Shown here piece by piece: positions 1 to 64,000 of a stretch of 64,000 nt of DNA (its first letter is position 1; every line of letters begins with the position of its first letter). This stretch comes from Candidatus Nitrosocosmicus oleophilus. Its GTDB lineage: Archaea > Thermoproteota > Nitrososphaeria > Nitrososphaerales > Nitrososphaeraceae. The stretch is taken from positions 372,001-436,000 of the forward strand of contig NZ_CP012850.1 of NCBI RefSeq assembly GCF_000802205.1, written 5' to 3'. The position numbers and the translations under genes were made by a program. The notes under the pieces are model-generated. The model was not told the DNA's origin. It searched no databases and was given only the letters and a program-made list of their open reading frames with translations.

Positions 1-248
1 GATTTGGTTCACAAACTAATACTAAAAAGAACAGAACATTTGATGAATGGTGGGCAACCGTACCCGGAGATTTGAAAACAAAAGCTCGCAAGGGCGATGA
101 AGCCAACAAGGTTTTATTGAATCAGGTAAATTATGTATTACTTCATCTTCATCTTCAGGGTAAACATGATACAAAACCATCACATGAAGAATTGAAAGAC
201 TGGCTTCATAGTGGTCAAGTAGACGTAATGCGTCAAATTAAAAAATAA
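1..248 (+). CDS. small conserved protein, 5'-truncated by the window edge
   Basis: An open frame runs from base 3 to a TAA at 246-248 and has no start inside the window, so the N-terminus is missing. The visible 81 residues contain a conserved-looking core (FDEWWATVP, KARKGDEANKVLLNQVNYVL, ending VDVMRQIKK). The C-terminal three quarters are almost identical, also at DNA level, to the complete 73-residue gene at 55178-55399, which proves the frame is coding. The N-terminus visible here is longer and unlike that copy. I do not recognise a function. It is a soluble, charged protein with no signal peptide or membrane segment in the visible part. A T-rich terminator follows directly. Confidence 0.8.
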   Translation, partial: FGSQTNTKKNRTFDEWWATVPGDLKTKARKGDEANKVLLNQVNYVLLHLHLQGKHDTKPSHEELKDWLHSGQVDVMRQIKK

Positions 249-250
249 TA

Positions 251-276
251 TTTTTTTTTAAAGTAATATTTTTTTA
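251..276 (+). terminator. poly-T terminator
   Basis: Two T runs (251-259 and about 269-276) follow the stop codon of the truncated left-edge gene. Archaeal RNA polymerase typically terminates on such oligo-T tracts without needing a hairpin. The following AT-rich stretch (about 313-329) holds a TATA-like sequence suited to the next gene. Confidence 0.5.
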
Positions 277-354
277 TTATATATTCAATATAACATAAAA
301 ATAACAAAAATAAAATATATATAAATATACTATTAGATAAAAAGTATTCGAGTT

Positions 355-1047
355 TTGAAGAGAGGTAGTCACATAGCAATTTTCGATACTTTTAAAACTC
401 ATCAAGCAAAATCAACTAGAGAATCCAAGAGACAAAGAGGAATAATAGCACATATAGCATTAGAAAAGAACCCTAGTGGAAAAACTAGGACTGCAATTGC
501 TCATATTTTGGCCAAGAAATATGGCGTAGCCTGGCAAAATATTTACTCGGCTATTTTTAAAGATCTTGACGAGGTATTGATACCCGCAAACGTAGTAAAA
601 GAGGGTGGCAGGTTGCCAATAAAAAGGGGTCCAAAAGCCCTTCAAATTGAAGGAATACCGTATTACGAGCTTACTAATACAGGCCTTATAATAGCATCAA
701 CCATTGAGGAAACAGGCGACATTAGATTGCGAATGAAGCTGCTTGAGATTTATCTTTTAAATTCAAATGCGAATAATGCAAGTATTAATGAAAATAATAG
801 TGTAATAAATGACGGAATTTTATTACTGTCACGCTATGCCCCGACCTTTATTTTGAAAATAATAAACGAGTACATTGTGGCATATAATCGTGGAGAAATA
901 GAAAGACTAGATAAGCTTGACATTGAAAATCTTAAGAAGGTAATATCCAATCAAATAACGATTGAAAAAGAACTGGTGGATGCTTGCATGGTGTTATCTA
1001 ATGACAAGAAGGAAGTATTAAAGAACTTTATAGAAAAGATTAGTTAA
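355..1047 (+). CDS. uncharacterised protein with possible DNA-binding N-terminal half
   Basis: 230 residues from a TTG start. A TATA-like tract at about 313-329 lies about 30 bases upstream, consistent with a short-leader transcript starting near this codon. The N-terminal 40 residues are basic. Residues about 45-80 (RTAIAHILAKKYGVAWQNIYSAIFKDL) have the helix-turn-helix look of a winged-helix domain, and the C-terminal half is predicted helical and charged. There is no signal peptide or transmembrane segment. I do not recognise a named family; a transcription factor or chromatin-associated protein is only an inference. It converges on the tRNase Z gene, with 17 bases between the two stop codons. 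Confidence 0.6.
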   Translation: MKRGSHIAIFDTFKTHQAKSTRESKRQRGIIAHIALEKNPSGKTRTAIAHILAKKYGVAWQNIYSAIFKDLDEVLIPANVVKEGGRLPIKRGPKALQIEGIPYYELTNTGLIIASTIEETGDIRLRMKLLEIYLLNSNANNASINENNSVINDGILLLSRYAPTFILKIINEYIVAYNRGEIERLDKLDIENLKKVISNQITIEKELVDACMVLSNDKKEVLKNFIEKIS

Positions 1048-1064
1048 TGAACAGCATTTTGATG

Positions 1065-1994
1065 CTATTTTAGGTAATGAACCGGTATTATTTTCAGATC
1101 AAATGCCAATTCGGTATGAAAGAATATTGATTTGGCCTCATATAATAAGACATTTAGATCTTTATATCTACTACTAAAGTGGGTCAGACATAATCTACGT
1201 ACAGAAGCCATCTTAGCTAGAGTTGCAGTTTCGATGGCAGTAGAATGGTAGGACTCTATTGCCTTTGTAAGTTCATTGGATGAGAATGTTGATTCGAAGA
1301 TCAGTAAATCACAATTTCTAAAAAAATCGCACAGACTGTCAGATGGACGCGTGTCTCCAGAAATACCAATTTTCCTACCAGGTCTTGTAGGACCAACTAT
1401 ATCATGAGAATAAAATAATTTATCATCATAAATAACATCTACACCTTTTTGAAGTGAGCCATATAATTCTCCTTCGGGAATACCTAATTCTTTTGCTCGT
1501 CCTACGTTGAATTTTCCGGGTCTATCATTTTCAAGCAAACAATATGCATATGAACAAATATTAGGACCATGTTCGGATTTACAGTATAATATCTTATAGT
1601 CCTTCTCCTCTACAATAGTTCCTTGAGAATTAGGAATTACATGAATGTCTAGTTGAAAAGTTAATTTAATCGGGAGCAATTTCATGTTCTCAACTAAGAA
1701 ATCATACAGTAGTTCTGGACCAAAAATATCAACCCCAGCCTTTCTACCCTGTAGTGATAGTGTTTGTAGAAAACCCAATATGCCTAAGATATGATCAGAG
1801 TGCATATGAGTAATGAATATCATAGTTTTCCTATTAAACCCCAATCCAGTACGAATAAAATTATATTGCATCCCCTCTCCAGCGTCAAAAATCAACAAAG
1901 TTCCATTTCTATTTACTACAAGAGAAGAAAGTGACCTGTCTTCTGCAGGCATCGCTGCAGATGTTCCAAGAAAAATAACTTCGAGATTCACCAT
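1065..1994 (-). CDS. rnz: ribonuclease Z (tRNase Z)
   Basis: Metallo-beta-lactamase-fold endonuclease that removes the 3' trailer of tRNA precursors. The HMHSDH zinc motif is at residues 63-68, with later SEHGP, ISGDTRPSD and LIFESTF motifs and the C-terminal HSTA...LTHFSSRY block typical of tRNase Z. I chose the ATG at 1994, giving 309 residues beginning MVNLEVIFLGTSA, because the family starts there. A longer frame to 2039 would add 15 unrelated residues overlapping the upstream gene. The start lies 7 bases after the PRPP synthetase stop, so the two genes are probably cotranscribed. It would pair functionally with the CCA-adding enzyme encoded at 38.7 kb. Confidence 0.93.
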   Translation of the reverse strand: MVNLEVIFLGTSAAMPAEDRSLSSLVVNRNGTLLIFDAGEGMQYNFIRTGLGFNRKTMIFITHMHSDHILGILGFLQTLSLQGRKAGVDIFGPELLYDFLVENMKLLPIKLTFQLDIHVIPNSQGTIVEEKDYKILYCKSEHGPNICSYAYCLLENDRPGKFNVGRAKELGIPEGELYGSLQKGVDVIYDDKLFYSHDIVGPTRPGRKIGISGDTRPSDSLCDFFRNCDLLIFESTFSSNELTKAIESYHSTAIETATLAKMASVRRLCLTHFSSRYKDLNVLLYEAKSIFFHTELAFDLKIIPVHYLK

Positions 1995-2001
1995 ATAATG
2001 T

Positions 2002-2904
2002 TCAACTACGTGATAAAATGGAAGACAAGGTTCTTGCAATCTCGCTACTCAAATCAACCTTTGAACAGGATCTTGGGATACTATTGGTAGAAACAATCTC
2101 ATTTATCCCAGAACTCTTTAACAAAGTTATGGATTTTTCATCCGACAGAGCATGAACGCACATAACAAAGACTTTGCCGCAACCATTATTTTTTAATATA
2201 TCCACGGCCCTTAGTATAGTTCCTCCACTAGATACCATATCATCAAGAATCACAATATCTCGATTCTTAATTGTAATATCTAGTTTTTCATCCATGGTAA
2301 TATTTCCAGTGAATCTATCTCTATTTTTTCTTAACCCAAGGAAAGAAGCATTCATAATTCCAGCAAACTCTTTTGCTCTAGGAACTCCGCCAAGGTCTGG
2401 TGACACAATAATAGGTTCTGTTAAACTAAAATTGTTAATGGCATATTTTGCCAGTAATGGCATAGAAGAAATATTAGAAATGTCACAATTGAAATAAGAT
2501 AATGCCTTAGTACTGTGTATATCAACAGTTATCAGACTACGAGTTCCAAAATATTCAAAAAGTTTTGCTATCATTGACATAGTCACAAATTCGCCTTCCA
2601 GAAATACTCTATCCTGTCTGGCATAACCCATGTAAGGGATAACCGGAATAACTTCTGAAGCACCAAAGTCATTACAATATGACAGCATCATCAATGCCTG
2701 TAAAAAATGTGAATCTACTGGTGGATAAGTAGATTGTACAACAATGCATTTTTTATCAAGTAAATTCGCATTAATTCTTATTTTACTTTCGCCATCAGAA
2801 AAAGTGCGTAATTCGACTTCGACAGCATCAACATTTAAACACGAAGCAATGGAACTCCCCAATTCAATTGAAGAAGGTCCCGGCAATACGACTACATCTT
2901 TCAT
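2002..2904 (-). CDS. prs: ribose-phosphate pyrophosphokinase (PRPP synthetase)
   Basis: 300 residues, the usual length for archaeal PRPP synthetases. The enzyme transfers pyrophosphate from ATP to ribose 5-phosphate and feeds purine, pyrimidine, histidine and cofactor synthesis in the cytoplasm. Visible motifs are the N-terminal FSDGE segment, YMGYARQDRVF (ATP/metal region), VDIHSTKALSYF (divalent-cation region), SPDLGG, and the PRPP-binding loop DIVILDDMVSSGGTI near residues 213-227. ATG start. It leads an operon with tRNase Z. It lies downstream of a roughly 300-base intergenic region that must carry its promoter. Confidence 0.95.
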   Translation of the reverse strand: MKDVVVLPGPSSIELGSSIASCLNVDAVEVELRTFSDGESKIRINANLLDKKCIVVQSTYPPVDSHFLQALMMLSYCNDFGASEVIPVIPYMGYARQDRVFLEGEFVTMSMIAKLFEYFGTRSLITVDIHSTKALSYFNCDISNISSMPLLAKYAINNFSLTEPIIVSPDLGGVPRAKEFAGIMNASFLGLRKNRDRFTGNITMDEKLDITIKNRDIVILDDMVSSGGTILRAVDILKNNGCGKVFVMCVHALSDEKSITLLKSSGINEIVSTNSIPRSCSKVDLSSEIARTLSSILSRS

Positions 2905-3210
2905 GACATGATTGAAATGATATGAGAATCTTAAAAATGTTGAACTATGAATAATATCCTATATTAAGTATGTACGAATTTCAAAAATATATCAAATGGA
3001 TTGATGTAACTGATATGTATATCCGATTTGAGATCAATGTTCACAAGAATACATTGTAGAAAAACATGATAAAGAATTAGGCAGGATCGCTAGAACATCA
3101 TCCATAGGAAGATGGTTGAAATTATTTACCACTTTGCTATGAACATAAAGAGATCAATTGGATGTGATCATGTAACAGCATAGAATCATATTGTGCAATT
3201 AACGGAATTA
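2905..3210. other. intergenic region, no gene seen
   Basis: 306 AT-rich bases between two minus-strand genes. It should contain the promoter of prs near its left end and the 3' end of the HyuA-like transcript on the right. No RNA gene, repeat or convincing small ORF is visible. Confidence 0.5.
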
Positions 3211-5325
3211 CTATTGCTTAATGATTAACAAGACCTCAGAATCAATTTTATCCAACTGTTCTCTAATAGCTTGAATTACTTGTTCGTTCGCGTTTAGACT
3301 TGAAAAATCCAATAGTTGAAATCCATCAACCAATTGAACATTTGGAGATAGATCAGAATTTGAAGAAAATTTGGAGATAATTGATGGGAGATCTGCAGAC
3401 ATTTTGGTTGAAAAGCCATGTATCAATTTGCCATTATCCAATGAGAGGCGTACTCTCCCAAATTTATCTAATACCAATATGGATTGCATTCTTGTTTTAA
3501 AGAATAATTTTTTTTTCTGATATGAATTCGTAAAAATATAATAATTTCCTAGCGTATGTTCCAAAGTAATATCCCCATCATTATGAAACAAGGTTTTTGC
3601 AATCTCTACTACTTCCTCTTGTTTTAACTCTCTAGAACCGACATTATTCAAGTCTAGAGTAACATTACCGATAACAGTGACTCTCAAAATTGAACGATCG
3701 CTTATATATTCTGATTGAACGGATAGTGAATTAGGAGATGCATTTTTTCTTATAGCTACATCTTTAATCTCCGTTATTAATTGAGTAACATCTTCAGGAG
3801 TGGGATTATTAATGGTTTTCTCTTTCTCTTCATAAATCATTCCTGTGGCTACACCTATAGATGAAATGACATCGGCGTAATCTGCTTTTTTGTATTCAAA
3901 ACCTAGTTCCTTAGCAACAAGTGGTACCAAAACCGAAGCGCCTCCTCCTCCTCCAATAACCACTATTCTATTCTTTGATAATTTGTACTCTTTTACCATT
4001 GGAATTATATAATCCGATATCTTTGAAACAGAAATATCCAAAACTTGTCTAGCAATTTGCTCAGGCGGCATTCCCATATATGTGGCCAACTTCGTAAATG
4101 CAATCCTAGCTGAATCCGCATTTCCATATGCATTATCATTTTTTGGGATGAGACCTAATGCATTTGCAGCACATGTGTTGGTGACCCCGTATGATTTTCC
4201 CCCAGGAACTTTGATACTAATATAGTCACTTGGATCATTATTCAATGGACTAATAGGTACAATTTCACCCTTTATCAATTCATCAGGATCGGCAAAACAA
4301 GAATATTCTAATCCTGCAATGTGTGAGGATCGAGGACCAACATCAATAATTCTTCTCTTTGATGAAAGTCTCAATAAAGACCCCCCAGCAACACCACAAA
4401 TTCTTACATCAAGTGATCTTATACAAGTTGGATGTTCCATTATGTTCACATAACGCATTTCGGGCTTTCCATCCTTAATTATACTAATGTTAGTTGAAGT
4501 ACCACCAACTTCAATAAATATACCTTCTAAAACCTGCAAAAAGAGCAATGCGCCTACAACACTTGCAGCTGGGCCTGAAAGCACCGTTATTATGGGCTTG
4601 TGCAAAAAAGAATCCAACGTGGTTACACCCCCATCACCTTTCATTATCATTACTGGTACATCTATACCTAAGTTATTGACTGCAGATTTAACGTAATTTG
4701 CGGTACTTGTGGCTTTTGGAAGAATGCTAGCATTAATTGTTGCTGTCAAAGTTCTGATCTCTAATCCATAAATTCCAGTTAATTCATGGCCGGCAGTACA
4801 AGGAAGTTTAGAATGTTTCATTACAAATAATTCGTTACTTGGATCATCAACTCCGAAAGCTTCACTTACAACTATGGATTGAGCTCCCTCTGAAACCAAA
4901 TTCTCTATGGATTTTTTGATCCCAGGCTCCTCTAAATACTTGGAAGTATCTAAAAAGGTATAACAGGTTCTGAGAAATTTATTGGAATTTAGTGATATAT
5001 CTTTAATATGAGTTCTTTTCATGACATTCGTTTTTTCCATTCCTACCCCCATTCCAATAATGCCAACTTTTGATACGTCTCCCTCAAGAAAGGCATTGAC
5101 AGCTTGGGTAGTACTATGAGAAATTAACTCTATTTCTTTATAGTCTATGCTGCACATCTCTATTAATGTGGATAAGGCGTCAACTATGCCTACAGAAACA
5201 CCCCCTTCTAAAGAATGTGTGGTTGAAACAGATTTTTTTCCTAGTATTCTTTTTTCAATTACATCAATAGCTACGGCTTTGGTAAAGGTGCCCCCTACAT
5301 CTATTCCGATCCTAATTTTTTTCAT
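3211..5325 (-). CDS. hydantoinase/oxoprolinase (HyuA) family protein
   Basis: 704 residues from the ATG at 5325. This start places the actin-like phosphate-binding motif GIDVGGTFTKAV at residue 7, as in the family, and is preceded by an AAAGG-like ribosome site. A longer frame to 5373 adds 16 residues. The second ATPase motif (GGTSTNISIIKDGKP) and the glycine-rich VIGGGGGASVLVP segment are present. Family members are ATP-dependent cyclic-amide hydrolases such as 5-oxoprolinase or N-methylhydantoinase A. No HyuB subunit is adjacent, so the substrate and partner are unknown. It may act as a stand-alone or HyuA-HyuB-fused-like protein. It lies 85 bases downstream of the racemase-like gene on the same strand. 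Confidence 0.85.
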   Translation of the reverse strand: MKKIRIGIDVGGTFTKAVAIDVIEKRILGKKSVSTTHSLEGGVSVGIVDALSTLIEMCSIDYKEIELISHSTTQAVNAFLEGDVSKVGIIGMGVGMEKTNVMKRTHIKDISLNSNKFLRTCYTFLDTSKYLEEPGIKKSIENLVSEGAQSIVVSEAFGVDDPSNELFVMKHSKLPCTAGHELTGIYGLEIRTLTATINASILPKATSTANYVKSAVNNLGIDVPVMIMKGDGGVTTLDSFLHKPIITVLSGPAASVVGALLFLQVLEGIFIEVGGTSTNISIIKDGKPEMRYVNIMEHPTCIRSLDVRICGVAGGSLLRLSSKRRIIDVGPRSSHIAGLEYSCFADPDELIKGEIVPISPLNNDPSDYISIKVPGGKSYGVTNTCAANALGLIPKNDNAYGNADSARIAFTKLATYMGMPPEQIARQVLDISVSKISDYIIPMVKEYKLSKNRIVVIGGGGGASVLVPLVAKELGFEYKKADYADVISSIGVATGMIYEEKEKTINNPTPEDVTQLITEIKDVAIRKNASPNSLSVQSEYISDRSILRVTVIGNVTLDLNNVGSRELKQEEVVEIAKTLFHNDGDITLEHTLGNYYIFTNSYQKKKLFFKTRMQSILVLDKFGRVRLSLDNGKLIHGFSTKMSADLPSIISKFSSNSDLSPNVQLVDGFQLLDFSSLNANEQVIQAIREQLDKIDSEVLLIIKQ

Positions 5326-5410
5326 CCTTTTGCTCACTCGCTTCCATAAGAACCAGAAAAACGTTTGTTTCATGCATTACAAGTAATTTAAATGCTACCA
5401 TATCGAAGAG

Positions 5411-6214
5411 TTACATTTGTAGCGAGACATCAAATATTATTTCTTTGATTCCCATGTATCTAAGAATTGACTGAAAGTTTTTTTTATCTGCAGAAACAAG
5501 AATTTCGAGCTTGCCTTTGCTATTCTTGTTCTTATCCAAATCTCCAGTATATTTGAGATAACTCTTCACATCTTTTGCAACTTCAGCTGAAGAATTGATG
5601 AACTTTATCGATGGCAAAATATCTTCAATATAATTTTTAACGAATGGCAAATGGGTGCTACCCAACGCAATAACATCAATTGTGTCATCAATATTTGATT
5701 CAATTATTTCTCGAATTTTATCAGAGGTAAATTTCTGATCAAATAAAAATGATCCACTTTCAACTAGATTAATAATCTCTGAAGAATCAACCTTATCCAC
5801 AAAAATCTGTTGAGGTATTTCTTTTTTTATCAAGTAATTGAACTCTTTGCTATCAAGTGTACCTTTTGATGCCATTATTGCTATGTGCTTTTTCCTACTC
5901 AAGCTTATTGTCTTATCAAGTGGTAGTTTTGTTGAAATGATAGCTGTCGAAAAATTGTTCTTAATTTCATCATAAATTTGAACGGATGGTGTATTTGATG
6001 CCATTACGATTAGTTTTGGCTGATATTTCTCCAAAAAATTAATGGATTTTAACATTATTGACTTTAATTCACTCTTAGTCTTATTTCCATATGGAAAATT
6101 TTTTTTATCTGCAAAATACAAAATGTTCTCAGAGGGAACAATCTTTCTCAATTCTCTCACAACAGATAGCGAACCCAATCCTGAATCAAAAACTGCAATT
6201 GGTCTATATAGCAT
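5411..6214 (-). CDS. glutamate racemase-fold protein lacking both catalytic cysteines
   Basis: 267 residues, the length of MurI. The start IAVFDSGLGSLSVVREL and YFADKKNFPYG match the glutamate racemase substrate-binding regions (usual DSGxGGL and DxxxxPYG). The two catalytic cysteines of the Asp/Glu racemase superfamily normally sit in ACNTAS and GCTHYP motifs. Here these read ASNTPS and GSTHLP, so both are serine. Archaea of this group have no peptidoglycan, so a MurI role is unexpected anyway. I infer a non-racemase or altered activity rather than D-glutamate supply. The reading frame is intact and otherwise well conserved, which argues against decay. Neighbours are the HyuA-like gene and a DtxR-type regulator. 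Confidence 0.82.
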   Translation of the reverse strand: MLYRPIAVFDSGLGSLSVVRELRKIVPSENILYFADKKNFPYGNKTKSELKSIMLKSINFLEKYQPKLIVMASNTPSVQIYDEIKNNFSTAIISTKLPLDKTISLSRKKHIAIMASKGTLDSKEFNYLIKKEIPQQIFVDKVDSSEIINLVESGSFLFDQKFTSDKIREIIESNIDDTIDVIALGSTHLPFVKNYIEDILPSIKFINSSAEVAKDVKSYLKYTGDLDKNKNSKGKLEILVSADKKNFQSILRYMGIKEIIFDVSLQM

Positions 6215-6257
6215 AACTAACAGTATTTAATAAGAGGTAAAAATGTTTGAAATATAA

Positions 6258-6725
6258 TTACTTTCCAATACAACAATTACCCTCAGGAATATGATATCCA
6301 TGTGGACAGATCTTGGGATGTTTTAACAGGGTGCATAGTGCATCGGTAAAAATTTCTTTCATATGATGTTCAATGCCACAAACCATCTCCTCATCTACAT
6401 CGATTTTTAAGGCATCTTTCATAAGTACTTCTAACAGTCGAGTGTTTCGTATCATTTTTTTCCCGATGTTCTCACCCTCTTTTGTAAGTGTCACTATGGA
6501 ACCCTTTTTATAATCAATTAAAAGAGAATCATTTAATTTATGAAGCATTTGAACCACTGATGGTTGTGTAACATTTAAAATTTTGGCTATGGAGCTAACC
6601 TTTAACTCTTGGCCACTCTCTGTAATAGACCACATTGCCTTCAAGTACATTTCGACATGCTCGGCTTCTGCGGTGCCTACATACAATTGCTCTGGGAGTC
6701 CAGAATTCTTTGAATAAACAGTCAA
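6258..6725 (-). CDS. DtxR-family metal-dependent transcriptional regulator
   Basis: 155 residues from an ATG. The N-terminal winged helix (about residues 20-85; KVSSIAKILNVTQPSVVQMLHKL is the recognition region) and the following dimerisation/metal-binding domain (MVCGIEHHMKEIFTDALCTLL, with CPHGYHIP near the C-terminus) match the DtxR/MntR/IdeR family. There is no C-terminal SH3-like domain, as in short archaeal and MntR-type members. It probably senses Fe(II) or Mn(II) and represses genes carrying TTAGG/CCTAA palindromes. Two such sites are in this window, upstream of the winged-helix gene at 6829-7191 and of the FTR1 permease at 12304-15057. I see no such site upstream of its own gene. Confidence 0.92.
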   Translation of the reverse strand: MTVYSKNSGLPEQLYVGTAEAEHVEMYLKAMWSITESGQELKVSSIAKILNVTQPSVVQMLHKLNDSLLIDYKKGSIVTLTKEGENIGKKMIRNTRLLEVLMKDALKIDVDEEMVCGIEHHMKEIFTDALCTLLKHPKICPHGYHIPEGNCCIGK

Positions 6726-6828
6726 TGTATATGATTATACGTTATATTTTTTAACTTTATTGATTCAAAAGTAATGGAAGTAAAAAAGTTAATGGTAAAT
6801 TCATTCATCCTCATTTGAATGTCAATAC

Positions 6829-7191
6829 TTATTGTGAGATAGAATAAGGTAAGTTTCGTTCGTTTTTCTTAAATTGTAAAAGGACTTGTTTTTTGTTCAA
6901 TATCAATTCGACTGATTGGATTTTACTTTTGTAAAAGACAACCTTTTTTCCTTTTTCATTTATCACAATTCTATCTATAAATAAGAGTCCAAGGTCCTTG
7001 AGTTTTTTTATTTTTTTGTATGTCGAGCTAATAGGCAGATCATTTTCTTTGCAAATTTCAAAAACGGTTTTGGAATCTTCGATGATAGACATTACAATCT
7101 TGTAAGAAAATCCATCAAACAATTCCTTCAATAAAATTGAAGCATTTTTATCTTCTTGATTCAGTAAATATCGCTGATCAGATAACATCAT
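6829..7191 (-). CDS. winged-helix transcriptional regulator, probable DtxR target
   Basis: 120 residues. A winged-helix fold is suggested by residues about 20-85 (LLKELFDGFSYKIVMSII, then VFEICKENDLPISSTYKKIKKLKDLGLL, then a basic wing). This resembles archaeal ArsR/MarR-like small regulators, but I cannot name the subfamily. Two ATGs stand in tandem (7191 and 7188). The first lies one base from a double palindromic operator, so the transcript must be leaderless or nearly so. The operator context suggests it is controlled by metal status through the adjacent DtxR-type protein, making a two-tier regulatory cascade. Confidence 0.78.
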   Translation of the reverse strand: MMLSDQRYLLNQEDKNASILLKELFDGFSYKIVMSIIEDSKTVFEICKENDLPISSTYKKIKKLKDLGLLFIDRIVINEKGKKVVFYKSKIQSVELILNKKQVLLQFKKNERNLPYSISQ

Positions 7192-7231
7192 TTAGGCTAC
7201 CCTAATTGTTAGGGCAACCTAATATTTAAAC
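7192..7231 (-). promoter_or_regulatory. double DtxR-like operator and TATA box of the winged-helix gene
   Basis: Two copies of a TTAGG-N4-CCTAA-like palindrome lie at 7192-7205 (TTAGGCTACCCTAA) and 7209-7222 (TTAGGGCAACCTAA), and together they form a larger imperfect palindrome. A TATA-like TTTAAATA (minus strand) is at about 7223-7231, roughly 35 bases before the ATG. The operator fills the space between TATA box and start codon, so a bound repressor would block transcription start. The half-sites match the TTAGG/CCTAA consensus known for DtxR/MntR operators. The rest of the gap to 7514 is AT-rich with nothing further recognised. Confidence 0.75.
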
Positions 7232-7514
7232 GGTGTTATATTATTCAAGTTTAATCTATAAAATTTTATTATAATTTTTTCAAATTGTATATACTCTGTG
7301 CTACGATTTCAAAAAATGATTAATAATTATTGGGATAATCAGATGTCTTGAAAGAACAGTATTATGCTAAATATATTTTAACCCATGGTCAAATCTAACC
7401 GAGTTAGTTTTTGTTAATGTAAAAGATGAAGTTGTGTTCAAGTTCTATCAATACACAAATCTAATACCAAAATAGATAAATTAATACTAACAAAAGTGTG
7501 TAGTAGGGCTCTCA

Positions 7515-9179
7515 CTATTTTACTACAATCTCACCAACCATCGATGGGTGGTAAACACAGTAATAATCAAAAGTACCCTTATTGTCAAATTTTAAGGTGA
7601 ACGCTTGTTTTGAAAGTATAGCGTCTGAATCAAACAATTGACCCTCATCAGGATCGCTGTCTGATCCTGAAGTAGCAGTATGTGATATGGTATCTGCATT
7701 ATACCACGTAATTGTTTCACCAGAGTTTATAGTAATTGGATTTGGTGCGTATGAGTTATCACCGCTTATACCATTAATTGTTATCAGGGTAGAACCTTCG
7801 GGTACAACACTAGATTGCGATAATGTAGATTGAGCTTTTGGTATGGTACTCTGTGAGGTGGGCAATATCTTGTACACATCCCCTGTATAGCTTAGGACAT
7901 ACATATAACCATCAGGTCCTACCTGAATATCAGTAATTCCACCGAAGCCTTGCCCAAATGTAATAGGGATACTTTCAACAGGATTATCCACTTTTTTATC
8001 AGCTAATGTGGCTGTTCCTCCTACATTCGTGTTATTTATGACAATATCATCACGTGCCTCATTTAAAGTAAATCTATATAAATTACCATTATTAATGTCA
8101 CCCACAAACATATCATTTTCATATTCTTTACCCAACTTATCGGAATTCAAAAATTTTAGTGCAGTCGGACCTATAGGAATATGCCAAGCAAATTTTGGTT
8201 CTGCATATTTTCCGTTTCCAAAACTCACGAGATCATTTGGGGTTGCCCCGTTACCCAACAAATCATCGTTAGAGAATCCCTGAATTAAGGACCAGCCACT
8301 ATTAAAGCCAGGAAAAACCAGATTAATTTCATCGCCTGCTGTAGGACCATTCTCTGTATCCCATAAATTACCAGTCATAGGATCAAAATCGATACCGAAG
8401 CTATTCCTAATACCCATTGCATAGTACACACCTAAAGGCAAGTCAGCACCAAAGATTGGCTCATCATCAACTAATCCACCGTCTTGAGTGATTCTGAGAA
8501 CGCCGCCTAAGCCATTAGGTGCTGGACCATTTCCTATATTTTGTGCCTGAGTTCTATGGCCTCCAACTTCCCCCATTATCATATAGACGTTATTGTCCGG
8601 CCCAATTGTTACTTTACCTCCATTGTGATCCGTTCGATTAAGATTATTTGGAATTGCAGTCAGATCTAAAAGGAGGACTGGATCTATTAATTTACCGTCC
8701 ACATACTGATAACGATAAAGTCTATTTCCTAATGGATCTACATTATTGGAAACATCACTACCATCTTCATTATTTCCAGATTCAGTGTAGGACAAGAAAA
8801 CAAAAATTTTTCCGTCCAAGTGTTTTGAAGCCGCAATTCCTAATAATCCACGTTCGATTTTTGAGGCCACAGATAGATCAACTAGGGGGTTATCTTGTAC
8901 CTGACCATCCAGTACTCTCATAACTCTCCCTGTATTTTTTTCAGTAACCAATATATCATTATTTCCCACAAAAGTCATGCTAGTTGGAAATGTCAAATCG
9001 GAAGTAACTTTTTCAACCGTTAGACTATCATCATTGATTGTAGGTCCATCTGGGGAGGGTTGAGCTTTAGAATAAGCTCCATAAGAAAAATAAACGGAAG
9101 AATAATTTGAAGACAATAGTATTAAAATAATTGCTAAAGAATAAAACAATAGTTTAATGTTATACACAAGTCTTATCAA
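7515..9179 (-). CDS. secreted PQQ-type sugar dehydrogenase (GSDH) fused to a plastocyanin-like domain
   Basis: 554 residues. A hydrophobic N-terminus (residues about 8-30) is a signal peptide or anchor. Residues about 50-440 form a glucose/sorbosone dehydrogenase beta-propeller (DILVTEKNTGRV, GLLGIAASK, DHNGGKVTIGPDNNVYM, GPTAGDEINLV, VGPDGYMYVLSY). After a Ser/Gln-rich linker, residues about 465-554 form a cupredoxin with type 1 copper ligands: His in TISHTATSGS and Cys541, His544 and Met547 in YYCVYHPSMVG. The fusion suggests an extracellular oxidase passing electrons from the propeller active site to blue copper. Whether PQQ is really used is unknown. This group of archaea relies on small copper proteins for electron transfer. 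Confidence 0.9.
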   Translation of the reverse strand: MIRLVYNIKLLFYSLAIILILLSSNYSSVYFSYGAYSKAQPSPDGPTINDDSLTVEKVTSDLTFPTSMTFVGNNDILVTEKNTGRVMRVLDGQVQDNPLVDLSVASKIERGLLGIAASKHLDGKIFVFLSYTESGNNEDGSDVSNNVDPLGNRLYRYQYVDGKLIDPVLLLDLTAIPNNLNRTDHNGGKVTIGPDNNVYMIMGEVGGHRTQAQNIGNGPAPNGLGGVLRITQDGGLVDDEPIFGADLPLGVYYAMGIRNSFGIDFDPMTGNLWDTENGPTAGDEINLVFPGFNSGWSLIQGFSNDDLLGNGATPNDLVSFGNGKYAEPKFAWHIPIGPTALKFLNSDKLGKEYENDMFVGDINNGNLYRFTLNEARDDIVINNTNVGGTATLADKKVDNPVESIPITFGQGFGGITDIQVGPDGYMYVLSYTGDVYKILPTSQSTIPKAQSTLSQSSVVPEGSTLITINGISGDNSYAPNPITINSGETITWYNADTISHTATSGSDSDPDEGQLFDSDAILSKQAFTLKFDNKGTFDYYCVYHPSMVGEIVVK

Positions 9180-9367
9180 CAGAAAAAATAAAACGCGAAT
9201 TAATTAAAAGGTTACGTAGTATTGTTTTTAAAGATATTCACCAAAATAAGAGATTTAATGTGCTCAAGTGTGTGTACTTCATCTAATTATTGAGAAAAAA
9301 TCCAGATTTATTTTAGAAATTATGAATAATGCTAAATAGGACCATTGAAAACCTCTTGTGAGAACTA

Positions 9368-10006
9368 TTGGATATAATCGATCTAACACTGGAAATTGAT
9401 GAATCTATTCAAGTTTTTCCAGATTCACCAAAAGTAAACATTTTACAATGGTCTAATTTCGACAATCACAAATATGCTTCAGAAGTATTGTTTTCTAGTA
9501 CACATGTCGGCACTCATGTAGATGCCCCATATCACTTTCAAAAGGATGGCATTACGGTAGAAAAAATTCCTCTTAACAGGCTGGTAATTAACGAAAATAT
9601 TAAAGTATTAAAAATTGAAAAAGAAGATAACGAAAAGATCGAAGTAAATGATATAAGAGATCACAACATCATAAAAAATGATACCATCTTAATCAACACG
9701 AATTGGGTATTGAATAGAGCTTTGGATAAGTATTTCAATAAAAACCCCGGCCTATCAGAAGCAGCGGCAAAATTTCTGGTAGAAGCTGAGATAAATCTAG
9801 TAGGAATTGATGGTCCCAGTATTGATCCCGCTATCGATCATGACTTTAATGCGCATAGAATTTTTGGTGCTAATGACATTCCAATAATAGAAAATCTGAT
9901 AAACTTAGATAGGCTACTGAATAAAAAATTTACTTTGGTGGCATTGCCATTAAAATTAAAGAACTGTTCTGGCTCACCCGTAAGAGCATTTGCCATAATG
10001 GGTTGA
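9368..10006 (+). CDS. cyclase/kynurenine formamidase-like metal hydrolase
   Basis: 212 residues, typical of the bacterial kynurenine formamidase/cyclase family (PF04199). The signature HVGTHVDAPYHF supplies the metal ligands His46, His50 and Asp52, with His56 conserved, and the later GIDGPSIDP and ALPLKLKNCSGSPVRAFA blocks are also typical. TTG start chosen because DIIDLTLEID is the normal N-terminus. The family hydrolyses N-formylkynurenine, isatin or related amides and lactones. No tryptophan-degradation neighbour is present, so the substrate is unknown. It is a single gene pointing away from the dehydrogenase. Confidence 0.87.
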   Translation: MDIIDLTLEIDESIQVFPDSPKVNILQWSNFDNHKYASEVLFSSTHVGTHVDAPYHFQKDGITVEKIPLNRLVINENIKVLKIEKEDNEKIEVNDIRDHNIIKNDTILINTNWVLNRALDKYFNKNPGLSEAAAKFLVEAEINLVGIDGPSIDPAIDHDFNAHRIFGANDIPIIENLINLDRLLNKKFTLVALPLKLKNCSGSPVRAFAIMG

Positions 10007-10342
10007 ATGAATCACAACAATATTCGACAGCGAAGAAAGATTTTGAAATCAGTCTAATTAATTTATAAAATCGGTATGATCATGATATTATACCAATAAT
10101 ATTCATAAACTCAAGGATGCAAAATGAAGGAGAGAAACCCTTAATTCTATGTAACCAACATTTTTAAAGTCGACATATGGAACTCTTTTAGCACTCGCAG
10201 TTAATTCACAAACCCTGATCTTTTTAACCCAGATCAACAACGCAGGTCATATTATTTTTGCAATATTATGATACAAGTTCGCTTTTCTATGTTTAAGTAT
10301 CAAAATCCTAAGAACTGAAATAGGAATTCATTTGTATGGATC
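10007..10342. other. intergenic region between convergent genes
   Basis: 336 bases between the 3' ends of a plus-strand and a minus-strand gene. The sequence is AT-rich with short T and A runs that may terminate both. I see no RNA gene or credible small ORF. Confidence 0.45.
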
Positions 10343-11449
10343 TTAACAAATGTTTTTTTTATTCTTGGATTTTGTATTACTGATTAGGCCAACCAATCTA
10401 TAACCATATTCAAAATTATGTTTGACATGATTAATTCCATGGGTCAAATGTGTTTCAAATTTACCATCCAAAATGTTTTCTATGTAAAATTGGACCTTTT
10501 TGATTGAAATTTGTGAATGCCGAATTTGTTTATCAGATAAAGAACGACCAAGTTCGGATTCGATTTCTGTTTTAAAATCCTTTAATTCAATGAGTTTACC
10601 ATATCGAAGAATTTTATTATAATTATTACAAATGTCATGTAATTTTTGTAGTTCTTTCTCAGGCAATACAGACAAAGATTTTTTGACTTGATCAGGATCT
10701 CGCTGAACAATTTCTGCTAATCTTGATACCATTTCATCTGTCATGTAACCAGTATTTACTAATTCAGAGGCATAGGACTGAGATTTATCTCGTTTAACAT
10801 CGGTGTAGATTTTTTTTGTAGTAGAAGGTACCCTAACGGTATCTGTACTATCAACCTGTTCTCTTGAATTTTCAGTAGATTTTCCTGGCAAAAATTGTAG
10901 TTCTTTTGACGGATAAGAATAAACATGCTCTAGCAAGGATGATTTTTTGGATTCATAGTAAGTCTTTAACTGGAAAAGAGAGACCTTTTTGCCATCTAAA
11001 TCTGACTTGAAAAATATTATACAAAGGACATCTACAAGCAAGTTAGGAAACTGAATTTTCATATTTTTGTCAAAAGTATCATAGGTATGAAGGAAGTCAT
11101 TGCAAATTTCAAAGACAACATTGTCGAAGGTAGACAAAGTAAATGGAATAGAATTAACCTGTTTTTTTATTAAATGATCTATCAAAAATTTGTATGACAT
11201 TATAAAAAAATCATATACATCGCTCTTTTGTAGTACAAAGGTATTTTTTTGTATGACAAATGTTATCGTTTTCAATAAAATCATATATGGATTTACTACC
11301 TTGATCTCCGGAAATAAGGTGTGAAAATCCTTCATTATAGTAGTCAAATAGTCATCATCATTTTCTAAATTATCAAGCCAATTAATCCCAAGTTCTTTAT
11401 AACTTTTTTTAAACAGAACATTGAAATCAATATTTGAGTCGCTATCCAT
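10343..11449 (-). CDS. uncharacterised 368-residue protein
   Basis: A long intact frame from an ATG, rich in Lys, Asp, Phe and Leu, predicted mostly helical, with no signal peptide or membrane segment. The first 180 residues are hydrophobic-patterned helices. A polar linker follows (about residues 180-225, Ser/Thr/Glu rich). The C-terminal part contains VSRLAEIVQRDPDQVKKSLSVLPEKELQKL, which resembles a small helical adaptor or DNA-binding module. I do not recognise a family. It stands alone between a convergent gene and a DedA protein. A lineage-specific protein is the safest description. Confidence 0.6.
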   Translation of the reverse strand: MDSDSNIDFNVLFKKSYKELGINWLDNLENDDDYLTTIMKDFHTLFPEIKVVNPYMILLKTITFVIQKNTFVLQKSDVYDFFIMSYKFLIDHLIKKQVNSIPFTLSTFDNVVFEICNDFLHTYDTFDKNMKIQFPNLLVDVLCIIFFKSDLDGKKVSLFQLKTYYESKKSSLLEHVYSYPSKELQFLPGKSTENSREQVDSTDTVRVPSTTKKIYTDVKRDKSQSYASELVNTGYMTDEMVSRLAEIVQRDPDQVKKSLSVLPEKELQKLHDICNNYNKILRYGKLIELKDFKTEIESELGRSLSDKQIRHSQISIKKVQFYIENILDGKFETHLTHGINHVKHNFEYGYRLVGLISNTKSKNKKNIC

Positions 11450-11552
11450 TTTTAGACATGATATATGGTATTTTTTTGTTATTAAACATTAGAAAATAAT
11501 TTAGGTGAAGAAAATTATATTAAAATGTTATCTAAATAGATAAGATGGTTAG

Positions 11553-12218
11553 TTAATTTTTTTTGTTGACATCGTCAGAATTACCTTCAGAATTATCTAT
11601 AGCCCATGGAAACCATTTACCAATTATTTTGGCCCAATCAAATTTAAATGTAAAATATAATACCAAAGCTAATAGTAATACGGTTAATATAGTGATCAAA
11701 ATAGTCGAATATTCACTATTATAATCTGTTACAATAAGGAACCTATCCATTATTGGTCGACCCAATAATACGGTTCCCCAAACAATTACTGCCCCTAGAA
11801 TAAACTTGCCTGCGAATGTAAATATCGCAAATTTAGGTAGGCTGTATTTGGCGATCCCAAGGGGGATGTACACCAGATCGTCTGGTATAGGTGTTAAAGC
11901 GGCCACAAAAACCCCTGTGCCTCCATATTTGCCTAATAGTTTTTGAAGAGGAAGCATCCTGGTTTTTGTCTTATTACTCAGGATATTCCTACCGTAATAG
12001 CTTGCTGTAAAGATTATTGTTTTTGCCAGAACTGCCCCCACAGTACTCACTAAAACAATTAGGTTTGGGTCCAGACTTTTATCTAAGGCTGAAGTGACTA
12101 AGACTGGAAAATAAGGGACTGGAATGAATGGAATAATACTGCCTATAAAGCTGATTATAAATATACCAATGTAACCTGAACTGCTGTAAACAGAATATAG
12201 GTCCGGTATATCAATCAA
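11553..12218 (-). CDS. DedA/VTT-domain membrane protein
   Basis: 221 residues with about five hydrophobic segments. The VTT (SNARE-associated) signature region is visible: SIIPFIPVPYFPVLVTSAL near the N-terminus, then LGKYGGTGVFVAALTPIPDDLVYIPLGIAKYSLPKFAIFTFAGKF across residues about 95-140 (position approximate), with the conserved proline/acidic loop. DedA-like proteins act in membrane homeostasis, probably as lipid scramblases or proton-coupled transporters. The start is a TTG (IDIPDLYSV). It lies downstream of the FTR1 permease on the same strand, with an 85-base gap, so joint transcription is possible but unproven. Confidence 0.85.
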   Translation of the reverse strand: MIDIPDLYSVYSSSGYIGIFIISFIGSIIPFIPVPYFPVLVTSALDKSLDPNLIVLVSTVGAVLAKTIIFTASYYGRNILSNKTKTRMLPLQKLLGKYGGTGVFVAALTPIPDDLVYIPLGIAKYSLPKFAIFTFAGKFILGAVIVWGTVLLGRPIMDRFLIVTDYNSEYSTILITILTVLLLALVLYFTFKFDWAKIIGKWFPWAIDNSEGNSDDVNKKN

Positions 12219-12303
12219 ACAAAAGAATATTAAATTACCAAATATAACTACTTTATTAATTTTATTAATTTTTTATAATAAATACAGTAATTATTAGAAG
12301 GCT

Positions 12304-15057
12304 TTATCCTCCTTTTTGGACCTTTTTATCATTGTCGCTCACGGACTTTCTCATCGAGGCTATCTTTTTTTGTCGTCTAGGTTGAATAAACAGAATATAG
12401 AGAGACCCAACCAAATATATTGCAAGTAAGATGACTTGAGCCACTACTGTTTCTACCGTTGGGTGGATCCCAGTCATCGTTGCAACATTAATATCTAATC
12501 GAGGTACTATGTTATATATAGGAGTAGTAGAGATCCATCCAAGTTCCTGAAATTCACGTACTGCATTACCTAAAAAGGTTATCGACATAAAAGCTCCCAC
12601 TGCCATAGTAAGTCCAAACAAAACTCTTAGTGGTAACTTCCTTCCCAGTTTTCGAATTATGAATACAACTGCAATTATTACAGCCAGGCCCAATACTAAC
12701 CCGGCAAGTACGTATATCTCCATATATTTTGCAAAAGAAAATAGAGCTTGATAAAACAAGACTGTTTCAAATCCTTCCCTATACACTGTAAAGAAAGACA
12801 ACAAAACAAATACCATAAAACTGCCCGTAGTCGTTGCTTGCCAGACTTTGGCCTTAACAAATTCAATCCATTTCTTAGTTTCAATCTTGTTGAGAACCCA
12901 GAAGCTGACCCAGAAGAGTACAGCTACTGCAGCAATGCCAGCTATAGCCTCGATTAGGGCTCTTTGTACACCAGATATTTCTATTATAAATTGAGCAACA
13001 AACCATGTTACAGCAGTCAGTGCTATAGCAAGTACAATTCCAGCGTAAACATGCTTTTTGAACTTTTCATTTCGCGATGCCTCCAAGTATGTCAAAATGG
13101 CACCAAGTATCAAGGCAGCCTCCAAACCTTCTCTAAAAATAATTGAAAATGATGAAGAAAAGGCAATAGCAGGTGCAACTACCCCGATACCTGAAACAAA
13201 CCGTTCGGATTCATCTAAACCACTTTTAAGTTCCGTAATCTTGGAAACGATCTCATCAGGCGGGGCATTTGATGAAATGAGGTTGCGTAATTCAGCAAAT
13301 TTTATCTCCATTTCGAGAGTAAAATCTGGATCAATTGGTCTCAAGGGTATTTCAATATTTTCATAACTGTCAAGATATGCTGATCTAGCGGTTGCTAGTG
13401 CCTGAGAAGTATCATTTTGATTGTAGATAGATATTACCTCATCTAATTTAAGTCTGATTGAATCTATATCGTTACGAACCTGCCCCTTGAAATCTTCCGA
13501 GGCTTCGCCCATAGAACGCCTCTCCCCTGTGTAAACTCCAAACCCTTGTTTTAGAGAATCGATATTGGCAGTATTAGTAACAAAAGAAGATGGCAGGGTA
13601 AAATTATTGTTTGACTGTACAGTACTAGGGGTACTTAGCAACTGTTTGGAAACTTGTAGATCTTCTTTTATATTAGAAATGTAAGCTTCAATGTCAGCAA
13701 GCGGGGTTTGATTTTTGATTAAAGCACGCAGATTTTCCCTCATATTTGTTTCTATTTGCAACATTAAGGTGGAATTTACCTCCTCTATTGGGGCTTCAAG
13801 GTATTCAAAATTATCCAAATACGCAGAGGATACATTTTTGTCTGCAGCAAGATAATTACCATTTTGAATGGAGGAAATTGCATTATTTAGTAGAATCTCT
13901 ATGTTATCATAATATGTCTGGAGAGATGGATCAACGGCAGAAGATGTGTTATTTGTAGATCCCAACAACTGTTTGGAAACTTGTAGATCTTCTTTTATAT
14001 TAGAAATGTAAGCTTCAATGTCAGCAAGCGGGGTTTGATTTTTGATTAAAGCACGCAGATTTTCCCTCATATTTGTTTCTATTTGCAACATTAAGGTGGA
14101 ATTTACCTCCTCTATTGGGGCTTCAAGGTATTCAAAATTATCCAAATACGCAGAGGATACATTTTTGTCTGCAGCAAGATAATTACCATTTTGAATGGAG
14201 GAAATTGCATTATTTAGTAGAATCTCTATGTTATCATAATATGTCTGGAGAGATGGATCAACAGTGCTAGTTGTGCTTGGTATACGAATATTATTAGACT
14301 CATTCAGATCATTCTCTATTGCAGAGACTATTCTTGAAAACTCGGGTGTATTATCACTTTTGGAATCTATTATTGTATTCAAATTTGTGATAAAATATTC
14401 TATCTCTTTAGATTTTGTATCAGTCATATTCGGTTTTAATATTTCAAAAATTGTATTTGATTGATTTATCAACCCTTTTGTATTCTCATAATCGATCATG
14501 GCCAATTTTGCAACATCAGCGTCGGCAATTTTTGAAGTGTTCAAATATAACCCATATGAATTAGAAGCATCTCTTAGTAGATATGACATGGTTTGAGATT
14601 CAAGAATTGAAAAATCTTGTGCAGGAAGCGTATCTTTCAATTTTGAGTAAAAATCGTTGATTATGTTTTTGGAGTCGGTTATGTCTGCAAGAATAATAGG
14701 AGAATTTGGATCAGCACGAGATTGTATTCCGACTTCCGTAAGGTTTGCTTCTAAATTATTAGCCAATTCTTCATCAACTGCAATCGCAATAGGTTTAGTC
14801 GATGGATAAATTACAGAGTGGGGAATATAAGCATGTTCGAATATCAGAGAATTGTTATTATTATTTATTTTATTTAATAAGATATCAAGCTGTGTATCTA
14901 TTCTATTTAGATTAACATTCAAAAGCAATAGATCCTCATTTGATATTGCAGGATTTTTGGTAGAAGTAGAGTTTTGAGCTAGAACATTATTTACAGATGA
15001 AATTGATATATTTACGATCAACAATAGCAAGATAAAAGTTGCTAGTAGTTTTACCAC
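12304..15057 (-). CDS. FTR1-family iron permease with a large repeated extracellular region
   Basis: 917 residues from a GTG start with a GAGGT ribosome site 8 bases upstream. A signal peptide (residues about 3-27) is followed by some 600 extracellular residues and then a seven-helix FTR1 permease. The two REGxE iron-channel motifs, FREGLEAALILGAIL (near 640) and YREGFETVLFYQAL (near 755), are both present. The extracellular part has two tandem 99-residue units that are identical at DNA level and a third divergent unit (about 520-625, AYLDSYENIEIPL). These may act like EfeO or periplasmic iron-capture domains. The gene is much longer than an ordinary permease (about 280 residues). A DtxR-like operator overlaps its predicted transcription start, so iron repression is likely. 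Confidence 0.9.
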   Translation of the reverse strand: MVKLLATFILLLLIVNISISSVNNVLAQNSTSTKNPAISNEDLLLLNVNLNRIDTQLDILLNKINNNNNSLIFEHAYIPHSVIYPSTKPIAIAVDEELANNLEANLTEVGIQSRADPNSPIILADITDSKNIINDFYSKLKDTLPAQDFSILESQTMSYLLRDASNSYGLYLNTSKIADADVAKLAMIDYENTKGLINQSNTIFEILKPNMTDTKSKEIEYFITNLNTIIDSKSDNTPEFSRIVSAIENDLNESNNIRIPSTTSTVDPSLQTYYDNIEILLNNAISSIQNGNYLAADKNVSSAYLDNFEYLEAPIEEVNSTLMLQIETNMRENLRALIKNQTPLADIEAYISNIKEDLQVSKQLLGSTNNTSSAVDPSLQTYYDNIEILLNNAISSIQNGNYLAADKNVSSAYLDNFEYLEAPIEEVNSTLMLQIETNMRENLRALIKNQTPLADIEAYISNIKEDLQVSKQLLSTPSTVQSNNNFTLPSSFVTNTANIDSLKQGFGVYTGERRSMGEASEDFKGQVRNDIDSIRLKLDEVISIYNQNDTSQALATARSAYLDSYENIEIPLRPIDPDFTLEMEIKFAELRNLISSNAPPDEIVSKITELKSGLDESERFVSGIGVVAPAIAFSSSFSIIFREGLEAALILGAILTYLEASRNEKFKKHVYAGIVLAIALTAVTWFVAQFIIEISGVQRALIEAIAGIAAVAVLFWVSFWVLNKIETKKWIEFVKAKVWQATTTGSFMVFVLLSFFTVYREGFETVLFYQALFSFAKYMEIYVLAGLVLGLAVIIAVVFIIRKLGRKLPLRVLFGLTMAVGAFMSITFLGNAVREFQELGWISTTPIYNIVPRLDINVATMTGIHPTVETVVAQVILLAIYLVGSLYILFIQPRRQKKIASMRKSVSDNDKKVQKGG
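13639..13935 (-). repeat. internal tandem duplication in the iron permease, copy 2
   Basis: This 297-base block is identical by eye to 13966-14262, offset by 327 bases (109 codons). It encodes the 99-residue extracellular unit from VDPSLQTYYDNIE to EDLQVSKQLL. Only the short linkers differ. The perfect identity points to very recent duplication or ongoing gene conversion. Confidence 0.92.
13966..14262 (-). repeat. internal tandem duplication in the iron permease, copy 1
   Basis: First copy, in translation order, of the 297-base unit repeated at 13639-13935. The copies are joined by a linker (STNNTSSA) that differs from the preceding and following linkers. Confidence 0.92.
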
Positions 15058-15063
15058 ATTCTT

Positions 15064-15152
15064 TTACCTCGCTTGCAAGCGCTAAAAATTAGACACGGCG
15101 TCAACACTAATAACATTAGGCTTCCCTAATTTTGTTGGATATGCAATTTAAA
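15064..15152 (-). promoter_or_regulatory. DtxR-like iron box, TATA box and hairpin leader of the FTR1 permease
   Basis: The palindrome ATTAGG-CTTC-CCTAAT is at 15115-15130, and a TATA-like TTTAAATT is at about 15143-15151 on the minus strand. The predicted transcription start, about 26 bases from the TATA box, falls inside the palindrome. The half-sites match those before the winged-helix gene at 7192-7222. The 60-base leader contains a perfect 12-base palindrome CGCTTGCAAGCG (15070-15081) abutting the GAGGT ribosome site (15066-15070), which might affect translation. Regulation by the DtxR-type protein at 6258-6725 is inferred. Confidence 0.77.
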
Positions 15153-15308
15153 CATTCTTTGATAAATTTACTATGTTTGATATAATAGGATTAAAAGTAT
15201 TACAATAATACTTCAAACTTTTTAATTAATTACATAAAAACATTATGTTGAATTAAATATAATAGGATATCATTGTCGAAATATAATAAAAAAATAAAAA
15301 TTGTTAAC

Positions 15309-15400
15309 TCAAAGGGTTAACGCGACGTCAGAAGATAATGTATTTGATAATGTTTCAGTCTTATTCAAATCAGTTAGAGTCACATTTGTTTTTACACTTG
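15309..15400 (-). pseudogene. frameshifted tail of the secreted protein at 15401-15769
   Basis: Directly past the stop of the upstream frame, another minus-strand frame continues with protein-like sequence (GDPALTSVKTNVTLTDLNKT, then ETLSNTLSSDVALTL) to a TGA at 15309-15311. The first residues of this tail overlap the last codons of the upstream frame, where QLPSVTLH looks like an out-of-frame reading. A single-base indel near 15410-15420 would join the two. Either the gene is frameshifted in this strain or the assembly has an error. Confidence 0.6.
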
Positions 15401-15769
15401 TTAGTGCAGGGTCACCGAAGGAAGTTGCAAATTGGATAATCCCCCATCAGTTATTGTAAAGCCGTTTGGATAGGAAGAAGTCTTTATTAGAGTTCCATTA
15501 GGTGCAAACACTTCCATTTTTCCGTTAATGGTGGAATCCACTAGCGAAAGATCCTTGGTTTGATAGTCCACCAATAGTTTTACTTGATTAACGGATGGAT
15601 TTGAAGTTAAAGGTCCGAAAGTAGCAGAATTTAGACCTATTGTAATTTTTTCTAATGATTGTGCGTTTATGCCATTAAATGAATAGGCACCAAAAAGTAA
15701 CAAAGTAGCAGCAAATAGAGTTGCAGAAAGCAGCACAATTCTTTTGTGATTTGCTAATGAATTAGACAT
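15401..15769 (-). CDS. secreted/anchored protein of unknown function, C-terminus frameshifted
   Basis: 122 residues from the ATG at 15769 (MSNSLANHKRIVLL). A longer frame to 15826 exists, but its extra 19 residues precede a normal signal peptide and look non-coding. Residues 9-33 are the hydrophobic signal or anchor (ending GINAQ). The mature part is a small beta-rich domain (KLLVDYQTKDLSLVDSTING, KMEVFAPNGTLIKTSSYP) resembling archaeal extracellular sandwich domains. No enzyme motif is seen. The last 8 or so residues probably come from a frameshift, with the original end encoded in the next frame down to 15309. It lies between the permease promoter and Amt. Confidence 0.65.
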   Translation of the reverse strand: MSNSLANHKRIVLLSATLFAATLLLFGAYSFNGINAQSLEKITIGLNSATFGPLTSNPSVNQVKLLVDYQTKDLSLVDSTINGKMEVFAPNGTLIKTSSYPNGFTITDGGLSNLQLPSVTLH

Positions 15770-15902
15770 CAGATTAAAATTTAATATAATACTATAAAAA
15801 CAATATGTTAAGATATAACTATACATTTTAGTAAAATAATTTATAAGAAATTTATAAAAAAATAAAATTGGATTTTATGAAGATAAAAAATCAAAGATGA
15901 GA

Positions 15903-17132
15903 TTATTTATTTTCATAGGCCACCTCCTGGTGATACGAAATATCCAGGCCCAAGTCCTCTTCTTCCTCCTTAGCTCTAATCCCAATAGTATAGTCTAGAA
16001 TCTTCAAGATTACAAATGTTCCAACAAATCCCATTAGAGCGCCAACTCCAACCCCTAAAGCCTGGATTGGTAACTGCATTGGATTTCCATATAGCCAACC
16101 GTTTGGACCAATTGGATTAATTGCCTGAGTCGCAAATAGACCTATCCACAAGCTGCCAACAATTCCAGTAATTCCGTGAACAGAGCTTACATCCAAAACA
16201 TCGTCAATCTTTAATCTCTCCTTTATCAATACAATTCCGTAATAGGATGCAAAGCCCAATACAATACCTAAAACGAATGCCCATTGCCCCGTAATGAAAC
16301 CAGCCGTTGGAGTGACTCCGGCCAACCCAGAAATTGCACCATTTATTGCAGCACTAACGGTAGGCTTTCCAGTCCTCTTCCAACTTAATAGTATCCAAAC
16401 AAGTGCACAAGTACAAGCTCCTATTTGGGTGGCAAGTAGGGCACTTGCGGCAAGGGCACCTGATGCTAGAGCGCTACCTGCGTTGAAACCAAACCACCCT
16501 ATCCATAGAAGAGTAGCTCCTATAGCCGCAAGCGGAAGATTATGAGGCACCATAATTTCCGGCCCAAATCCTTTTCGCCTACCCAAGACCAAAGCCGACG
16601 CTAGAGCCGCCATACCCGCACTTGTGTGGATAACGATACCTCCTGCAAAATCAAAGACGCCTATCTTTGCCAGCCAACCGCCACCCCATATCCAATGGGC
16701 AAGTGGATAGTAAATTACAAGGCTCCATACGATTATGAAAATGAAAAAGGCGTTCCATTTCATACGTTCTGCAAAAGCGCCAGTAATCAGTAGAGGAGTA
16801 ATGACTGCGAACATCATCTGATAGGTGGCAAAGTTAACTCCAGGTATTGTAGGAGCCCAAACAACTGAATCGTTATATGGTACATTATTAAAGAAAAACC
16901 ACTGAAGGTCCCCTATAATTCCATTAACGTCCGGTGCAAACACCAACGTGAAGCCTACTATGAACCAAAGGGTTGATAGTAATGCCATTCCCGTCATAGT
17001 CTGCATAATAACGGACAAAGAATTTTTTAATCTGATTAACCCTGCTTCAAAAAAACCCAGAGCAGGAGTCATCAAAAATACTAATCCAGTGGAGATTAAC
17101 ATCCACGTCGTATCGCCAGTATCTATTGCCAA
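15903..17132 (-). CDS. amt: ammonium transporter Amt
   Basis: 409 residues, eleven hydrophobic segments, the standard Amt length. Characteristic blocks are GFFEAGLIRLKNSLSVIMQ, FAERMKWNAFFIFI, DFAGGIVIHTSAGMAALASA (first pore histidine), LPLAAIGATLLWIGWFGFN and VSSVHGITGIVGSLWIGLFA (second pore histidine). The C-terminus is cytoplasmic and acidic (KEEEEDLGLD). It imports ammonium/ammonia, the energy substrate of this kind of archaeon. The start is a TTG (AIDTGDTTWML), preceded by a TATA box at about 17154-17165, so the mRNA is nearly leaderless. No GlnK gene is adjacent. A second Amt elsewhere in the genome is likely but not visible. Confidence 0.97.
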   Translation of the reverse strand: MAIDTGDTTWMLISTGLVFLMTPALGFFEAGLIRLKNSLSVIMQTMTGMALLSTLWFIVGFTLVFAPDVNGIIGDLQWFFFNNVPYNDSVVWAPTIPGVNFATYQMMFAVITPLLITGAFAERMKWNAFFIFIIVWSLVIYYPLAHWIWGGGWLAKIGVFDFAGGIVIHTSAGMAALASALVLGRRKGFGPEIMVPHNLPLAAIGATLLWIGWFGFNAGSALASGALAASALLATQIGACTCALVWILLSWKRTGKPTVSAAINGAISGLAGVTPTAGFITGQWAFVLGIVLGFASYYGIVLIKERLKIDDVLDVSSVHGITGIVGSLWIGLFATQAINPIGPNGWLYGNPMQLPIQALGVGVGALMGFVGTFVILKILDYTIGIRAKEEEEDLGLDISYHQEVAYENK

Positions 17133-17153
17133 CGGTCACAAAAGGTTTATAGT

Positions 17154-17165
17154 AGATTATAAAGT
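17154..17165 (-). promoter_or_regulatory. TATA box of amt
   Basis: The minus-strand sequence ACTTTATAATC lies with its centre about 28 bases upstream of the TTG start of amt, the normal spacing for an archaeal TATA box and a leaderless message. A second TATA-like stretch (CTATAAACC) is just downstream. Confidence 0.5.
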
Positions 17166-17346
17166 TTTTCCTTTTTTACTTAAAAATTTCAATCAAAATG
17201 AATAGATTAATAAAATTATCATAAAATTTTGATTTTTTGATTAACAGATTTTAAAACATACAATTATTAAGGTTTATAATTTCGATGCCTTCGAATGTGT
17301 AGAAAATTATGTCGATATGTTCTATATAAGGAATTGATTGCCAAAG

Positions 17347-17503
17347 TAGAAGTTAGAAGTTAGAAGTTAGAAGTTAGAAGTTAGAAGTTAGAAGTTAGAA
17401 GTTAGAAGTTAGAAGTTAGAAGTTAGAAGTTAGAAGTTAGAAGTTAGAAGTTAGAAGTTAGAAGTTAGAAGTTAGAAGTTAGAAGTTAGAAGTTAGAAGT
17501 TAG
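17347..17503. repeat. 7-bp tandem repeat, about 22 copies
   Basis: The unit TAGAAGT is repeated without visible error from 17347 to 17503. It lies in the roughly 500-base gap (17133-17648) between the amt promoter and a small secreted-protein gene. A 7-base period is not a multiple of three, so it is non-coding. It has no spacers and is not a CRISPR. Copy number is likely to vary between strains. The remaining gap holds no gene. Confidence 0.97.
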
Positions 17504-17648
17504 GAAAAAAATTCGCAATTGTAGTAACTCTTCACTTTAGTCATTTAGGATAATGAAAAATTAATCAGTTAACAGTGTCGTATTTTAGTAACGCTATCTT
17601 TATTTCCATCTCTTAAAACTAAAAAATGAAGATTATCTTTCTTTTTTC

Positions 17649-17981
17649 TTACTTATTGAAATTTAAGAAATTTTCCCAAAAATTCTTGAATTCCAGATTC
17701 TTTGTTTCAAAGCTTCCCTTATCGTTCAATTGAGATCGAGGTTCAAAGCTTCCCTTATCGTTCAATTGAGATTGAGTGTCATTAGTTGTAGAATTTTCAG
17801 ACAAAGCTGTATGACAGGATTGACCATTGTTACAAGTAGTTACAACACAGGTATCGTTTCTGCAATTTTTTTCGTAATATGTAGAACTAATATTATTGCT
17901 ATTAAGCGAAAATCCATAAGGTATTTGAACTACTGAAAACCCAATAACAAATATTATCATTAAAATAAGATAGGCATTCAT
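17649..17981 (-). CDS. small secreted cysteine-containing protein
   Basis: 110 residues from the ATG at 17981 (a TTG directly before it is also possible). Residues 2-24 are a signal peptide. The mature part has four cysteines (NCRNDTCVVTTCNNGQSC), which could form disulfides or bind metal. It is followed by a 12-residue tandem repeat (SQLNDKGSFEPR, SQLNDKGSFETK) encoded by a nearly perfect 36-base direct repeat at 17706-17777. The C-terminus is aromatic and basic. The cysteine segment resembles small extracellular proteins common in these archaea, but I cannot name a family. Confidence 0.65.
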   Translation of the reverse strand: MNAYLILMIIFVIGFSVVQIPYGFSLNSNNISSTYYEKNCRNDTCVVTTCNNGQSCHTALSENSTTNDTQSQLNDKGSFEPRSQLNDKGSFETKNLEFKNFWENFLNFNK

Positions 17982-18105
17982 CAATTAAAATTGCTATTCA
18001 TCACATTTCTAAATTTTGATGCAATCTAAAGGATGATTATTTACTAGATATTAGCAATAAGAAATCAAAAAAAATATTATACATAAAATATAACTGAAAT
18101 AAAAT

Positions 18106-19137
18106 ATGAAAGCCCTTTTCTTTAATAAGCCAGGCATTGAGAATTTGATCTTTGGCGATTACGAATTACCAGATATGAGAGAAGATGAAGTCTTGGTAGA
18201 AACTAAGTGTATTGGTGTAAACCCCATTGATTATTATACTGTAACCGGGATACACGGAGAAAACGGTCCAGCAATGAAGATAAATCCATATCCTCATATA
18301 GCTGGCTCTGAAATATCCGGGATTGTAAAAAACAAGGGCGAGAGGGTAAACAATACAATTAAAGAAGGTGACCGCGTTATAATATATAACAGAGTATTTG
18401 ACGGATTTTGTAAATATTGTATAAATAATCATCAAACGCTTTGTGAAAATGGCGGAATGATAGGTATTTCAAGAAACGGCGGATTTGCAGAATATATCAT
18501 AGTTCCTCAACAAAACATCATAAAAATTTCCGACGAACTAGATTGGGAACTTGCCTCTGGTTTACCAATAGCCGGCTTAACAGCGTTCAACGCAATACAA
18601 GAATCAGGACTCAAATCAAAAGATAATCTTGTGATATTTGGTGGTTCTGGAAATACAGGCCTCTTTTGCACACAATTTGGCAAAATTATTGATGCGATAA
18701 CAATATCGCTTTCTACTAAACCATGGATTAAGGAATATGGCGCGGACTACGTTTTACCAATTGATGAAAATCTTAAAGAAAAAATATCTGAGATTACTGA
18801 TGGAGCCATGGCTGACGTAGTCATAAATTCACTTGGAGAAAAGACCTGGGCCAAAGGAATGGAGATAGCTGGAAAACTAGGAAAAGTAATCACATTTGGT
18901 GTACTTACTGGTGGTAACTTATTTACAGATGGCAGACTATTGTATAATAAACAAATTACGATAAAAGGTACTACTGGAGGGTCTGTTGAGAGTTTACTAA
19001 ACTTAATAGAAATGGCAAAAGGACAAAACATTAGCACCAGAATTTGGAAAAGATATTCTCTTGAGGATTCAAGAATAGCAATAGAAAAGGTTTTTGACAA
19101 AAACAAAGAAGGCAGAATCATTATAGAAAACTATTAA
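18106..19137 (+). CDS. zinc-type alcohol dehydrogenase superfamily protein
   Basis: 343 residues of the medium-chain dehydrogenase family. The N-terminal GroES-like domain carries CIGVNPIDYYTVTG (the catalytic-zinc region has the Cys but an atypical following loop), HIAGSEISGIV and GDRVIIYNR. The structural-zinc loop reads D-GF-C-KY-C-INNHQTL-C, with Asp in place of the first Cys, similar in principle to Sulfolobus ADH, which uses Glu. The Rossmann motif is GGSGNTGLFCTQFGK. It probably oxidises or reduces an alcohol or aldehyde with NAD(P). ATG start; a TATA-like ATTATACATAAA lies about 28 bases upstream. It is a single gene. Confidence 0.88.
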   Translation: MKALFFNKPGIENLIFGDYELPDMREDEVLVETKCIGVNPIDYYTVTGIHGENGPAMKINPYPHIAGSEISGIVKNKGERVNNTIKEGDRVIIYNRVFDGFCKYCINNHQTLCENGGMIGISRNGGFAEYIIVPQQNIIKISDELDWELASGLPIAGLTAFNAIQESGLKSKDNLVIFGGSGNTGLFCTQFGKIIDAITISLSTKPWIKEYGADYVLPIDENLKEKISEITDGAMADVVINSLGEKTWAKGMEIAGKLGKVITFGVLTGGNLFTDGRLLYNKQITIKGTTGGSVESLLNLIEMAKGQNISTRIWKRYSLEDSRIAIEKVFDKNKEGRIIIENY

Positions 19138-19288
19138 TGAATTTCAGCTATGAATCCCTACTAGTAATATAGTATTTAATACACATTATAGAAAATATCA
19201 TCTTATTACATAATTGAAATCATAATGATACATTCTAAATTACTAACTAAGGTATTACTTTTATAATAAGAAAAATTATTGATAGTAT

Positions 19289-19597
19289 ATGAATAATCTA
19301 GGCAAGTTATCCGTTGTAATGATAGCTATTTTCGTAGCAGGTAATTCCATATATCCAGTTAGCCAGCTGGTGAACGCACAATTGGATATTTTAGAAACAC
19401 CTACAAATCCAAATAATACCTCAACAACAACAACGACAGCAACCACAAAAGCTGTGGACACTGATAAAAATGCAAAGATAAAAGAAGCATTAGCTAACAT
19501 ATTTGAAATATATCAATCTCTTGCAGGAAAGGGCGATGTAGATTCTTTGTTAAAGCTAAATACCATAGAGAGGATATTGATAGAGTTATCGAGATAA
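19289..19597 (+). CDS. small secreted protein with Thr-rich linker
   Basis: 102 residues. A signal peptide (residues about 7-30, ending VNAQ) is followed by an Asn/Thr-rich linker (about 38-54) and a short helical C-terminal domain (KIKEALANIFEIYQSLAGKG onward, to IERILIELSR). An ATG start about 27 bases after a TTTATAATAAG TATA-like box implies leaderless expression. The function is unknown. It converges with nirK, and both ends are marked by T-rich tracts. Confidence 0.68.
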   Translation: MNNLGKLSVVMIAIFVAGNSIYPVSQLVNAQLDILETPTNPNNTSTTTTTATTKAVDTDKNAKIKEALANIFEIYQSLAGKGDVDSLLKLNTIERILIELSR

Positions 19598-19611
19598 TAT
19601 AATAACTTTAA

Positions 19612-19664
19612 TTTTTTTTTAATTTAATAATAATTTTTCAGGTTTTAAAAGTTTTCAAAAAAAA
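19612..19664. terminator. convergent poly-T terminators between a secreted protein gene and nirK
   Basis: A T9 run just after the plus-strand gene and an A8 run at 19657-19664 (T8 for the minus strand, immediately after the nirK stop) are placed as expected for back-to-back archaeal terminators. Confidence 0.5.
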
Positions 19665-19669
19665 GAGGT

Positions 19670-20890
19670 TTAGGATGTTGTGTTTTGACCATTCCATGCT
19701 AATGGAGTACCAAGCATGTATGGTTTAACATTCACTGGAATGCTGTTTGCACCAGTTGGTGGGATTGCATTTGATGGGTTTGCATCATCAGTCAAGCCTA
19801 ATAAGTTGCTTGTACCATTGTCTGGACCGTCAACTACAATTAGTCCTGCTTGACCTTTGAACAATTGTGAGTAGTCATGGTTTACAAATGCGTAAACTCC
19901 TGGTTGGTCAAATACTACATCAACAATTGCATCATTAGATCCACCTACTGTGTATGTTTGTTTACCAAGTCCGCTAACTGTGCTACCATCAGTGACTCTG
20001 TCAAGTATTTCACCTACAATGTGGAAGTTGACTGGGAGATCACCATGATTTAGCACGAAGAATCTTACGTGGTCACCTTGTTTAAAGAACAATGTTGTAG
20101 CATTTGGTGTCTTGGTAATTACTGGATCATATCCAAATGGAATACCATTTATCCATGAAGCAGTTGGAGCGTGTGCGAACATTGCTGCGGAATCATAGTT
20201 GCCAGATGGATCTAGATAGTATTCTGAGAATTGGAATGCAACTTCTTTAGCATCTGGAGATACTTCTGATGTACCTAATGCATTAGTACCGTTTTCTATC
20301 GTTACACCTTCATAACCTGTATAACCATCTGCTGGATCAACAATCACAATACCAACCATTCCTTGGAATACGTGTTGGTCCATGCCTAATACTGCATTTC
20401 CTTCACAGTGATATTTGAATACACCTGGTTGACTTGCAACAAAGGTATATTCCTTTGAATCGCTCACATTAATTGGACCAAAGTTTGGAACTGCACTTAT
20501 TGTAGATGCATGATGATCCAAGCTGTGAATCAATGTATTATTTGGATGATTAATGATTTTTACATTTAGAATGTCACCTTGAGTTACACGAACGGTTGGT
20601 CCTGGAATAGTACCATTCCATGTTAATGCGGCTACATTTTGACCACTTGGTAATGTGAGATTTTTCTCAACAGCAACAAATGTTACATTTTTCACTGGTG
20701 CTGTACTTTCAGATGCCTCCTCTGTAGAGATTGGAGTGAAAGAACCACCCATGACTAAATTCATATTGGCTAATGTTAATTGACCTTGTTCATTTGGTAT
20801 TGCAAATGATTTCATGTTTATGCCAGGAAGTAAAATTAATCCGGACATTAGAACAGCTGACAAAGCAAAAATTGCTAGTTTACTCTTCAT
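19670..20890 (-). CDS. nirK: copper-containing nitrite reductase (NirK type)
   Basis: 406 residues with a signal peptide (1-30) and two cupredoxin domains. Type 1 copper ligands are His122, Cys162, His173 and Met178 (HSLDHHAS, FKYHCEG, DQHVFQGM). Type 2 ligands are His127, His161 and His338 (FVNHDYSQL). The catalytic Asp125 and a candidate His290 (NFHIVGE) are present, so the protein should be an active Cu nitrite reductase making NO from nitrite outside the membrane. Thaumarchaeal NirK is abundant and linked to ammonia oxidation. ATG start, short leader, strong-looking promoter. The unequal linker and acidic start resemble thaumarchaeal rather than bacterial NirK. Confidence 0.95.
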   Translation of the reverse strand: MKSKLAIFALSAVLMSGLILLPGINMKSFAIPNEQGQLTLANMNLVMGGSFTPISTEEASESTAPVKNVTFVAVEKNLTLPSGQNVAALTWNGTIPGPTVRVTQGDILNVKIINHPNNTLIHSLDHHASTISAVPNFGPINVSDSKEYTFVASQPGVFKYHCEGNAVLGMDQHVFQGMVGIVIVDPADGYTGYEGVTIENGTNALGTSEVSPDAKEVAFQFSEYYLDPSGNYDSAAMFAHAPTASWINGIPFGYDPVITKTPNATTLFFKQGDHVRFFVLNHGDLPVNFHIVGEILDRVTDGSTVSGLGKQTYTVGGSNDAIVDVVFDQPGVYAFVNHDYSQLFKGQAGLIVVDGPDNGTSNLLGLTDDANPSNAIPPTGANSIPVNVKPYMLGTPLAWNGQNTTS

Positions 20891-20910
20891 TGAGCTAAAT
20901 TAACTAGAAG

Positions 20911-20923
20911 ATATTTTTAAACC
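20911..20923 (-). promoter_or_regulatory. TATA box of nirK
   Basis: GGTTTAAAAATAT on the minus strand, centred about 27 bases before the ATG, predicts a message starting at or within a few bases of the start codon. The long upstream gap (to 21443) shows no DtxR-like palindrome or other operator I can recognise. Confidence 0.6.
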
Positions 20924-21443
20924 TTTTGGACATAAGAATTCTATAGAAAAATGTATCATATCCAAAATTTTTATAAATATTTTCAACTATTGCAAATAAT
21001 TCAAAATATCCCTCAAAGAAATAAAATATTGAACCGTTATTTAACATATCAAATATTTTTTATGTTTTATTGAATAATTTGAATAAACTTGGGTATTTCT
21101 AATGGATGGATATCAATTTAATATCTAAATGCTATTCGTTCAAGAATAATTACCGATAAGTGTGCTAACCAAGCAATTCAATTGTCTCATTTATTGTACT
21201 AGAATTTTCAAAAGCCTATAACGCATTGGCAATTTTGGATGGAATAGAAATCTTGACTAAAATACGAAATTAATAATAATCAATTTAATAATCTAAGCCG
21301 GTGACAATATTCAACTTTTTGGAGGAAAAGAAGTTGGTTTTGGGCAATATACATATACGGACAGGTTGGGGAAGAAGGCATATTAAAGTGAAGTCAAATT
21401 TAATAAGATAACGTAATTTCACATCTTTCATTCTATCGGATCC
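20924..21443. other. long intergenic region upstream of nirK
   Basis: About 520 AT-rich bases with scattered A and T runs. No RNA gene, repeat or coding remnant was recognised. It could hold distal regulatory sequence for nirK or be debris of the adjacent mobile-element region. Confidence 0.4.
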
Positions 21444-21876
21444 TTATTTTCTTTCTTTTTCCTCTATGAGATCAGGAAGTTGTGTAACTGGAACATCTAA
21501 ATATTCAGCAATGGAGCACACCCTACCTACTTGTAATAGAAATTCTTTTTGACCAATTTCTTCCTTAAAGCAGTGTATATCCATATTTTCAAGAAAGGAG
21601 TCTGCTTGTATCTCTGTTGATTTCAAACCATTTAGCCTATTTTTTAGTCTTATTGATGAGGCAAATTGAATCAAATCAAGATTGTTATTTTACAACAAAA
21701 CTGCAACAGTTCTCAGGAGGTTCATATCTTTTATACTATCTCTTTTTGCCTGCCCAATGAAGTTTGAGACGCTACCATAGTATTTCAAGTTCATCTGCAA
21801 TTACACGACGAGGGTTTGCCTCACACCATGCACTTATTACTCTTTTCTTGATGGAGGATGGAACCTTTTTACCCAT
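21444..21876 (-). pseudogene. decayed HTH-type gene, one frameshift and one in-frame stop
   Basis: Three pieces in order on the minus strand make one protein. ATG at 21876 gives MGKKVPSSIKKRVISAWCEANPRRVIADELEI, an HTH-like region, then a frameshift. YYGSVSNFIGQAKRDSIKDM...RTVAVLL runs to a TAA, and in that same frame NNNLDLIQFASSIRLKNRLNGL continues to EEKERK. Restoring one indel and one stop yields a continuous 144-residue DNA-binding-like protein. I recall similar proteins as repeated in Nitrososphaerales genomes, but cannot verify this here. The last 76 residues remain open and could be mistaken for a small gene. It abuts a transposon-end-like sequence at 21890-21902. Confidence 0.7.
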
Positions 21877-21902
21877 TGGAATTATTAGACTCTTGCGTAA
21901 TT

Positions 21903-22377
21903 GGTCCAAACAACACTTTTGAAAAGATGGTCATGAATATCGTAATTTCTCTAAATTATTTTAAAGGATACTAGAAAAATTAAACGATGTTTGTCTTATA
22001 AAGGGAGGAGGTTAGATTTTCTAACGGTTTAATTTATTTATAAATGAGATTGCCTATAGATATATTAAGGTAAATTAATTAAATGAATGTGTCTCAAGTG
22101 ACACAGGTTAACTTTTCTTAAAAAACAAAACTAAATTCCTATTAATAATAAAATTCACAATCTAATCACTCGATTGTGACTATATTTACATAATATGTTA
22201 ATCAGGTTATAAAAGATAAAAGTGAATCTACATTTTTCAGTTCTTGGAGTGGTTTTATAACATATCAAGAAATAAGTCAATGTTTTATAAAATTCATTTG
22301 ACCGATATTTAACACGATGTCTGATAATTCTTTTACTGGTTTTCATTAAAATGCTCCTAATTATCTTTAAATTGAGT
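21903..22377. other. gap between gene remnants
   Basis: About 475 AT-rich bases between the HTH pseudogene and the transposase remnant. It contains a small hairpin TGTGTC-TCAAGT-GACACA (22088-22105) and a weak minus-strand frame (22155-22346) of low-complexity composition that I do not accept as a gene. Confidence 0.4.
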
Positions 22378-23406
22378 TAATCAGATCTTGCGTATAGCCA
22401 AACAGCTTTATTTCCATCCTTCTCTGTTATGTAAAGATGTCATTTCCCTTTGTTATCCTACTCCAAATTATCCAGAAAACCAATTATTTTCATATCATTT
22501 ACAGGTCTTTCGGTCAAACAGTTTGACGACATCTATAAGGAAATAGAATCAAAGTATGCAAAACACGAGATAAAGCTTCTGTCCTCCAAAAGAAAAAGAG
22601 GACGAGATATAGGTGTGGGGATGCGTTTCAAGCTTATTTTGAAGGATAGAGTATTCATGGTTTTGGTGTACTGTAGTCTGTACGTCACCTATACATTGAT
22701 GTAATTTCTATTTGGTTTAGATCAGAATAACGTATGCAGGGATATAGAAAAGATAGAATCCTTGATTAAAAATTGTTTACCAATCCATCAAAAACTGTAC
22801 AACGCAACCAAAAGGCTTAGCACTAAAGAAGAGGTAGAACAGTATCTCCCGGACTTTGGCCTTTGTGGATTGTACTACAGAGAACAACAGATACCAAGAC
22901 CAACAAAGAAGAACAGAAAAAAAGAAACTCTCTGTACTACTCAGGCAAGAGAGAGAAAGAAATACACTGTCAAGAATCTGTTCTGTAAATCAAAAGGGAC
23001 GGATAATCTTGTACAAAACAAAACAGAAGCAGAGAGGTAGAAGACATGATTATAGGATCTACAAAAAGAATCATCCGGATTTACCAACGGATATAATGAG
23101 TATGTATGATCTTGGCTTTCTGGATGTAGAGAAAGACTTTCTAGAACAAGAATCATTACTGCCTATTAAAAAGGAAAAAGATCATGAGTTGACTGAAGTA
23201 CTAAAGGAGTACAACAAGAATCTACAGGATAAAGAAGTACAAAATAATGAATGATGTCTTCAGAAACAGGTTGAGAAAGTACGATAGTATATCAGATATA
23301 GTATCATGACTGGTAAACTGCAAGATATTGAATATCTATTAGTTACGGAAATTAACCAAGGTTAAAAGACATCGTTATCTTCTGCTAATTACGCAAGAGA
23401 TCTATT
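22378..23406. mobile_element. degraded IS with DDE transposase
   Basis: About 1.0 kb. The left end (AGATCTTGCGTATAGC, near 22383-22398) and the right end (inverted: TAATAGATCTCTTGCGTAATTAGC, near 23384-23405) form imperfect inverted repeats around a broken transposase. The right end also forms a perfect 13-base inverted pair, CTCTTGCGTAATT, with 21890-21902, so the element may instead have been 1.5 kb or be nested with another. Size and single transposase suit an IS5-like group, but family assignment is tentative. Confidence 0.6.
22450..23341 (+). pseudogene. DDE-type (IS5-like) transposase, multiply disrupted
   Basis: The reading begins with LSYSKLSRKP (TTG at 22450) and VKQFDDIYKEIE, an N-terminal HTH domain. 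It meets a TAA at about 22702 and continues in the same frame (FLFGLDQNNVCRDIEKIESL, KEEVEQYLPDFG). It then shifts frame near 22856 (AFVDCT, the first DDE aspartate region; VNQKGRIILYKTKQKQRGRRHDYRIYKK) and shifts again near 23235 into NDVFRNRLRKYDSISDIVS, followed by a TGA and LNIY to 23341. At least two stops and two or three frameshifts make it inactive. Intact relatives are about 290 residues. Pieces of 84, 92 and 132 residues remain as open frames. Confidence 0.85.
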
Positions 23407-23557
23407 ACCTTTAAATATTTACACTTAATTAAAGGACCATTACAGCACAGAAGACGGTATGAGCAAAATTAGGATGTTTGACCATCGTTCAGGGAATAAT
23501 ACTATAAAGCAAAAGCATTCACAAGTTAGACATGACATCAATAAACATCATTGTATG

Positions 23558-24334
23558 CTATAATTTCGATACTTTATTCTTTAATAGATACTTATGGATC
23601 AAAGATCCATACTGGATAGCTTTTTTAGGATGCATAGCAGCTTCTTTTGGAACTCCTATTTTCATTGCAGCCTCTCGCAAAACATGCTTTCTTAACAAAT
23701 CATCTTGACCCTTTATTTTATATTCTAAAGGGATAGTTTTTGCATATTCAATGAATGTTCTTGATAGAAATGGTTGGTATGAACGAATTTTCAATTCTGC
23801 AATCACATTGGAAATTTCTCTCATCATGTAATCTTCATTGGTCAATTTTTCTTCCATGAAAGTGGTTATTGACTCTTCACCATTTTGATAATAAGATCTA
23901 TATCGGTCATATCCACAAAATAACTCATCAAAACCATTAGCGGTTAGAAAAGAATCCCCTAATTCATGATATTTTATGATTTTACTAATCTGATAAAAAG
24001 CAATACAGTTTTCAATGTGCGAAAGAACATTACAAGATAGTTTTGATTTTACAAACTTTATGTTATGGAGGACATCTTCTTCCTTAATTTCATAAGCTAT
24101 ATGATTCGTAGATAAAGAGAGAGAATTAGAAATAGATTTAGAAAATATAATGTCATGGGAATTAGCAAAACCAATTGTTACTAGGTGGACTTGCTTATCC
24201 AGATCTTTACAAATTTTTGCCAATAAAGAACTATCAACCCCTCCAGAAAATGCAATCACAACCTTATCAGAATGTTTTGTGAACTCTTCCACCGTAGAAT
24301 ACAAATAGTGGATTAATTCGTCGGAAATGAACAC
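23558..24334 (-). CDS. asparagine-synthase-like PP-loop protein
   Basis: 258 residues from a GTG at 24334. The frame is open to 24427, but that extension is hydrophobic and overlaps the divergent neighbour and the shared promoter, so I exclude it. The PP-loop SGGVDSS (residues 30-36) and TANGFDELFCGYDRY (near 130) match the C-terminal synthetase domain of asparagine synthase (PF00733). It lacks the N-terminal glutaminase domain, so it would use ammonia or another nucleophile, or modify a different substrate. It is divergently arranged with a QueD-like gene, which hints at, but does not prove, a role in pterin or deazapurine chemistry. Confidence 0.8.
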   Translation of the reverse strand: MFISDELIHYLYSTVEEFTKHSDKVVIAFSGGVDSSLLAKICKDLDKQVHLVTIGFANSHDIIFSKSISNSLSLSTNHIAYEIKEEDVLHNIKFVKSKLSCNVLSHIENCIAFYQISKIIKYHELGDSFLTANGFDELFCGYDRYRSYYQNGEESITTFMEEKLTNEDYMMREISNVIAELKIRSYQPFLSRTFIEYAKTIPLEYKIKGQDDLLRKHVLREAAMKIGVPKEAAMHPKKAIQYGSLIHKYLLKNKVSKL

Positions 24335-24404
24335 TTTTACGTTAGAGATACCTAAGAATATATTTGTAATAATTATAATAGAGAGAAGATAAATAAGGAT
24401 AGAT

Positions 24405-25190
24405 TTGGATAAAGATCTGAAATACATAGATCAAAGTAAAAACTTAATTAAGAATAGAACAGGCTATTCGATCTCAAAACTATTGGACTTTCTACAAATA
24501 GAATATAATTATGATAATGTTTTAAGTGATTCAAAATTAAATATAGATTTTAAGATCGGAGATAGATTCGTTAAAATAATTGAAAACGATACTGACATGA
24601 ATGAATTTAGAACCATTCAAGAAAGATTCCCATTTATAGATATGATTGCGATAGGGAGATCATCATACCTAGGCAAAATTGATGAGATGCAGAACATCTT
24701 CCTGTTTGACAAAGATAGCAAGCAGGTTGGTTCTATCTTTATCGAAGACCCATCACTATCATTTGATTATGCTCACATATTACCGCTGGTCGAAAAGTGT
24801 TCAATAATTCATGGTCATACATCTACTGTCATGGTAGAAATTATAGGGGAAATGAAAAATAATCTAGTGATCGACTTCTCAGAGGCTAAAAAATTAATAA
24901 AAGAAGCTTTGTATCAAATTGATCACAAATTCTTTATCAATAGAAAATATCTGAAGAAGGAAGATAAGGATCACTTTTTTATCGAATTTGATGGTCCAAA
25001 AGGATATTTTGATTTAAAAGTTCCAAAGTATACAACTTATCTTTTAGAAGGTGAGGCGACTGTAGAAAATCTTTCTACAGAAATCATAAGAATGCTGGCA
25101 GATAAAATGCCTGAGAATGTTCAGGCACTGGGTGTGTATATATACGAGGGAGTCAATAAAGGTGCCCATATTCTTTCTTATATCCGGTAA
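24405..25190 (+). CDS. 6-pyruvoyl-tetrahydropterin synthase/QueD-domain protein with extra N-terminal domain
   Basis: 261 residues from a TTG. The C-terminal 145 residues are a PTPS/QueD domain: zinc ligands His124 (SFDYAHIL), His136 and His138 with catalytic Cys132 (CSIIHGHT), the DFSEAKKLIKEAL stretch and YEGVNKGAHI near the end. The first 115 residues are an unrecognised mixed alpha/beta domain (FKIGDRFVKII, FPFIDMIAIG, NIFLFDKDSKQVGSIFIE). QueD makes 6-carboxy-tetrahydropterin on the way to preQ0 and archaeosine; PTPS-III enzymes act in folate synthesis. The N-terminal extension roughly doubles the usual size. It shares a promoter region (24335-24404) with the PP-loop gene. Confidence 0.85.
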   Translation: MDKDLKYIDQSKNLIKNRTGYSISKLLDFLQIEYNYDNVLSDSKLNIDFKIGDRFVKIIENDTDMNEFRTIQERFPFIDMIAIGRSSYLGKIDEMQNIFLFDKDSKQVGSIFIEDPSLSFDYAHILPLVEKCSIIHGHTSTVMVEIIGEMKNNLVIDFSEAKKLIKEALYQIDHKFFINRKYLKKEDKDHFFIEFDGPKGYFDLKVPKYTTYLLEGEATVENLSTEIIRMLADKMPENVQALGVYIYEGVNKGAHILSYIR

Positions 25191-25339
25191 CTCTTTTATT
25201 GAGTAAAATTCTGACACTATCATTTCAAAAGCACTATGCTAAAATTATTCGATTCAAACTACATTTAATATTCTATTTAGAGTGGTAGTACAGAACTTTC
25301 ATTAAGACTAAACTAGGAAGGTTAATAACTAATTAATAA

Positions 25340-27733
25340 ATGAGTATTACAAACCAAAAGTTGAGTTCAAAGATTACAGAAAAGATATGGTCATCAGATA
25401 TTGAGAGAAAGATCATAGAAGAATGGAAAGCTAATAACGTTTATGACAACATTGAAACTAATCAAAGTAAAGATAAATATTTTGTAATAGACACACCGCC
25501 TCCTTATCCATCTGGAAGACCGTGGCACATTGGTGCAGCTGCTCACTATTCGCAAATTGATATGATATCAAGAGTTGCCCGCTTAAAGGGCTTTAAAGTT
25601 ATTTTTCCAATTGGCGTGGATCGTAATGGAATTCCTGTAGAAATTCATACAGAAAAAAAATACAAGATCAGAATGAGAAATACAGAAAGGAAAGAATTTT
25701 TAAAATTATGCAAGCTAACTCTTGATGATACTGAAAACGAATTTATAGAAATTCTCCAAAGCCTGGGTTTAAGTGCGGATTTTAAACAGAAATATCAGAC
25801 AGATTCTCCGGATTTCAGAGCTTTCACGCAGTCAACATTTATTGAAATGTGGAATAAGGGATTAGTATATCTTGGAAATAGACCAAACAACTATTGTATT
25901 GATTGTGGTACCACAATAGCAGATGCAGAAATCATATATGATGATATTGAGACTAAATTAGTTTACATAAAATTTTATTTAGAAAATAATAATGAATTCA
26001 TCGTTATTGCCACTACTAGACCAGAACTCCTATTTGCGTGTCAAGCGGTAATTGTGAATCCAGATGACGAGAGATATAAAGAAATGCAAGGAAAGACTCT
26101 GAGAATTCCAATCTTTAATAGAGAAGTGAAAATAAGATCACATCACTCAGCTAACAAAAACTTTGGATCTGGAGCAGTGATGATTTGTAGTTATGGTGAC
26201 CTAAATGATGTTCAATTATTCAGAGAATTGGGTCTAATGGAAATTAGATCGATTAATTTGAATGGAAAAACGACAGAATTTGCCGGGATGTTTTCCAATT
26301 TACGTATAAAAGAAGCAAGAAGTAAAATAATAGACGAGTTAGAAAAGCAAGGATTAGTAGAAAAAATTGAAATTATTTCCCATAGGACTCCTCTTTGTGA
26401 AAGAAGTAAAACCCCGATTGAAATTATTTCTTTGGAAGATTATTATCTAAAACAAGTTGATTTTAAGTCGAATTTGTTAGAACAATCCAAAGATATAAAA
26501 TTCTATCCGGAAATGCATAGACAAATCTTATTAAATTGGATAAATTCAATTACCATAGACTGGCCCATTTCGAGAAGAAGGTTTTATGGAACTGAAATTC
26601 CGATATGGTATTGTACAAAATGTAAAAAACCAAACCTTCCTGAACCTGGAAAATATTATAGACCCTGGGATGAAAACCCACCATTTGATAAATGCACATC
26701 GTGTAATAATGACAAATTTGAAGGAGAAAAGAAGATTTTTGATACCTGGATGGATTCGAGCATAACCCCTCTATATATTACGAAATTTTACAAAAATAGA
26801 GAAACTTTTAATAAAATTTATCCTGTATCCATTAGGCCTCAAGGAAAGGACATTGTAAGAACATGGCTTTACTACACTCTTTTAAGATGTTTGTACCTTA
26901 CTAAACATATTCCATGGCATAGTGCGTGGATAATGGGATACGGGGTTGATGAAAAAGGGGAGAAAATGAGTAAAAGTAAAGGAAACGTAATTGATCCTCT
27001 CCCTATAATTAAAAAGTATGGTGCTGATGCATTTAGGTTCTGGTCTGCGAGTGAGACAAATGTTGGGTATGATTTTAGATGTTCGGAGCAAAAAATACAA
27101 AGTGCACAAAAATTCTTATCAAAATTGTGGAACATTGGAAGATTCATCTCTAATTTCGAAATAATTGATGAAAATAATAGACCCCAAGAACTAGAAGCAA
27201 CTGATAAATGGATTTTGTCAGAACTTGCAAGCATGACCAAAAAATGTCTTGACGGTTATGAAGAATTGAATTTTTTTATCCCCGCTAATGCATTAAGAGA
27301 GTTTACGTGGAACATTTTTGCTGCCCATTATATTGAAATGATAAAAAGTAGAGCGTATAACAATGAATCAGAAGAAGAAAGGAAATCAGCTCTATATACA
27401 ATTCATAAATGTTTTAGAACTATATTGCTTTTGTTAGAGCCGATTTCTCCTTTCATTACATATGAGCTGTGGAAGAAAATTTATGAGGATGGAGAGATAG
27501 TTTCGGAGCAAAAAAAAATTCCCACTGTGGAGATAGAATATGATGCACTTGTTTCATCCACTCAACACATTGTCAAATTCAATTCGGAAATATGGAATAA
27601 GAAGAAGGAAACTCTTTCTAGTGTTACAAATAAGCCACTTTCCTTAAAAGACCCTATAAAAACACAGATACCCCGCGAACTAGAATTATTTAAGGATGAT
27701 TTAATATTGATGCACAATATTATAGTAGAGTAA
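25340..27733 (+). CDS. valS: valyl-tRNA synthetase
   Basis: 797 residues, class I synthetase of the Val/Ile/Leu group. The signature 1 variant PYPSGRPWHIGAAAHYS (HIGA in place of HIGH, residues 63-66), the editing domain (ATTRPELLFACQAVIVN, GSGAVMICSYGD), WPISRRRFYGTEIPIWYC with zinc cysteines, DTWMDSSITPLY and KMSKSKGNVIDP (about residue 540) are all visible. DTWMDSSITPL and the short C-terminus fit ValRS rather than IleRS or LeuRS. It charges tRNA-Val in the cytoplasm. ATG start. It runs the same way as the QueD-like gene after 149 bases. Confidence 0.93.
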   Translation: MSITNQKLSSKITEKIWSSDIERKIIEEWKANNVYDNIETNQSKDKYFVIDTPPPYPSGRPWHIGAAAHYSQIDMISRVARLKGFKVIFPIGVDRNGIPVEIHTEKKYKIRMRNTERKEFLKLCKLTLDDTENEFIEILQSLGLSADFKQKYQTDSPDFRAFTQSTFIEMWNKGLVYLGNRPNNYCIDCGTTIADAEIIYDDIETKLVYIKFYLENNNEFIVIATTRPELLFACQAVIVNPDDERYKEMQGKTLRIPIFNREVKIRSHHSANKNFGSGAVMICSYGDLNDVQLFRELGLMEIRSINLNGKTTEFAGMFSNLRIKEARSKIIDELEKQGLVEKIEIISHRTPLCERSKTPIEIISLEDYYLKQVDFKSNLLEQSKDIKFYPEMHRQILLNWINSITIDWPISRRRFYGTEIPIWYCTKCKKPNLPEPGKYYRPWDENPPFDKCTSCNNDKFEGEKKIFDTWMDSSITPLYITKFYKNRETFNKIYPVSIRPQGKDIVRTWLYYTLLRCLYLTKHIPWHSAWIMGYGVDEKGEKMSKSKGNVIDPLPIIKKYGADAFRFWSASETNVGYDFRCSEQKIQSAQKFLSKLWNIGRFISNFEIIDENNRPQELEATDKWILSELASMTKKCLDGYEELNFFIPANALREFTWNIFAAHYIEMIKSRAYNNESEEERKSALYTIHKCFRTILLLLEPISPFITYELWKKIYEDGEIVSEQKKIPTVEIEYDALVSSTQHIVKFNSEIWNKKKETLSSVTNKPLSLKDPIKTQIPRELELFKDDLILMHNIIVE

Positions 27734-27770
27734 GAAATTTCTAAAAAGAAAGTAAATAGGCTGTTTGGTG

Positions 27771-28139
27771 TTAGGCCTTATTTCCACTAACTATATCGAG
27801 AATATCTTCTGCCAAATCAATTACGTTTTGAGACTCTAGGTTAGGCTCTAAAGTAATCAACAACATTTTCTTATCTAAGTAAAACGTTAGCAGTGATAAC
27901 TTCTCACGTTCGACGTATACAAAACGAGCTTTACCCATAGTATCGTCAAACCTTTCTCTCATAGACTTTCTAAGGGCAGTATGAGTCAAATACAATTCTT
28001 CGCTTGGTTGATCAACAATAGAATCAATTCCATGACGCATTCCACCGACTATCAAAGATCCGGTTTCATCAATTAATCCAGCATATCGGATACCTTCGTT
28101 TAACTCAAAAATAGTATCAATTATTTTTTGGTAGTCCAT
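27771..28139 (-). CDS. small roadblock/longin-like protein (DUF6659-like)
   Basis: 122 residues of alternating short strands and helices: IRYAGLIDETGSLIVGGMRHG, LTHTALRKSMRERFDDTMG, FVYVEREKLSLLTFYLDKKMLLITLEP. This resembles the thaumarchaeal small proteins annotated DUF6659, a roadblock-like fold; the assignment is from memory. A diverged paralogue is at 36725-37099 (same layout: FSGVIEKSGHLNI, AYTVDLRKAFITSFG, LKILIIPVKEHMLFLVI). Such proteins are guessed to be sensors or small GTPase partners, without proof. It converges on valS. Confidence 0.7.
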   Translation of the reverse strand: MDYQKIIDTIFELNEGIRYAGLIDETGSLIVGGMRHGIDSIVDQPSEELYLTHTALRKSMRERFDDTMGKARFVYVEREKLSLLTFYLDKKMLLITLEPNLESQNVIDLAEDILDIVSGNKA

Positions 28140-28409
28140 AAATAAATAGAATATTCACTATTTATTGAATGTTAAGATTATCTTTGTGTTTATTTCAATA
28201 TAATCCAAAAAACATTTTTATTCGAATGTATAGAAATAGCAAAAACTTTGTAATTATGAAGATCTTATTATAAGTAAATCGCCTTAATCTTATTAACCTA
28301 TAACGTATAAACGACATAACTTTTTAATAATTTTTTTGTTAATTAACATATGAGGAACAAAAGTATAGAAGAAAAGTATAGAAGAGAATCGGTGAAGAGA
28401 AAAGGAGCA

Positions 28410-30431
28410 CTAATTTGCAACTATTTCTCTCACGCTAAGGTTCTTTATATCGACGTTTGAAGTTCCGTCCCATCGGAATGTAGCTATCGGACCTCCCCAT
28501 GAAATTAATTCATCTGGGCTTCCTCCACATCTATCACCATCTTCACCGAATCCGCCGCTATCAGTATAGCCAAACACTTTCTTCCATTGACCATTATTGT
28601 TTTCGTCGACCCAGTTTTCGAGTTTTACTGCTGGCTCACCATTTACTACAGTATTATACATGACAGCTTTGTAGCCTATCCATTTATCTTCGATAGAACC
28701 TATGTTTTTCTGGGCAGGTGTAAAGGAGTAACCACCTGAATGCCATTGCTCTTTAGCAAAACGAGAACGTCCATCTTTGAACAAGCCTCCTTTGTATGCT
28801 GTGCCTTCACATGGTTCATCGGAGTTATGATGACCACCACGGGAATACCATGTTAGATCAAAATCAGAATCCGAAGCTGAATTGATTTTGACATATCCGG
28901 TCATTTCTATATTCCTCCAATCATTTATGGCTTGCATATATCCCTTGGATGACAATTGCTTTTGATCGTATGTTTTAATATCACCTTGGTGATACCCAGC
29001 ACTAGTCATTACATTCATCCTAACCTTATCAGATGTTACCTTATATGATCCATCGGCATTTTTCTTTAGGGTCAATTTGGGATCAAACCTATTGTCAGAA
29101 GAAGGATTATTCATATTCATGAACCATTTTTCGCCGTTTGGTTTGTCAGGATAAAGTTTCTTTATGCCAAACACATCTGTTTGGTTGTTTGGACTTGGGT
29201 CTGGGCCTGGTCCGGGGTTGGGGTCTGGGCCAGGGTTGGGGTCTGGACCGGGACCTGGGCCTGTTGATGAAGGCTTAGAAAATGCTCGGATCTCAGCTAC
29301 AGAGGCCCAATCATTTTCTGTATTACCATTTACAGTAACTCGAACGTACTTTGCTGTCAAATTAGAATCTTGAATCAGATAACGTTCATGTGAGTTGGTT
29401 TGTCCACTGCTCTTCCCATCAAATAGAGGCGTAAAGGTAGTACCGTCTTGGGAGGTTGAAATCATAAAGTCGTTTATCCTGACGTCACCTCTATGCCATG
29501 CAATATCTACAGCACAAAGTATATCATTTTTCTCAAGCTCAATTTGAATATAAGAGCCGGATCCATAGTTTGACCACCTGGTATTAAGGTTATTATCAAG
29601 TACGTTTTGTGGTCTGTTACCATCATCACCACTAGCACCTATTCTAGTAACTTTATCTTGAACACATCCCGCAGGCAATTGACCGGGGTTGGGGTCTGGG
29701 CCAGGGTTGGGGTCTGGACCGGGACCTGGGCCTGTTGATGAAGGCTTAGAAAATGCTCGGATCTCAGCTACAGAGGCCCAATCATTTTCTGTATTACCAT
29801 TTACAGTAACTCGAACGTACTTAGCATGCAAATTGGGATCATTAACCACATAAGACTCATATGAATTAGTATTACCGCTGGACTTGCCAGAAAAGAGAGG
29901 CGTAAAGGTAGTACCGTCTTGGGAGGTTGAAATCATAAAGTCGTTTATCCTGACGTCACCTCTATGCCATGCAATATCTACAGCACAAAGTATATCATTT
30001 TTCTCAAGCTCAATTTGAATATAAGAGCCGGATCCATAGTTTGACCACCTAGTGTTAAAGTTATTGTCAAGTACGTTTTGGGGCACAGTGTTACCATCAT
30101 AACCACTAGCACCTATTCTAGTAACTTTATCTTGAACACAGTCTGCAGGCAATTGTTGAGCAGGACTTGGGGCTGGTGTGGGTGTTTGGGCTGGTGTGGG
30201 TGTTTGGGCTGGTGTGGGTGTTTGGGCTGGTGCAGGATTCGGGTTAGGCCAAGGCCAAGGCCAAGAATTTCCATCGCTTCCTGGTGAAGGCACCCCGTCT
30301 AGATAGCCACCTATTATATCATTGATGTTCACACTAGCATATGCATTAATGACAAGGTTGGACAGTCCAGGTGTAGAAAGAATTAATGTTAATGCTAGAA
30401 AAACATATAAAAAGTTATTATATTTTTTCAT
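28410..30431 (-). CDS. secreted protein with two discoidin (F5/8 C-type) domains and a C-terminal sandwich domain
   Basis: 673 residues. Signal peptide at 1-32, a Pro/Thr linker (TPTPAQ repeats, about 65-90), discoidin domain 1 (about 95-230), a Pro/Gly/Asp linker (PGPDPNP repeats), discoidin domain 2 (about 252-385), a second linker, and a 235-residue C-terminal domain (about 415-650). The last is rich in Trp, Gly and Asn (EKWFMNMNNPSSDNRF, DLTWYSRGGHHNSDEPCEGT, KLENWVDENNNGQW), like a concanavalin-type lyase or carbohydrate-binding fold. The two discoidin units share most of their DNA (offset 471 bases). A role in binding or modifying extracellular polysaccharide is inferred; no catalytic residue can be assigned. 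Confidence 0.88.
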   Translation of the reverse strand: MKKYNNFLYVFLALTLILSTPGLSNLVINAYASVNINDIIGGYLDGVPSPGSDGNSWPWPWPNPNPAPAQTPTPAQTPTPAQTPTPAPSPAQQLPADCVQDKVTRIGASGYDGNTVPQNVLDNNFNTRWSNYGSGSYIQIELEKNDILCAVDIAWHRGDVRINDFMISTSQDGTTFTPLFSGKSSGNTNSYESYVVNDPNLHAKYVRVTVNGNTENDWASVAEIRAFSKPSSTGPGPGPDPNPGPDPNPGQLPAGCVQDKVTRIGASGDDGNRPQNVLDNNLNTRWSNYGSGSYIQIELEKNDILCAVDIAWHRGDVRINDFMISTSQDGTTFTPLFDGKSSGQTNSHERYLIQDSNLTAKYVRVTVNGNTENDWASVAEIRAFSKPSSTGPGPGPDPNPGPDPNPGPGPDPSPNNQTDVFGIKKLYPDKPNGEKWFMNMNNPSSDNRFDPKLTLKKNADGSYKVTSDKVRMNVMTSAGYHQGDIKTYDQKQLSSKGYMQAINDWRNIEMTGYVKINSASDSDFDLTWYSRGGHHNSDEPCEGTAYKGGLFKDGRSRFAKEQWHSGGYSFTPAQKNIGSIEDKWIGYKAVMYNTVVNGEPAVKLENWVDENNNGQWKKVFGYTDSGGFGEDGDRCGGSPDELISWGGPIATFRWDGTSNVDIKNLSVREIVAN

Positions 30432-30749
30432 TTATACACTTACCTCCATTTAAAATTGTATTTCTTTGTAAACTCAAATCAATTTCGATAAGTAATACTG
30501 CAGTATTTATGCTCATTCTAAGAAATTAAGAGAATGTCATATTTATGAGACGCTTGTTTTTGTTATCAAAGAAAAATAAAGTAATTAGTTATGAAAATAT
30601 GATGATCAAAAATTCTTATTTAAATTATACCATCATTATTTTACTACTCTTTGAAACATAAGAAGAGAATATTAAATAAAATTATATGAATTTCTATTAC
30701 AAATTAAAACATATTTCATAAATATTAACAACCGTAATATAAATTAGAA
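30432..30749. other. divergent promoter region
   Basis: 318 very AT-rich bases between two divergently transcribed secreted-protein genes. Several TATA-like stretches occur near both ends. Nothing else is recognised. Confidence 0.45.
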
Positions 30750-31676
30750 TTGTTTCAATATATTAAGATTAAAAATGTAGCAATCATAAGTGCATTTATT
30801 GTCTTTATTATTAGTTCATCGATATCATTTGGTTTAAATAATAAGGTTTTTGCTGCCCCCATAGACCTACCTAAAGTCAGTTTTAACCATAATGGAGGCA
30901 TAAGTGATCTCAGCCCAACGTTAACTGTGAAAGATAAAATAATGACCAAAGTCGGACAACCAGAGGATGAAAACAAAATGGAGTACAAGTCATTAATCTA
31001 CGCTATAAACAGGGGAGATACAATATCGCTTAACTTTGAAGAGGAGCCCTCTCAAGTTGATGCTTTTCTCATAGATTATGAAACCGATTATAGTACATTA
31101 TGGGCGCTAGAAAAAACGCCAACCGGTGAGTATATTGCAAACACTCCCTCGCCTGGTCTTTATAATCTAGATGTACATGCCATATATCCAGACGGAGAAT
31201 ACGTATCATACTCGAAGTTACTTAACGTTGTAGATAACGATCTAAATCTTCTAAGTTTAACTCCTCAAAACAATCAATGTGGTAATGAGATAACATTAGA
31301 CAAGTTAACTGCAAGTGGCAATCCGGCCACAAGCATTTTGAATCAAGTAATTAATCAGCCACTAATCAAAGAGTTATCATTTGGGATCATTGATGAATTG
31401 AACGTTCAATTAAACGATGTTAAAAACGTTTGTGGAATTCAATTAGGGCTCAAAAATTCACAAAATGATATCAATTTCTTTGCAGTACAAAGTTCAACAG
31501 ATGGATCACAATATTCTGATCCAATAGTTTTTGCAAACACAGGATTCAGCGGCGAGTTACCAGAAATGTACATATACCCAAATTCAGTTGAAGCCAAATT
31601 CTTAAAATTAGTGCCTCTTGGAGGCACATTGGAAAAAGGCTTGGGAATCACGGACTTTAAATTATTCGGTCCGTAA
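30750..31676 (+). CDS. secreted protein with C-terminal discoidin-like domain
   Basis: 308 residues from a TTG. Signal peptide at 1-36 (ending VFAAP). The central part (SLIYAINRGDTISLNFEEEP, IYPDGEYVSYSKLLNVV) looks like an immunoglobulin-like domain. Residues about 180-306 follow the discoidin pattern (NPATSILNQVINQPLIKE, CGIQLGLKNSQNDINFFAVQSSTDG, AKFLKLVPLGG, then LGITDFKLFG). This echoes the DNFNTRWSNY...VRVTVNG...VAEIRAF layout in the divergent neighbour, but sequence identity is low. It probably acts with that neighbour at the cell surface. A T9 tract 30 bases after the stop ends the transcript. Confidence 0.72.
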   Translation: MFQYIKIKNVAIISAFIVFIISSSISFGLNNKVFAAPIDLPKVSFNHNGGISDLSPTLTVKDKIMTKVGQPEDENKMEYKSLIYAINRGDTISLNFEEEPSQVDAFLIDYETDYSTLWALEKTPTGEYIANTPSPGLYNLDVHAIYPDGEYVSYSKLLNVVDNDLNLLSLTPQNNQCGNEITLDKLTASGNPATSILNQVINQPLIKELSFGIIDELNVQLNDVKNVCGIQLGLKNSQNDINFFAVQSSTDGSQYSDPIVFANTGFSGELPEMYIYPNSVEAKFLKLVPLGGTLEKGLGITDFKLFGP

Positions 31677-31705
31677 TTCCTAACGTAATTGTTTAAGAAA
31701 TAATC

Positions 31706-31714
31706 TTTTTTTTT
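31706..31714 (+). terminator. poly-T terminator
   Basis: Nine consecutive T residues 30 bases after the stop of the discoidin-like protein gene, just before the convergent RidA gene. Confidence 0.5.
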
Positions 31715-31725
31715 AATTTTAATTC

Positions 31726-32211
31726 TCATATCTGAATAATAAAATCAATTTCTACTGGAGAATTTAGTGGCAGACTATTCACCCCTACAGCTACTCTTGA
31801 GTGCCGCCCTAGATCTCCAAACACCTCAATAAGGAAATCTGAAGCTCCATTAATGACTTTTGGATGATCCGTGAAAGCATCATCACAGTTAACATAACCT
31901 GTGATTTTGACTATTCTTTTTACTTTATCTAAGTCACCAATTAGGCCCTTAACAATAGAGAAAGCATTTAAACAACAAATTTTACAAGCTAGTTGAGCAT
32001 CCTCGATTGTAATTTGTTTGCCTACTTTGCCTCTAAATTTTAGGTCGTTTGATGGCGAATTTACATCAATTGGAAGTTGACCTGAAATAAAAACTAGATC
32101 GTTGACATTTACTATTGGGACGTACGAACCTAATGCTTTTGGTTTCCCAATTGGAATAACAAGATTTAAAGACTCTATTTTTTTCTCTGGTGTCATGTTT
32201 GGATATTCCAT
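31726..32211 (-). CDS. RidA/YjgF family protein
   Basis: 161 residues from the ATG at 32211 (MEYPNMTPEKKIESL). A longer frame to 32304 runs through the divergent promoter of the cupredoxin gene and is rejected. The family core is FISGQLPIDVN, GKVGKQITIEDAQLACKICCLNAFSIVKG, VVKITGYVN-like VKITGYVNCDDAF, FGDLGRHSRVAVGVNSLPLNSPVEIDFIIQI. Arg in HSRVAVGV is the conserved substrate-binding residue of deaminating RidA proteins. At 161 residues it is longer than archetypal RidA (about 128) and closer to the YjgF subfamily with an N-terminal extension. It likely hydrolyses reactive enamine/imine intermediates. Confidence 0.88.
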   Translation of the reverse strand: MEYPNMTPEKKIESLNLVIPIGKPKALGSYVPIVNVNDLVFISGQLPIDVNSPSNDLKFRGKVGKQITIEDAQLACKICCLNAFSIVKGLIGDLDKVKRIVKITGYVNCDDAFTDHPKVINGASDFLIEVFGDLGRHSRVAVGVNSLPLNSPVEIDFIIQI

Positions 32212-32247
32212 GATTAGAATTAAAAGGTTAACTTTTGCATTCAGTAA

Positions 32248-32260
32248 CCTTTTTAATATC
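32248..32260 (+). promoter_or_regulatory. TATA box of the stalked cupredoxin gene
   Basis: CCTTTTTAATATC is centred about 26 bases before the ATG at 32280, so the message should start at the start codon. This spacing decides the start choice against the upstream in-frame codon at 32235, which lies before the box. Confidence 0.6.
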
Positions 32261-32279
32261 TTTGACTTTTGTTGTAAAT

Positions 32280-33005
32280 ATGTCAAAGGAGGGCGACCTT
32301 CCAAAACTTCCGATCAAAAAAAGGAAAATAGGTACTATAGGTGCCTCTCTTATTGTTATGGGCTTATCATTGTTATTTATCTACATATTGTGGGCATCCT
32401 TTGGCTATATTGGCCCTTCGTTCTCGTCTGATGTTTTAAATTTGCAACAATCAACTTTAAGAGCCCAATTTCACTTACCGGAAGAACCAGTTATCACAGA
32501 TCCTACGGTATTACAAACTCCACCATCTCTTCGCCCATTTTTGACAGACAATGCAACTAGTGGTTCGACCAATGCAACTAGTGGTTCGACCAATGCAACT
32601 AGTGGTTCGACCAATGCAACTAGTGGTTCGACCAATGCAACTAGTGGTTCGACCAATGCAACTAGTGGTTCGACCAATGCAACTGATCAAGCTTCAGATA
32701 ATACGCAAGTATCAATAGTTCCAGGAGCATCTACTTTGACCGATACGGCATTCAGTCCAAGTTCTATCGAAGTTACTGTTGGTCAAACAGTAGTATGGAC
32801 AAACGATGATTCTGCATTCCATACAGTAACATCTGGAACTGCCGGTGCAGCAGACGCAGGTAAGGAATTTGATTCGGGTCTAAAGGGTCCAACAGCTCTG
32901 ACTAGTAAGGGGAAAACTTTTGAGCATACGTTCGATAGAATTGGCGATTATCCTTATTTTTGTACCTTACATCCAGCAATGGTTGGCAATGTGATAGTGA
33001 AGTAA
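32280..33005 (+). CDS. membrane-anchored plastocyanin-like protein with glycosylation-sequon repeat stalk
   Basis: 241 residues from ATG 32280. A cytoplasmic basic segment (KKRKIGT) and one transmembrane helix (about 20-45) are followed by a spacer and six tandem NATSGST repeats. The C-terminal cupredoxin (about 145-241) has type 1 copper ligands His in SAFHTVTSG, Cys228, His231 and Met234 (YFCTLHPAMVG). Every repeat contains an N-x-T sequon, so the stalk is likely heavily N-glycosylated. It is probably an extracellular electron carrier or a donor for NirK or the ammonia oxidation chain, held away from the membrane. The cupredoxin resembles the C-terminal domain of the protein at 7515-9179. 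Confidence 0.9.
   Translation: MSKEGDLPKLPIKKRKIGTIGASLIVMGLSLLFIYILWASFGYIGPSFSSDVLNLQQSTLRAQFHLPEEPVITDPTVLQTPPSLRPFLTDNATSGSTNATSGSTNATSGSTNATSGSTNATSGSTNATSGSTNATDQASDNTQVSIVPGASTLTDTAFSPSSIEVTVGQTVVWTNDDSAFHTVTSGTAGAADAGKEFDSGLKGPTALTSKGKTFEHTFDRIGDYPYFCTLHPAMVGNVIVK
32550..32675 (+). repeat. 21-bp coding tandem repeat, six copies
   Basis: Six visibly identical 21-base units (beginning AATGCAACTAGTGG) encode NATSGST; a seventh partial unit follows. Perfect identity suggests recent slippage or selection for length. Confidence 0.95.
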
Positions 33006-33341
33006 AACTAAAGGCATCTAATTTGTCTGTCTTCGTCGATGAAATTAATAACGTAGATGTTTCCATTATATTTGTTTAATTTCATAGTGGGTTCAAACAA
33101 TTATCTTTCCTCCAAATGCAGATAAGAACATCAATGATAAACGCCACCAGAACAGAGATCTCAACATGAATTCGAAAAGGGAGCAAAAGAAAAGGAAATC
33201 GTTGAACGTGAAATTCTAATCGCGTGTTTCTTGCCAATCTGTGACTAAAGATCTGTTATTTTATCTAATTGTGGTATTTTCAGTATAGTGTAAGAAAGGT
33301 TGATCAATACATAATAAATATAATCAAGTATCTTCAGAGTC
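33006..33341. other. intergenic region, no gene recognised
   Basis: 336 bases. Only very short frames occur, for example a 17-codon basic frame near 33168, which I do not accept. A promoter for the following gene is expected in the last 50 bases. Confidence 0.4.
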
Positions 33342-35453
33342 ATGGATAATCGTTTTGACAATGCAAAACCCAATTCGTTGATCAAAGAAAATAGTCCTTA
33401 TCTATTACAACATGCTTATAATCCAGTTAACTGGTTGGCTTGGAATGACGATTCCATCAATTTGGCAAAAAAAGAAGACAAACCAATCTTTCTCAGCATA
33501 GGATATAGTTCATGCCATTGGTGTCATGTGATGGCACATGAGTCATTTGAAGATACCGAAGTTGCAAAAACCATGAATGAAAAATTTATTAACATAAAGG
33601 TCGACAGAGAGGAAAGACCAGATATAGATGACATATATCAAAGGGCATGCCAACTAGTAAATGGTAATGGGGGATGGCCATTATCGGTATTTTTGACTCC
33701 TGATCTCAAGCCATTTTATGTCGGTACATATTTTCCAAAAGATAGCAGATATGGTATGCCCGGTTTTACTGAGATTTTAAATCAACTTTCTCAGGCCTAT
33801 ACACATAAAAAAAGCGACATAAATAAGACCACCTCGGAATTTGTAGGAGCGCTGATAAACACATCAAAAGATATATTGAATAACAAAACTGTAGAAATTG
33901 ACAAGACAGTTCTAGACGAATCTGCATTGAATTTATTGCAAATGGCAGACTTTATTCATGGAGGTTTTGGAATCTCCCCTAAATTTCCTAACGTATCTAA
34001 CTTATTATTTTTACTTCGTTACTATGATATATCGAGTATTGAAAAATTCAAGGACTTTGTAATCTTAACATGTGAAAAAATGATCTTTGGAGGGATACAC
34101 GATCACCTAGGAGGTGGGTTCTCAAGATATTCAACCGATCAAAAATGGTTAGTACCGCACTTTGAAAAAATGTTGTATGATAATGCATTATTGGTTATTT
34201 TGTTTTCTGAAATGTATCAAATCACTAAGGAAAAAATATTTAGAGATACTGTTGAGAAAACCTTGGATTATATTTTACGTGTGCTTACAAATAAGGAAGG
34301 AATTTTCTTTTCAGCTGAAGATGCAGATTCTGACGGAGAAGAGGGAAAATTTTATGTATGGTCTAAAAGAGAGGTCACCTCAATTATTCAAAGTCCTTTA
34401 CACCAAAATATCTTCTGCGAATACTTTAACATAACAGAGGTAGGGAATTTCGAAGGGAACAACATACTAAATATCAGAACCTCAGTTGAACATCTAGCAA
34501 GAAAGTATGGATTAGATGTGAAGGAGGTTAATAACATTATAGCTGTGAATTCTACAAAGCTTTTTGATATCAGAGAGAAAAGGATAAAGCCTCAAAAAGA
34601 TGATAAAACAATTTTATCGTGGAATGCGCTATCCATATCTGCTTTTGTCAAAGGTTATAAGATAACAGGTAAAGAAGCATATTTGAAAACTGCTCTAACC
34701 GCGGTAGACGTCATCGAAACAAAGTTAAAATCCAAGGAAGGATATTTATATAGAATTTATAAACAAGGTAAGGCCAAAATACTTGCTTATTTGGATGATT
34801 ATGCTTTTTACATAAATTCTCTTTTGGATCTATTTGAGGTAAAGACAGATCCAAGGTTCGTTGAATTAGCATCTTATTATACAGATATTTTGATAAAACA
34901 TTTTTGGGACGAACAAGAAAATAATTTCTATTACTCTTCCGACTTGCATGAATCGATTCTCACTAGAACCAAAGTCTTGTATGACTTGGCTTTACCAAGT
35001 GGAAATTCGGTTTCAATATCAAATTTGATCCGTCTATATCACATAACAGGGAAAAACAATTATTTAGAGATAGCTGAGAAAATGATGAAAGGATCTATCT
35101 CATCGGCGCTAGATAATCCATTTGGTTTTGGTTGGTTATTATCATCAACATATCTATATGTTAAAAAACCAACCGAAATTACCATTTTTTCAAAAGATGA
35201 TAAATCAGATATGATTGATGAAATAAATAAAATGTATATTCCAAACGGTATTTTTTCTATTCTACACGAGGACAACCTATCAGAAACGCTAGATCAGTAC
35301 AATTTATTCAAAAATAAGTCACTAATTAAAGAAAAACCTGCTAGCGATTTTGCAATAATATGTAAAGATTTTACATGTTCACCTCCATTGACGGATTTGA
35401 AAAAAATAAAAGATATTTTGTCCTCAAATTCATCAAAGGAAAGAATTAAATAA
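33342..35453 (+). CDS. DUF255/YyaL-type thioredoxin-domain protein
   Basis: 703 residues, the usual length of the YyaL/SSP411 family. The N-terminal thioredoxin-like domain holds [17 protein letters not shown], the active-site motif [14 protein letters not shown] and [14 protein letters not shown]. The remainder is an alpha/alpha-toroid of the six-hairpin glycosidase type ([65 protein letters not shown]). The biochemical role is unknown; it has been suggested to act in redox control or as an epimerase-like enzyme. ATG start. Complete with all family blocks. Confidence 0.93.
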
Positions 35454-35474
35454 TTTTTTTATGATTGTATCACA

Positions 35475-36290
35475 GTGTCAATTCTTCCGCAATTCAGATT
35501 TTTTTTTGTCATTGGATTAATTATTTTGGGTTTGGGATCAGTTTCTAATATCGATGTTTTTGGTCAAATGGAACAAACATCCAATAATTTTGATAAAGCA
35601 AAGTCATCTAGTGATGAGGCGATTTCTTTAATTGATTCTTTGAAGGGATCGTCATTACTTGATTCGGTAGTTGAAGGTATGCAAAATTTTTCTTTTCCCA
35701 TAGCAAACCAATCAGACAATAACAACAATGACAATGAGATCTCGCAGACATTAGACAGTGCCTTAAATTATCTTGGACAGAATAGTACTACATTAAATAT
35801 TACAGCTGTTTCTCCGAATAAGAATAATATTACTACATCAGATAACAATAACAATTCGACTAATGATGATAATATTACTAGTTATAGTAACAATAACAAG
35901 AATATAGAAAACATGCAATCTATGACGATACTGCCCTATCCTATGACTATTTCTTCAAAGGATTACATTCCATTATATAGTTCAATGCCATTGAAAATTT
36001 TGAATGGAAACATTCTTGCAAAACTTCCGTGTAATTCTACTAACCCACTATTACAAATCGTAGGTACTTCTGCCGATAATAACGTTTTTCCCATTCAAAT
36101 GAATCTTGTTTCTAACTTTTCAAAATTAGGGAGTATGTGTATGTACCAATCACTAATCCCCAATGATTTATCTAATCTTCTATATTCACATACGATAACC
36201 AATATTTATTTATACAATCCGCTTGACTTCTCACTCGAAGTTCCAACAACAACTTCCATTTTTATTGGAATACAAAAGTTGACAGAGTGA
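35475..36290 (+). CDS. secreted Asn-rich protein of unknown function
   Basis: 271 residues from a GTG, 21 bases after the DUF255 gene, so probably cotranscribed. Signal peptide about 7-29. An Asn/Asp/Ser/Thr-rich low-complexity part (about 75-145) contains many N-x-S/T sequons. The C-terminal third (about 165-270) is a compact beta-rich domain (MTISSKDYIPLYSSMPLKIL, AKLPCNSTNPLLQIVG, CMYQSLIP) with two cysteines. No known motif was found. It is extracellular by inference and likely glycosylated. Confidence 0.62.
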   Translation: MSILPQFRFFFVIGLIILGLGSVSNIDVFGQMEQTSNNFDKAKSSSDEAISLIDSLKGSSLLDSVVEGMQNFSFPIANQSDNNNNDNEISQTLDSALNYLGQNSTTLNITAVSPNKNNITTSDNNNNSTNDDNITSYSNNNKNIENMQSMTILPYPMTISSKDYIPLYSSMPLKILNGNILAKLPCNSTNPLLQIVGTSADNNVFPIQMNLVSNFSKLGSMCMYQSLIPNDLSNLLYSHTITNIYLYNPLDFSLEVPTTTSIFIGIQKLTE

Positions 36291-36297
36291 TCATATT

Positions 36298-36606
36298 TTA
36301 GATTGAATACATTATCCCACCAGAGACTATAGGAATAGATTCTAAGTTAGACAGATCCTTTATACGAGCGATAATGGCATTAAACCAAAGACTATCGATG
36401 CCTTGACTCCAAATTGTTATCTTTTTATAATCCCTTTCTTTCCCCTGATGAAAAAAACCTTTGCAATCTTCGACTGTCATGTTATTATATTTTTGACTAA
36501 TTTCTTCAATAGCTAAATTTGCTTCTGATGGCAAATACAATATAGTTAGAGTAGGATATGGAATAGTATCTGCGGAAGTAGATGATGATGATGCATCGTT
36601 AGCCAT
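36298..36606 (-). CDS. small uncharacterised cytoplasmic protein
   Basis: 102 residues from the ATG at 36606 (MANDASSSS); the frame is open to a TTG at 36678. Contents: a Ser-rich N-terminus, then YPTLTILYLPSEANLAIEEI, CKGFFHQGKERDYKKITIW and WFNAIIARIKDLSNLESIPIV. The pattern is alternating strands and helices without recognisable catalytic residues. It is divergent from the roadblock-like gene at 36725. Function unknown. Confidence 0.5.
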   Translation of the reverse strand: MANDASSSSTSADTIPYPTLTILYLPSEANLAIEEISQKYNNMTVEDCKGFFHQGKERDYKKITIWSQGIDSLWFNAIIARIKDLSNLESIPIVSGGIMYSI

Positions 36607-36724
36607 GGCTATATTATGTTTTAGACTTATATGATGATTTCGTTGAAAGATTTGAAAGATTTCGAGACTATAAATCAATGAAAATTCATAAAAGGCTATA
36701 TGTTTATTATTTTAATATAAGAAC

Positions 36725-37099
36725 ATGAAGGCTGATCAATTCACAAAAAGCATACTAGATTTGGATAATGATATTCTGTTCAGTGGGGTTATTGAAAAAT
36801 CTGGACATTTAAATATCAGCAATCAAAGGGATTCTCTGGACAAACATCTAAAAGGAAGAAATGCGGAACTGATTATTTCTGAATCCGCATATACAGTTGA
36901 TTTAAGGAAGGCGTTTATTACATCATTTGGAAGTTTAAACTCTATTTGTTATCAATATAGTTCACTAAAAATATTGATTATCCCAGTCAAAGAACACATG
37001 TTATTTTTAGTAATCAACAAAAATGTTGAAGCAGACGATTTGACTCAGAAAGTTTACAATATTATTAATTCAACCAAAGAGCTAGATTTATACTCCTAA
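36725..37099 (+). CDS. small roadblock/longin-like protein, paralogue of 27771-28139
   Basis: 124 residues from an ATG. It has the same strand-helix order and similar positions as the protein at 27771-28139: ILFSGVIEKSGHLNISNQRD, ELIISESAYTVDLRKAFITSFGSLN, SLKILIIPVKEHMLFLVINKN. Identity is low but the layout is clear. A TATA-like TTTATTATTTTA lies about 20 bases upstream of the ATG. Possibly a dimeric sensor or regulator; no direct evidence. Confidence 0.62.
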   Translation: MKADQFTKSILDLDNDILFSGVIEKSGHLNISNQRDSLDKHLKGRNAELIISESAYTVDLRKAFITSFGSLNSICYQYSSLKILIIPVKEHMLFLVINKNVEADDLTQKVYNIINSTKELDLYS

Positions 37100-37159
37100 A
37101 GAGGGCCTTTATGATCGAATAAAAAATAGCTTGATTTTGTTGTCAGTTATTTAAAAAAA

Positions 37160-37873
37160 TTATTCTTCTTGGTTCTTTTGCTGTAACCAAAAATCTAATA
37201 ACCTGAAATAAGATGAAGTTGCTTCTTTCATGGTATGAAGGTATGCCTCTTGTAATTGTTCCCATATCAGAAAATAGTTGAAATTATTTTCCAAAGTTTT
37301 ATCGACATTTCCTTGTTTTCCATCGAGCCTGTTTGAATTCAAGTTATTTGTAATCAAGGAATCATTTTGTGAATTTTGTGGAATGGCCTTTTGTTCTGCT
37401 TCTAGTTTGGCCTTTTGTTCTGCTTCTAGTTTGGCCTTTTGTTCTGCTTCTAGTTTGGCCTTTTGTTCTGCTTCTAGTTTGGCCTTTTGTTCTGCTTCTA
37501 GTTTGGCCTTTTGTTCTGCTTCTAGTTTGGCCTTTTGTTCTGCTTCTAGTTTGGCCTTTTGTTCTGCTTCTAGTTTGGCCTTTTGTTCTGCTTCTAGTTT
37601 GGCCTTTTGTTCTGCTTCTAGTTTGGCCTTTTGTTCTGCTTCTAGTTTGGCCTTTTGTTCTGCTTCTAGTTTGGCCTTTTGTTCTGCTTCTAGTTTGGCC
37701 TTTTGTTCTGCTTCTAGTTTGGCCTTTTGTTCTGCTTCTAGTTTGGCCTTTTGTTCTGCTTCTAGTTTGGCCTTTTGTTCTGCTTCTAGTTTGGCCTTTT
37801 GTTCTGCTTCTAGTTTGGCCTTTTGTTCTGCTTCTTCTTTATTGGGTTTTACGTAACCTTTTGGAAGTGTCAT
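37160..37873 (-). CDS. protein with 18 perfect AEQKAKLE repeats
   Basis: 237 residues from an ATG: a short start (TLPKGYVKPNKEE), 18 exact copies of AEQKAKLE, a partial copy, a polar linker, and a 50-residue aromatic helical end (NYFLIWEQLQEAYLHTMKEA, SSYFRLLDFWLQQ). The 8-residue charge pattern (Glu/Lys at i, i+4) does not fit a 7-residue coiled-coil register well and suggests a long stable single helix of about 150 residues, roughly 22 nm. The C-terminal amphipathic part might be the functional domain; a granule-associated (phasin-like) role is a speculation only. No signal peptide. Confidence 0.75.
   Translation of the reverse strand: MTLPKGYVKPNKEEAEQKAKLEAEQKAKLEAEQKAKLEAEQKAKLEAEQKAKLEAEQKAKLEAEQKAKLEAEQKAKLEAEQKAKLEAEQKAKLEAEQKAKLEAEQKAKLEAEQKAKLEAEQKAKLEAEQKAKLEAEQKAKLEAEQKAKLEAEQKAKLEAEQKAIPQNSQNDSLITNNLNSNRLDGKQGNVDKTLENNFNYFLIWEQLQEAYLHTMKEATSSYFRLLDFWLQQKNQEE
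37385..37835 (-). repeat. 24-bp coding tandem repeat, 18 copies plus partial
   Basis: Units of 24 bases (plus strand GGCCTTTTGTTCTGCTTC onward) recur with no visible change 18 times, then a partial unit with one altered codon (37817-37835). The period divisible by three leaves long open frames on both strands, which are artefacts. Confidence 0.97.
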
Positions 37874-37930
37874 AGCTAAAGTGAAACAAGTGAAGATTAA
37901 TGTTTTTCTAAGATTCTTAGAATAATTAAT

Positions 37931-38689
37931 TCAAATTAATGCGATTATTGAATCAAAATTTTTTTTCGACATGTCCATTTTATATCGGGATAACAGATTT
38001 AAGAATTCGACTCTCTTTTTATCATAATTAGCAAATTTGTTTATTTGATCTGAAATGATACCTTTGAAAATTAACCCTTGAAATGCGGATGTGACATTAT
38101 TAACTTTTCTTATGCAACTAGCACTTTCAAAATCTACTATAGTGCACTTTGAACCATGATGGGAAATTATTACATGATTATCCAACTTGTTTAGTTGACC
38201 ATGATCTATGTGTAGTTTATCAAGTGTGTAACATTGAGTCAAAATATTAATGATAATTTTTCGTATCAACTCTAAGTTCATCTTTGATTTTAGGAACCAG
38301 TTTCTTGCAGACAAACCTTCGACGAACTCCATTAAAAGAGTATTTTTTGTATAAGAGTAAACCTTTGGCCCCAAATGATTCCTATTTACACTCTGGTAAA
38401 ATTCAAATTCATTTTTCATATCGGTTCTACATGAGTCAATTCTCTTAATTTTTAGTGCCATGGTTTTACTATGCGTATTTTGAACTTTGAGCACCAATCC
38501 TTCACTTCCTTTCCCCAAAATCCTAATGGCCCTTATAAGAGTACTACCTTCCAGAATTACAAATTTTAGATTTAACGATCTAAGTTCACTCAACCTAGAA
38601 TAATAATCAGAGGTATTAAATCTGGGATAACATAATAAATCAATCAAATTAGCTGATGATAAAACAAATTTGTTAGAATACCCTTGCAT
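37931..38689 (-). CDS. predicted archaeal Ser/Thr protein kinase (COG2112 type)
   Basis: 252 residues. Kinase-like features: glycine-rich loop ILGKGSEGLVLKV (about 59-70), ATP lysine in MALKIKRID, LMEFVEGLSARNW hinge, an IDHGQLNKLDNHVII catalytic segment and TIVDFESAS in place of HRD and DFG loops. IDHGxL and DFESAS are the marks of the archaeal COG2112 kinase group, distinct from Rio and Bud32. The start overlaps the CCA-adding enzyme gene by 17 bases, so the two are translationally coupled. It may regulate tRNA maturation or translation, but no target is known. Confidence 0.8.
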   Translation of the reverse strand: MQGYSNKFVLSSANLIDLLCYPRFNTSDYYSRLSELRSLNLKFVILEGSTLIRAIRILGKGSEGLVLKVQNTHSKTMALKIKRIDSCRTDMKNEFEFYQSVNRNHLGPKVYSYTKNTLLMEFVEGLSARNWFLKSKMNLELIRKIIINILTQCYTLDKLHIDHGQLNKLDNHVIISHHGSKCTIVDFESASCIRKVNNVTSAFQGLIFKGIISDQINKFANYDKKRVEFLNLLSRYKMDMSKKNFDSIIALI

Positions 38690-40076
38690 CTGTATATAAT
38701 AATTCAGAAACGGTATTTTTTATATGTTCATCCAAAGATGGATATTGATCAAGAGTATATATTTTAAAGGTTCGAATAAAATCACTCTTCAAGCCTCTAG
38801 GGATCCCTATTAGATCAGGCTTATTCTTGAGAACAAATTCCAAATAGACTTTTGCGTTAGTGAATTCTCTAAAAAGCAGGCATCTAGTTCTAGAATTGTT
38901 GTCCAACCATTTTAACGGAGAGTCATCATTAATCTCTATAAATTTTTCTACGTCATGTAATCTAAATATTTCAGGACCGATTTTAAAAGATAATTTAGGA
39001 ATTGTTAGAGATTCATATAACAAAGAAATAACACAAACTTTTTCCTTTTCATGCACATTGCAGTGATATTTCAATATTCTAAAACCGTATGATTCAACAA
39101 ATTTACATATTGACCGGGTCATTTTCTTAAGCTGTCCCCAGATGACATCAGACGGCCTAGCACTAAATTTGAATTCAATTACCAGAATGAAAGAAGACAA
39201 TAAATCTTTGAGATCGTTGTTTGAGTGAGATAGTGGTTCCGCTCCAAAATAATTAGTGCCAGGATTTGACAAAAATTTTCTTGAACCTTGGATTAGAGTC
39301 GCTACTGAACGTGATGAAATAGCACTGCCCAAATTTCTATTTTCATCTATTGGATCTAATATTACCAGAAAACTATCAAAAATCTTCTTATGCTTTTCCG
39401 GTTCATGATCGTCGGGTTTTGTGATGCGGATAACAGAGTTAACAGTAGAGTATGTAGAAAAAAATTGGATAGTAGATAAAAAAGATCCAAATTTCAAAAT
39501 TAGAACTTCACAAACATATCCACTAAACCCTTCTATAGAAATCTCCGCCCCATAAATTTTTAGAGATTTCAAAAACTTCTTAAGTAATCTCACTTGATTT
39601 TTCTTTTCCTGGTTCAAATTACTGATTACATAAGAGGTATGGAATGGAGAACGGTCAGCTGCACTTTTCCAATCTCCAAAAGAAACATCGTAGCATGGGA
39701 CAATGTTGAACTTAACTCCGTCAACATAAGCTTCCACATAAGGATGATCTGCATATCTAAGATACGGAGAGTATTCCTTTAGAGATTGCATTCCAATTAA
39801 CTTTCCGTAAGATTCAAAATGACCGTAATCAACATCATTCTTGAATTTGATAAAAATATCGATATCGGCTTCATTTTTAAGCCATGTTCCTTTAGCAAAA
39901 GATCCCCCGAATACGACTTCTTTTATCATAAAACCAAGTTTATTTTCAGAAACACAAGATTCAAGTTTATTTTTCACCTTGTTAGCCATAGCATGAAGGT
40001 TAATTTCTTCTTCTGATGTAGGAGTACATTCCTTTAATATTCCTTTGATTAATTTATTGATACTAGGATTACTCAT
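38673..40076 (-). CDS. cca: CCA-adding enzyme (archaeal class I tRNA nucleotidyltransferase)
   Basis: 467 residues. The nucleotidyltransferase motif GGSFAKGTWLKNEADIDIF (residues 57-75, catalytic aspartates 71 and 73) is followed by GYVCEVLILKFGSF and PxD-type DPIDENRNLGSAIS. This is the class I archaeal enzyme, which adds CCA to tRNA 3' ends after tRNase Z cleavage (gene at 1.1 kb). ATG start, 5 bases after the ThpR stop. Downstream overlap with the kinase gene makes a three-gene operon (thpR-cca-kinase). Confidence 0.95.
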   Translation of the reverse strand: MSNPSINKLIKGILKECTPTSEEEINLHAMANKVKNKLESCVSENKLGFMIKEVVFGGSFAKGTWLKNEADIDIFIKFKNDVDYGHFESYGKLIGMQSLKEYSPYLRYADHPYVEAYVDGVKFNIVPCYDVSFGDWKSAADRSPFHTSYVISNLNQEKKNQVRLLKKFLKSLKIYGAEISIEGFSGYVCEVLILKFGSFLSTIQFFSTYSTVNSVIRITKPDDHEPEKHKKIFDSFLVILDPIDENRNLGSAISSRSVATLIQGSRKFLSNPGTNYFGAEPLSHSNNDLKDLLSSFILVIEFKFSARPSDVIWGQLKKMTRSICKFVESYGFRILKYHCNVHEKEKVCVISLLYESLTIPKLSFKIGPEIFRLHDVEKFIEINDDSPLKWLDNNSRTRCLLFREFTNAKVYLEFVLKNKPDLIGIPRGLKSDFIRTFKIYTLDQYPSLDEHIKNTVSELLYTDARVF

Positions 40077-40081
40077 TTCTT

Positions 40082-40663
40082 TTACGCTCGTGCATCAATG
40101 GTAAATAAATCAGAATATTTAGGACCATCTGCTGTGAGCATGCTTCGCTTTAATTTAATTTGGCATATTTCATCTGAAAATGGATCAAATTGAAAAATGG
40201 GATCAAAAAATATACGACTCTTAGAATGTCGATTTATACGAAAAATTGTAAGATGAGGTACATATACAGATTTTTCTTCACTAGAATCCTTTCGTGTTTC
40301 CTTCCCGTAGCCGATATTTTTTTGCAGCAATTTTGAAATTGCATCATAAAGGTCATTTAATTTTTTAGAACTTTGATTATCCAGCCCCAACCAGATAACG
40401 CTTGGATTAGTATTTTTTGGAAAACATCCCACATTAGTGAATCTAATCTCAAATGGATCAAAATCTAAACTTTTCAAATTGGTTATAATTTCTCTTACTT
40501 CAAAATCGGTCTTTTCCCCCAAAAACATTATTGTCAAGTGAAGATTATACTTGTTGATAAGTCTAACATCATGTGGGACAAATTCATATTGTTTCATAAT
40601 TTGATTCTGAATATGGATTATTTTCTCAACCTTTGGAATATCTATTGCCACAAATATACGCAT
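40082..40663 (-). CDS. thpR: RNA 2',3'-cyclic phosphodiesterase
   Basis: 193 residues of the 2H phosphoesterase family (LigT). The two HxT motifs are HLTIMFLG (residues 42-49) and PHLTIFRI (about 137-144). The family hydrolyses or ligates 2',3'-cyclic phosphate ends, such as those produced when tRNA introns are cut. ATG start (MRIFVAIDIPK). First gene of the thpR-cca-kinase operon. It fits a genome that, as here, encodes intron-containing tRNA. Confidence 0.93.
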   Translation of the reverse strand: MRIFVAIDIPKVEKIIHIQNQIMKQYEFVPHDVRLINKYNLHLTIMFLGEKTDFEVREIITNLKSLDFDPFEIRFTNVGCFPKNTNPSVIWLGLDNQSSKKLNDLYDAISKLLQKNIGYGKETRKDSSEEKSVYVPHLTIFRINRHSKSRIFFDPIFQFDPFSDEICQIKLKRSMLTADGPKYSDLFTIDARA

Positions 40664-40730
40664 GAATACAATCAGATCAAGTTCTATCTATATTAATTCT
40701 CAATAATCAAAGTAATCAAAAAACAAATAT

Positions 40731-41360
40731 TTGATAGAATGTTCACAGATTAGATCGAGGTTGTCGGTTCTAAACCAATTCATAATTTGTTTAACAGGAA
40801 TGCCTGGTGCAGGAAAATCGACAGTTGCTACTTTCCTCCAAAGTAAAGGATTTCATCTAATAACTATGGGAGACATAATAAGGGAAAAAGCCGTTGAAAA
40901 CAACTTGCCAATGGATGACAAAAGTCTTGGCGATTTAATGAAAAATTTAAGAAAGCATCACGGAAATGAAGTTGTTGCAAGGTTAGTGATGGAGAAGATT
41001 AAAGAATTGGAAAACGTTAGTCTTATTGTAGTAGATGGAATTAGAAGCTATGAGGAGTATATCGTATTAAAAAACATAGGATTTGTAAAGTTATTAGCTA
41101 TTCATGCATCATCAACCATTAGATATGACCATATAAAATTACGAGACAGGTCTGATACACCATCAAATCATGAAAAGTTTTTACAAAGAGATGAACGTGA
41201 GATGAGTGTAGGTATAAGCAAAGCCATAGCTCTGGCCGACGAATCGATTTCAAATAATGATCTATCTTTGATCGAGCTTAAGAATCATGTAGAAGTAATT
41301 ATTAAAAAGTGGTCAGATGAGTATGATAACTGGAAGCAAAAAAGCTTTCTTACCACATAG
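40731..41360 (+). CDS. UPF0200-family P-loop nucleotide kinase-like protein
   Basis: 209 residues. The Walker A motif GMPGAGKST (residues 23-31) comes after a beta strand. DDKSLGDLMKNLRKHHGNEVVARLVMEKI, VVDGIRSYEEYIVLKN and RSDTPSNHEKFLQRDEREMSVGI match the archaeal UPF0200 (COG0237-like) group related to dephospho-CoA and adenylate kinases. The TTG at 40731 gives a rather long N-terminus; a TTG at 40761 is a plausible alternative. It is followed by the UPF0201 gene, as in many archaea, so the pair is a conserved unit with unknown shared function. Confidence 0.85.
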   Translation: MIECSQIRSRLSVLNQFIICLTGMPGAGKSTVATFLQSKGFHLITMGDIIREKAVENNLPMDDKSLGDLMKNLRKHHGNEVVARLVMEKIKELENVSLIVVDGIRSYEEYIVLKNIGFVKLLAIHASSTIRYDHIKLRDRSDTPSNHEKFLQRDEREMSVGISKAIALADESISNNDLSLIELKNHVEVIIKKWSDEYDNWKQKSFLTT

Positions 41361-41367
41361 AACAAAA

Positions 41368-41754
41368 ATGGAGCTTGAAAGTATGGAAGTTATTGTCATA
41401 ACTCCAATTAATTTGACTGAGGACACACAAAAAGTGGTTTTTGCTGTCAAAAACCTATTACCAGATTCAGAACTAGCAATAAGAAAGAATAATTTGTATG
41501 CCAAGATGAATAATTTTGATGGTTTGAGAAAAATAAAAGACAAGATAAGGTCAAAAAAAACACTGGCTGTTTTACAAAGAATTCTGTATAACAACTACAA
41601 CATGCAAAGTACTTGGTTTTTACTAAATAAACAGGCTGCATTTTCTGACGTGGTGGTATTAGTAGAAAACGAAAATGAATCCCCATTGGGACCCATAAAA
41701 ATAACTGTGAATGGCTGCGAATTAGAAAGAATTAATGAATGGTTTGAGAAATAG
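41368..41754 (+). CDS. UPF0201-family RNA-binding-like protein
   Basis: 128 residues from the ATG at 41368, 7 bases after the UPF0200 stop. A longer frame from 41317 would overlap that gene by 44 bases and adds a non-conserved stretch. Core: MEVIVITPINLTEDTQKVVFAVKNLLPDSEL, MNNFDGLRKIKDKIRSKKTLAVLQRIL, TWFLLNKQAAFSDVVVLVE, SPLGPIKITVNG. UPF0201 (COG1325) has a dsRNA-binding-like fold and was proposed as an exosome-associated protein. Clustering with RNA-modification genes on the opposite strand supports an RNA role. Confidence 0.85.
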   Translation: MELESMEVIVITPINLTEDTQKVVFAVKNLLPDSELAIRKNNLYAKMNNFDGLRKIKDKIRSKKTLAVLQRILYNNYNMQSTWFLLNKQAAFSDVVVLVENENESPLGPIKITVNGCELERINEWFEK

Positions 41755-41771
41755 AGGAATAAATAAAACAC

Positions 41772-42692
41772 TCACTCTGCTGAAAGATCCCAGTAGTTAG
41801 CATCTTTGAATTCGGTTTTGGGTTTTCCAAGAGATTTCCACTCCTTAAATGATTTTGGATATAGCTTCACGTTTGAAATTCCTGCGGTTTTTAAGGCAAA
41901 AAAGGCTAAACCTGACAACGTTCCGACGCTTCCACAGTAAGTGATTATCTCATTGTTTAAGTCAATACCCCTATTTTCCATGAATCGTTTAAGTTCAGAA
42001 GGATTTCTTAAAATGGAATTTTCCGAGCGCAACATGGTGTATGGAATATTCTTTGAATTAGGAATGTGTTCTGTTAAAAAATTCAATCTTTCTCGAGAAT
42101 CAATTATGATCTTATTTTTATCATTTTGAGCATTTTCTATATATTCAGCATCTGCAAATATGGAATAGTCTATATCAATAGAATGTGAAACTTTAGAATA
42201 TTTGTTAGACTTTCTCTCAATTTCTAAACCTAATTTTTTCCAATTATCATAGGTAACTTCCAATAATGCAACATTTCTGTGTCCAACGAACTTAAATGAC
42301 CATGCTACCCTTGACGCTAGTGCACCAAATGTATCATCATAAATGACTACCCAAGTGTCATCTGATATACCAAGGTTATTCAGAATATTAATTATGGACT
42401 CGGGGTCATCGTTGGATAATAATTCAGCTAATGGTAAAGAAGCGGCCGTCTTTATATGACCTTTCAAATATTCGTCTCTTTTTCTGACATCCACAACTCT
42501 AACTCTATTTTTTTTTATTAGGGTTCTTAGAGTATCAATATCGCATACAAAATTCAAAGAAGGTGTTGATGGAGGATTTGCTTTTGCTTTTACACGTTTA
42601 GTTACGATCTTTGCCTTTGCCTTTACCTTTGCCTTTACCTTTGCCTTGACATCATTTTTCTTTCGCTTTATGGATTTGCTCAAGCAGCGCAT
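41772..42692 (-). CDS. two-domain rhodanese (sulfurtransferase) with Lys/Ala-rich tail
   Basis: 306 residues. The first 40 are almost all Lys, Ala and Val (KAKVKAKVKAKAK), encoded by a 6-base repeat around 42600-42650. Two rhodanese domains follow (about 50-165; RVVDVRKRDEYLKGHI, WVVIYDDTFGALASRVAW, and about 175-300). The second carries the active-site loop ITYCGSVGTLSG with the catalytic Cys; the first has Asp in that place and is inactive. It overlaps the upstream sulfite reductase gene by 13 bases, so both proteins are made together. A role moving sulfur made by that reductase is inferred. The tail may bind nucleic acid or a membrane surface. Confidence 0.88.
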   Translation of the reverse strand: MRCLSKSIKRKKNDVKAKVKAKVKAKAKIVTKRVKAKANPPSTPSLNFVCDIDTLRTLIKKNRVRVVDVRKRDEYLKGHIKTAASLPLAELLSNDDPESIINILNNLGISDDTWVVIYDDTFGALASRVAWSFKFVGHRNVALLEVTYDNWKKLGLEIERKSNKYSKVSHSIDIDYSIFADAEYIENAQNDKNKIIIDSRERLNFLTEHIPNSKNIPYTMLRSENSILRNPSELKRFMENRGIDLNNEIITYCGSVGTLSGLAFFALKTAGISNVKLYPKSFKEWKSLGKPKTEFKDANYWDLSAE

Positions 42693-44524
42693 TCGCCTCT
42701 AGCAGTTTTTGCTACAAAATTTGTATCGGTTCCATAGTCTTTGTAAAAATCAGGGGCGGTGGAAAATGCGGGTAACTCAATTATAGGTAAAAGTAGCTTC
42801 TTCATGTCATCTACATTCTTAATTTCGCCAGATCCATTTCCATTTGAAATTTTGTAAATCCATTCATTTAATTTTTCATTACCTGTCCTTTCTTTTTTGA
42901 AATATTCAAATATTTTAAGAACTACGTCCAGCACCTTTTTAGCTGGAACACGCATGATTGCCTTGCCCAGTTCGCCATTCTCGCCAGTACTACCCGCAAA
43001 AAGCATGGTATAGATTGGAACCATGGATGTTCCAATCCTAGTAGCACCACCATAGAAACCGATAGTTGCGACCTCATGCTGTCCACAAGAATTAGGACAT
43101 CCGCTAATTTTGATAGAAGAATCAACAAAGTCTTTATCCAAATCAACATTTAATTCCAAAAATTTACTTTGGATTTCTTTTGCAAGCCTATGAGAATTAG
43201 TAATAGCTAGATTACATGATGTAGTTCCGGAACAACCTACAGTAGATACAATGGTATTTGCACCAGGATTTCCTAATCCATTGCCGGATAGTTTTTGGAA
43301 AACCTTTGGTAATTGATCTGCTTTTATATATCGGACCAGAAAGTTTTGCTGAGGAGTCGTTCGGGCTTTTTTTTCTAGCGAAAATTCCCTGATACATTCT
43401 GCAAAAATCCGTAACTGACTAGAGGTGATATCGCCTGCACCTAAGGTTATATACACACTGTAATAACCAGATTGTTTCTGAGCAACAACATTGGTATTTA
43501 GCCATCGAGTATATGGTGTGTCGCCAGAATTGGAATTTATTACAGGTAATGTAATTTTACTCTTCGTAGAGGTAGAGGAAATTGAAGTATTATTCAAATC
43601 TCCAGTATTCAAAAAACCATCATATGATTTTCTTGTGGGTATAGAAATTGTTGCTTCAACCAGGATTCGTTCCTTCAATAATAAGCCCTGAAATTTTTCC
43701 CATCCGATTTCACTGACCAAATAACGCATTCTATTTCTTGCAAGATTTTCTCTATTTCCTAGTCGATCATATAGTCGAATTGTAGCTATAGAAGTAGATA
43801 AAAGCCTAGAATCTGGAGTAAACTCCTCTAATAAATGACCTATAAAAGAGGCAGCGCCTAAGCCGCCTCCCAAGTAGACCCGGAAGCCCCTTACTCCATC
43901 ACGGACTGTAGGAACTAGGCCCACGTCGGCTATCCTTACATAACCATGTTCTGGACAACATGAAAAATTAAATTTAAATTTTCTGGGAAGATTCTGACAA
44001 ATAGGATTTCTTAGAAAAAACCTCGCTATTGCTTTAGCGTAAGGAGTAGTATCAAATGGTTCATTAGGACATACTCCTGCAAAATGACTGCACATTACAT
44101 TTCTAATGGTATTACCGCAAGCCTCCCTAGAAGTAAGTCCTACTTCAGCTAAACCGCGAAATACTTCACTTACATCTTCTAATTGCACCCAGTGCAATTG
44201 AATATTTTGTCTGGTAGATACATGCGCAGATCCGATTGAGAATGATTCTGATAGACTGGCAACCTTTTCAAGCTGGGTAGGCGTGATGTCACCACCTGGA
44301 ACCTTTATTCTTATCATACTAAATTCACTATTTAATCTAGAGCCATATGCACCGTTTTGAAGTCTAAAACGCCTAAATTCATCTGCATTCAATTTATCTT
44401 GACGATATAGCTTTACCTTATTAGCAAAATATTCAGATTCTTCTGCTAAACCCCATTTTTCATTAGTCTCGAGTTCTTTATTTTTCGCTGAAGAAAGAAC
44501 ATCATAATCAATAGATTTTGCCAA
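42680..44524 (-). CDS. siroheme sulfite/nitrite reductase
   Basis: 614 residues from a TTG at 44524, 7 bases downstream of a predicted transcription start (TATA at about 44550-44562). A frame to 44548 also starts with TTG. Two ferredoxin-like halves are visible: NGAYGSRLNSEFSMIRIKVPGG and the repeat DTPYTRWLNTNVVAQKQ. The siroheme-[4Fe-4S] motifs are TVGCSGTTSCNLA (C-x5-C) and SGCPNSCGQHE (C-x3-C). The first half has GNTIRNVMCSHFAG. Family members reduce sulfite or nitrite with ferredoxin. The rhodanese partner favours sulfite assimilation; nitrite cannot be ruled out from motifs alone. Confidence 0.92.
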   Translation of the reverse strand: MAKSIDYDVLSSAKNKELETNEKWGLAEESEYFANKVKLYRQDKLNADEFRRFRLQNGAYGSRLNSEFSMIRIKVPGGDITPTQLEKVASLSESFSIGSAHVSTRQNIQLHWVQLEDVSEVFRGLAEVGLTSREACGNTIRNVMCSHFAGVCPNEPFDTTPYAKAIARFFLRNPICQNLPRKFKFNFSCCPEHGYVRIADVGLVPTVRDGVRGFRVYLGGGLGAASFIGHLLEEFTPDSRLLSTSIATIRLYDRLGNRENLARNRMRYLVSEIGWEKFQGLLLKERILVEATISIPTRKSYDGFLNTGDLNNTSISSTSTKSKITLPVINSNSGDTPYTRWLNTNVVAQKQSGYYSVYITLGAGDITSSQLRIFAECIREFSLEKKARTTPQQNFLVRYIKADQLPKVFQKLSGNGLGNPGANTIVSTVGCSGTTSCNLAITNSHRLAKEIQSKFLELNVDLDKDFVDSSIKISGCPNSCGQHEVATIGFYGGATRIGTSMVPIYTMLFAGSTGENGELGKAIMRVPAKKVLDVVLKIFEYFKKERTGNEKLNEWIYKISNGNGSGEIKNVDDMKKLLLPIIELPAFSTAPDFYKDYGTDTNFVAKTARGECAA

Positions 44525-44665
44525 CGTTAATAATATTGTGTTTAACAAACCTTATATTTTTTATGGAATAGGCTTATTTGACACATATTGAGCAATTTTC
44601 GGATTCATACACTAATTCAAATTTAGAAAAACTTATAGTTACAATTAAAAAACCTATATTAAGGT

Positions 44666-44791
44666 GGGGTCGTAGCGAAGCCAGGCATCGCAACGGGCTC
44701 CAGATCAAATAATGGGCAATTATTGAAGAAACCCGTGGATCAGGGGTTCAAATAATATAAGTATATATTAGAACAATTCCCTTCGGCCCCA
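44666..44791 (+). tRNA. tRNA-Trp (CCA) with two introns
   Basis: Acceptor stem GGGGTCG/CGGCCCC, D stem GCGA/TCGC, anticodon stem ACGGG/CCCGT and T stem AGGGG/CCCTT all pair. The anticodon loop starts CTCCAG, anticodon CCA. A 27-base insertion after position 37 (ATCAAATAATGG... to GAAGAA) is the usual place for an archaeal intron and is bracketed by sequence able to form a bulge-helix-bulge. The T loop is 32 bases instead of 7, which implies a second intron of 25 bases (containing AATATAAGTATATATTAG). Removing both leaves a normal 74-nt tRNA with discriminator A. CCA is not encoded. Confidence 0.88.
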
Positions 44792-45036
44792 TCTTCCCTC
44801 AATCATTCTGGAGTTTACACACAATGACAATGAAAAATAAACTAGACATTTAATAGATTAAAAGGAAAATGGTTGTTACATAATTATCAAAAATTAGCAA
44901 TAATAAATTATTACATACATGTACATATATTATATTAAATGGATAGAAACATGCGATCCAATTAAAACAAAGTGAAGATATGAGTATGAACCGATATAAA
45001 CTCTGAAAAGACGAATATTAACAAAATTTTAGAAAA

Positions 45037-45354
45037 TTATTTGTTCTTCTTGAAGCTAAAATAACAAGAATGACATCGATCTTTACCATAAATAACTCCA
45101 GAGTTACCACACTCAGAGCATTTTTTTTCATTATCAACAGTGGAATCCAAGGATTTTATCTTTTGAATACATTTGTTACACAACGGAGCATCCAAATTAT
45201 GGCTAGATATGAAGACTTCCCCACATTGTGAACATCTGAAACTATAAATTTTTCCTCTAGGTTTCCATTTCTTGAATGGATTAGCTGTAAAAGTATATAG
45301 TATTCTTCTAAATGGATTGGCCATAAAGTACATTATATTTATGCAATCAGACAT
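45037..45354 (-). CDS. small protein with two zinc-ribbon motifs
   Basis: 105 residues. Two zinc-binding knuckle pairs are visible: FRCSQCGEVF...PLCNKCIQ (about 39-65) and KKCSECGNSG...RCHSCYF (about 76-100). Each is C-x2-C...C-x2-C. The N-terminus before residue 30 is basic (NPFKKWKPRGK). The start is uncertain: the ATG at 45354, or an ATG at 45324 (ANPFRRILYTF). Such small double-ribbon proteins often bind nucleic acid or ribosomes. Not recognised further. Confidence 0.65.
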   Translation of the reverse strand: MSDCINIMYFMANPFRRILYTFTANPFKKWKPRGKIYSFRCSQCGEVFISSHNLDAPLCNKCIQKIKSLDSTVDNEKKCSECGNSGVIYGKDRCHSCYFSFKKNK

Positions 45355-45409
45355 TTTAGTTTAATGGCATAGGAAATTCAAGAAAGGATACTACAACCAA
45401 AGCAGAGAA

Positions 45410-45679
45410 CTATAAGCTTCTATATAGTTGTCTATTCCCTATACGGATAAAAAAAACTCCCGAGGAAATCAATATCAAAGAAATAAATAAAAATAAAGGA
45501 TTTATCAATTGTCTAAGATATTCAGGTGCACTTGAAAGGTAATTGCAGTTCTCCTCACAAATTTTTGTAACTGGAAACAGTAGTAAAATCAATCCAAATA
45601 AAATCAACATAATGACTCCAGCCGTAGAGATCAAAGCACCGATCTTTATCATACGACGATATCTCAATGAAGTACCCAT
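45410..45679 (-). CDS. small membrane protein with two transmembrane helices
   Basis: 89 residues. The N-terminus is basic (RYRRMIKIG). A first transmembrane helix (about 12-37), an exported loop with two cysteines (ICEENCNYLSSAPEYL) and a second helix (about 58-80) follow. No conserved domain is recognised. It is 20 bases downstream of the next unknown gene on the same strand. Confidence 0.55.
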   Translation of the reverse strand: MGTSLRYRRMIKIGALISTAGVIMLILFGLILLLFPVTKICEENCNYLSSAPEYLRQLINPLFLFISLILISSGVFFIRIGNRQLYRSL

Positions 45680-45699
45680 CTAACAATCTTACCTTAATA

Positions 45700-46338
45700 C
45701 TAATATTCAAGTTTAGATGCATCTATAGTAACGTATTTGTATTCACCATTTTGTGAGACCCTATTGAATTGTTTGTTATAGTATAAAAAAGGAACATCGT
45801 CTTTCGTATGAAGATCCCAAATCTTATGTACTTGATCGAAATATACTTTTCTTTTTTTCATTTTGCGTCTAATTATTTCATGACATATTATGTGAGATAT
45901 TTTTGCACAATTATTATCAGCAAAAAACTTTTCATTTTTGAAATCTGAAGAAAAAACTTTGGGTCTCAACCAAGCGGCTAGTCCAAAATTCTCACCATGA
46001 TATACATCCATACGACAATCCGACCATAAAGGTCCAAAATAAGTGAGATAGAAATGAAATATGGAGAAACCCCTTTCTCGATGATCTCTTAATAGATATG
46101 CGAGATTAATCCTATCGAATAATCGTCCAGGAATTACGGGTAAGATATCAACCTCTACAGATAAATCTTCTTTAAATTCACGTTTGATCCACCACTGAAA
46201 GAATCGCACCATCGAAGAAACATAACCCCAATCTTCTTGATATCGCTTCTTCCATTCTTCATTTTTTGATACATAAATAAAAAAAAGCTTATCTTGCAAT
46301 AATAACCACACATCATACATCAATAAAATTTTTGACAC
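45700..46338 (-). CDS. uncharacterised 212-residue protein
   Basis: GTG start at 46338; an ATG six codons later (46320) is possible. Rich in Trp, Tyr and Phe. The segment CAKISHIICHEIIRRKMKKRKVY contains HxxxHE, which could be a metal site or part of a zinc-dependent hydrolase, but the rest of a protease motif is not evident. GYVSSMVRFFQWWIKREFKEDL and GFSIFHFYLTYFGPLWSDCRMDVYHGENFGLAAW look conserved and enzyme-like. I cannot assign a family. It shares direction with two small genes downstream. Confidence 0.6.
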   Translation of the reverse strand: MSKILLMYDVWLLLQDKLFFIYVSKNEEWKKRYQEDWGYVSSMVRFFQWWIKREFKEDLSVEVDILPVIPGRLFDRINLAYLLRDHRERGFSIFHFYLTYFGPLWSDCRMDVYHGENFGLAAWLRPKVFSSDFKNEKFFADNNCAKISHIICHEIIRRKMKKRKVYFDQVHKIWDLHTKDDVPFLYYNKQFNRVSQNGEYKYVTIDASKLEY

Positions 46339-46408
46339 GTTAAAAGTCTACTAAAAACCCATTCGTATACAAAAAGTTCATAATTTAGGAGCAATATAGA
46401 CAAATTAG

Positions 46409-46816
46409 ATGTCATTTAGAAAATTAGGCGCTGTAATACTTTTAGTTTCAGATATGAATAAATCTGTTCAATTCTATAGAGAAACTCTAAATTTGCCATT
46501 AAAAAAAGAATCTGACGAGTGGACAGAATTTTTCAATAAAGAAACAGTATTGGCATTACATCCAGCTAAACACAAAGAAAATCTGAAATCGGGCCAACAT
46601 ATTCTACTTGGTTTTTCTGCAAGTGATTTTGATAACACAATCAATAAACTAAAAGAGAAAGGTGTAGTTTTTTTTAAAAATCCTAAGGAAGAAGGTTTTG
46701 GAAAGCATGCAATAATAGAAGATCCAGACGGTCATCTAATTTCAATTGTAAAACTAAAAAGCACTCAAAGTGAAGAGGATGGATTTGATTTTTTGGGGTT
46801 AGTTGGTGCAGAATAG
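46409..46816 (+). CDS. VOC/glyoxalase-superfamily protein
   Basis: 135 residues of the vicinal oxygen chelate fold: two beta-alpha-beta-beta-beta modules, KLGAVILLVSDMNKSVQFYRETLNLPL and GQHILLGFSASDFDNTINKLKEKGVVFFKNP, then GKHAIIEDPDGHLISIVKL. Candidate metal residues are His52 region (LALHPAKH) and Glu/Asp in EDPDGH. The family includes glyoxalase I, dioxygenases and resistance proteins. The substrate is not predictable. ATG start; a short promoter gap to the previous divergent gene. Confidence 0.88.
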   Translation: MSFRKLGAVILLVSDMNKSVQFYRETLNLPLKKESDEWTEFFNKETVLALHPAKHKENLKSGQHILLGFSASDFDNTINKLKEKGVVFFKNPKEEGFGKHAIIEDPDGHLISIVKLKSTQSEEDGFDFLGLVGAE

Positions 46817-46987
46817 ATAAATCATCAATATATTTTATATAAACAAATAACGATGCAATGTAACAATTTGTATATAACAAAATTGTATCAGACGAGAATA
46901 CAATATCAAATATCGTACAAAACTCAGGCTATGCTAATCAACATTTCAAAGGGGTTTTGAAAAGGGAAGCACTAGTGATGGATCGAA

Positions 46988-48478
46988 TTATGGGACTTTT
47001 TTACCTGGATTTAGTAAATTTAGTGGATCAAATGACTTTTTGAGAGAACTAAAATAGCTATAAACGAAATTATTGTATACATTTTTTATGAATGGGGTCC
47101 TGGTTATTCCATCACCATGTTCAGCCGTGATAGTTCCACGATATTCAAATACTTTTCTAAAAGTTTCGTAAGTCATTTTTTGTAGAATCCTCGCTTGTTT
47201 GGAATGAAGATCACCTTCAGAATTATTATGATTATCTAAAATGGGACGCGTATGAAGATTTCCATTACCTACATGACCGTATATAACATATTGTAGATCA
47301 TACTTGTTATAGAGTGACAAAAGATAAACAACATATTCATGAAGATGATCGATTGAGACAGCAGTATCCTCTATTATAGTAAATTGTCTTCTGTTTCCTA
47401 CGGTATTTTTTATAGCCATGTTCAACGCATTTTTCCTCGAGTGCCATAATTTATTTATTGAAACTATGTCATGAGCATGTTCTACAATCTTGCCGCCAGG
47501 ATATATACTCCTTTTTAGCAAATCATGTGTGTCAGAGATTTTGTCCCGAAATTGATAAAAATACTCTATAAATAGCAAACAACCATTCTCATTTACCGTA
47601 TTCAATTTAATTGAAGAATCCATAACGGAATAATCCAAAAGTTCAACTGCTACAGGTACAGTAGAGAGAATTTTTTTGGTATATAAACAAGCAGACAAGA
47701 CATCAGAAAAATACACTAAGAAAAGAGATCTGAAAATGGGTAGGTCCAATATCTTTAATCTAAGAGAATCGAAAATTGATAATGTTCCCTCTGAAGCTGC
47801 AAAAATATTTTGAGGTTTGAATTCGGGAGCAAAAACAGAATCTAATCTATAACCACATGAGTTCTTACTGACATCAGGATAATATGAAGCTAATTTATCT
47901 TGAATAGAAATTATGGGTGATAGAATTTTTTTTAATCTACTATCACAAACACCATTTTCAGCAAAACCTTCCTCTCCGTTTGAATAGATAAAGTCAACAC
48001 GATCCAAATATTTAAGGACACTCCCATATCCTAAACCATGTGGTCCAGAAGAATTATTTGAAACCATCCCTCCAATAGTGCAATAATTACTACTTGCAGG
48101 ATCTGGTGGTAAAAACTTGTTTTGTTTTTTTAATTCTTTATCCAAGATACCCTTAACTACACCAGGTTGAACGGTTACAGTTCCAGATTGGATATCCAAA
48201 TCAAGAATCTTGTTCATATATTTAGTAAAATCTAAAATCAATCCATTGGATAGGCTTTGACCAAGTAAACTTGTGCCTGCACCACGACAAGCAACAGACA
48301 AGGCATTTTTGCTAGCACAATTCAAAGACGTTACTATATCCGTCTTATCTTTTGGGAAACAAACTAATTCGGGGTAAATTTGATGATAGCTTGAATCTAC
48401 AGAATAATAATCTCTAATCCAGGATTCATTAGAAATATCACCACTGTAGGAAAGCTTTAGTTCATCATATACATCCAT
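46988..48478 (-). CDS. FAD-binding oxidoreductase (GlcD/D-lactate dehydrogenase family)
   Basis: 496 residues. The FAD-binding region is visible: CASKNALSVACRGAGTSLLGQSLSNGLILDFTKYMNKIL, and PDPASSNYCTIGGMVSNNSSGPHGLGYGSVLKYL. The C-terminal catalytic region has YVIYGHVGNGNLHTRPIL and TAEHGDGITRTPF. The C-terminus (LKKSFDPLNLLNPGKK) ends the FAD-linked oxidase domain, so no fused iron-sulfur part exists. It oxidises a 2-hydroxy acid such as glycolate or D-lactate. No GlcF-type partner is adjacent. ATG start. Confidence 0.92.
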   Translation of the reverse strand: MDVYDELKLSYSGDISNESWIRDYYSVDSSYHQIYPELVCFPKDKTDIVTSLNCASKNALSVACRGAGTSLLGQSLSNGLILDFTKYMNKILDLDIQSGTVTVQPGVVKGILDKELKKQNKFLPPDPASSNYCTIGGMVSNNSSGPHGLGYGSVLKYLDRVDFIYSNGEEGFAENGVCDSRLKKILSPIISIQDKLASYYPDVSKNSCGYRLDSVFAPEFKPQNIFAASEGTLSIFDSLRLKILDLPIFRSLFLVYFSDVLSACLYTKKILSTVPVAVELLDYSVMDSSIKLNTVNENGCLLFIEYFYQFRDKISDTHDLLKRSIYPGGKIVEHAHDIVSINKLWHSRKNALNMAIKNTVGNRRQFTIIEDTAVSIDHLHEYVVYLLSLYNKYDLQYVIYGHVGNGNLHTRPILDNHNNSEGDLHSKQARILQKMTYETFRKVFEYRGTITAEHGDGITRTPFIKNVYNNFVYSYFSSLKKSFDPLNLLNPGKKVP

Positions 48479-48828
48479 TGAATAATTTAATACCTATATA
48501 CAATATAATATTTTTAGTGTAAGAAGAAAAAAGAATTACTTCATGAAAATCTTTATTTATTTTTTATCTCGATATAAGAACCTTAATTGGTTTTTGATCA
48601 ATAGAAGGGAAAGAAAAAAGTGTGGTTAACAATGACATTAAAAAGGTATTCAAGTGAATGGAAAACATTCTACATATGGTTACCAAAGACCAATAGTTAG
48701 TATAAGGATGACAGTAAAATAAATACCAACATTCATAAAAATTTGATCTACTGTTCATCATTAGTGAGTAAGGTTTTGTAATATGGTCTACCATATTTAT
48801 ACCTGATATTTCAATCATAAGGATTGTA
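48479..48828. other. intergenic region between divergent genes
   Basis: 350 AT-rich bases upstream of the YVTN gene and of the FAD oxidase gene. It contains TATA-like tracts near both ends and a spurious minus-strand frame that crosses into the YVTN gene start. Nothing else is recognised. Confidence 0.45.
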
Positions 48829-49893
48829 ATGAAAGTAAAACACGGGTTTCTGGGGATACTAATCATAACTTTGATACTTACTTCTACTTATCCAGGAGTT
48901 TTTTTAGGACTAGAATGGGTTTGGGCTAGCAATACGGTTATTTCAACAGTTGATGTGGGGGAACGCCCGTCTGCTCTGGCGTTTAACCCAAGCAATAATA
49001 ACATCTATGTGGCTAATACAAATTCAAATGATGTCTCTGTTATAGAAAGCTCTAGCAATACGGTTATTTCAACAGTTGATGTTGGAGATGGTCCATCTGC
49101 TCTGGCGTTTAACCCAAGCAATAATAACATCTATGTGGCTAATGCATTATCAGATGATGTCTCTGTTATAGAAAGCTCTAGCAATACGGTTATTTCAACA
49201 GTTGATGTTGGAGATGGTCCATCTGCTCTGGCGTTTAACCCAAGCAATAATAACATCTATGTGGCTAATGCATATTCGAATAATGTCTCTGTTATAGAAA
49301 GCTCTAGCAATACGGTTATTTCAACAGTTGATGTGGGGGAACGCCCGTCTGCTCTGGCGTTTAACCCAAGCAATAATAACATCTATGTGGCTAATGCATA
49401 TTCGAATAATGTCTCTGTTATAGAAAGCTCTAGCAATACGGTTATTTCAACAGTTGATGTGGGGGAACGCCCGTCTGCTCTGGCGTTTAACCCAAGCAAT
49501 AATAACATCTATGTGACCAACCTGGTGTCAGATGATGTCTCTGTTATAGAAAGCTCTAGCAATACGGTTATTTCAACAGTTGATGTTGGAGATGGTCCAT
49601 CTGCTCTGGCGTTTAACCCAAGCAATAATAACATCTATGTGGCTAATGCATATTCGAATAATGTCTCTGTTATAGAAAGCTCTAGCAATACGGTTATTTC
49701 AACAGTTGATGTTGGAGATGGTCCATCTGCTCTGGCGTTTAACCCAAGCAATAATAACATCTATGTGACCAACCCAGTGTCAGATGATGTCTCTGTTATA
49801 GAAACAACGGGCTCCAAACCTATTGTTGATGCAATATCCGATCAATCAATAAGCATTAGAAATTTAGTTCTTTCGTATGGAAACAATATGTAG
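48829..49893 (+). CDS. secreted seven-repeat YVTN beta-propeller protein
   Basis: 354 residues. Signal peptide 1-33. Seven 42-residue repeats (NTVISTVDVG, PSALAFNPSNNNIYV[AT]N, DVSVIESS) form a complete seven-bladed propeller of the YVTN type. The tail (KPIVDAISDQSISIRNL) starts like a linker to a further surface domain but stops after 30 residues, so the gene may be truncated. YVTN proteins are surface-layer-associated adhesion or scaffold proteins in archaea. ATG start. Confidence 0.9.
   Translation: MKVKHGFLGILIITLILTSTYPGVFLGLEWVWASNTVISTVDVGERPSALAFNPSNNNIYVANTNSNDVSVIESSSNTVISTVDVGDGPSALAFNPSNNNIYVANALSDDVSVIESSSNTVISTVDVGDGPSALAFNPSNNNIYVANAYSNNVSVIESSSNTVISTVDVGERPSALAFNPSNNNIYVANAYSNNVSVIESSSNTVISTVDVGERPSALAFNPSNNNIYVTNLVSDDVSVIESSSNTVISTVDVGDGPSALAFNPSNNNIYVANAYSNNVSVIESSSNTVISTVDVGDGPSALAFNPSNNNIYVTNPVSDDVSVIETTGSKPIVDAISDQSISIRNLVLSYGNNM
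48928..49809 (+). repeat. 126-bp coding tandem repeat, seven copies
   Basis: Seven 126-base units with large identical blocks. They differ in only two short cassettes: GTGGGGGAACGCCCG versus GTTGGAGATGGTCCA, and the segment before GATGTCTCTG (three or four alternatives such as GCATATTCGAAT or CCAGTGTCAGAT). The mosaic of the same cassettes across units implies gene conversion or unequal crossing-over. Confidence 0.95.
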
Positions 49894-50325
49894 ACGATGA
49901 TGATCTTCTATAACACATCAATTGAGATGCATTAGATTATCTTAAATATTATGGACACCGGATGTCAGAAAAACGTACTCTCATTACAGTAAAGCATAAG
50001 TAGAATTAAATTGCATGTTAAACCAATTGCAGTATATAAACAAAGAATAGAACATGAACCGGATGAAGTATAATAAAAATAACTCCAAGAATTCAACTAC
50101 AACCAACCGAAGACTTCATAGGTTTAAGAAGCAACATAAATGTGTAAACTAAAATTAGTAACCAAAGCATTGTACTATCAAAATAAGAAGATCGTCTAAG
50201 ATATTCTATTCACATATATATTTATTCATTGACAACCATCAAATAAGATATCAGAGTCCTAGAAAATTATCAAGAAGACAAAATAAATTATTTTCGTCTT
50301 ATTTGATCAAAATTAAAATGAGAAA
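49894..50325. other. intergenic region between convergent genes
   Basis: 432 AT-rich bases after the YVTN gene and before the stop of map. Only a 32-codon basic frame (near 50054) occurs; it has no supporting evidence. The beginning may be the eroded end of the YVTN gene. Confidence 0.4.
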
Positions 50326-51219
50326 CTATTTTGTAATTATATGACTCATATTCTCCAATATAAAGACTGTATGTTCCGCCTGAGATACAACTTTGTTATT
50401 ACCTTCAACAAGAATAGGATAGGATCTGATATTCTTCTTCTTAATAAGATAGTCCAACATTTCACGAGCCTTAGATTCAGTAAAATCATTTACTAGCCAA
50501 CGTAACGCAAATGGAAGTGTCTTAAATCTATTCCACAAATATACGATAAATTCATCCGTGTCCTTATTTTTCGTAGGTTTTCTTGATACTAGTGAAAAAA
50601 TATTTTTGATCTTACCCTCATAAACTACGCCTAGTCCGTCTTTAGTTGTTACAAATGGTTCTATTGCGTAGGCCTGATTAGGCATTAGTGAAAATGAAGG
50701 TCCGTAAGTCTTAATGTTAGGGATAGATTTTCCGGCATGTATGACATACTGTTCTAAAGAGTGTCCACTAAGATTTTGAATCGGTTTTAGACCATTATAT
50801 GTTATGGTATTCTCAATTATTTTTCCAATCTCACTCGATTTAGTAGCACTTTTTGCAATCTTGGTAGCTTCATCTAATGACAATTCTGCTATTTTTATTA
50901 ATTGATCATATTTTGAATCATATGAAATAGAAACTGCGGTATCTGCAACGTAACCATTTATATGCACACCTAAATCAATTTTAACAACGTCAGTATCCTT
51001 TATTACAATTTGATCGTCAGGTTCGGCAGTATAATGAGCAGCTATCTCATTCAAACTAATATTAACAGGAAAAGCAGGTTGACCTCCTCGCTCATTTATT
51101 TCGCTCTCGATAGAATCACATATTTCATAAAGCGTCCTACCGACATGATTTTTTTTCCTAGCGTTTTCTCTAACTTGAGCAGCTATATGACCTGCACGAA
51201 TATAATTATCTAGAGACAT
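50326..51219 (-). CDS. map: methionine aminopeptidase, type II
   Basis: 297 residues with the pita-bread fold. Metal ligands are in VVKIDLGVHINGYVADTA (two Asp), LSGHSLEQYVIHAGKSIPN (His), YAIEPFVT (Glu) and QAEHTVFILE (Glu). The 60-residue insertion before the last Glu is typical of type II. It removes initiator Met from nascent proteins in the cytoplasm. ATG start. A 10-base repeat and tRNA-Pro lie upstream on the opposite strand. Confidence 0.96.
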   Translation of the reverse strand: MSLDNYIRAGHIAAQVRENARKKNHVGRTLYEICDSIESEINERGGQPAFPVNISLNEIAAHYTAEPDDQIVIKDTDVVKIDLGVHINGYVADTAVSISYDSKYDQLIKIAELSLDEATKIAKSATKSSEIGKIIENTITYNGLKPIQNLSGHSLEQYVIHAGKSIPNIKTYGPSFSLMPNQAYAIEPFVTTKDGLGVVYEGKIKNIFSLVSRKPTKNKDTDEFIVYLWNRFKTLPFALRWLVNDFTESKAREMLDYLIKKKNIRSYPILVEGNNKVVSQAEHTVFILENMSHIITK

Positions 51220-51239
51220 GAATTAGAGATAATAACCCC

Positions 51240-51280
51240 CCACAATATAACAATATAACAATATAACAATATAACAATAA
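51240..51280. repeat. 10-bp tandem repeat, about four copies
   Basis: The unit AATATAACAA is repeated about four times between the map start and tRNA-Pro, in the expected promoter zone of both genes. Repeat-number changes here could alter promoter spacing. Confidence 0.85.
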
Positions 51281-51345
51281 TGCAAATAATGATTTATATT
51301 AATTGAAATAAGATTAAAATTAGACAAAAAATTTCTCATTAGAAA

Positions 51346-51419
51346 GGGATCGTAGTCTAGCTTGGTAGGATGCCAGCCTTGGGCGCTGGAGGTCGTCGGT
51401 TCAAATCCGGCCGGTCCCA
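51346..51419 (+). tRNA. tRNA-Pro (TGG)
   Basis: A 74-nt cloverleaf: acceptor GGGATCG/CGGTCCC, D arm with GCTTGGTAGGAT, anticodon stem CCAGC/GCTGG with loop CTTGGGC (anticodon TGG), T arm GTCGG TTCAAAT CCGGC and discriminator A. No intron. CCA is not encoded. Confidence 0.95.
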
Positions 51420-51454
51420 TTATTAATTAATAGCCAGAAACAAAAAGAAAAAAA

Positions 51455-51859
51455 CTATACTCTTCTGCCTCTACGACCCCCAGGTTTTCTAGTAGTATCA
51501 TGAGGAACCGGTGTAACGTCATCTATTCTACCTATACGAAATCCAGCCCGAGCCAGGGCTCTTATAGCAGCCTGAGCACCAGGGCCAGGAATTCTTGGTC
51601 CAACCCCACCCACTGCTCTTACGCGTATATGGAGTGCATTAATACCCTTTGTTTTGGCAGCGTCAGCTGCAGAAACGGCAGATTTCATAGCTGCGTATGG
51701 GGAAGATTCGTAACGATCTGCTGTTACATGGCGTCCACCCGAACTAATGGAAATAGTTTCTGCACCACTTATGTCAGTTATATGGACTAAAGTATTATTA
51801 TAACTACTAAAAATATGGGCTACCCCCCATTTATACTGAGTAATTTCCTCTTGTGACAT
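51455..51859 (-). CDS. rps11: 30S ribosomal protein S11
   Basis: 134 residues, with the family core [44 protein letters not shown] and [37 protein letters not shown]. The basic end ([13 protein letters not shown]) is the archaeal/eukaryotic form. It binds 16S rRNA at the platform. It lies between tRNA-Pro and thiL. In many archaea it is part of a longer S13-S4-S11 operon, but here those genes are not adjacent. Confidence 0.97.
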
Positions 51860-51898
51860 GAATGTAGAATTTTTTGATTGTCACATTTAAAAACCTTC

Positions 51899-52927
51899 TT
51901 AAGTAAAATGCGCATACCCTTTGTTTTTAAGCAATTTTTTATTTCCATTGGAAGTGAGAACAAATACTCGCCCAATCCCACTAACTACTTTGCCAATAAT
52001 ATACAATTTTAGGTGACGCACTTTCAATATCTCGGAAACTTCCACTAGATTTTTTTCTGATATTGTTCCTACTATATTGTATTCCTCACCTCCATAAAAT
52101 ACAAGGTCGTGAAAATCAAGATTATTTATTGATAAAAATTCCTTCAATCTTGGTGGAATAGGAATTTTGTCCTCTTCGATTAGTAAATTCACCCCACTTT
52201 GCTTTGATAGCTCGTGTAATGAAGAGGCAAGGCCATCACTAGAATCCATGGATGAAGAAAAATAACGGGCAATATATATTCCAAATTCATAAGAAGGAGA
52301 AGGTATTAAGACAGAATCAACAGATCTTCTCCTAAAGTAACTATCGGGGCATGATAGATTGTTCATGAGAATTTTCAATCCCGAGGAACTGTAACCGAAA
52401 ATACCAGAAACAACCACATAATCACCAATACACGCACCATTTCTTCTAGGTATGTTTGCTACCGAAGATAAAGATCCAAACATACAACAATCAATTATGA
52501 TTTCCTTAGATTCGTTAATATCTCCACCAACAATATCTATTCCAAACTCTTTTGAAGCTAAAGACAAGCCATTAATTAGTCTAGAAATTTCAGAGTTTTT
52601 TAATGATTTGGGTAAACCTAATGATATTAAAGCTGCTTTTGGCATTATTCCTTTTGAAACCAGATCACTTACGCTAGAAACTACAGATTTTCGGGCTATT
52701 TGTTCAAAGGTCATTTTGGGTGGGACGTCAGTATGTTCAACCAACATATCACATGTAATAGCCAAAAATTTATTATCATTAAATTCATTAGAAGAAGAAT
52801 TTAATGAATCTAAGGGCATAATGGATATGTCATCCTTACCTATATATGGTTCCATATTGTTGTTACCAAATTTAGATATAATTATGTTCAGTATTTGTTT
52901 TTCATTAAATTTTTTCATAAATTTCAA
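51899..52927 (-). CDS. thiL: thiamine-monophosphate kinase
   Basis: 342 residues of the AIR-synthase-like family. Conserved blocks: AITCDMLVEHTDVPPKM, VVSSVSDLVSKGIMPKAALISLGLP, IVGGDINESKEI, SSMDSSDGLASSLHELSKQSG and LVFYGGEEYNIVGTI. It phosphorylates thiamine phosphate to the diphosphate cofactor. The ATG at 52927 (or one three codons in, 52918) overlaps the stop of the phosphoglucomutase-like gene by 23 bases, so the pair is translationally coupled. The pairing of ThiL with a sugar-phosphate mutase is probably operonic convenience. Confidence 0.92.
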   Translation of the reverse strand: MKFMKKFNEKQILNIIISKFGNNNMEPYIGKDDISIMPLDSLNSSSNEFNDNKFLAITCDMLVEHTDVPPKMTFEQIARKSVVSSVSDLVSKGIMPKAALISLGLPKSLKNSEISRLINGLSLASKEFGIDIVGGDINESKEIIIDCCMFGSLSSVANIPRRNGACIGDYVVVSGIFGYSSSGLKILMNNLSCPDSYFRRRSVDSVLIPSPSYEFGIYIARYFSSSMDSSDGLASSLHELSKQSGVNLLIEEDKIPIPPRLKEFLSINNLDFHDLVFYGGEEYNIVGTISEKNLVEVSEILKVRHLKLYIIGKVVSGIGRVFVLTSNGNKKLLKNKGYAHFT

Positions 52928-54230
52928 TTATTTTATTATGAAATAATTTATACATAGGATCTGCTTTTTCTTTTGTTGATTCTAATGATATTCTAAGTGC
53001 ATGTTCAGTATTTGAGAAACGTATTAGAACCCAAGAACTATCGTCCAGAACAAATTTCAAACCATCGGTATTTATTACATCTGTTGAATAGGATTTTAAT
53101 GAAGACAATATCTTCTCAAAGAGATCTTTACTATCAATTTTAGGATCTATGGGATGCTTTGTTCGTATTTGTTTAAATTTTGAGGATAGATTCATACATT
53201 CATTAATTGTATTCTGATCTAATGAGCTAATAATAACGCTCGCCAATAACCCATCCCTACAAGAAGTAAAGCTTGGCATGATGAATCCGCCGCTACTTCC
53301 TTCTCCACCCGCTTGTGAATCGGTTTCAAACATTCTTTTTATCACGTTTGATTCTCCAACTTTAGAGATAAAGACTTGACCACCATGATTTTTGACATAT
53401 TGTTCAATTGAGAGACTAGAGTCAAGACTAATGGTAAATCTTTTGAATCCGTTATTGCGTACAACGCCGGCAATACATAACAATAAGGTCGAATCAGGAT
53501 TAAGCTGAATTCCCTGATTATTAACGATTACCAGTCGATCCCCATCTACGTCAAAGGCAAAACCAAAATTCAACTTATTTATTTTAACTAATTCACACAA
53601 TTCCACTAAGGGATCAGACGTCGGATCGGGGCCGCGAGATGAGAACCCCAGCTTATCATTTATTCCAAGGTATTTTACATGATAGGAATCAAGCAAATGA
53701 TTAGCATAATTGCATGCTGCCCCTCCTCCAAAATCAATACCAACTTTGAAATCATCATTTAATTGATTTGATTTTGGAACATAGTTTACTATATCGTTTA
53801 AAAAGCTAGCATTAATTTTGAAATATTGGCCAATATTAGCATGATCTTGAATTTTCGTTTTTAATACCTGATCTAAATCTTCCTCAAATAATCCTCGCCC
53901 TTTTATAAGCATCTTCAATCCATTCCAAGTTAGCGGATTATGTGATGCTGTAATCATTAAGGCACCAGAATATTTTCTGGACTCCCTAAATAAAACTGGT
54001 GTAGGTGCAATACCCAGATCATAAACACTAATGCCTTGTTCTAAAAGACATCCGATTACGATATCTGTAATTATGCCTCCTGATGGTCTACTATCTCTTG
54101 CAATTACACAAGTCAGTATATCGTAATTATTTTTCAAATAAGATCCATAAACCCTAGAAAAACGGGCTATCTCTTGTATACTAAGGTCATCTCCAAATAT
54201 CCCCCTTATTCCTGAGATAGATATCTTCAC
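52905..54230 (-). CDS. glmM: phosphoglucosamine/phosphomannomutase family enzyme
   Basis: 441 residues. The phosphoserine loop is MITASHNPLTWNGLK (about residue 90), the metal loop is FAFDVDGDRLVIV, the sugar loop is AGGEGSSGGFIMPS and the phosphate loop is WVLIRFSNTEHALRIS (usual RxSxTE; here RFSNTEH). The family interconverts hexose 1- and 6-phosphates. GGEGS and archaeal length suggest glucosamine or mannose phosphate as substrate for surface glycans; the name is therefore tentative. ATG start. Confidence 0.86.
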   Translation of the reverse strand: MKISISGIRGIFGDDLSIQEIARFSRVYGSYLKNNYDILTCVIARDSRPSGGIITDIVIGCLLEQGISVYDLGIAPTPVLFRESRKYSGALMITASHNPLTWNGLKMLIKGRGLFEEDLDQVLKTKIQDHANIGQYFKINASFLNDIVNYVPKSNQLNDDFKVGIDFGGGAACNYANHLLDSYHVKYLGINDKLGFSSRGPDPTSDPLVELCELVKINKLNFGFAFDVDGDRLVIVNNQGIQLNPDSTLLLCIAGVVRNNGFKRFTISLDSSLSIEQYVKNHGGQVFISKVGESNVIKRMFETDSQAGGEGSSGGFIMPSFTSCRDGLLASVIISSLDQNTINECMNLSSKFKQIRTKHPIDPKIDSKDLFEKILSSLKSYSTDVINTDGLKFVLDDSSWVLIRFSNTEHALRISLESTKEKADPMYKLFHNKIIEIYEKI

Positions 54231-54291
54231 GAAAATAATGAGATAGATGCAATAATTTATGTTAACTGGATGAAAAAAGAAAAGTAAAAGA

Positions 54292-54702
54292 TCAGGAGAA
54301 ACGTGAACCGGTTAACAGTACTTCGCATTGTTCACAGATTCTTTTGTCTATATTTGACTCAATACTATGGTGGACATCACATATTATGAAAGTATATCTC
54401 ATAAAATTACATAGTTGAATAAATTTTGTCATCGTACTTGGAGAATAAGCATTATTTGTAGAAAGATCTTTGGATATATCGTTTATCATTTTCATAACTT
54501 CAAAATTATCCTCCAGTTTAGCTACCAAAGTAAGATCACCCCGTGTTCCTCTGATATAATTACTAACTGCCGCCTGAGTAATCCCAAGAAGTTTTGCGAC
54601 TGTTTCTTCTTTTAGATCATAATCTCGGATTAATCTTTTAGACAAAATAGCACGAATAGCAGGAATCAAAGACTTGGATTCAATCTCAGAGGGTAATAAC
54701 AT
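54292..54702 (-). CDS. XRE-like transcriptional regulator with C-terminal cysteine motif
   Basis: 136 residues. HTH domain near 25-55 (DLKEETVAKLLGITQAAVSNYIRG) followed by a 40-residue helical region and a C-terminal CEQCEVLL after DVHHSIESNIDKRICEQC, with another Cys in FIICDVHH, making a possible metal-binding or redox site. It matches the archaeal COG2522-type regulators (XRE-like with C-terminal domain). It is adjacent to a ferredoxin gene, so redox or iron sensing is possible but inferred. Confidence 0.82.
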   Translation of the reverse strand: MLLPSEIESKSLIPAIRAILSKRLIRDYDLKEETVAKLLGITQAAVSNYIRGTRGDLTLVAKLEDNFEVMKMINDISKDLSTNNAYSPSTMTKFIQLCNFMRYTFIICDVHHSIESNIDKRICEQCEVLLTGSRFS

Positions 54703-54782
54703 AATAATAATTCCTAAATTTCTAATTATATAAAGATTTTTTAAAAATCATGATAAACAAAAAATAATTGGGTGATATGGAT

Positions 54783-55076
54783 TTAGCCCTCTTCCCAGCC
54801 TTTATCAAATACACCGTTTTTATGTAATGGAACTGGTTGGCCTGCAGTATATTCTAATGGTCTCATCCAGAATATAGCATGAGTTGGACAAACACCTAGA
54901 CATGCACCGTCAGAAATACATCTCTCGGGATAAAAGACAAATGCTTTGCCTCTTTTCCAACCTTCAACAGGTTTAACACGAAGTACATCCGGACCTAATG
55001 CGGTACAAATTTCTACACAAAGCGCACACCCAATGCATCTTTGTTCATCAACATCTGGAAGTATAGCAATTGGCAT
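54783..55076 (-). CDS. ferredoxin with seven cysteines
   Basis: 97 residues. First cluster loop CIGCALCVEIC (C-x2-C-x2-C-x3-C) without a following Pro. Second loop RCISDGACLGVCP (C-x5-C-x3-C-P), with only three Cys visible. This composition fits one [4Fe-4S] and one [3Fe-4S] or an unusual second cluster. The basic middle (VEGWKRGKAF) and the C-terminal MRPLEYTAGQPVPLHKNG are a pattern I associate with thaumarchaeal ferredoxins. It may donate electrons to sulfite reductase and other enzymes. ATG start. Confidence 0.88.
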   Translation of the reverse strand: MPIAILPDVDEQRCIGCALCVEICTALGPDVLRVKPVEGWKRGKAFVFYPERCISDGACLGVCPTHAIFWMRPLEYTAGQPVPLHKNGVFDKGWEEG

Positions 55077-55177
55077 CTAATAATTCACTACTCGTCTTGT
55101 AACGATAAAACTATTTAAACTATATGCCAATAACAAAACAGTGTTATACAAAAGATAAAAAAACTAGATAATAATAT

Positions 55178-55399
55178 CTATTTTTTAATTTGACGCATTA
55201 CGTCTACTTGACCACTATGAAGCCAGTCTTTCAATTCTTCATGTGATGGTTTTGTATCATGTTTACCCTGAAGATGAAGATGGAGTAATACATAATTTAC
55301 CTGATTCAATAAAACCTTGTTGGCTTCATCGCCCTTGCGAGCTTTTGCTTTTAATTCCTCCGGAACGGTTGCCCACCATTCCTCAAATGATCTTACCAT
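55178..55399 (-). CDS. conserved 73-residue protein, paralogue of the left-edge gene
   Basis: 73 residues from an ATG: FEEWWATVPEELKAKARKGDEANKVLLNQVNYVL, HLHLQGKHDTKPSHEELKDWL and HSGQVDVMRQIKK. Largely helical and charged, function unknown. The last roughly 165 bases differ from the copy at 1-248 by about one base, while the first 35 bases differ clearly and the N-terminus is shorter here. This implies recent duplication or gene conversion over the 3' part. Confidence 0.8.
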   Translation of the reverse strand: MVRSFEEWWATVPEELKAKARKGDEANKVLLNQVNYVLLHLHLQGKHDTKPSHEELKDWLHSGQVDVMRQIKK

Positions 55400-55526
55400 T
55401 AAAAAATCAGCGCTTAGTTACTTTATAAATATTTTGAAATAATAAACCACAGATATAGAAATCAGCATGAAAAAAACTTAATTACGACCTAAAAAATACA
55501 TATAACCTATAATCAGTTTTTAAGGT

Positions 55527-56354
55527 ATGCCCTTTTTGATTGATGATATTAATTACGCACAAAAGGAACTAAACATATTTAGATCAAAAACCTTCTATAT
55601 CAAAGATGGGCCGATTCATGAGAGATTCATTTTTCCTTTTCTTTGCGGTTCATATTTCACATACAGAAAGGTAGACGTAGAAAGAATAACCTCTTTAGCT
55701 AAAGCGATATCTAAAGATCCCACTTACCTAGATGTTGGATGTGGTTATGGCGATTTCTTGGAAAAAATTATTCAATATCTACCTAATGCAGAAGGTATTG
55801 AAAAGAGCGCCGACATATTCTTCAAATTAGGAAGATACAAGCCAGATTATATTAAAATTGGTGATGCTTATAATGGGATAGAAAAAAAGTACGATCTAAT
55901 CTTTGTCGGATGGATGGAGCCTGGAGTAGATTACAGGGATAAAATTGCTGCAAGTACAGATGTAATAATTACAACTTTCGATAAGGGTGGACAATGTGGA
56001 ATGAATGGAGAATGCGAAATGGATGAATACGGGTTTGAAAAAATAGCGAGTTGGATAACCCCATCCTGGATTGATGTTAATACGGAACTATTGAACAAAT
56101 ATTATTCAAAAATATCAAATAGAACTATTGAATTTCTAAAACAGCTAAGGGGAGCACACAATTTATGGTATGTTTATTCTAAACCAAAATACAAAGACAT
56201 CATAAAAGAAACATTAATCAAATCTAGTAAGAAAGATTACAATAAGGATGTTTATGAGCATGAAAAAATCTTGGATGAATGTGGATTTAGTTATAATGAA
56301 ATGCTCCCTTCAAACCCAGATATTTGTTTATGGAAAATAAATTTTGAGGAATAA
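55527..56354 (+). CDS. SAM-dependent methyltransferase-like protein, copy 1
   Basis: 275 residues from an ATG about 27 bases downstream of a TATA-like ACATATAACC. The class I methyltransferase SAM motif YLDVGCGYGDFLEKI (about 69-83; motif I) is followed by NAEGIEKSADIFFKLGRYK (motif II) and DLIFVGWMEPGVDYRDKIA (motif III). Most of the middle is DNA-identical to the next gene. The segment TTFDKGGQCGMNGECEMDEYG is unique to this copy, as are the N-terminus and the last 50 residues. The substrate is unknown. The stop overlaps the next start (TAATG). Confidence 0.83.
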   Translation: MPFLIDDINYAQKELNIFRSKTFYIKDGPIHERFIFPFLCGSYFTYRKVDVERITSLAKAISKDPTYLDVGCGYGDFLEKIIQYLPNAEGIEKSADIFFKLGRYKPDYIKIGDAYNGIEKKYDLIFVGWMEPGVDYRDKIAASTDVIITTFDKGGQCGMNGECEMDEYGFEKIASWITPSWIDVNTELLNKYYSKISNRTIEFLKQLRGAHNLWYVYSKPKYKDIIKETLIKSSKKDYNKDVYEHEKILDECGFSYNEMLPSNPDICLWKINFEE

Positions 56355-57163
56355 TGCCTCCAGAAATAAGTGATTTGGGTATTGCATTAAATGCATTAAA
56401 AGAATTTAGAAAATATTCTATTTCATCGCATCATGAGAGATTCATTTTTCCTTTTCTTTGCGGTTCATATTTCACATACAGAAAGGTAGACGTAGAAAGA
56501 ATAACCTCTTTAGCTAAAGCGATATCTAAAGATCCCACTTACCTAGATGTTGGATGTGGTTATGGCGATTTCTTGGAAAAAATTATTCAATATCTACCTA
56601 ATGCAGAAGGTATTGAAAAGAGCGCCGACATATTCTTCAAATTAGGAAGATACAAGCCAGATTATATTAAAATTGGTGATGCTTATAATGGGATAGAAAA
56701 AAAGTACGATCTAATCTTTGTCGGATGGATGGAGCCTGGAGTAGATTACAGGGATAAAATTGCTGCAAGTACAGATGTAATAATTACAACTTTGGATCAA
56801 GGTTTGAGCCTTGCAGTAGAGTTTGAGGGACACGGGTTTGAAAAAATAGCGAGTTGGATAACCCCATCCTGGGACGATATAAACACAGAAATAACTAACA
56901 AATATTATTCAAAAATATCAAATAGAACTATTGAATTTCTAAAACAGCTAAGGGGAGCACACAATTTATGGTATGTTTATTCTAAACCAAAATACAAAGA
57001 CATCATAAAAGAAACATTAAGAAAATGTCTTAAATATGAAGGGCAAAGAGAAATACACACATATGAATTTGAGGATGTCTTAGATGACGCAGGATATGGG
57101 TATTTAGAGAGCATTAAAACTAGTAATGAAGAGTATTTATTGTGGAATATTGATTTTAGTTAG
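56354..57163 (+). CDS. SAM-dependent methyltransferase-like protein, copy 2
   Basis: 269 residues. The start ATG shares a base with the stop of copy 1 (TAATG), so translation is coupled. It has the same SAM motifs as copy 1 and identical residues from HERFIFPFLCGSYFTYRK through ASTDVIITT and again from GFEKIASWITPSW to YKDIIKETL. It differs at the N-terminus (PPEISDLGIALNALKEF), the middle (LDQGLSLAVEFEGHG) and the C-terminus (KCLKYEGQREIHTYEFEDVLDD). The differences may set substrate or partner specificity. The pair may form a heterodimer. Confidence 0.83.
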   Translation: MPPEISDLGIALNALKEFRKYSISSHHERFIFPFLCGSYFTYRKVDVERITSLAKAISKDPTYLDVGCGYGDFLEKIIQYLPNAEGIEKSADIFFKLGRYKPDYIKIGDAYNGIEKKYDLIFVGWMEPGVDYRDKIAASTDVIITTLDQGLSLAVEFEGHGFEKIASWITPSWDDINTEITNKYYSKISNRTIEFLKQLRGAHNLWYVYSKPKYKDIIKETLRKCLKYEGQREIHTYEFEDVLDDAGYGYLESIKTSNEEYLLWNIDFS

Positions 57164-57210
57164 TAATAATGCAAAAAGACTAATATGATAATTAAATTAA
57201 GTAGTTTTCA

Positions 57211-58473
57211 TTGAAAGTTACAACGTTAGGAGCTGCCAGAGAAGTTGGAAGGTCCGCATTCTTGATTAATTCAAATAATACAAATATTCTACTAGATTAC
57301 GGAGTTCTTTTGAAAAAGGAACCTCTTTTTCCGATTCAAGTGAATCCAAAGGATATTGATGCAGTCGTAATAACCCATGCACATCTGGATCATTCAGGAT
57401 GTGTTCCATCTCTTTTTCTTCAAGAAGATTTGAATCTAGAAGCTTTAGCAACTATGCCTACATTTGAACTATCCGAGCTGCTAATTCAAGATATGATAAA
57501 AATATCAGGCTTCTATCTTCCTTTTCAGTATCATGATTTAGTGAACATGTTAAATCATGCAAGACATCTAGATTACAAGAGTAGTCACGCCATAAGGGAC
57601 ACAAGCATTACTTTTCATGAATCTGGACATGTTATCGGTGGTGCAACAGTTTTAGTTGAATCTGATGGAAAAAAACTATTCTACACCGGCGATATGAATA
57701 CACGAGGTTCCAAGGTACTCAGACCCGCCGACCTTGATGTAGGTGAAATTGATATGTTAATAATTGAGAGTACTTATTCCCAGGCAGAGCAAGTTCCCAG
57801 GGAACAATCTGAAAGAGAATTAGTAAAATTTGCAAAGGAAGTGGTCGAGAGGAATGGTATATTTTTCATACCCGCATTTTCTGTGGAAAGAGCCCAAGAA
57901 ATTGCTTGCGTACTTAAAACATATAATTTTCCATACAAAATTGCTATGGATGGGATGGCATTAAAAACCAACGATATCATGCTCAGATATCCAAAGTATC
58001 TTAGAGACCCTCAAATGTTTAAGAGTTCAATTGAAGATGTTGAAAGAATAACGAGTTGGCAAAGGAGGAAAAGAGTAGTTAAAGAACCCGGAGTAATAAT
58101 CTCTCCAGCTGGTATGTTAGTTGGCGGTACAGCGGTTTTTTATATAGAGGAAATTTGTAAGAGCCAATACAATGGAATTGCTCTAGTTTCCTATCAAGGA
58201 GAAGGAACGCCAGGAAGATCTTTACTCGATAAGAGACAAGTAACTTATAATGGAAGAACAATAAAATGTTTGGCAGAAGTAAATAGATTTGACTTTTCAG
58301 GACATAACAGTAGAACAGAATTATTTGAGATTTTGGATAAGGTGAAAGGAAACCCTCAAGTATTGACTGTTCATGGCGATAACTTATCATGTACCAAATT
58401 TGCAGAAGAAATTGTTGAAAAGTATGGGTATAAGGCTCATGCTCCAGATACCGGTGAAATAACCACTGTTTAA
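57211..58473 (+). CDS. aCPSF2-like beta-CASP ribonuclease
   Basis: 420 residues from a TTG. Metallo-beta-lactamase motif HAHLDHSG (56-63), ESGHVIGGATVLVE and FYTGDMNTRGSKVL, then the beta-CASP domain (IIESTYSQ, IPAFSVERAQEIA, ISPAGMLVGGTAVFY, FSGHNSRTELFEIL and LTVHGD). It lacks the N-terminal KH domains of aCPSF1, so it is like aCPSF2 of archaea. It acts as an RNA endo/exonuclease in 3' end maturation or decay. Follows the methyltransferase pair by 47 bases. Confidence 0.88.
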   Translation: MKVTTLGAAREVGRSAFLINSNNTNILLDYGVLLKKEPLFPIQVNPKDIDAVVITHAHLDHSGCVPSLFLQEDLNLEALATMPTFELSELLIQDMIKISGFYLPFQYHDLVNMLNHARHLDYKSSHAIRDTSITFHESGHVIGGATVLVESDGKKLFYTGDMNTRGSKVLRPADLDVGEIDMLIIESTYSQAEQVPREQSERELVKFAKEVVERNGIFFIPAFSVERAQEIACVLKTYNFPYKIAMDGMALKTNDIMLRYPKYLRDPQMFKSSIEDVERITSWQRRKRVVKEPGVIISPAGMLVGGTAVFYIEEICKSQYNGIALVSYQGEGTPGRSLLDKRQVTYNGRTIKCLAEVNRFDFSGHNSRTELFEILDKVKGNPQVLTVHGDNLSCTKFAEEIVEKYGYKAHAPDTGEITTV

Positions 58474-58526
58474 CCAAGAATGCGATATTACCTATAACAA
58501 CAACCCCCAGTAAAATTATCTAACAA

Positions 58527-59408
58527 TTGAATAACAGATATACTATCAATATTAATTCAACCATTAATAGCGGACAATCCTTTCTTTGGGAAAAAAGAGA
58601 TAAATCATGGTATGGAATATATGAAGAATCGGTATTAAAAATAACCGAATATGAAAAAAACGGTGAGAAAGCATATGAATATGATTCTTTTCCTAAAATA
58701 GAGAATTGGCAACAACATGTTTTTAGATTTGATGACAAATACGATCGGATTATGAAAGAAATTTCTGGAAAGGACTCAATAATAGACAATGTAACGAAAA
58801 AATATCGGGGATTACGAATTATGAGACAAAGACCAATTCAATGTATTATATCATTCCTATGTTCTAGTAATAATAATATTCCAAGAATTCGCCTGATTTT
58901 GAGAAATCTCTCCAAAAAATTTGGAAAAAAAGTTGAATGGGATGGTAATGAATTTTATACATTTCCAAGTCTACTAACGCTACACACTACTTCTGTACCA
59001 GAGCTCTTACTTTGTGGATTAGGATATAGAGCAGAATTTGTAATAAAAACAGTAAGAGAAATAATAAAACAAGAAACGGATATGGTAAAATTAGCAGAAA
59101 TGGATTACGATAAAGCAAAACAAGAAATATTGAAGTTAAGTGGAGTTGGAGACAAAATAGCGGATTGTATATTATTATTTTCTTTGAACAAATTAGAAGC
59201 ATTTCCAATTGATACTTGGATTATAAAATTTTTTCAAAAAAAATTGAATCAAATCTTAGACGAAGATATGAAAATAAAGGAAAAGATTACTCCCAACCAA
59301 TATAGAGCGTTATCGAAAAAAATTAGAGAACACTATGGAAGATATTCTGGATATGCCCAGCAATATCTTTATTATAGTATCAGAGAGGAAAATGGAAGAA
59401 AATGGTAG
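58527..59408 (+). CDS. 8-oxoguanine DNA glycosylase-like (OGG1 family)
   Basis: 293 residues. The N-terminal OGG1-type beta domain is suggested by TINSGQSFLWEKRDKSWYGIYEESVLKI. The HhH-GPD domain has LSGVGDKIADCILLFSLNKLEAFPIDTWIIKFF, with the catalytic Lys (GVGDK) and Asp (PIDTW) both present. It excises 8-oxoguanine or alkylated bases and cleaves the abasic site. The TTG start is in line with the domain start. Neighbour relation to aCPSF2 is only head-to-tail. Confidence 0.9.
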   Translation: MNNRYTININSTINSGQSFLWEKRDKSWYGIYEESVLKITEYEKNGEKAYEYDSFPKIENWQQHVFRFDDKYDRIMKEISGKDSIIDNVTKKYRGLRIMRQRPIQCIISFLCSSNNNIPRIRLILRNLSKKFGKKVEWDGNEFYTFPSLLTLHTTSVPELLLCGLGYRAEFVIKTVREIIKQETDMVKLAEMDYDKAKQEILKLSGVGDKIADCILLFSLNKLEAFPIDTWIIKFFQKKLNQILDEDMKIKEKITPNQYRALSKKIREHYGRYSGYAQQYLYYSIREENGRKW

Positions 59409-59423
59409 TAGGCTTTAATCTAT

Positions 59424-60188
59424 CTATTTATTTCTCTTTTTTTTATTATCGTCCGATTTCTTTGAAGATGTAGGAGTTGATTTCCTAGAACTAGAAGAGG
59501 TATTTTTTGTTGTTTTGGGTTTGGGGGACGTCCTAGAACTAGAGGTATTTTTTGTTGTTTTGGGTTTGGGGGACGTCCTAGAACTAGAGGTATTTTTTGT
59601 TGTTTTGGTGGCAACATTTTTCTCTATTTTTAGTATTCTTTTATCCATTTCCTTAAGTAAAGATTGAGTCTGTTTAATAGATACGGACTGTTTTTCAATA
59701 GAACTGAGACCTTTTTGTAATGGTTGCGTTACTTTTTGTATCTTTTGAATTTCTTTAAATAGTTTATCCACATTTTTACTAATGATCTCTAAGTTTTTAG
59801 TTATAGGAGTTAAATCGATGTCCCTATGATCAGAACTCTTTTTCACCGTTTCCTTTCTATTTGTGCGATTCGATTTTTCTTCATCATCCTCTTCATCATC
59901 CTCTTCATCATCCTCTTCATCATCCTCTTCATCATCCTCTTCATCATCCTCTTCTAATTCTAATTCATCATCCTCTTCTAATTCTAATTCATCATCCTCT
60001 TCCTCTTCATCATCCTCTTCTAATTCCTTTTCTAATTCCTTTTCTAATTCTTCTTTTTTATCTTCGTTATTATCTAAATTATCAGATTTCGAAGTGTCAT
60101 CATCAGTAGATAGAACGCGATCATCAGCTGCTATTATTTTCTCTTTTTTATTATCAATAATAGGAAAATGTTGAACTTCTAAAGACAT
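59424..60188 (-). CDS. acidic low-complexity coiled-coil protein with Lys/Ser-rich tail
   Basis: 254 residues from an ATG. After VQHFPIIDNKKEKII comes an acidic run (Glu/Asp about 40-105; 12-base repeats such as TTCATCATCCTC), a short basic segment, a coiled coil (about 125-195; NLEIISKNVDKLFKEIQKIQK, SVSIKQTQSLLKEMDKRILKIEKNV), and a Lys/Thr/Ser-rich end with KTTKNTSSSRTSPKP repeats (45-base DNA repeat). No enzyme motif. The polyampholyte layout suggests a scaffold or a nucleic-acid associated protein; unconfirmed. Confidence 0.72.
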   Translation of the reverse strand: MSLEVQHFPIIDNKKEKIIAADDRVLSTDDDTSKSDNLDNNEDKKEELEKELEKELEEDDEEEEDDELELEEDDELELEEDDEEDDEEDDEEDDEEDDEEDDEEKSNRTNRKETVKKSSDHRDIDLTPITKNLEIISKNVDKLFKEIQKIQKVTQPLQKGLSSIEKQSVSIKQTQSLLKEMDKRILKIEKNVATKTTKNTSSSRTSPKPKTTKNTSSSRTSPKPKTTKNTSSSSRKSTPTSSKKSDDNKKKRNK

Positions 60189-60265
60189 ATCTATACAGTG
60201 AAATAAAATACCAAATATTAAAACTGATCTCTATAAAATATTACAAAGTAATAAAAAAATACTAG

Positions 60266-61609
60266 CTAACTTAGTGGTTTCAATTCCTCCGTAAAAGTAT
60301 TGTAAATAGACAATGCTTCTTCTTCGCTTTTCGCTCCCACAATCGTGGCGGCTCCACTCGTAAGGAAGCTAATAAGTAGTTGATTTTGAAAGGACACTGT
60401 TATACCCAAATTGCCTTTTGATTTCAATATATACCCATTAGATTCGGCAATTTTTAAAATGTTTGATAAATCAACCTCGTTTGTAATTTGAGCTGGGGTA
60501 ACGGTGTATGTTCTCTTGCCTCGATCTCTTCCGCATAATTCTTCTACCATAATAGATGGTATTTTGATATCTTTTTGTTCAACATGCAATCCGCAGGAGG
60601 GACATTCATCATGTCTATTCATCTGAATTTTATCAAAAACTAAATCATTTAGATCTACGTATAATAATTTATTGACTAAGGATGGCTGCTGTCCAATTGC
60701 GATTTTTACTGCTTCAGATACTTGAATTCCAGAGACAAGATAAAGAATTGATGGATGTACTCCCTCAGTGCTACACGTTGGCATTTCATCCTCAGACAAT
60801 TCAGGAAAGATGCATCTAAGACAAGCACTATGATTTGGGAGGATAGTACAGACCGAACCAACCATTCCAAGTGCTCCAGCATAAATAAAAGGTATCCCTA
60901 GTCTTAAACAAGCATCGTTTAAAGCATATCTAGCATCGATACTATCCAAAGCATCAATAACTATATCATATCCTTTAATTATTTTTTCAGCGGTAAATTT
61001 AGTAACAGAAATGGGAATAGCTTCTATTTTGACACCAGGATTCATTTTCTGTAAACGTTCCAAGGCAGCTTCAACTTTTACCTTTCCTATATCTGCATCA
61101 GTGTACAAATGTTGTCTGTGAAGATTAGAGATCTCTATTACATCTCTGTCAACTATTCGAATCTCTCCAATTCCCATTCCAACTAATTGAGCTAAAACTG
61201 GGTTTCCTATTCCTCCTGCACCGACTACACATATTTTTGTATCTTTGAGTTTTTCCATCCCGACATAACCAATTTCCTCGAGCATAATTTGTCTTGAATA
61301 TCTCAACATATCTTGATTAGTTATTTCAGCTCCGCCGGCAACTGCAGGTAGAATATAAATAGAATCACCTTCTTTCAAAACTGAACCCATCCCTGCATTG
61401 TTAAAACGCATATTTTTTCCATTAATATAAATATTAATTAATGCTCTAGGCTTTCCGTTAATGTCTATAACTCTACGTTTAAAATCATCACCCATAATAC
61501 CGGATACAATGTTGAATGCTTCATCTAAAGTTGAAGCATCAATAGACATTTTTTTTTCTCCTGCACCTTTGTTTAAAACTGATGGAACAACAAATTCTAT
61601 TGTGGTCAA
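60266..61609 (-). CDS. MoaD-like/MoeB-like E1 fusion protein
   Basis: 447 residues. Residues 1-95 form a ubiquitin-like MoaD/ThiS domain ending in PAVAGG (Gly-Gly at 92-93), then AEITNQDMLRYSRQIMLEEIGY begins the E1/MoeB domain: ATP motif VVGAGGIGNPVLAQLVGMGIG, DRDVIEISNLHRQ, zinc CxxC pairs CLRCIF and CPSCG, and the active-site Cys in PTCSTEGV. A C-terminal 90-residue domain follows. The GG is internal, so an auto-adenylation or processing step is implied. Related enzymes activate sulfur carriers in molybdopterin, thiamine or tRNA thiolation. Confidence 0.88.
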   Translation of the reverse strand: MTTIEFVVPSVLNKGAGEKKMSIDASTLDEAFNIVSGIMGDDFKRRVIDINGKPRALINIYINGKNMRFNNAGMGSVLKEGDSIYILPAVAGGAEITNQDMLRYSRQIMLEEIGYVGMEKLKDTKICVVGAGGIGNPVLAQLVGMGIGEIRIVDRDVIEISNLHRQHLYTDADIGKVKVEAALERLQKMNPGVKIEAIPISVTKFTAEKIIKGYDIVIDALDSIDARYALNDACLRLGIPFIYAGALGMVGSVCTILPNHSACLRCIFPELSEDEMPTCSTEGVHPSILYLVSGIQVSEAVKIAIGQQPSLVNKLLYVDLNDLVFDKIQMNRHDECPSCGLHVEQKDIKIPSIMVEELCGRDRGKRTYTVTPAQITNEVDLSNILKIAESNGYILKSKGNLGITVSFQNQLLISFLTSGAATIVGAKSEEEALSIYNTFTEELKPLS

Positions 61610-61651
61610 TTTATAATTAACACCGTAATTTTTCGATTTATATCCGTTTGT

Positions 61652-62893
61652 TCAACGTATCATTGCGGAAACTAGCCTGATATCAGGTTTTACTGAACTA
61701 GGAGTAGGAAGAAGATCAGTAATAGATTCAGTAGTTTTAAGTCCGTTACCAGTAACATAACACACTATATTTTCATCTTTATCGATTTTATTTTCCTCTA
61801 TTAGTTTCTTTAAAACACCTACTGCCACACCACCAGCAGGTTCAGTGAATATTCCTTCGGATTTTGCAAGCAATAAAATGGCATTTTTAATTTCAGAATC
61901 AGTAACTTTCTCGCCTATTCCATTAAATTGTCTTAGACGTTTAAGTACGTATAATCCGTCACCAGGATCTCCTATGGCTAAGCTTTTTGCAACAGTATCA
62001 GGCTTTTCTACGGGTATAACTTCATTAGATCTATTCTTATAAGCATCAACAATAGGGGCACATCCATTAGGTTGGGCAGCAATTATCCTTAAATTAGAAA
62101 TATCAGAAATTAATCCTAGATTCATTATTTCTTCAAATCCTTTACAAATGGCATTCAACATAGCTCCACTTCCCACTGGAATTACTAGTACATCAGGGAC
62201 GATCCAATTCAATTGTTCCAATACTTCAAACGCTAGTGTTTTAGAGCCTTCGACGTAGTAAGGTCGCATATTTATATTTACAATTCCATAGCCATTAGAA
62301 TCTCCAATTACTGAAGCGATCCTGTTAGCATCATCATAGGTACCATCCACAGCTACAAATTTGCCTCCATATGACAAAGCTTGTGCGATTTTAACATCTT
62401 CTATGTCAGAGGGTGCGAAAATGTAACAAGGTAAATTTGCTTTTGCTGCATGAGCGGCGGTAGCAGATGCGAGATTTCCAGTAGATGCACAACCCACGGC
62501 AGATAAATTCATCTCTTTAGCTTTTGATACTGCAACCCCTGCGGGCCTATCCTTAAAAGAGAAAGTTGGATTTACAGAATCGTTTTTAATGTATAAATTC
62601 TTAAATCCGCCAAGACTATTGCCCAAATTATCTGCTTTTTGTAATGGAGTGATCGCACCATTTAAACTGACTATATTTTTCTTGTCTTCTATTGGAAGAA
62701 TTTCAAAATATCGCCAATAAGTTAAATCTGAACGACTTTCAAATGTATTCCTAGTAATGGTAGTATCTATTTTATATTGGACATCTAACGGCCCAAAGCA
62801 ATCCTCACAGATATATATAAATCTTGGGGAATACTCTTTATTACATTCTCTACATTTTAGTGCACTTATAATTCCCATTATTTCTGAATACAA
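61652..62893 (-). CDS. thrC: threonine synthase
   Basis: 413 residues of the PLP fold-type II family. A zinc-ribbon-like N-terminus (CRECNKEYSP...CEDCFGPLD), the Lys-bearing NPTFSFKDRPAGVAV, phosphate loop ASTGNLASATAAHAAKA, and PVGSGAMLNAICKGFEEI are visible, with a C-terminal CYVTGNGLKTTE. It turns O-phosphohomoserine into threonine. The ATG at 62893 or the one five codons later (62878) may be the start. Same strand as hisI and the MoaD-MoeB fusion. Confidence 0.93.
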   Translation of the reverse strand: MYSEIMGIISALKCRECNKEYSPRFIYICEDCFGPLDVQYKIDTTITRNTFESRSDLTYWRYFEILPIEDKKNIVSLNGAITPLQKADNLGNSLGGFKNLYIKNDSVNPTFSFKDRPAGVAVSKAKEMNLSAVGCASTGNLASATAAHAAKANLPCYIFAPSDIEDVKIAQALSYGGKFVAVDGTYDDANRIASVIGDSNGYGIVNINMRPYYVEGSKTLAFEVLEQLNWIVPDVLVIPVGSGAMLNAICKGFEEIMNLGLISDISNLRIIAAQPNGCAPIVDAYKNRSNEVIPVEKPDTVAKSLAIGDPGDGLYVLKRLRQFNGIGEKVTDSEIKNAILLLAKSEGIFTEPAGGVAVGVLKKLIEENKIDKDENIVCYVTGNGLKTTESITDLLPTPSSVKPDIRLVSAMIR

Positions 62894-62963
62894 GAGAACA
62901 ATATGATAGATAAATCTCTCTAAATAATATTTAGTATTACTTAACTTTGCTATTAGGAACCAA

Positions 62964-63389
62964 TCAGCCTAATTCATTATGAAAACATGAACGATTTCCT
63001 GTATGACAAGCAGGTTTCATAGAATTAACCAGATATAATAATGCATCAGAATCACAATCAACTAATATTTTTTCTACTGGTTGAATATTCCCCGATTCTT
63101 CGCCTTTCATCCACAATCTATTATGAGAAGTGCTCCAAAAATGTGCATTTCCAGTTTCAACGGTTTTGGTTAAGGCGTACTTATTTGCATACCCAAGCAT
63201 CAAAATATCTTTAGTTCTTATATCTTGAACCACTACAGGGATGATTCCATTTCGTTTTTCAAAATCGATTTTATCTATGGATTTTAACAACCTGAAATAT
63301 TGGATCGAAAAGGTATAAGAATTTTCTATAATACTAAAATTTACTCCCAAATCTTGGGGTATTTTTATTAAATAGTATGAGATACTCAT
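62964..63389 (-). CDS. hisI: phosphoribosyl-AMP cyclohydrolase
   Basis: 141 residues from the ATG at 63389 (SISYYLIKI); an open frame to 63500 would overlap the divergent tiaS gene and is rejected. HisI blocks: MLGYANKYALTKTVETGNAHFWSTSHNRLWMKGEESGN, VDCDSDALLYLV and ACHTGNRSCF with the zinc-binding cysteines and aspartates. It opens the purine ring of phosphoribosyl-AMP in histidine synthesis. About 30 residues before the domain start are unusual and perhaps untranslated. The distance to tiaS start is only 17 bases. Confidence 0.92.
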   Translation of the reverse strand: MSISYYLIKIPQDLGVNFSIIENSYTFSIQYFRLLKSIDKIDFEKRNGIIPVVVQDIRTKDILMLGYANKYALTKTVETGNAHFWSTSHNRLWMKGEESGNIQPVEKILVDCDSDALLYLVNSMKPACHTGNRSCFHNELG

Positions 63390-63405
63390 TACAACAAAGA
63401 CATAA

Positions 63406-64000
63406 TTGTTGCTAATAAATAATTGGAATAAACCTAGTGACGAGAAAACTCTGCATATAGGATTTGATGACACTGATTCAGTAAATGGAAGATGCACCAC
63501 CCACCTATCTTATTTAATATCAAATATGCTAATAAGAAAATTTCAGGTAGAATTTGTTGATTTTCCACTGTTAATAAGACTAAATCCCAACGTTCCTCTT
63601 AAAACTAGAGGAAATGGTGCAGTCTGTCTAAGAATAAGAGGTGGAAATTATGAAAAAATCAAAGAGGAGATCACTCATTTCATAGAAAACTATTCCGAAT
63701 TAGAAAACGGAGCCAATCCGGGTTTAGTTTTTTATGAAGGAAATAGCATTGACAAAGACTTGACATCGTTTAGTGAAAGTGCTATGGATACCATATTAAG
63801 TAAACAACTAGCCATAAAAATAGCTAGGAAGAATCATATACAATTCAGCATTTTTGGAAAAGGATATGGAATTGTAGGTGCACTTGCAGCAACAGGTTGT
63901 CTTTTAGATTCAGATCACACATTTGAAACAATTGCATACAGAAGTAAAGAAAATATTGGAACTAACAGAAAAACGGATGACTTTAAAGTAAGAAAATTAA
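63406..64000 (+). CDS. tiaS: tRNA(Ile2) agmatinylcytidine synthetase, 3'-truncated by the window edge
   Basis: 198 residues visible, open to the window end. The nearest usable starts are two TTG codons at 63406 and 63409. The N-terminal domain LHIGFDDTDSVNGRCTTHLSYLISN (usual IDDTDS...GxCTT), RLNPNVPLKTRGNGAVCLR and FGKGYGIVGALAATGCLLD match TiaS, which ligates agmatine to C34 of tRNA-Ile(CAU) using ATP. This modification is archaea-specific and essential. The OB-fold and zinc ribbon lie beyond the window. Confidence 0.9.
   Translation, partial: MLLINNWNKPSDEKTLHIGFDDTDSVNGRCTTHLSYLISNMLIRKFQVEFVDFPLLIRLNPNVPLKTRGNGAVCLRIRGGNYEKIKEEITHFIENYSELENGANPGLVFYEGNSIDKDLTSFSESAMDTILSKQLAIKIARKNHIQFSIFGKGYGIVGALAATGCLLDSDHTFETIAYRSKENIGTNRKTDDFKVRKL

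Follow-up and report, generated by a model that had tools for sequence, protein, structure and literature searches.

The inverted repeat TTAGGN4CCTAA very probably serves in Nitrososphaeria as the operator of a DtxR/IdeR-type repressor activated by ferrous iron, acting by the mechanism proposed below. It is found in the promoters of a gene for an FTR1-family iron permease and of a gene for a small winged-helix protein, and comparison with related genomes supports these two genes as co-regulated targets of the same DtxR/IdeR-type iron box. From the sites themselves, their conservation, the gene content around them, their promoter geometry and the metal-ligand residues of the candidate regulator, we strongly infer that the box works as an iron-responsive operator. 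The stretch analysed (hereafter the window) is 64 kb long and comprises positions 372001-436000 of a 3.43-Mb single-contig Candidatus Nitrosocosmicus genome.

Box sites and promoter geometry

The exact pattern TTAGGN4CCTAA occurs at three places in the window, which are listed here with the genes and promoter elements concerned.

6258-6725, minus strand: DtxR-family metalloregulator gene, candidate binder of the box (155 aa; PF01325 and PF02742)
6829-7191, minus strand: winged-helix (ArsR-like fold) regulator gene (120 aa, ATG at 7191)
7192-7205, minus strand: winged-helix operator, ATG-proximal box TTAGGCTACCCTAA (exact; conserved; 17 bp from the other box)
7209-7222, minus strand: winged-helix operator, TATA-proximal box TTAGGGCAACCTAA (exact; conserved in 10 aligned promoters)
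7223-7230, minus strand: TATA-like TTTAAATA of the winged-helix promoter (CGTTTAAATATTAGG invariant in 10 genomes)
12304-15057, minus strand: FTR1-family iron permease gene (917 aa, GTG start; Pfam PF03239, 66 bits)
15116-15129, minus strand: iron box TTAGGN4CCTAA of the FTR1 promoter (exact; invariant in 9 same-genus promoters, with diverged background and varying spacer)
15145-15152, minus strand: TATA-like TTTAAATT of the FTR1 promoter (AATGTTTAAATT invariant in 9 genomes)

The initial annotation had placed a palindrome, ATTAGG-CTTC-CCTAAT, at the expected transcription start of the permease gene, two close relatives of it in the winged-helix promoter, and a DtxR-type gene nearby, and all three observations hold. 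The extended palindrome (ATTAGGCTTCCCTAAT) is exact at 15115-15130, 58 bp upstream of the FTR1 GTG and, measured from its core, 15 bp downstream of the TATA-like element; both relatives match TTAGGN4CCTAA exactly; and the DtxR-type product is matched by both Pfam domains of the family, PF01325 at the N-terminus (1.4e-12) and PF02742 at the C-terminus (2.4e-19). The tandem boxes occupy the whole gap between the TATA-like TTTAAATA and the winged-helix ATG, abutting both, and the distance from TATA to box is 8-23 nt in most of the promoters examined. With this geometry, a repressor bound at the FTR1 and winged-helix boxes would cover the archaeal transcription start.

Named relatives of the winged-helix gene come from Candidatus Nitrosocosmicus and Nitrososphaeraceae genomes. 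The tandem box is present in 14 of 15 same-genus genomes and, wherever the locus was read, lies directly upstream of the winged-helix ortholog. Ten aligned winged-helix promoters share the invariant core CGTTTAAATATTAGGN4CCTAAN3TTAGGN4CCTAAAT, while the N4 spacers and the upstream sequence vary; nine FTR1 promoters, each with a single box, likewise share AATGTTTAAATT...TTAGGN4CCTAATGT, with variable N4 and flanks. In other genera of the same family, some labelled Nitrososphaera, an abutting 28-bp tandem box precedes the winged-helix ortholog, and boxes also lie near further FTR1-like genes. In one same-genus genome (G011; loci L269 and L274) the FTR1 gene, the winged-helix gene and their boxes are absent together, and the DtxR gene and the flanking genes are kept, a natural double loss of FTR1 and the winged-helix gene. 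The tandem operator and this joint absence tie the winged-helix gene to iron uptake. The earlier suggestion that a second-tier regulator is among the targets is thereby borne out by comparative genomics to the extent that the winged-helix gene, co-regulated with FTR1, is a probable box-controlled second-tier regulator.

The AlphaFold2 model of the winged-helix protein, of moderate-to-good confidence (pLDDT 79), has an extra beta hairpin after the winged helix. Its best PDB folds are ArsR-type regulators, with no Foldseek match reaching 0.001, and its Pfam matches are all below cut-off. Two REG(L/F)E motifs lie in the membrane part of the permease, where residues 642-646 read REGLE and residues 760-764 read REGFE. 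The FTR1 gene also contains a nearly identical 305-bp direct repeat (13639-13943 and 13966-14270, period 327 bp) that duplicates part of the N-terminal region, and the length of its relatives ranges from about 808 to 938 aa. Just upstream of the FTR1 GAGGT and GTG lies a perfect palindrome, CGCTTGCAAGCG, at 15070-15081; one relative (G002) has another palindrome, CGCATATATGCG, in its place, and in more distant relatives it is not conserved. A one-mismatch box, TTAGAGATACCTAA, is found at 24342-24355 in the window, 49 bp upstream of a 261-aa reading frame (24405-25190, plus strand).

The probable binder of the box

The box is probably bound by a DtxR-type repressor, with the winged-helix gene as a target, and the DtxR gene of the window is a candidate for encoding it. 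On alignment its product has EMY at residues 25-27 and C116-x-x-E119-H120, that is, the Met/Cys/Glu/His pattern of the iron type; the assignment of these ligand positions, and of Asp, Glu, Glu and His to the manganese type, is what we take to be established for the family. Of the three PF02742 matches in the genome, the comparison of ligands took in the window copy and an MntR-like paralog, which has Asp and Glu at those positions (the MntR pattern) and matches MntR structures at 4e-29. The window protein consists of two domains only, missing the SH3-like third domain, which is also absent in MntR and is therefore optional; it is also missing the ancillary-site histidine (RNTRLLE, versus RKHELL in the MntR-like paralog), a difference that is not decisive for family membership. 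Given its iron-type ligands versus the Asp and Glu of the paralog, the window DtxR is the better candidate for iron.

The box might instead be bound by a DtxR paralog encoded elsewhere, either the MntR-like protein or the third copy, and possibly respond to manganese or some other metal. We regard this as improbable, even though there are three PF02742 matches to choose from, one of them MntR-like by sequence, and though one relative (G035) has a ZIP transporter among its box targets: iron genes make up most of the targets (FTR1, FeoB, Suf, a FeoA fusion and ferritin-like neighbours), and the residue at the Cys/Glu switch is Cys in the window DtxR, in the box-adjacent relatives of the distant family f4 (genomes G033, G044 and G060) and in the FeoA fusion, as against Glu in the MntR-like paralog.

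Less probable still is that the winged-helix protein binds the box as its own operator; it would then be an autorepressor with tandem operators, controlling FTR1 as well, and with DtxR as a mere neighbour. Such an arrangement would account for a tandem box directly at the winged-helix ATG in all the same-genus orthologs that were read, and equally in other genera where no DtxR gene is adjacent, and for the genome that lost the winged-helix gene, FTR1 and the boxes together yet kept DtxR. It is hard to reconcile with family f4, in which boxes precede FeoB, FTR1 and DtxR genes, and no winged-helix gene is found there:

L107 and L111: tandem box preceding an FTR1 and DtxR operon
L108: tandem box preceding an FTR1-FtrD gene
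L109: three boxes before a DtxR-FeoA fusion, followed by FeoB
L110 and L112: tandem box preceding FeoB

Two of these genomes, G033 and G060, have tandem boxes and DtxR but zero match to the winged-helix protein, so that the winged-helix protein is not needed for the box, whereas DtxR is always there. The box sequence points the same way. A structural study of IdeR proposed that its single-dimer consensus be redefined as TTAGGNNNNCCTAA (PMC8464063), and the half-sites of the box, with their 4-bp spacing, are exactly this consensus, which argues against an autorepressor and for a DtxR-type repressor.

The likeness to the actinobacterial IdeR/DtxR regulon (TTAGGTTAGSCTAACCTAA operators; PMC8464063) takes in the TTAGG/CCTAA half-sites, the DtxR domains and the metal-ligand pattern. 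In the bacterial operators two interleaved dimers are set 5 bp apart within 19 bp (PMC8464063), whereas here 14-bp boxes occur singly or as tandem pairs spaced by 14 or 17 bp, beside archaeal TATA promoters, and the regulator of the window is without the SH3-like domain. The core of the system is of the DtxR/IdeR kind, and is set apart by its single or 14/17-bp tandem boxes, its winged-helix target and the box-driven RNAs described below. For archaea, Leyn and Rodionov reportedly described in 2015 the DtxR-family regulons FetR, MntR and ZntR, with palindromic sites in front of genes for metal transporters, FeoAB and ZIP among them; to our knowledge, winged-helix and RNA targets were not among them.

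Predicted targets across the genome and its relatives

Seven exact sites were found in the genome and are listed here; one-mismatch sites number 85.

Sites 1 and 2: winged-helix gene promoter (tandem)
Site 3: FTR1 promoter
Site 4 (L001): immediately upstream of an operon that encodes a 322-aa unknown protein together with a multicopper oxidase
Site 5 (L002): in the intergenic region that separates the iron-sulfur-cluster gene SufBD from a 2-hydroxyacid dehydrogenase gene
Site 6 (L004): promoter of a conserved intergenic RNA
Site 7 (L003): within a reading frame of 66 aa close to a transposase, likely background

The initial annotation had proposed a genome-wide search of promoters for the palindrome, taking a lack of enrichment at metal-related promoters as refutation. 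On this test six of the seven sites, all but L003, lie in promoters (FTR1, winged-helix, multicopper oxidase, SufBD and RNA) that have counterparts in same-genus genomes. A bulk enrichment of the palindrome had to be rejected, control palindromes being equally or more frequent: against 7 exact sites there are 12 for the reversed pattern and 7 for a palindrome of the same composition, TTGAGN4CTCAA. The idea of an autonomous regulon contained in one window was also not sustained, since the targets are spread genome-wide and include an RNA gene outside it. As the number of sites matches that of the controls, signal and background are told apart by location and conservation. Three of the seven sites fall within 8 kb, for which P is about 0.0006 under random placement.

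This agreement in number with control palindromes is what would be seen if the boxes were functionless chance palindromes in A+T-rich promoters, a reading whose probability we consider negligible in view of the three exact matches in the window against a mean expectation of 0.067 per 64 kb (maximum 2 in 150 first-order Markov simulations), of half-sites and TATA elements that do not vary between genomes as spacers and flanks do, and of a tandem pattern present in 32 of 300 genomes, when its reversed control matches none of the genomes listed. A scan of the window allowing two mismatches was uninformative (26 sites versus 32 expected). Most of the exact sites that fall within reading frames of the relatives (L155, L158, L162, L165, L168, L174, L185 and L186) lack a conserved counterpart and were set aside as background.

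Across several lineages the box is found at promoters or operons of FTR1, FeoB, DtxR, SufBD, multicopper oxidase and ZIP genes. The SufBD/2-hydroxyacid dehydrogenase box is kept in 7 genomes, with differing spacers, and that of the multicopper-oxidase operon was found in 2. The SufBD box is 99 bp from the SufBD start and 65 bp from the start of the 2-hydroxyacid dehydrogenase gene and, as these genes are divergent, the controlled direction could be either. At three further loci (L266:2499-3032, L272:1967-3129 and L270:696-1250) imperfect or exact boxes precede a conserved pair of small-protein genes (about 65 and 90 aa), which in other genera adjoins a ferritin-like gene; no such small-protein/ferritin operon lies at the syntenic place in the genome of the window.

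The following mechanism is proposed. When iron is sufficient, Fe2+-loaded DtxR dimers would occupy one or two 14-bp boxes between the TATA element and the transcription or translation start, and so block recruitment of RNA polymerase at the FTR1, winged-helix, multicopper-oxidase operon, Suf and RNA promoters. When iron drops, the repressor would leave, and FTR1, the multicopper-oxidase operon, the Suf genes, the winged-helix regulator and the RNA would be expressed. The multicopper oxidase is perhaps a ferroxidase supplying Fe3+ to FTR1, as in the Fet3/FTR1 system; the likeness is that an FTR1 permease and a multicopper oxidase come under one type of box, and the difference that the genes are unlinked here and the oxidase is a putative ferroxidase. 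The RNA could curb the synthesis of proteins that use iron. In many soils nitrification is dominated by ammonia-oxidising archaea, whose metal regulation is hardly described in the literature that we found. The regulon predicted here is specified down to its exact operators, its promoter geometry and its individual targets, in genera that are in culture, which makes it directly testable.

Box-driven RNA candidates

Three types of apparently non-coding RNA in Nitrosocosmicus and Nitrososphaera, new here, are predicted to be driven by the box. Type A is an intergenic element of about 235 nt (L004:2001-2240, plus strand; G000:C1:2335400-2335640) with the box at its promoter, where a TATA-like GTTTATAT is followed by the box and then by the conserved stretch. 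It is present in 9 of 15 same-genus (Nitrosocosmicus-group) genomes, with an exact box in the promoter of all nine, and is a candidate iron-starvation sRNA. Type B occurs in 2-4 copies per genome in G008-G010 (L175, L176, L179, L180, L181, L183 and L184); each of seven aligned copies has its own box and nearly all have a 3' hairpin, AAAGGAGTGAAT/ATTCACTCCTTT. A DNA search with type B matched only three related genomes. Type C is a short RNA of Nitrososphaera, lying behind tandem or single boxes in G061, G089, G093, G096 and G165:

L115:4432-4570, plus strand: type C copy
L119, L122 and L129, minus strand: type C copies
L267 and L268: type C copies

It carries a GGCATCTACC motif, and its layout is GGCATCTACCA..., then mostly a GC-rich hairpin, and finally a pyrimidine-rich or T-rich tract. 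The hairpin, for example CCCGCCCAG/CTGGGCGGG, differs in sequence between genomes and its pairing is kept. The copy in G093 has an exposed C-rich AUCACCUCC before the hairpin, which G061 does not have and which we take to equal the anti-Shine-Dalgarno sequence.

The box-driven RNAs show frame-breaking indels and 3' hairpins, and whole-RNA folding z-scores are unremarkable in types A and B. A search of the RNA loci against Rfam gave no family at gathering score for the element, and one tRNA-like match elsewhere in L176. That the element is a leader or a tiny-protein gene, not an sRNA, is unlikely but not remote. Most type A copies have an open AUG frame of 20 codons, M[SAT]YLQTNTRLENLEVVERV, and in five genomes a gene of one and the same family is found a few hundred bases away from the box; but longer frames are broken by indels of 1, 2, 7 and 14 nt, the type B copies are without the frame, the copies occur at different genomic places, and the 3' hairpins carry T-rich tracts. 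With the 20-codon frame uninterrupted in the majority of type A copies, the RNA may have a dual function.

It is tempting to suggest that small RNAs and repressor together make up an iron-sparing circuit in soil ammonia-oxidising archaea (Nitrosocosmicus and Nitrososphaera), in which an IdeR-like repressor would control iron uptake, a winged-helix second tier and the small RNAs A, B and C, these lowering iron-protein synthesis, possibly via exposed C-rich anti-Shine-Dalgarno stretches; we would give this proposal a little short of an even chance. We know of no iron-sparing RNA of such a kind from an archaeon, and a literature search found no archaeal sRNA controlled by an iron repressor, which is weak evidence of absence. 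In bacteria, RyhB, FsrA, MrsI and IsrR are sRNAs controlled by iron repressors (PMC9410917), and the box-driven RNAs are candidate archaeal counterparts of RyhB, FsrA and MrsI. The likeness is that of a small RNA gene with iron-repressor boxes at promoter and start (PMC9410917), and the C-rich motif through which FsrA acts on Shine-Dalgarno sequences has a parallel in the exposed C-rich AUCACCUCC of one type C copy. The differences are that the promoter here is archaeal, and that the archaeal elements have no sequence relation to the bacterial RNAs and no Rfam match. If they are indeed iron-starvation sRNAs, the repressor-plus-sRNA design of Fur/IdeR bacteria would exist in archaea too. The sequence CCAAATCC is common to types A and B.
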